Assembly: GCA_013041835.1 (NCBI GenBank)
Contig: JABDRH010000044.1
Location: forward strand, 1-17,690
From: Desulfatitalea sp.
GTDB taxonomy: Bacteria > Desulfobacterota > Desulfobacteria > Desulfobacterales > Desulfosarcinaceae
Direction of reading: 5' to 3'
Length of the DNA: 17,690 nucleotides
This document shows, piece after piece, positions 1-17,690 of this stretch. The notes under the pieces are model-generated. The model saw only the letters and a program-made list of their open reading frames with translations, made no database searches and had not been told where the DNA came from. How positions within the stretch are numbered: the first letter of the stretch is position 1; every line of letters starts with the position of its first letter. The position numbers and the translations under genes were made by a program.

Positions 1-657
1 GGTGTCTTCCAGGGGGGGCATGAGAAATTTTGCAAATACATCCAGATGGACCAGGGCATTGACCGCCGAGTCCCTGGATGAGGCGGCACGGAGCCGCTGG
101 ACCATGGCATCGTTTAGGCGTGCGACATCGTTATAGATGGCGACCAAACCGTCCATTCGCATATCCTGGGGCGTCAGGTCGTTTTCGGCAAAATAGCGTC
201 CTAGAAGATAGGTGGCCGCCGCACGCCACATGGTCTCGTCCTTGCTGGCAAAGGGCAGGTGAAAACGCGCCATAGGCTTGAAAAAATGGGTATGCGGACA
301 ACTGCTACCGGCAATGAGCAAGCCCATAAGGGAACTGAACCCCTCCTGGGCTGACGTATTGAGCATCACATGACGTTCGGCACTGATCACTTCAACGGCA
401 ATCTTGTCAAAAGACATCAATTGGTCAAAGTGACCCATGGCCGGCACCAAATTAACAGCCACCGGGCAATGATCGTGGGTTGCCGTACTCAGTGGGCAGT
501 GCCCGCACTGTTCATAGCCCAGCGCCGTCCAGAAAGGAGGCTGTGAATCAGCAGGATTGACCAGTTCGACGGTATGGGCATCGAAAACCAGATCATATTG
601 TGCCTTGCGCTGATCACGCAAGGTAAAGACATAAGTAATGGTAAATTGATCGCTCAT
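1..657 (-). CDS. Unknown Cys/His-rich protein, partial (C-terminus off the left edge)
   Basis: The minus strand is open without a stop from an ATG at 655-657 to the left edge, giving 219 residues that begin MSDQFTITYVFTLRDQRK. The start is supported by a GGAG nine bases upstream; an in-frame ATG five codons earlier has no such site. No signal peptide or membrane segment is visible. Four cysteines stand out: C51-x2-C54-x9-C64, with H53, H61 and H63 among them, and C120 in a CPHTH stretch. This arrangement could bind zinc or iron, but that is inference. The C-terminal half is helical and rich in Met and Ala. I do not recognise the family with confidence; it may be a DUF6901-type protein, which I recall only vaguely. 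It is divergent from the O-acetylation genes, so any functional link is unproven. Confidence 0.72.
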   Translation of the reverse strand, partial: MSDQFTITYVFTLRDQRKAQYDLVFDAHTVELVNPADSQPPFWTALGYEQCGHCPLSTATHDHCPVAVNLVPAMGHFDQLMSFDKIAVEVISAERHVMLNTSAQEGFSSLMGLLIAGSSCPHTHFFKPMARFHLPFASKDETMWRAAATYLLGRYFAENDLTPQDMRMDGLVAIYNDVARLNDAMVQRLRAASSRDSAVNALVHLDVFAKFLMPPLEDT

Positions 658-747
658 CCAATCATACTCCATAGGGAAATCGCGTCATCGGCCCGCTCCT
701 TGCGTCCGTATCCGCGTCTATTTTCACGTGCCGGTGTCGGCGGCAGC

Positions 748-776
748 TTGACATTTTAGCGCCTCAAACATATAAA
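748..776 (+). promoter_or_regulatory. Sigma70-type promoter for the O-acetylation operon
   Basis: TTGACA at 748-753 is a perfect -35 box. It is followed after exactly 17 bases by TATAAA at 771-776, which matches the -10 consensus in five of six positions. Transcription would start near 783 and leave a leader of about 100 bases before the acyltransferase start at 885. It lies in the 227-base divergent gap 658-884. I saw no comparably good promoter for the minus-strand gene on the left. Confidence 0.7.
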
Positions 777-884
777 CGCCCGGTTCTAGGCCGAATTCAC
801 AGCGTCGTGATCATCGTCTCACTCAGTCCGGATTCAGCCACTGGGTCGGCCAACCCGACAACTTAGCCGAAACTTAATGGAGCC

Positions 885-2315
885 ATGCTTTTCCCAAGCA
901 CCATTTTTCTGCTCGCTTTTCTGCCGGCCACCATCCTTTGCTATTACACTCAAAGGGTCTTGCTTGGCAACAGGTTGCGTAACACGTTGCTGTTGCTCTT
1001 CAGCTACATGTTTTACGCTTACGGTGCCGATGAGTTCCTCCTTTTGCTCATCGCTTCCACGGCGGCCGACTATCTGCTGGGTCGTCTGATTGGCAGACGC
1101 CGGAGCGCAAACAGGCTTTGGGTCGCCCTATCCCTGGTCATCAACCTGGGTTTGCTCGGTTATTTTAAATATGCAAATTTCATGCTCGATCAAATAACAC
1201 CCTGGCTGCACATCCTCGGTTTCGATCCCATTAACGACTGGAGCGGCATGATACTGCCCATCGGCATCTCATTTTTCACCTTTCAAAAGATCAGCTACAT
1301 TGTGGATGTTTATCGCGGTCAGACCCGTGCCATGGCGAATTTTGTCGATTTTGCCCTATATGTGGCGATGTTCCCCCAACTTGTCGCCGGCCCCATTGTC
1401 CGTTATAAAGACATCTGGGACCAAATCAACTTTCGCACCGAATCTTGGCATCGGTTTCACATGGGCGCCCTGCGCTTTTGTTGGGGATTGGCTAAAAAAG
1501 TGCTCATTGCCGATGCATGCGGCCAAGTCGCGGATGTGGTGTTTGGACTGGACGCCGCCGCAGTGGGTACGAAAGCGGCCTGGTTGGGCGCATTAACTTA
1601 CACCTTTCAAATCTATTTTGATTTTTCAGCCTATTCAGATATGGCCATCGGTTTGGCGCGCATGTTCGGATTCGAACTACGCGAGAATTTCAACCGCCCC
1701 TATGCGGCGATCAACATCACCGACTTTTGGCGACGCTGGCATATTTCACTGAGTACCTGGTTCAGAGACTACCTTTATATTCCTCTGGGCGGCAACCGAA
1801 AAGGCGCTTGGCGAACCGGCGTTCATTTGATGGTGGTGTTCGGCTTATGCGGATTGTGGCACGGGGCTTCGTGGACATTCATCGCTTGGGGCTTCTACCA
1901 TGGTGTCTTTTTACTCGCGGAACGGATACTGGGCTTGCGATCACCATCCCAAAAAACGTTGGCCCCCCTGCGGCGGGCCATCACGTTTATGATCGTCCTT
2001 TTCGGGTGGGTGTTGTTTCGTTCCGATACCATCAGCGAAGCCCTGCTCATTTTCGAGCGCATGTGCCTGCCAGTTCATGTGCCCTTACCCTATGCCCTGG
2101 CAGATGTCTTGCACGCCCGCAACTTGTTCTTTATATCGGTGGCGGTGCTGGCCACTCTCGGCGCAGCCAAGCTGCCCACCTGGGAAAAGATCATCACAAC
2201 GGCGACCCCCCTACGCACCGCAGCCGTTGTTGCCACCATTGCACTGCTGTTGCCCTATTGCACGATGATGATCATGGCCGGAGAGATCAACCCATTTATC
2301 TATTACAAATTTTAA
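885..2315 (+). CDS. MBOAT-family polysaccharide O-acyltransferase (AlgI-like)
   Basis: A 476-residue multi-pass inner-membrane protein of the membrane-bound O-acyltransferase family, close to the length of AlgI, DltB and PatA. The N-terminus (MLFPSTIFLLAFLPATI) is the typical start of this family. Conserved landmarks are FPQLVAGPIVRY in the middle, DFWRRWHISLSTWFRDYLYI around H286, and GLWHGASW with H326 as the counterpart of the invariant MBOAT histidine (AlgI His322). Such proteins pass acetyl or other acyl groups across the membrane to a periplasmic partner that modifies an exopolysaccharide or wall polymer. The start at 885 has a GGAG only two bases upstream, which is unusually close, but the protein alignment supports it. 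The next gene follows after 52 bases, is co-oriented, and encodes the expected AlgJ/AlgX-type partner, so the two are almost certainly one operon. The exact substrate cannot be read from the sequence. Confidence 0.95.
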   Translation: MLFPSTIFLLAFLPATILCYYTQRVLLGNRLRNTLLLLFSYMFYAYGADEFLLLLIASTAADYLLGRLIGRRRSANRLWVALSLVINLGLLGYFKYANFMLDQITPWLHILGFDPINDWSGMILPIGISFFTFQKISYIVDVYRGQTRAMANFVDFALYVAMFPQLVAGPIVRYKDIWDQINFRTESWHRFHMGALRFCWGLAKKVLIADACGQVADVVFGLDAAAVGTKAAWLGALTYTFQIYFDFSAYSDMAIGLARMFGFELRENFNRPYAAINITDFWRRWHISLSTWFRDYLYIPLGGNRKGAWRTGVHLMVVFGLCGLWHGASWTFIAWGFYHGVFLLAERILGLRSPSQKTLAPLRRAITFMIVLFGWVLFRSDTISEALLIFERMCLPVHVPLPYALADVLHARNLFFISVAVLATLGAAKLPTWEKIITTATPLRTAAVVATIALLLPYCTMMIMAGEINPFIYYKF

Positions 2316-2367
2316 CCCGCGACAAAACACTTCACTGCTTCGGTTAATGCGAACAGTTAAAACTTAA

Positions 2368-5247
2368 ATGAGCGAATCCGATCAAATGAACCCCCCCATT
2401 AAGCGTTGCAAAACCCCACGGACACTGCATGCTTGCCTGATTTCCGTGTGTTTCGTCCTTTTATTAATACTACCGATGGCATTGGGCCTCTTTGGATGGG
2501 GCAACGCGCCGCAACACGCGGGCAGTCCCTCAAAAGCGCCCGAACTGGAAACGAAGGCCTTGCTCGAAGCCGAGTACTATCGAGCCTGGGCTGCGTATAT
2601 CAACTACCGCCTGCTGCAGATTCGACCGTTGACCCAAGCCAAACGGTGGATGGATTACCATTTTTTCAGCATGAGCGAAGCCGCCGACGTTCAGGTGGGT
2701 CGAAACGGTTGGCTGTTTAAGCGCCGGTCCACTGATGCACGACGCCGTGGCGCTTGCGACCAGACCCGGAGTCTGCAGCGCTTTCTGCTGGAATTGGAAA
2801 CCATTTCACATTTGGTTGAAAAATCAGGACGTTGCTTCGTGTTTAGCATTGCGCCCGACAAGGCCACGGTTTACTCGGAATATATCAGCGGTGCGTTTGC
2901 CGTGGAAGGGTGCGGCAAGACGTTCTATGATTTATTGATCGATGAACATGCCCTGACGCCTCTGAAATGCTTCGTACGGCTCGACCACCACTTGATGGCC
3001 GCCAAGGCATCGGGCCATCTGCTCTTCAATAAAACAGAGGCCGTCTGGAATGACCGGGGTGCGGCAGTGGTAGCCCCGGCATTGATACAAGCGATATTTG
3101 ATAATGGTCAGCGGTGGGCATCCGATCCAGACGATCTTGCATCGGTGTTGATGGACGGCGCCTCTTCGCCCCAGGCAAGACCGCATCAAAAGGAAGGCTA
3201 CTACCTTTCGGCCGCAATTATTTATGGCGGCAGCGCCATTCACCGTTTGCTGCCTCATTTGGCGGGCCCATTCAGCCGCATTGATGCCATCGTCACAGAT
3301 ACGATCCCCTCGCCGAATCATGCCGAGCACTTAAGTGCTTACGACGCCATGGTGATCATCGTGGATGAGTCTGAATTGCCGGACATGCGTTTTGACTTTG
3401 ACCGGCTATGCCGCATGCTTGATATCGAGGCACTGGCCGAGGCCCAAGACCGCGTGCCGCTTAAAACCATCTCAGCAGGGTCGAAACTTTCATTATCGCT
3501 CATTGACCAGGGCCTCGCCATAAAATCGTTGGGGGCCGAGGCGTTTTTCAATCTGCCGGCCTTGCCTGGCTCGGACGGTAAAACATTGCGAATCTTGGCT
3601 CTGGATATCAGTGCCGCCCATGCCGACCAACTTTCCTGGGTCATTGCCGGGAACGCCGATCCGACAGGCACAAAATCGATGCCGTCCAAACGCACGCAGC
3701 TTTTCCTGCCGCTTCCGGTGCAACCGTCGGTCCGTATGCGGATCAACCCCGGGAAAACCACCGGGCTGTTCCATCTGAACAGCATCAAAGTGCTTGAATT
3801 TGCCCACGGCATGCCCCACAGGGCCATGCCACCGGTTGCGCAAACCCGAACAGTTGCCGAAACCAATCCGCAAGCCCAGTCTGCCCGGAGCCGCCAAGCC
3901 GCTCCGCCGAAAAATCCGGCCAACGAGGCAGAACCGGCCGCCATCACCCTCAACGACTTTTATGACCATCAGATTTTTCAGCGCCAAGGAACCAGCTCTG
4001 ACACAATAATATCAGGCACTTATACCGGCATCCCCACAGGCATTGAAGCCCGTGTATTGCAGTACGACAACGGTGTACCAGTGACCCCTTGGCGCATGGT
4101 GGACAGCGCACCGGCCAACGGCGTGTTCATGGGGATACTCACCGAGGTGCCCCAAGGCGGTTGGTATCGTCTGCTCGTACGCTTCGCGGATCGACACGGA
4201 ACTTTCGCCCAGGGGGACGCCCGTTGGGGCATAGGCATTCTCGTGGGCTGCATCGGTCAATCAAACATGCGTGAGTGGTTCTACACGGGCGAGGCATTGC
4301 ACCCCCATTCCCTTCTGGCCCTGCATCGCCAGGGACACTGGTCCGCCATGGACAACCGGGGCAATGGCGCCATCGCCTTCGGCAACCGACTCATCGGCAA
4401 ATTGGGCATCCCTGTGGGGTTGTTGGATTATGCCGTCAATGGCTCGGGCTTACGAAAAGAAGCTGATTGGGGCATGGGGTATTGGAGCGATCGATCCGAA
4501 GACGCGATTTACCGGCAATTCATTCGGGGTGTGGCCGGCGCTGGCGGCCGCCTGGAGTATGTCGTCTGGATGCAAGGTGAAGCCGACGCAGCCCGGGCAA
4601 CCATTACCAAAAGCCAATACCGCAGTGCGCTGGCCCGCTTTATCGAGATGCAAGTGCGTGCGGAAATCGAAAATGCCGCCCGGCAGCCTTTTTTGCCTTT
4701 CCTCATTGTGGGCATGCCCAATCGACCCGTCGGGAAAGATGTCCCTCACCAAGCGATCAGGGATGCCCAGGTCGCTGTCACGCATGAAGTCCCGGAAACC
4801 TATATCGCCGCCATCAGTCAGGATTTAGACAACGCCGGCCGCCAGCATCTGGCTCCCGAGGCTTATACCGCATTAGGTTTGCGTACGGCCCAAACCGTAT
4901 TGTATCTACTGGACGAAGCAAGCAACTACCGTGGACCTTCGGTGGTCGGCGGGCAGCGTATCGCCGCCGACACTTTCGATGTGTACCTGGCCCACCGAGG
5001 TGGATTCGACTTTACACCTCAAGAAGCCATCAGCGGATGGCGGGCATCGGCGAATGGCAAGTTCCTGCCCATCAGCAGCGCCCGTCGTTATGACGCCCGC
5101 ACCATCAGAATTACCCTGTCAAAGCCGGCAGCCAACGCCGTTTTGCTATATTACCTCTACGGCGCCATGCCGGAAGCACAACAGGCCATCCATGACAACA
5201 GCACCATGGAACTGCCGTTGGAACCGGCAAAATTGAAAATCGAGTAA
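2368..5247 (+). CDS. AlgJ/AlgX-like SGNH domain fused to a SASA-type acetylesterase domain
   Basis: A 959-residue protein, about twice the usual AlgJ/AlgX length. Domains in order: a membrane anchor (about residues 21-42); an AlgJ/AlgX-like domain (about 60-380) with the landmarks GRNGWLF (111-117) and PDK (163-165); a beta-rich section (about 385-480); a Pro/Ala-rich linker (482-525); a beta-sandwich (526-625); a SASA/carbohydrate-esterase domain (about 626-875); and a C-terminal beta domain. The SASA part has GQSNM with nucleophile S632, WMQGEAD (734-740) and H827 in QHLAPEAY; the usual Asp just before that His is not obvious. In the AlgJ-like part the expected DTHWN motif reads EAVWN (224-228) and GDS reads GGS (287-289), so its Asp and His are lost although S289 remains. 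It probably acts in the periplasm, transferring or removing acetyl groups on a polysaccharide together with the upstream MBOAT protein. No strong ribosome site precedes the ATG. Confidence 0.88.
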   Translation: MSESDQMNPPIKRCKTPRTLHACLISVCFVLLLILPMALGLFGWGNAPQHAGSPSKAPELETKALLEAEYYRAWAAYINYRLLQIRPLTQAKRWMDYHFFSMSEAADVQVGRNGWLFKRRSTDARRRGACDQTRSLQRFLLELETISHLVEKSGRCFVFSIAPDKATVYSEYISGAFAVEGCGKTFYDLLIDEHALTPLKCFVRLDHHLMAAKASGHLLFNKTEAVWNDRGAAVVAPALIQAIFDNGQRWASDPDDLASVLMDGASSPQARPHQKEGYYLSAAIIYGGSAIHRLLPHLAGPFSRIDAIVTDTIPSPNHAEHLSAYDAMVIIVDESELPDMRFDFDRLCRMLDIEALAEAQDRVPLKTISAGSKLSLSLIDQGLAIKSLGAEAFFNLPALPGSDGKTLRILALDISAAHADQLSWVIAGNADPTGTKSMPSKRTQLFLPLPVQPSVRMRINPGKTTGLFHLNSIKVLEFAHGMPHRAMPPVAQTRTVAETNPQAQSARSRQAAPPKNPANEAEPAAITLNDFYDHQIFQRQGTSSDTIISGTYTGIPTGIEARVLQYDNGVPVTPWRMVDSAPANGVFMGILTEVPQGGWYRLLVRFADRHGTFAQGDARWGIGILVGCIGQSNMREWFYTGEALHPHSLLALHRQGHWSAMDNRGNGAIAFGNRLIGKLGIPVGLLDYAVNGSGLRKEADWGMGYWSDRSEDAIYRQFIRGVAGAGGRLEYVVWMQGEADAARATITKSQYRSALARFIEMQVRAEIENAARQPFLPFLIVGMPNRPVGKDVPHQAIRDAQVAVTHEVPETYIAAISQDLDNAGRQHLAPEAYTALGLRTAQTVLYLLDEASNYRGPSVVGGQRIAADTFDVYLAHRGGFDFTPQEAISGWRASANGKFLPISSARRYDARTIRITLSKPAANAVLLYYLYGAMPEAQQAIHDNSTMELPLEPAKLKIE

Positions 5248-5324
5248 GGGGATCGGCACAAAAAAAGTATGCCAGCTTGCGCCCATATTTGATTCAACTG
5301 TATGTCGCCTTTATTTATTTAGTG

Positions 5325-5352
5325 TTGCCTTTTATTCAATTGCTGCTATACT
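5325..5352 (+). promoter_or_regulatory. Probable promoter for khpA
   Basis: TTGCCT (5325-5330, four of six matches) and TATACT (5347-5352, five of six) are 16 bases apart, in an A/T-rich part of the 221-base gap after the acetylesterase fusion gene. The leader of about 110 bases contains an inverted repeat, GAATCCA at 5401-5407 and TGGATTC at 5429-5435, separated by an A-rich loop. The ribosome site AAGGAG at 5455-5460 follows. I found no convincing terminator for the upstream gene in this gap. Confidence 0.5.
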
Positions 5353-5454
5353 GCTTCTTATCACACCCACCACCCCATCCAAAGAGGCGCTGTTGCAATT
5401 GAATCCAAAATCAAAGAGAAAAAAAAGCTGGATTCGTTCTCAACGGTCGTTAAA

Positions 5455-5460
5455 AAGGAG
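5455..5460 (+). promoter_or_regulatory. Ribosome binding site that fixes the khpA start
   Basis: AAGGAG ends eight bases before ATG 5469. A GTG two codons upstream (5463) would leave only two bases and is therefore unlikely to be the start. Confidence 0.8.
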
Positions 5461-5468
5461 AGGTGAAC

Positions 5469-5699
5469 ATGAAGGAGCTGATCAATTTCATTGCTCAGTC
5501 ACTGGTAGACCACCCAAATGAGGTGACTGTTTCTGAAGTTGAAGGCAATCAAACCACTGTACTGGAATTGAAAGTCGCCAAGGAGGATCTCGGCAAAGTT
5601 ATCGGCAAACAAGGAAGAACCGCCCAGGCGATGCGCACCATTCTTAGCGCGGTGTCATCCAAAGTCAAGAAACGCACTGTACTGGAAATCATCGAATAG
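5469..5699 (+). CDS. khpA: KhpA-type KH-domain RNA-binding protein
   Basis: A 76-residue protein beginning [16 protein letters not shown], the standard KhpA (YlqC) opening, and made of a single KH domain. The GxxG loop is IGKQGRT, and it is followed by the helix [10 protein letters not shown] and a short basic strand ending in EIIE. KhpA binds RNA, in Gram-positives often as a heterodimer with KhpB, and affects cell division and small-RNA biology; its role in deltaproteobacteria is less clear. In many bacteria the gene lies between rpsP and rimM. Here it stands alone with its own promoter, after the acetylation genes and convergent with pyrG. The length is normal and the reading frame intact. 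Confidence 0.93.
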
Positions 5700-5742
5700 A
5701 AACGAACGTATGGTGTGTGAAGACGGTGGCTGATCGTGAACA

Positions 5743-5784
5743 GCCAATTAGCGTCCATCCACTTGTGGATGAACGCTAATTGGC
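5743..5784. repeat. 42-bp near-perfect palindrome between khpA and pyrG
   Basis: Bases 5743-5762 pair with 5765-5784 over 20 positions with one mismatch (C5755 against A5772) and a TT centre. Each arm carries AATTAGCGT and CCATCCAC or the complement. It lies 43 bases after khpA and 141 bases after the pyrG stop on the other strand, in a convergent gap. No T-run adjoins either side, so it is not a textbook intrinsic terminator. It could end transcription from both sides, protect a 3' end, or be a dispersed palindromic element. No second copy is visible in this window. Confidence 0.75.
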
Positions 5785-5791
5785 CGGCCGC

Positions 5792-5820
5792 AACCGGAAA
5801 CAAAGCCCGGTTATTTCTTT
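5792..5820 (+). terminator. Possible intrinsic terminator after khpA
   Basis: AACCGG (5792-5797) and CCGGTT (5807-5812) form a 6-bp stem with a nine-base loop, followed directly by the T-rich stretch ATTTCTTT. The stem is short, so this is a modest terminator that may work together with the long palindrome just upstream. Confidence 0.45.
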
Positions 5821-5925
5821 CATTTTGTATTTCGATAGGAATGCTTCCTAATACTACTTGTGTCTATTGCCTTCAGGTTGTCTTTTTTTGCATCATTTTG
5901 GGAGAAAAGGTTGGCTTTGGCAGGA

Positions 5926-7602
<1,677 letters not shown>

Positions 7603-7644
7603 TTAAACATTTTTTATTTAGCACAAGTCATGAGGCACGATAGG

Positions 7645-8520
7645 TCACTCTTCGAACTTTTTCTGAAAGTCCTCAATCACCCGCTGCACCTCATCCGTCT
7701 CGGACGTCGGCATTTCAACCGGAGAAGCCGTTTCGCCTCGCGGATAGAGTGTTTGCATGTAAGCCACATCAAAAAGACGCGCTTCAAAAATGGGGTGGGC
7801 ATCCACTATCCCGGTGACGATACGGCGCACGCGCTGCTGGTTGTGGTAGGTCTCGATATGCATGGGGTACCAGGTGCCGTCAAGTTTGCGCCAATCTTTA
7901 TAGACGAACTCAACCCGGTCGTCTGGCGCGCCGGGTGCGATATCAATCCAGCGTAACGGCAGGAAGCGTTCTTTGTCGATCCAAACCTGGGATACCGCGT
8001 CATCCGGATATTGGGCGCCAATCACATATACAATGTGGTCATTATAACGTCCCAGGCTTGTTCTTTCCACGTCGATACCATACTTGAGCAGCATTTCATG
8101 CATCAAAGCGGTGTCACGGTAGAGTAAAAGGTCCTTGTAGCGGTCGAAACGATTGATGTGATCGTCCACGCGCACATCGTCCAACACCGTCATACACTGC
8201 TCAGGGGCCACTACTTGAATCCGGTGGGTGGATTCATACCGGGCCTCGGATCTAAACCGATCCGGAAACCGATAGTATAAGGTTTCATCCAACACCAGCG
8301 GGTGATCGGCAAGCGCGTTGTCTTCAATGGTCACCTTCTGGGTCACCTTGATGTCCCTGACACCGGCTAATGCCGACACCATCAAGGCCAACACATGCGG
8401 CCCTTGCAACACATACGCTTGGGATGTCAACGGCAGCAGGATCAGCAGGCATATCAGTGGCGCCGCGACAACGCGGCAACGCCGCGCAAGGCGCGCACCG
8501 TTGCATAGTATGGTGCGCAT
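7645..8520 (-). CDS. Periplasmic LolA-like / outer-membrane lipoprotein-sorting family protein
   Basis: A protein of 291 residues (292 if a GTG one codon upstream is used). The N-terminus is basic, then hydrophobic (VVAAPLICLLILLPLTSQA), with a likely signal-peptidase cut after SQA, so it should be periplasmic. The mature part has the pattern of LolA/LolB-fold proteins: repeated amphipathic beta strands such as LDETLYYRFPDRFRSE, SQVWIDKERFLPLRWI and VEFVYKDWRKLDGTWYPMHIE. These match the lipoprotein-sorting family more than classical LolA. Substrate binding is therefore likely a lipid or lipoprotein, but this is inferred from the fold. The C-terminal tail after about residue 265 is acidic and probably disordered. 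It lies between eno and pyrG on the same strand. The ribosome site is weak, and a hairpin sits just upstream. Confidence 0.75.
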   Translation of the reverse strand: MRTILCNGARLARRCRVVAAPLICLLILLPLTSQAYVLQGPHVLALMVSALAGVRDIKVTQKVTIEDNALADHPLVLDETLYYRFPDRFRSEARYESTHRIQVVAPEQCMTVLDDVRVDDHINRFDRYKDLLLYRDTALMHEMLLKYGIDVERTSLGRYNDHIVYVIGAQYPDDAVSQVWIDKERFLPLRWIDIAPGAPDDRVEFVYKDWRKLDGTWYPMHIETYHNQQRVRRIVTGIVDAHPIFEARLFDVAYMQTLYPRGETASPVEMPTSETDEVQRVIEDFQKKFEE

Positions 8521-8536
8521 CACTTCATATATTCCA

Positions 8537-8553
8537 CAATGTTGCGAACATTG
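8537..8553 (-). promoter_or_regulatory. Hairpin in the leader of the LolA-like gene
   Basis: CAATGTT and AACATTG form a perfect 7-bp inverted repeat around a GCG loop, 16 bases upstream of the ATG at 8520. It could hide the weak ribosome site or act as an operator. Its function is unknown. Confidence 0.35.
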
Positions 8554-8587
8554 GTATTCCCCACCCCCGATGCCATCGCTAAGCTAT

Positions 8588-8616
8588 GTCTCATCCCACA
8601 GGCCGGCGGGTGAGAC
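8588..8616 (-). terminator. Hairpin just after eno, possible attenuator
   Basis: On the minus strand GTCTCA-CCC pairs with GGG-A-TGAGAC around a ten-base GC-rich loop, with one bulged A, starting seven bases after the eno stop. No T-run follows, so full termination is unlikely. It may stabilise the eno 3' end or reduce read-through into the next gene. Confidence 0.35.
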
Positions 8617-8622
8617 GGACGA

Positions 8623-10036
<1,414 letters not shown>

Positions 10037-10191
10037 GGATGGCCTGCTTTTTAAGGTACTTAGTCCTTGTTGTGGAAATAAGGGCATGCTGCCTGAGCCG
10101 GCAGTTCAGACCCCTGACGTTCGCTGCACCATGCCTTAATTTATGTTGCAGCCACAGCTACCGATATATAAAGAGGAGTACCGAAGCACAA

Positions 10192-10599
10192 ATGGAAAAT
10201 AAAAGCCTATACTACGAAGGACACCTTTTCGTCGCCGCCCTGCGCATCCTGGAACATCAGAACAGTTCACCGCCTGAACTGGCCCAGGTATCCGCGATGC
10301 TGCGGCTATCCGTTGAACAAACCGGCCTGATCTGCCGCCGGCTGCACGAGTCGGGCATCGTGGAACTGGTACAAGGCGCCTTCGGCGACCGTTGGACGGT
10401 GGCGGATCATACCCAATTGGAAGCGTTGCCTAAGCAGGAGGAGGTTTCCCAACTGGATACCGCCTTGAAAAAATTCCAGGCCGAAAGAAACAAAATCGCC
10501 GAAAAAGTGGAATCTATTAAAGAGCAACAGGCTCAGAAGAAAAAAGACCTTTTCGCGAATATTGAAAAGAAACTCAAGAGCGACTTGAAGAAAGAGTAA
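10192..10599 (+). CDS. Small helix-turn-helix-like protein with C-terminal coiled coil, function unknown
   Basis: A 135-residue soluble protein starting MENKSLYYEGHLFVAALRIL. Residues about 8-75 look like a winged-helix fold: PPELAQVSAMLRLSVEQTG suggests the two helices of a helix-turn-helix, and IVELVQGAFGDRWTVAD the wing. Residues about 88-135 are a highly charged Lys/Glu-rich helix, probably a coiled coil. The frame is open 54 codons upstream, but that part is Cys-rich with no likeness to a protein start. GAGGAG lies 13 bases before the chosen ATG, rather far. Similar small proteins are, as I recall, common conserved hypotheticals in Desulfobacterota; I do not recognise a function. It could be a regulator or a structural adaptor. 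The pilin-like gene follows 52 bases downstream. Confidence 0.75.
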   Translation: MENKSLYYEGHLFVAALRILEHQNSSPPELAQVSAMLRLSVEQTGLICRRLHESGIVELVQGAFGDRWTVADHTQLEALPKQEEVSQLDTALKKFQAERNKIAEKVESIKEQQAQKKKDLFANIEKKLKSDLKKE

Positions 10600-10651
10600 C
10601 CAAACCATCCATCGATCCGAAGGATCGGCGGCAAACGTATCGGACAAGCGT

Positions 10652-13204
10652 ATGGAGGGTAAACAGCGATACCCGAACATCAGGACAAAGGGCTGCGGCG
10701 GTTTCTCACTCATTGAAATGGCCGTGGTGATTGTCATTATCGGCATCATCATCTCCATCGTGGCCAGCGTGCTGCCGTCGCTCATTGCATCATCCAAAAT
10801 CAAACAGGCCCAGGCCACACTTGAAAAGTTCGACTACGCCCTGCAGGGCTATCTAGCCGCCAATGGTCGCATGCCATGCCCGGATACCAATGGCGACGGC
10901 GCTCAAGACCGCATCCCCGGCACCACGCCGCCCACTGACGACACATGCGCCGCCTATGTCGGCACCATCCCCTATGCCACCATGGGTCTTTCGGCCGCAC
11001 TGGATCCCTGGCAGGAACCCGTACGCTATGCCGTTTACGAAACCTTGGTTCAGACCCAAATCAGCGGCGTATGCGACACTGCACCGCCCTGCACCCAGTG
11101 CCTGAGCTATTTCATCACCAATCCCAACGCAGCGTATTTGCGCACCACCGACGGCGTCGTCAGCACCAATCAGGCCTATCTTATCGCCAGTGGCGGAGCC
11201 AAGGACATGGATGGCGCCGACGGCTTTTTCGACGGCCGCAATGGCGACGGAACCGTTGAAGAATTCGAAATTCCAAATAAAATCGTTGACGCCGGTTATG
11301 ACGACCTGCTGCGCGCCGCATCTTTTGCTTACCTGCAAGGCCGATTGTGCTCCGGCACCCTGGGCAGCCCCGGTGGCGGTGGGGGAACCTCGGAATCCCC
11401 CGCCGACGGTAATTGCACCGACAGCGCGGACAATGACGGCGACGGCTTGACCGACTGTGCCGACCCTGGCTGCGCCACCGATCCCGGCTGCAGCGGCGGC
11501 AGCCTGAGCATCACCACCACCACCGTTCCCAGCGGTGTCTTGTCGGGCACCTACATGGCCACCTTCAGCGCCGGCGGCGGGACCACACCCTATGACTGGC
11601 AATTGACCGGCAACGGAGGATTCTCCGATTTCTCCATCAACGCGGCCACCGGCACGCTCACCGGCACCCTGGATCAATGCCCCGGCAACTACACCGTCTC
11701 CGTGGCCGTGGGGGACAGCACACCACCGGGTTCGGGCGGCCCCTTCACGGACAGTCAATCCTACACCGTGCAGGTAACCGGAAATCTGAGCGTGGCGTGC
11801 ACCAGCACACCGGGCAGCGCCATTACCTGGACCAGCCCAACCCAAACGGAAACCTTCGCCGCCAATGGTAGCCGCCTGGGCAGCATCAACTGGTCGCTGA
11901 ACACCGGCGGCGCGACCGGATTCGTGCTCTACACGACCGGGCCCGACACCTGCAGCCTGCGTAAAAACGGCAGCACGGCCCCCGGCACCTACAGCTTCAC
12001 CCTGACGGCCACCGACAGCACATGCGGCACCAACAGCGACAGTTTCACCTTTGACGTGACGGTCACCGCCGGCGGCGGCATGACACCGGGGGCCATCGAC
12101 ACCGTGGTGGACACCGAATATTTCAGCGACAATGAGTGCTACACACCGAGCATCTTCCACACCAGCGGCGACGTCTACGGATTCGTCTTCAGGGGAACTT
12201 TATGGCCCTTTTATTCCGATGACGGCTGGACCCGCACCATTGACATCGACAGCGGCGGCGCCATCGGCACCTCTACACAATACGAGCAATTCGACGGTAC
12301 AGCCTACGCACCCGATGTTGTCCGCGTATCGGGCGACATCTATGTCGTGGCCTTCGAAAGCAGCGGCAACAACGGCCGCATCCGAACCATACGCATCGAC
12401 GGTAGCGGCGCAATCCAGAATATCGACGGGTCGGATACATTCAGCAACAACAGCGCCGACCCATCCATTGTGCCGGTAAACGGCGAATTCTTTGCCATCG
12501 CCCACAGCGGTGCAGGCAATGACGGATATATCACCACGGTTCAAATCGCCGCCAACGGCACCATCCTCGATGCGAGTGTGGACAGCCTGGAATTCGACAC
12601 CTCCAACGGGGAGCAACCCGACCTGATTCACGTTGCCGGCGACGTCTTTGCCGTGGCCTACCGGGACAGCGGCGGCGTTGGCGTCGTGCGCACCATCATC
12701 ATCGACAGCAACGGCAACATCAGTCCGCCTTCTGGCGCGCCGGCGCCCGGCTATGCCTTTGCCGTGCCATTCGAGGCGAACGATTGCACGGTACCGGATA
12801 TCGTCCATGTCAGCGGAAACATCTTTGCCATCGTCTACCAGGGTCAGGACGACGACGGCTATATCACCACCGTTGAGATCGCCGACGATGGACAAATCGC
12901 CGATACAGTGATAGACACGCTGGAATTTGACGCCACCAACGGCATCACACCGGTGGTGGCCGCCGCCGGCAACGGCATCTTCGGCATCGCCTATCGCGGC
13001 CCGGGAGACGACGGCGTCTTTTGCACCGTGCTGATCGATGACAATGGACAAATAGGCAGCGCCGTGCAGGCGAGCATCATCTTTGAAGCAGCGGACTGCT
13101 ACGAACCTTCGATAGAGGCCATGGCCAACAACTTGTTCGCCATCGCCTATCGCCGCCCGAGCACCGGCAACCGGGGAGTGGTGGCCACCATTTCCTTACA
13201 GTGA
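10652..13204 (+). CDS. Type IV pilin-like protein with Ig-like domains and a seven-repeat beta-propeller
   Basis: An 850-residue predicted surface protein. Residues 1-17 are a basic leader ending in Gly; the prepilin peptidase cut would leave F18 first and E22 as the +5 glutamate (G|FSLIEMAVVIVIIG), followed by the hydrophobic pilin helix. The pilin-type globular part (to about 235) contains the pattern NGRMPCPDTNGDG. A Gly/Ser hinge leads to a Ca-binding-like segment (254-280, DNDGDGLTD between Cys pairs), then two Ig-like He_PIG-type domains (284-377 and 378-475). From 482 to the end seven repeats of 46-60 residues share a core like DVFAVAYR...DGYITTV.I...G.I and suggest a seven-bladed propeller. 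Such a protein may cap a pilus or pseudopilus and bind a surface or ligand. No pilus assembly genes are nearby. The ATG has no clear ribosome site, but no alternative precedes the pilin motif. Confidence 0.88.
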   Translation: MEGKQRYPNIRTKGCGGFSLIEMAVVIVIIGIIISIVASVLPSLIASSKIKQAQATLEKFDYALQGYLAANGRMPCPDTNGDGAQDRIPGTTPPTDDTCAAYVGTIPYATMGLSAALDPWQEPVRYAVYETLVQTQISGVCDTAPPCTQCLSYFITNPNAAYLRTTDGVVSTNQAYLIASGGAKDMDGADGFFDGRNGDGTVEEFEIPNKIVDAGYDDLLRAASFAYLQGRLCSGTLGSPGGGGGTSESPADGNCTDSADNDGDGLTDCADPGCATDPGCSGGSLSITTTTVPSGVLSGTYMATFSAGGGTTPYDWQLTGNGGFSDFSINAATGTLTGTLDQCPGNYTVSVAVGDSTPPGSGGPFTDSQSYTVQVTGNLSVACTSTPGSAITWTSPTQTETFAANGSRLGSINWSLNTGGATGFVLYTTGPDTCSLRKNGSTAPGTYSFTLTATDSTCGTNSDSFTFDVTVTAGGGMTPGAIDTVVDTEYFSDNECYTPSIFHTSGDVYGFVFRGTLWPFYSDDGWTRTIDIDSGGAIGTSTQYEQFDGTAYAPDVVRVSGDIYVVAFESSGNNGRIRTIRIDGSGAIQNIDGSDTFSNNSADPSIVPVNGEFFAIAHSGAGNDGYITTVQIAANGTILDASVDSLEFDTSNGEQPDLIHVAGDVFAVAYRDSGGVGVVRTIIIDSNGNISPPSGAPAPGYAFAVPFEANDCTVPDIVHVSGNIFAIVYQGQDDDGYITTVEIADDGQIADTVIDTLEFDATNGITPVVAAAGNGIFGIAYRGPGDDGVFCTVLIDDNGQIGSAVQASIIFEAADCYEPSIEAMANNLFAIAYRRPSTGNRGVVATISLQ
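12095..13204 (+). repeat. Seven tandem propeller-type protein repeats
   Basis: Repeat boundaries in the pilin-like protein are approximately 482-541, 542-591, 592-642, 643-700, 701-752, 753-804 and 805-850. Each unit has an acidic/aromatic opening (LEFD, TEYF, IIFE), then P-[DS]-I, a Gly, then F-A-[IV]-[AV]-Y, a turn with DG, a strand like ITTV.I, and G.I. The units have diverged in DNA sequence, so this is an old duplication. Seven is a common blade number. Confidence 0.8.
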
Positions 13205-13343
13205 TATCGTAGGTCGCTACGGTTATCCGTGAGTCTGAACAGCACGGTCGTAAGCGCATTTTGGATGCCGAAGCGCACCAATGAAACCACCACGGCGAAT
13301 CTCGCTGTTGAAACCGATCAAGAGACAGTCCAATGGATACGCC

Positions 13344-15122
13344 ATGACGCCCTTTGAATCAGTTAAGGCCTTTTACGAGAACAACCTGCCCAACGCGACC
13401 CGGAAAGGTCATCACCTGGTGGCGCCCTGCCCCTTTTGCGCACAACACGACCGTGACAAGCCGACGCACCTTGCGGTTTACCTGAATCCGGACAGCTATT
13501 TCCGGGGCCACTTTCGCTGCCTGAACGAATGCGTGCCCGCAGGATTTCACGTGCATTTCGGACGACTGATGGGCATCGACGGCCACCGGATACCTGGATT
13601 CGATCCCGAAGCCGAAACGTACACCTTGAATTTGAGCTACCCGTCGCGCCACCTGGGATCTGAATTGGACAAATTCTCAACGCTGATGGGGCCGGATCAG
13701 CAAGATTACTTCACCCGCTTCGGCGTGACGGCGCGGATTTGCAAACAGATGCGCATCGGCTTTAACGGACGCTATCTGGTTTATCCCTACTTCCAGGAAA
13801 ATGGCCACGCCTACGCCGCGCGCTGTGTGTTGCCCGAAAAGGAGGAGAACTATTTCTTTCACGGCAACGAGGCGTTTTTCACAGGTGAAGCAGCCGTTTA
13901 CAACACACCGGAGATCGGATGCTGCCACGGCGGCGCCTTGTTCATCACCGAAGGCGAACTGAACGCATTGATCCTCAAATCACTGGGATACCCGGCCGTT
14001 GCCGTACCAGCCGCCGACGCGCTGGCCGAAATATCTTCCGAACGTTTGGCCTGCATCGAACACCTTTTTCTTCTGATAAACCATTCCCCTGAGGGATATG
14101 CAGCAGCGCGGTCGCTGGCCTTGCGCATGGGGTTTAGAGCCCGCATTTTATCCTGGCCGGCGCGGATGCCCCGGGGAGAATGCCTGGCCCATCTGGCGGC
14201 CGACCCGCAGATGGAAGTCAAAAAAGAAGTGCTTCACATGATCGCAACGGCCAAAGCCTTCTCCCCTTTTGCCTCACCGAAAAAAGAGCATGACCGTTTC
14301 ATGGCGCTTTTGGAAAAAGAGAAGGGAAAAACACTGCCGGGGCTGACCACCGGATTCGTACAACTGGACCGCCACATGGAAGGTCTGCGGGGCATCAACA
14401 TTCTGGGCGGTCCGCCAAAGGCGGGCAAATCGTGCTTTTTCATGCAGATTTCCACCGAAGTGGCCCGCAGGCAGGTGCCGGTCATTTACTATGATTTTGA
14501 AAACGGACGACAGAAGATCTACCTTCGCACGCTGGTGCGCCTGGCCGGCCTTTCCGAAAAGCAAATACGCAGCAAATCGCTCGATGCCAAATCGGCCGAC
14601 GCGCTGGCGCAAGCGCAAACGCAACTGGCCACACTACTCCACTACTTCCGCGTGGTCAACGACCGTCAACTGACCGCTGATACCATGCGCCGCCACATCG
14701 ACTTTATAAAACATGAAACCGGCAAAGACGACCTGCTTATCGTAGTAGACAGCCTGCACAAGCTGCCCTTCAAGGACCTGACCGAACGACGCACTGGCAT
14801 CGACGCTTGGTTGCGCCACCTGGAAGCAATCCGCGACGAACACCGCGCCTGCTTTTTGGTGATCAGCGAGCTAAGCCGCGGCAAAGGCGGCGGATACGGT
14901 GAAAAACCCGACCTGAGTTCGTTCAAGGAGTCGGGCGATATCGAATACAGCGCCGACAACGCCCTGATCCTCATGCCCGACTGGGACCCCATGTCGCCCA
15001 CCCTGAGCGAGCAACGCAAAAACACCCTTTGGATGGTGGCCAGCCGGGAAACCTCCCCCGGTCGGGTGGGGCAATATCTGCTGGCATACCCCTTCTGGCG
15101 CTTCACCGAAGTGGCAACATAG
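13344..15122 (+). CDS. T7 gp4/Twinkle-like zinc-finger, TOPRIM and DnaB-type helicase protein with degenerate primase site
   Basis: A 592-residue protein from the ATG at 13344; a second ATG at 13281 would add 21 residues without similarity or ribosome site. Zinc-finger-like residues are C29-x2-C32 and C59-x3-C63. A TOPRIM-like region follows: FITEGELNAL holds E203 and E205, but the Asp usually after EGE is N207 and the DxD motif reads INHSPEG (N246, S248). The KD-type third motif also reads differently. The C-terminal RecA/DnaB-type helicase looks intact: Walker A GGPPKAGKS (K362), Walker B LLIVVDS (D469), the ISELSR motif, and SGDIEYSADNALIL near the end. It probably unwinds or binds DNA in the cytoplasm but is unlikely to prime. 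It may derive from a phage or plasmid, though no other phage gene is near. It lies 139 bases after the pilin-like gene. Confidence 0.87.
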   Translation: MTPFESVKAFYENNLPNATRKGHHLVAPCPFCAQHDRDKPTHLAVYLNPDSYFRGHFRCLNECVPAGFHVHFGRLMGIDGHRIPGFDPEAETYTLNLSYPSRHLGSELDKFSTLMGPDQQDYFTRFGVTARICKQMRIGFNGRYLVYPYFQENGHAYAARCVLPEKEENYFFHGNEAFFTGEAAVYNTPEIGCCHGGALFITEGELNALILKSLGYPAVAVPAADALAEISSERLACIEHLFLLINHSPEGYAAARSLALRMGFRARILSWPARMPRGECLAHLAADPQMEVKKEVLHMIATAKAFSPFASPKKEHDRFMALLEKEKGKTLPGLTTGFVQLDRHMEGLRGINILGGPPKAGKSCFFMQISTEVARRQVPVIYYDFENGRQKIYLRTLVRLAGLSEKQIRSKSLDAKSADALAQAQTQLATLLHYFRVVNDRQLTADTMRRHIDFIKHETGKDDLLIVVDSLHKLPFKDLTERRTGIDAWLRHLEAIRDEHRACFLVISELSRGKGGGYGEKPDLSSFKESGDIEYSADNALILMPDWDPMSPTLSEQRKNTLWMVASRETSPGRVGQYLLAYPFWRFTEVAT

Positions 15123-15217
15123 CTACGTCAATTTACAAATTGCTCGTCCTGCGCGTTTGAGCCCTCAGATCAAACCCGGCGGACCCAAATCCGCACGCCT
15201 AAATTCGGCATTTGAGG

Positions 15218-16759
15218 CTACAACTGACTTTCCAACGGCAGGAGTCGATAAAAAAAATCGGAGATACGCTGCCCGAAACCGCGCGCCGGCTGCCTGGAGA
15301 CCGTACCGTCGCTTGATTCCCAGCGCAATTGATCCTCCGCGTTGAGATAGACCCGCCAGGCGTTGTCCGGCGACATGATGTCATCGAATTGGTCGGCAAG
15401 CTGGCCGCAAAGGCCCGGCGATTCGATATAAAGACCGTTTTCGGTGTTGAGATCAACCGCGCGCGGGTCCAGGTTCAACGAACCCACGAAACAACGCTCG
15501 CGGTCGCCTACGATAGCCTTGACATGCAGGCAAATAAACCTGGCGGTCACTGGCGGCACATCGATGGTGCTGCGAAACGCTTCACACGGTTGGTGTTTCA
15601 TCTCATACAGCTCGGCGCCCGCCGCCAAAAGCCGACGCCGGTACTTTTTATAGTGGCTGTGGGCTGCAGTGTGATTGTTTGCCCCCATGGCAGGCGCCAC
15701 AAAGGTCACTTTTACGCCTTTGGCCGTTGTTTCCGCCAGCTCCTCAAGCATCTTTGCGGATGGAATCAGGTAGGGGGAGACAAAAACCAATTCGTCCCGA
15801 CTCGGTTCGGCCATGTAATCAAGCATTTCGGTCAGTCGGTATGCATCTTGCCCGATGCGCACGGGCGCGTCCTGAATAAAATAGGCTCGCCCAGGCATCA
15901 ATGCACCCGAAAGCCGCTGGAATTTCTGCTGCCAATCCCTGGGGGCCAACGGGTATGCGGCAAGCGTTGCTCGATGATCAGCCAAAAAAGCAACGGTTTG
16001 TTCGCGGATCGCTTCCAACTGCTCAGCACTCCCCTTTTCCGACATGGCGCTGCCGGGGTAGGAAAGGTCGCTGTTCCAAAAGGTGTCGAACGCTTCTGAA
16101 AGCTCCGCCACCACCTGACCGACCACCAGCACATCCAAATCGCGAAAATTGTACGTTTTGCCCAAACCGAAGTATTCATTGCCGATATTGCGTCCGCCGA
16201 CAATGGCCACACGGTTGTCCACCACGAACAGCTTGTTGTGCATGCGTCGGTTGAGCTCATCCATGTTGGTCAGGAACTCAACAACACCGCCCACTTTGCT
16301 GCGAACGCGGACCGGGTTGAAGATTTTAATCTCAAAGTTCGGGTGCCGACAGATGCTGGCGATACTTCGCCCCGTGGGCGCAAAGACCATATCGTCCACC
16401 AGAAACCGCACCCTTACCCCACGATCAGCCGCATTTAAAAGCCGGTCAAACAGCAGGAGGCCGGTCTCGTCATCCTGCCAAATGAAATACTGAACATCGA
16501 TGGATGCCGTCGCTTCATCGGCGAGCGCCAGCCGCCAATTAAAAGCCTCTGCGCTTTCGGGCAGAGCCAAAAAGCCGGAAATGTCGGCCGGATGGAGGTC
16601 GGCAAATCGCTTGGAAAGGGCGGCCGCTCGCCCATGTTCCGCGGGCGGTAAGGCTTGAACTGCCGGCACCGGAGGCGGTGGATAGGGAAGGGTTGCGCAA
16701 CCGGTGGCCAAAATGATAAGTACTGCCGTCAAAATCGAAAAGTATCGTTTGATCTGCAT
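15218..16759 (-). CDS. Phospholipase D-family lipoprotein, cardiolipin synthase C-like
   Basis: A 513-residue predicted lipoprotein with two HKD phosphodiesterase motifs. The N-terminus MQIKRYFSILTAVLIILATGC has a lipobox with the acylated C21 and is followed by a Pro-rich spacer. Motif 1 is HNKLFVVD (H174, K176, D181) followed by GGRNIGNEYF; motif 2 is HVKAIVGD (H412, K414, D419) followed by GSLNLDPRA. This matches the ClsC (YmdC) group, in which phosphatidyl transfer makes cardiolipin; hydrolysis of phospholipid is an alternative. The start at 16757-16759 is preferred because GGGGGG lies three bases upstream, whereas an ATG five codons earlier has none. It is convergent with the helicase gene, 95 bases apart, and downstream of parC on the same strand. 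Confidence 0.92.
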   Translation of the reverse strand: MQIKRYFSILTAVLIILATGCATLPYPPPPVPAVQALPPAEHGRAAALSKRFADLHPADISGFLALPESAEAFNWRLALADEATASIDVQYFIWQDDETGLLLFDRLLNAADRGVRVRFLVDDMVFAPTGRSIASICRHPNFEIKIFNPVRVRSKVGGVVEFLTNMDELNRRMHNKLFVVDNRVAIVGGRNIGNEYFGLGKTYNFRDLDVLVVGQVVAELSEAFDTFWNSDLSYPGSAMSEKGSAEQLEAIREQTVAFLADHRATLAAYPLAPRDWQQKFQRLSGALMPGRAYFIQDAPVRIGQDAYRLTEMLDYMAEPSRDELVFVSPYLIPSAKMLEELAETTAKGVKVTFVAPAMGANNHTAAHSHYKKYRRRLLAAGAELYEMKHQPCEAFRSTIDVPPVTARFICLHVKAIVGDRERCFVGSLNLDPRAVDLNTENGLYIESPGLCGQLADQFDDIMSPDNAWRVYLNAEDQLRWESSDGTVSRQPARGFGQRISDFFYRLLPLESQL

Positions 16760-16835
16760 TTGCCCCCCATTCATAAATTGTTGCCGCTTTTAGTTATGCT
16801 CTGGTTTTTGCCCTTTGTCGTCCTAATCAAAATCC

Positions 16836-16862
16836 ACCGGGCTGCGGACCGTAAGCCCCGGT
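16836..16862 (-). terminator. Possible parC terminator hairpin
   Basis: On the minus strand ACCGGG-G-CT pairs with AGCCCGGT (8 bp with one bulged G) around a ten-base loop, and GGATTTTGATT follows. The T-run is short and interrupted. It lies about 145 bases after the parC stop and 77 bases before the phospholipase D-like gene, so it may separate the two. Confidence 0.4.
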
Positions 16863-16919
16863 CTGTTTAGAACATACGTATAGATCATGGTGGAATATAA
16901 ATACAGCAAATGGAAAGGA

Positions 16920-16938
16920 CGCATACTGTCTGTATACG
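16920..16938. promoter_or_regulatory. Inverted repeat upstream of the phospholipase D-like gene
   Basis: CGCATAC and GTATACG, separated by TGTCT, match at six of seven positions. A palindromic ATACGTAT lies nearby, around 16874-16881. This could be an operator for a dimeric regulator. No convincing -35/-10 pair was found in the gap 16760-17006. Confidence 0.3.
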
Positions 16939-17006
16939 GCCTTTGACACAACGCACAAGACGGAAAAAAGACAAGCAAGAGGGTATATTCTTTGACGGAA
17001 ATCGAC

Positions 17007-17690
17007 TTAGCTTTCAATCACCGCCGCCGTGACCCGCTGGAATCCCCGGGGCAGTTTCTTTCCCCGCCGGCCTCGGGCGCCCGTAAACTCTTTGACATTA
17101 CCCGCCGTCAGGGTGAAAGAGCGCTTGCCGGCTTGGATGACCAGTTTGTCCGCCGCGGTGATCAGGCGGATGAAAAGCAGCCGGTCGGTACCGGCTTTGA
17201 TGTCCTTGGGCGCCATATGGATCACCTTGTTGCCCTTGCCCTTGGGTAGCTCCACCAACTCTTCGAGAGGAAAAACCAACATGCGGCCCTGCTGGGTGAT
17301 GGCAACGATGGACTGCGGTAGTTCGCTGGGCGGAATGACCTGCGGCGGCAGCGGCACGGCGCTCGAGGACACCGTGAGAAAGGCTTTGCCTTTCTGGTTG
17401 CGGGTGTACATGTGCTGCAATTGAGTAATAAAGCCATATCCGCTGTCACCGGCCACCAGCATTTTCTGTTCAGCTTCACCCAGGAGCACCGCGACGAAAT
17501 GAACGCCGGCCGGCGTTTTGAACAAGCCGGTCAAGGGAATACCGTTGCTGCGGACCGTTGGGAACTCGGCCGCGGCGGTCATGTAACTTCTTCCGCTGGA
17601 ATCGAGGAAGACGGCCGGCTGATTGCTTTTTCCCGCAGCGGCGGCCAGATATTCATCGCCGGCCTTGTAGTTCAGCTCAGCGGCATCCAC
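17007..17690 (-). CDS. parC: DNA topoisomerase IV subunit A, C-terminal part (runs off the right edge)
   Basis: The last 227 residues of a ParC-type protein; the 5' part lies beyond the window and the first visible codon (GTG) is internal. It aligns by eye with the E. coli ParC C-terminal DNA-wrapping domain: AGDEYLAAAAGKSNQPAVFLDSSGRSY, IPLTGLFKTPAG, DSGYGFITQ, ITQQGRMLVFPLEEL, KGKGNKVI, and the ending TGARGRRGKKLPRGFQRV. Topoisomerase IV unlinks daughter chromosomes. The catalytic tyrosine lies in the missing part. The match is to ParC, not GyrA, because the KGKGNKII-type motif and the repeat pattern of the beta-pinwheel are of the ParC kind and no GyrA box is seen. Confidence 0.93.
   Translation of the reverse strand: MDAAELNYKAGDEYLAAAAGKSNQPAVFLDSSGRSYMTAAAEFPTVRSNGIPLTGLFKTPAGVHFVAVLLGEAEQKMLVAGDSGYGFITQLQHMYTRNQKGKAFLTVSSSAVPLPPQVIPPSELPQSIVAITQQGRMLVFPLEELVELPKGKGNKVIHMAPKDIKAGTDRLLFIRLITAADKLVIQAGKRSFTLTAGNVKEFTGARGRRGKKLPRGFQRVTAAVIES

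Follow-up and report, generated by a model that had tools for sequence, protein, structure and literature searches.

An MBOAT-linked AlgX-like/SASA fusion protein in Desulfatitalea and its relatives: a possible hand-over of acetyl transfer between two SGNH domains

In MBOAT-SGNH pairs, acetyl is described as going from a tyrosine to a serine of the SGNH partner. Excerpts of PMC12148441 report that PatA auto-acetylates a Tyr in a C-terminal FXYXXF motif and that the acetyl then goes to a serine of PatB. AT3-SGNH fusions such as OatA follow the same relay logic, from acyl-Tyr to SGNH-Ser, according to the same excerpts. In alginate O-acetylation by AlgI/AlgJ/AlgX, an MBOAT is combined with an AlgJ-like SGNH module that has an N-terminal helix, and this arrangement is also found at the locus described here. 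Unlike the alginate system with its AlgF, AlgJ and AlgX, however, the locus has a single partner protein, in which the AlgX-like module is fused to a domain of the SASA/CE6/CE20 esterases. Those enzymes (XAC1771, mammalian SIAE, NanS and Fl8CE20_II) differ from it in that the fusion carries the AlgX-like module and is linked to an MBOAT.

The locus lies in a 17,690-nucleotide stretch of Desulfatitalea sp. DNA (the window), where the following features were assigned to the two genes:

885..2315, + strand: MBOAT acyltransferase gene (476 aa), directly 5' of the fusion; Pfam MBOAT, 117.1 bits
1860..1862, + strand: MBOAT His326 (in WHG), predicted catalytic; WHG in 22/22, role taken from PatA (excerpts of PMC12148441)
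2295..2312, + strand: MBOAT C-terminal FIYYKF, which fits FXYXXF; Tyr473 is the predicted acetyl carrier
2368..5247, + strand: ALGX-like/SASA fusion protein (959 aa)

The ORF at 2368-5247 (+) is open over 959 codons, and two domains of its product exceed their Pfam cut-offs, ALGX (PF16822) at residues 108-245 (28.6 bits against 26.5) and SASA at residues 667-845 (54.7 bits against 24.8). The AlgJ/AlgX-like plus SASA fusion of 959 residues, which had been proposed in an earlier note made from the sequence alone, was thus confirmed. A gap of 52 bases separates it from the MBOAT gene, and because the flanking genes on both sides are on the other strand, the two form a two-gene unit in the window. 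One flanking gene encodes a DUF6901 protein; the other, recognised by eye, presumably encodes CTP synthase. Among the window proteins searched against Pfam and NCBIfam, none was identified as the product of an alginate synthesis gene.

Conservation was assessed in an alignment of 121 rows, made up of the query and 120 of 316 matches (hereafter the listed matches). Since the query and P0001 are the same protein, the rows represent 120 distinct proteins. The start codon of the fusion is uncertain: K12, R13 and C14 are opposite gaps in 117-118 of the 121 rows (listed matches), and the database gene call P0001, although the same protein, is 36 residues shorter than the ORF. Fusions from whole genomes (the window fusion and 21 others, 5 of the 21 overlapping the 121-row set) were used as an additional set. 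Some such proteins of these Desulfobacterales-type bacteria carry the database name sialate O-acetylesterase.

The two-gene arrangement is general. An MBOAT gene is immediately 5' and on the same strand in 22/22 fusion loci having upstream sequence (the window plus 21), so that the architecture the earlier note proposed to look for next to MBOAT genes elsewhere is present in all 21 other loci of this kind. Excluded from the 22 were L035 and L087, in which the fusion is cut by a contig end, and L083, a 286-residue fragment of G586 resembling the N-terminal half. All 22 MBOATs carry both WHG and a terminal FIY[YF][RK]F, and a serine outside the membrane is therefore predicted to be necessary.

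Features of the N-terminal half are as follows:

2419..2490, + strand: predicted helix, residues 18-41 (model secondary structure), likely membrane anchor
2683..3402, + strand: SGNH-like core of AlgJ/AlgX/PatB1 type, residues 106-345, catalytic Asp/His lost
3037..3045, + strand: E224-A225-V226 instead of Asp-x-His (alignments)
3232..3234, + strand: S289, position of the AlgJ-type nucleophile (alignments)
3436..3807, + strand: CBM-like jelly roll, residues 357-480, AlgX-like
3808..3939, + strand: linker, residues 481-524 (pLDDT <50 at 491-519)

The predicted fold of this half is that of AlgJ, AlgX and PatB1, including the CBM part of the AlgX type. The membrane role of the helix at residues 18-41 is likely from its hydrophobic sequence. 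Two alignments bear on the catalytic positions. HMMER comparison with P. putida AlgJ (4o8v) pairs T-D-T-H-W of AlgJ with T-E-A-V-W of the fusion, and profile-profile comparison by hhalign with 26 unfused relatives (E 1.3e-46) places E224, V226 and S289 on Asp, His and Ser. Both agree with the reading of E224-A-V226 in place of Asp-x-His that had been made by inspection. The 26 unfused AlgJ/AlgX-like relatives are from the same phylum and include the paralogue from the window's own genome; 25 of them have an MBOAT in the fetched stretch, L058 being the one in which none was recognised. L061 (no blastp match to the N-half at 1e-3) and L063 (the same protein as L046) were omitted. His and Ser are each present in 26/26 of these relatives and Asp in 24/26. 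Loss of the Asp alone is not peculiar to the fusions, because two unfused relatives lack it as well.

Within the fusions, D224 and H226 occur together in none of the 121 rows; singly, D224 is found in 2, H226 in 12 and S289 in 18 of the 121 (120 of 316 matches listed). Asp-x-His is likewise found at the N-half position in 0/22 fusions from whole genomes. The claim that a serine occupies the GDS position therefore stands for the query, by hhalign, but not for the family, as the position is not Ser in 103/121 rows (listed matches). No N-half histidine is conserved in at least 90% of the 121 rows (listed matches). Two D-x-H-W strings were considered as candidates and rejected: that of fusion L075 begins nine residues ahead of the motif position, where the sequence is S-A-V, and that of fusion L081 is located in the SASA half. 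Signature residues of AlgJ are retained among the listed matches, P163 and K165 in 120/121 rows each and W227 in 119/121; sections of PMC4148444 place the P-x-K and Trp of AlgJ outside the triad, as fold-supporting. Fold, CBM part and signatures are thus like those of AlgX and AlgJ, whereas the Asp-x-His of the SGNH core is gone in all aligned fusions and a SASA domain has been added. Because the loss is common to all aligned fusions, chance and single-gene decay were rejected as its cause. With E, V and S at the three positions and Asp and His lost throughout the clade, no intact Asp-His-Ser triad was found, in keeping with the earlier proposal of a dead first half. The linker that follows ranges from 8 to 177 residues among aligned rows. 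Used alone as a query, the N-half found 2 proteins.

The C-terminal half contains these features:

3940..4227, + strand: beta-sandwich ahead of the SASA domain, residues 525-620 (model; XAC1771 alignment)
4228..4917, + strand: SGNH domain of SASA/CE6/CE20 type, residues 621-850, the most conserved part
4261..4263, + strand: Ser632 in GQSNM, predicted nucleophile; Gln631 is predicted to be in the oxyanion hole (parts of PMC9487903)
4273..4275, + strand: Glu636, invariant across the fusion clade; Glu in 0/18 unfused relatives
4579..4581, + strand: Glu738, block III QGE motif; 121/121 (listed matches)
4837..4848, + strand: block V G824-R-Q-H827, His retained, Asp of DxxH replaced by Gly
4918..5244, + strand: C-terminal beta domain, residues 851-959 (model)

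The predicted fold of this half matches solved SASA/CE20 esterases. The XAC1771 structural alignment spans fusion residues 526..957, and the CE20 layout of an SGNH domain flanked by two beta domains is present in residues 525-959. Median identity to the query is 60.4% for the SASA domain and 35.4% for the N-core. Q631, S632 and H827 are each present in 121/121 rows (listed matches), and S632 also in 22/22 whole-genome fusions, of which 21 have Glu738 and one (L030) has Ala. GQSNM with S632, QGE with E738, and H827 had all been named from the letters and are present as described. E738 was dropped as a candidate catalytic acid, since QGE orients the oxyanion Gln in the account given in parts of PMC9487903. 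Gly692 of block II pairs with Gly199 of Fl8CE20_II.

Block V is the exception. Gly824 occupies the position of its Asp in 121/121 rows (listed matches) and in 22/22 whole-genome fusions, whereas Asp is found there in 17/18 unfused SASA relatives, which were drawn from 28 of 94 homologues. When the comparison was repeated over all 94, block V was covered in 86, and Asp occurred in 22/24 of the wider comparison (21/23 rows below 44% identity, plus P0180 at 45%). The remaining 62 have Gly, and many of these are probably contig-edge pieces of fusions. Residues specific to the fusion clade as compared with unfused SASA relatives are Glu636, Arg786 and Gln826, and Glu636 is a candidate for the residue supporting His827. 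Arg825 stands two positions ahead of His827, and there is no sign of a large insertion; eukaryotic CE20 members are described as being without the insertion too (PMC12313940). Absence of the block V Asp has also been reported for NanS and SIAE (PMC12313940, PMC9063846 and PMC9487903, the last for NanS). SASA activity is not certain because this Asp is absent. The proposal of a catalytic SASA half accordingly gains from Ser632, Gln631, Gly692, QGE, His827 and the esterase fold, and is weakened by the missing Asp.

Set against MBOAT-SGNH pairs, the locus retains the predicted catalytic His and the FXYXXF motif of the MBOAT and lacks the AlgJ-type Asp/His in the partner, where an SGNH Ser and His are offered by Ser632 and His827. 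Set against SASA/CE6 enzymes, GQSN, the oxyanion Gln and QGE are found, and the block V Asp-x-x-His is not. The predicted catalytic serine is thus in a second SGNH domain, unlike in PatA/PatB and in PatB1 of Bacillus cereus, 343 residues after the nucleophile position of the first. OatA fuses a membrane domain to an active SGNH domain, while here an inactive SGNH module is fused to an active-looking one.

Other candidate partners were sought in 24 other genomes that carry the fusion, whole or in part. In 20/24, ALGX matches nothing but the fusion. Among the other four, G172 has a second ALGX match, G586 has only the 286-residue fragment, and there is no match in G587 or G094, where a contig end truncates the fusion. 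One MBOAT is present in 20 of the 24 genomes, two in G172 and G141, and none in G586 and G094. A single ALGX match with a single MBOAT is also what G590, G580, G582 and G589 show, and each of these is assembled into no more than two contigs. A second MBOAT exists in the window's own genome, where it adjoins a canonical AlgJ-like gene on contig C38. Of 17 fusion genomes tested for Lipase_GDSL_2 proteins, 14 have them and three give no match; a DHHW search of 17 genomes gave no match anywhere, the controls likewise having none. The canonical AlgJ-like partner in the same genome, the second ALGX match of G172 and the Lipase_GDSL_2 proteins are observations that stand against a hand-over of catalysis.

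The fusion was found in 14/194 genomes of the order (G094 through its C-half only) and in 12/30 of the family (with the G587 copy cut), with a fragment in G586 in addition. In a phylum sample of 395 genomes it was found in the window genome only, the 18 other matching genomes matching the N-half only. A scan of genome contigs for relatives returned L022 only. By placement, the window genome belongs to the genus of G579, which carries the Desulfatitalea tepidiphila protein (Desulfobacterales). A tree of 47 MBOATs has a branch (support 90/59) that sets the 22 from fusion loci apart from all others, and the group they form with G538, their nearest relative there, is supported at 100/99. The G538 MBOAT is paired with an unfused 375-residue protein in which Asp-Ser-His-Trp and ADSF are present, and such a canonical unfused partner is expected if the fusion arose from one. 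The simplest account is one fusion to a canonical partner, followed by loss of the site, although the branch that leaves G538 outside has modest support.

These comparisons lead us to lean towards an acetyl relay from MBOAT Tyr473 to SASA Ser632 to a glycan, with the AlgX-like half docking the MBOAT and the glycan. The two genes would then make up an O-acetylation system serving the cell envelope. The MBOAT would use His326 to move acetyl from acetyl-CoA onto Tyr473 of its C-terminal FIYYKF. The fusion, probably periplasmic, would be held in the inner membrane through its N-terminal helix; its AlgJ/AlgX-type module would dock on the MBOAT and perform no chemistry, keeping its fold and the CBM-like glycan-binding domain. 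Ser632 of the tethered SASA domain would then take the acetyl and pass it to a polysaccharide, the direction of the reaction, the docking, the acceptor glycan and the periplasmic location being conjectural parts. A hand-over of catalysis, as first suggested in the earlier note, is favoured in terms of sequence and model evidence, by MBOATs with an acyl-Tyr motif at 22/22 loci and a sole ALGX match in 20/24 genomes. A fuller version is put forward tentatively and seems to us to fall somewhat short of probable: a SASA/CE20-type domain acting as an O-acetyltransferase fed by the acyl-tyrosine of an MBOAT, the ancestral AlgJ-type SGNH domain having become a dead docking adaptor, and Gly824 with the newly invariant Glu636, Arg786 and Gln826 marking a rewiring from esterase to transferase.

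The main rival to transfer is deacetylation, which we regard as rather unlikely. The SASA half would trim or edit acetyl, while acetylation of the glycan would still fall to the MBOAT and the degenerate AlgX-like half and would need no relay serine on the fusion; acetyl-Tyr might, for instance, donate directly to a sugar that the dead domain and the CBM-like part hold. SASA/CE6/CE20 enzymes are described as esterases in passages of PMC9487903 and PMC12313940, which counts against transfer; in the latter, XacXaeA is termed a sialic acid-O-acetyltransferase in the methods and a de-O-acetylase in the introduction. Block II adds to this, as excerpts of PMC12148441 report its Gly changed to Ser or Asn in PatB and OatA, hindering water, while Gly692 is kept, so that block II of the SASA half is hydrolase-like. 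A PgaB-like polysaccharide deacetylase cluster in the fetched stretch of 8/22 loci also makes polymer editing plausible. However, deacetylation requires an unknown transfer step, when the Dlt and PatAB MBOAT pathways use an SGNH serine (excerpts of PMC12148441); a conserved pair that both added and took off acetyl would run a futile cycle if it were not under regulation; and 20/24 fusion genomes have no other ALGX match. That last count also weighs against transfer by a stand-alone SGNH enzyme from elsewhere, with the fusion as scaffold and esterase accessory. This we consider improbable, despite the Lipase_GDSL_2 proteins of 14/17 genomes and the canonical AlgJ-like protein on a different contig of the same genome, since the former are not matched in 3/17 and the latter adjoins its own MBOAT.

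It is less probable still that the N-half transfers acetyl through a relocated or partial active site. S289 is present in 18/121 rows, the query included, and in vitro, replacing AlgJ triad residues by alanine removed only ~80% of the esterase activity (PMC4148444); but there is no 90%-conserved N-half histidine, the nucleophile position is other than Ser in the remaining rows (all counts from listed matches), and loss across the clade is ill-suited to a working site. We give the least credence of all to an ordinary modular esterase that happens to be beside an MBOAT, with a diverged AlgX of no special meaning as its N-half. Some SASA enzymes do have appended binding or hydrolase domains (parts of PMC9487903), yet identical two-gene order at 22/22 loci, a single MBOAT tree group and site loss in all aligned rows speak against it.

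The surroundings vary across the 22 loci. Among their fetched stretches, with gene families assigned on one representative per cluster, a Ser/Thr kinase cluster is present in 10/22, a PP2C phosphatase in 8/22, a TPR/LysM protein in 6/22 and an FHA/cyclase protein in 5/22; none of these clusters, nor the PgaB-like one, occurs in the window. Seven loci of one genus have plsB directly downstream, and six of these have topoisomerase IV subunit A upstream. In some members of the clade, such neighbours may point to an amino-sugar polymer whose modification is regulated.

A fusion architecture of this kind, MBOAT-linked and AlgX-like plus SASA, was not found in the literature searched, a scope outside which most subscription papers lie. 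If the preferred relay is true, this would be a SASA-type O-acetyltransferase, which was not found in that literature either. A whole bacterial group lacks the Asp and His of the partner domain, and the same polypeptide includes a second, active-looking esterase domain. This suggests a shift of surface-sugar decoration chemistry from the first domain to the second. If the second domain transfers, catalysis would have been handed over inside an acyl-relay machine, the SASA/CE6/CE20 esterases would gain a transferase, and docking would be separable from chemistry, domain by domain. Some so-called sialate O-acetylesterases in these bacteria may then be polysaccharide acetyltransferases.

A second MBOAT gene was found in the same genome as the window, on contig C38 (locus L045, 1277-3894), beside a gene encoding a canonical AlgJ-like partner. 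This partner carries the motifs TDTHW and HDSF, and the pair served as an internal control.

In one fusion, at the locus L030 (7781-10993), Ala replaces Glu738 in the QGE motif of the SASA half, and the sequence there reads QGAAD. Because the assembly from which it comes is incomplete, this Ala may be an error or the mark of a decaying copy.

Several gene types recur near the MBOAT-fusion pair, namely those for a Ser/Thr kinase, a PP2C phosphatase, a protein with FHA and nucleotide-cyclase domains, a PgaB-like deacetylase and a TPR/LysM protein, each at 5 to 10 of the 22 fusion loci. Example stretches lie in two of the fetched loci:
L025, 127-4476
L027, 1225-3724

Other proteins encoded in the window include the following:
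10652-13204, 850 residues, an N-methylation motif resembling that of type IV pilins, then Ig-like domains
13281-15122, 613 residues, a DnaB-type helicase domain at about residues 334-567, within the second half; no domain assigned to the first
15218-16774, minus strand, phospholipase D-type protein, cardiolipin synthase-like, with matches that score below the curated cut-offs
Judged by eye, the C-terminal part of the first is repeated. The second is reminiscent of phage primase-helicases.

P0180, a 675-residue SASA protein, is 42% identical to the C-terminal half of the fusion across 98% of that half. It lacks an ALGX assignment and retains Asp824, a block V position occupied by Gly in the aligned fusions. 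P0180 may be a transitional form linking esterases with the fusion clade.
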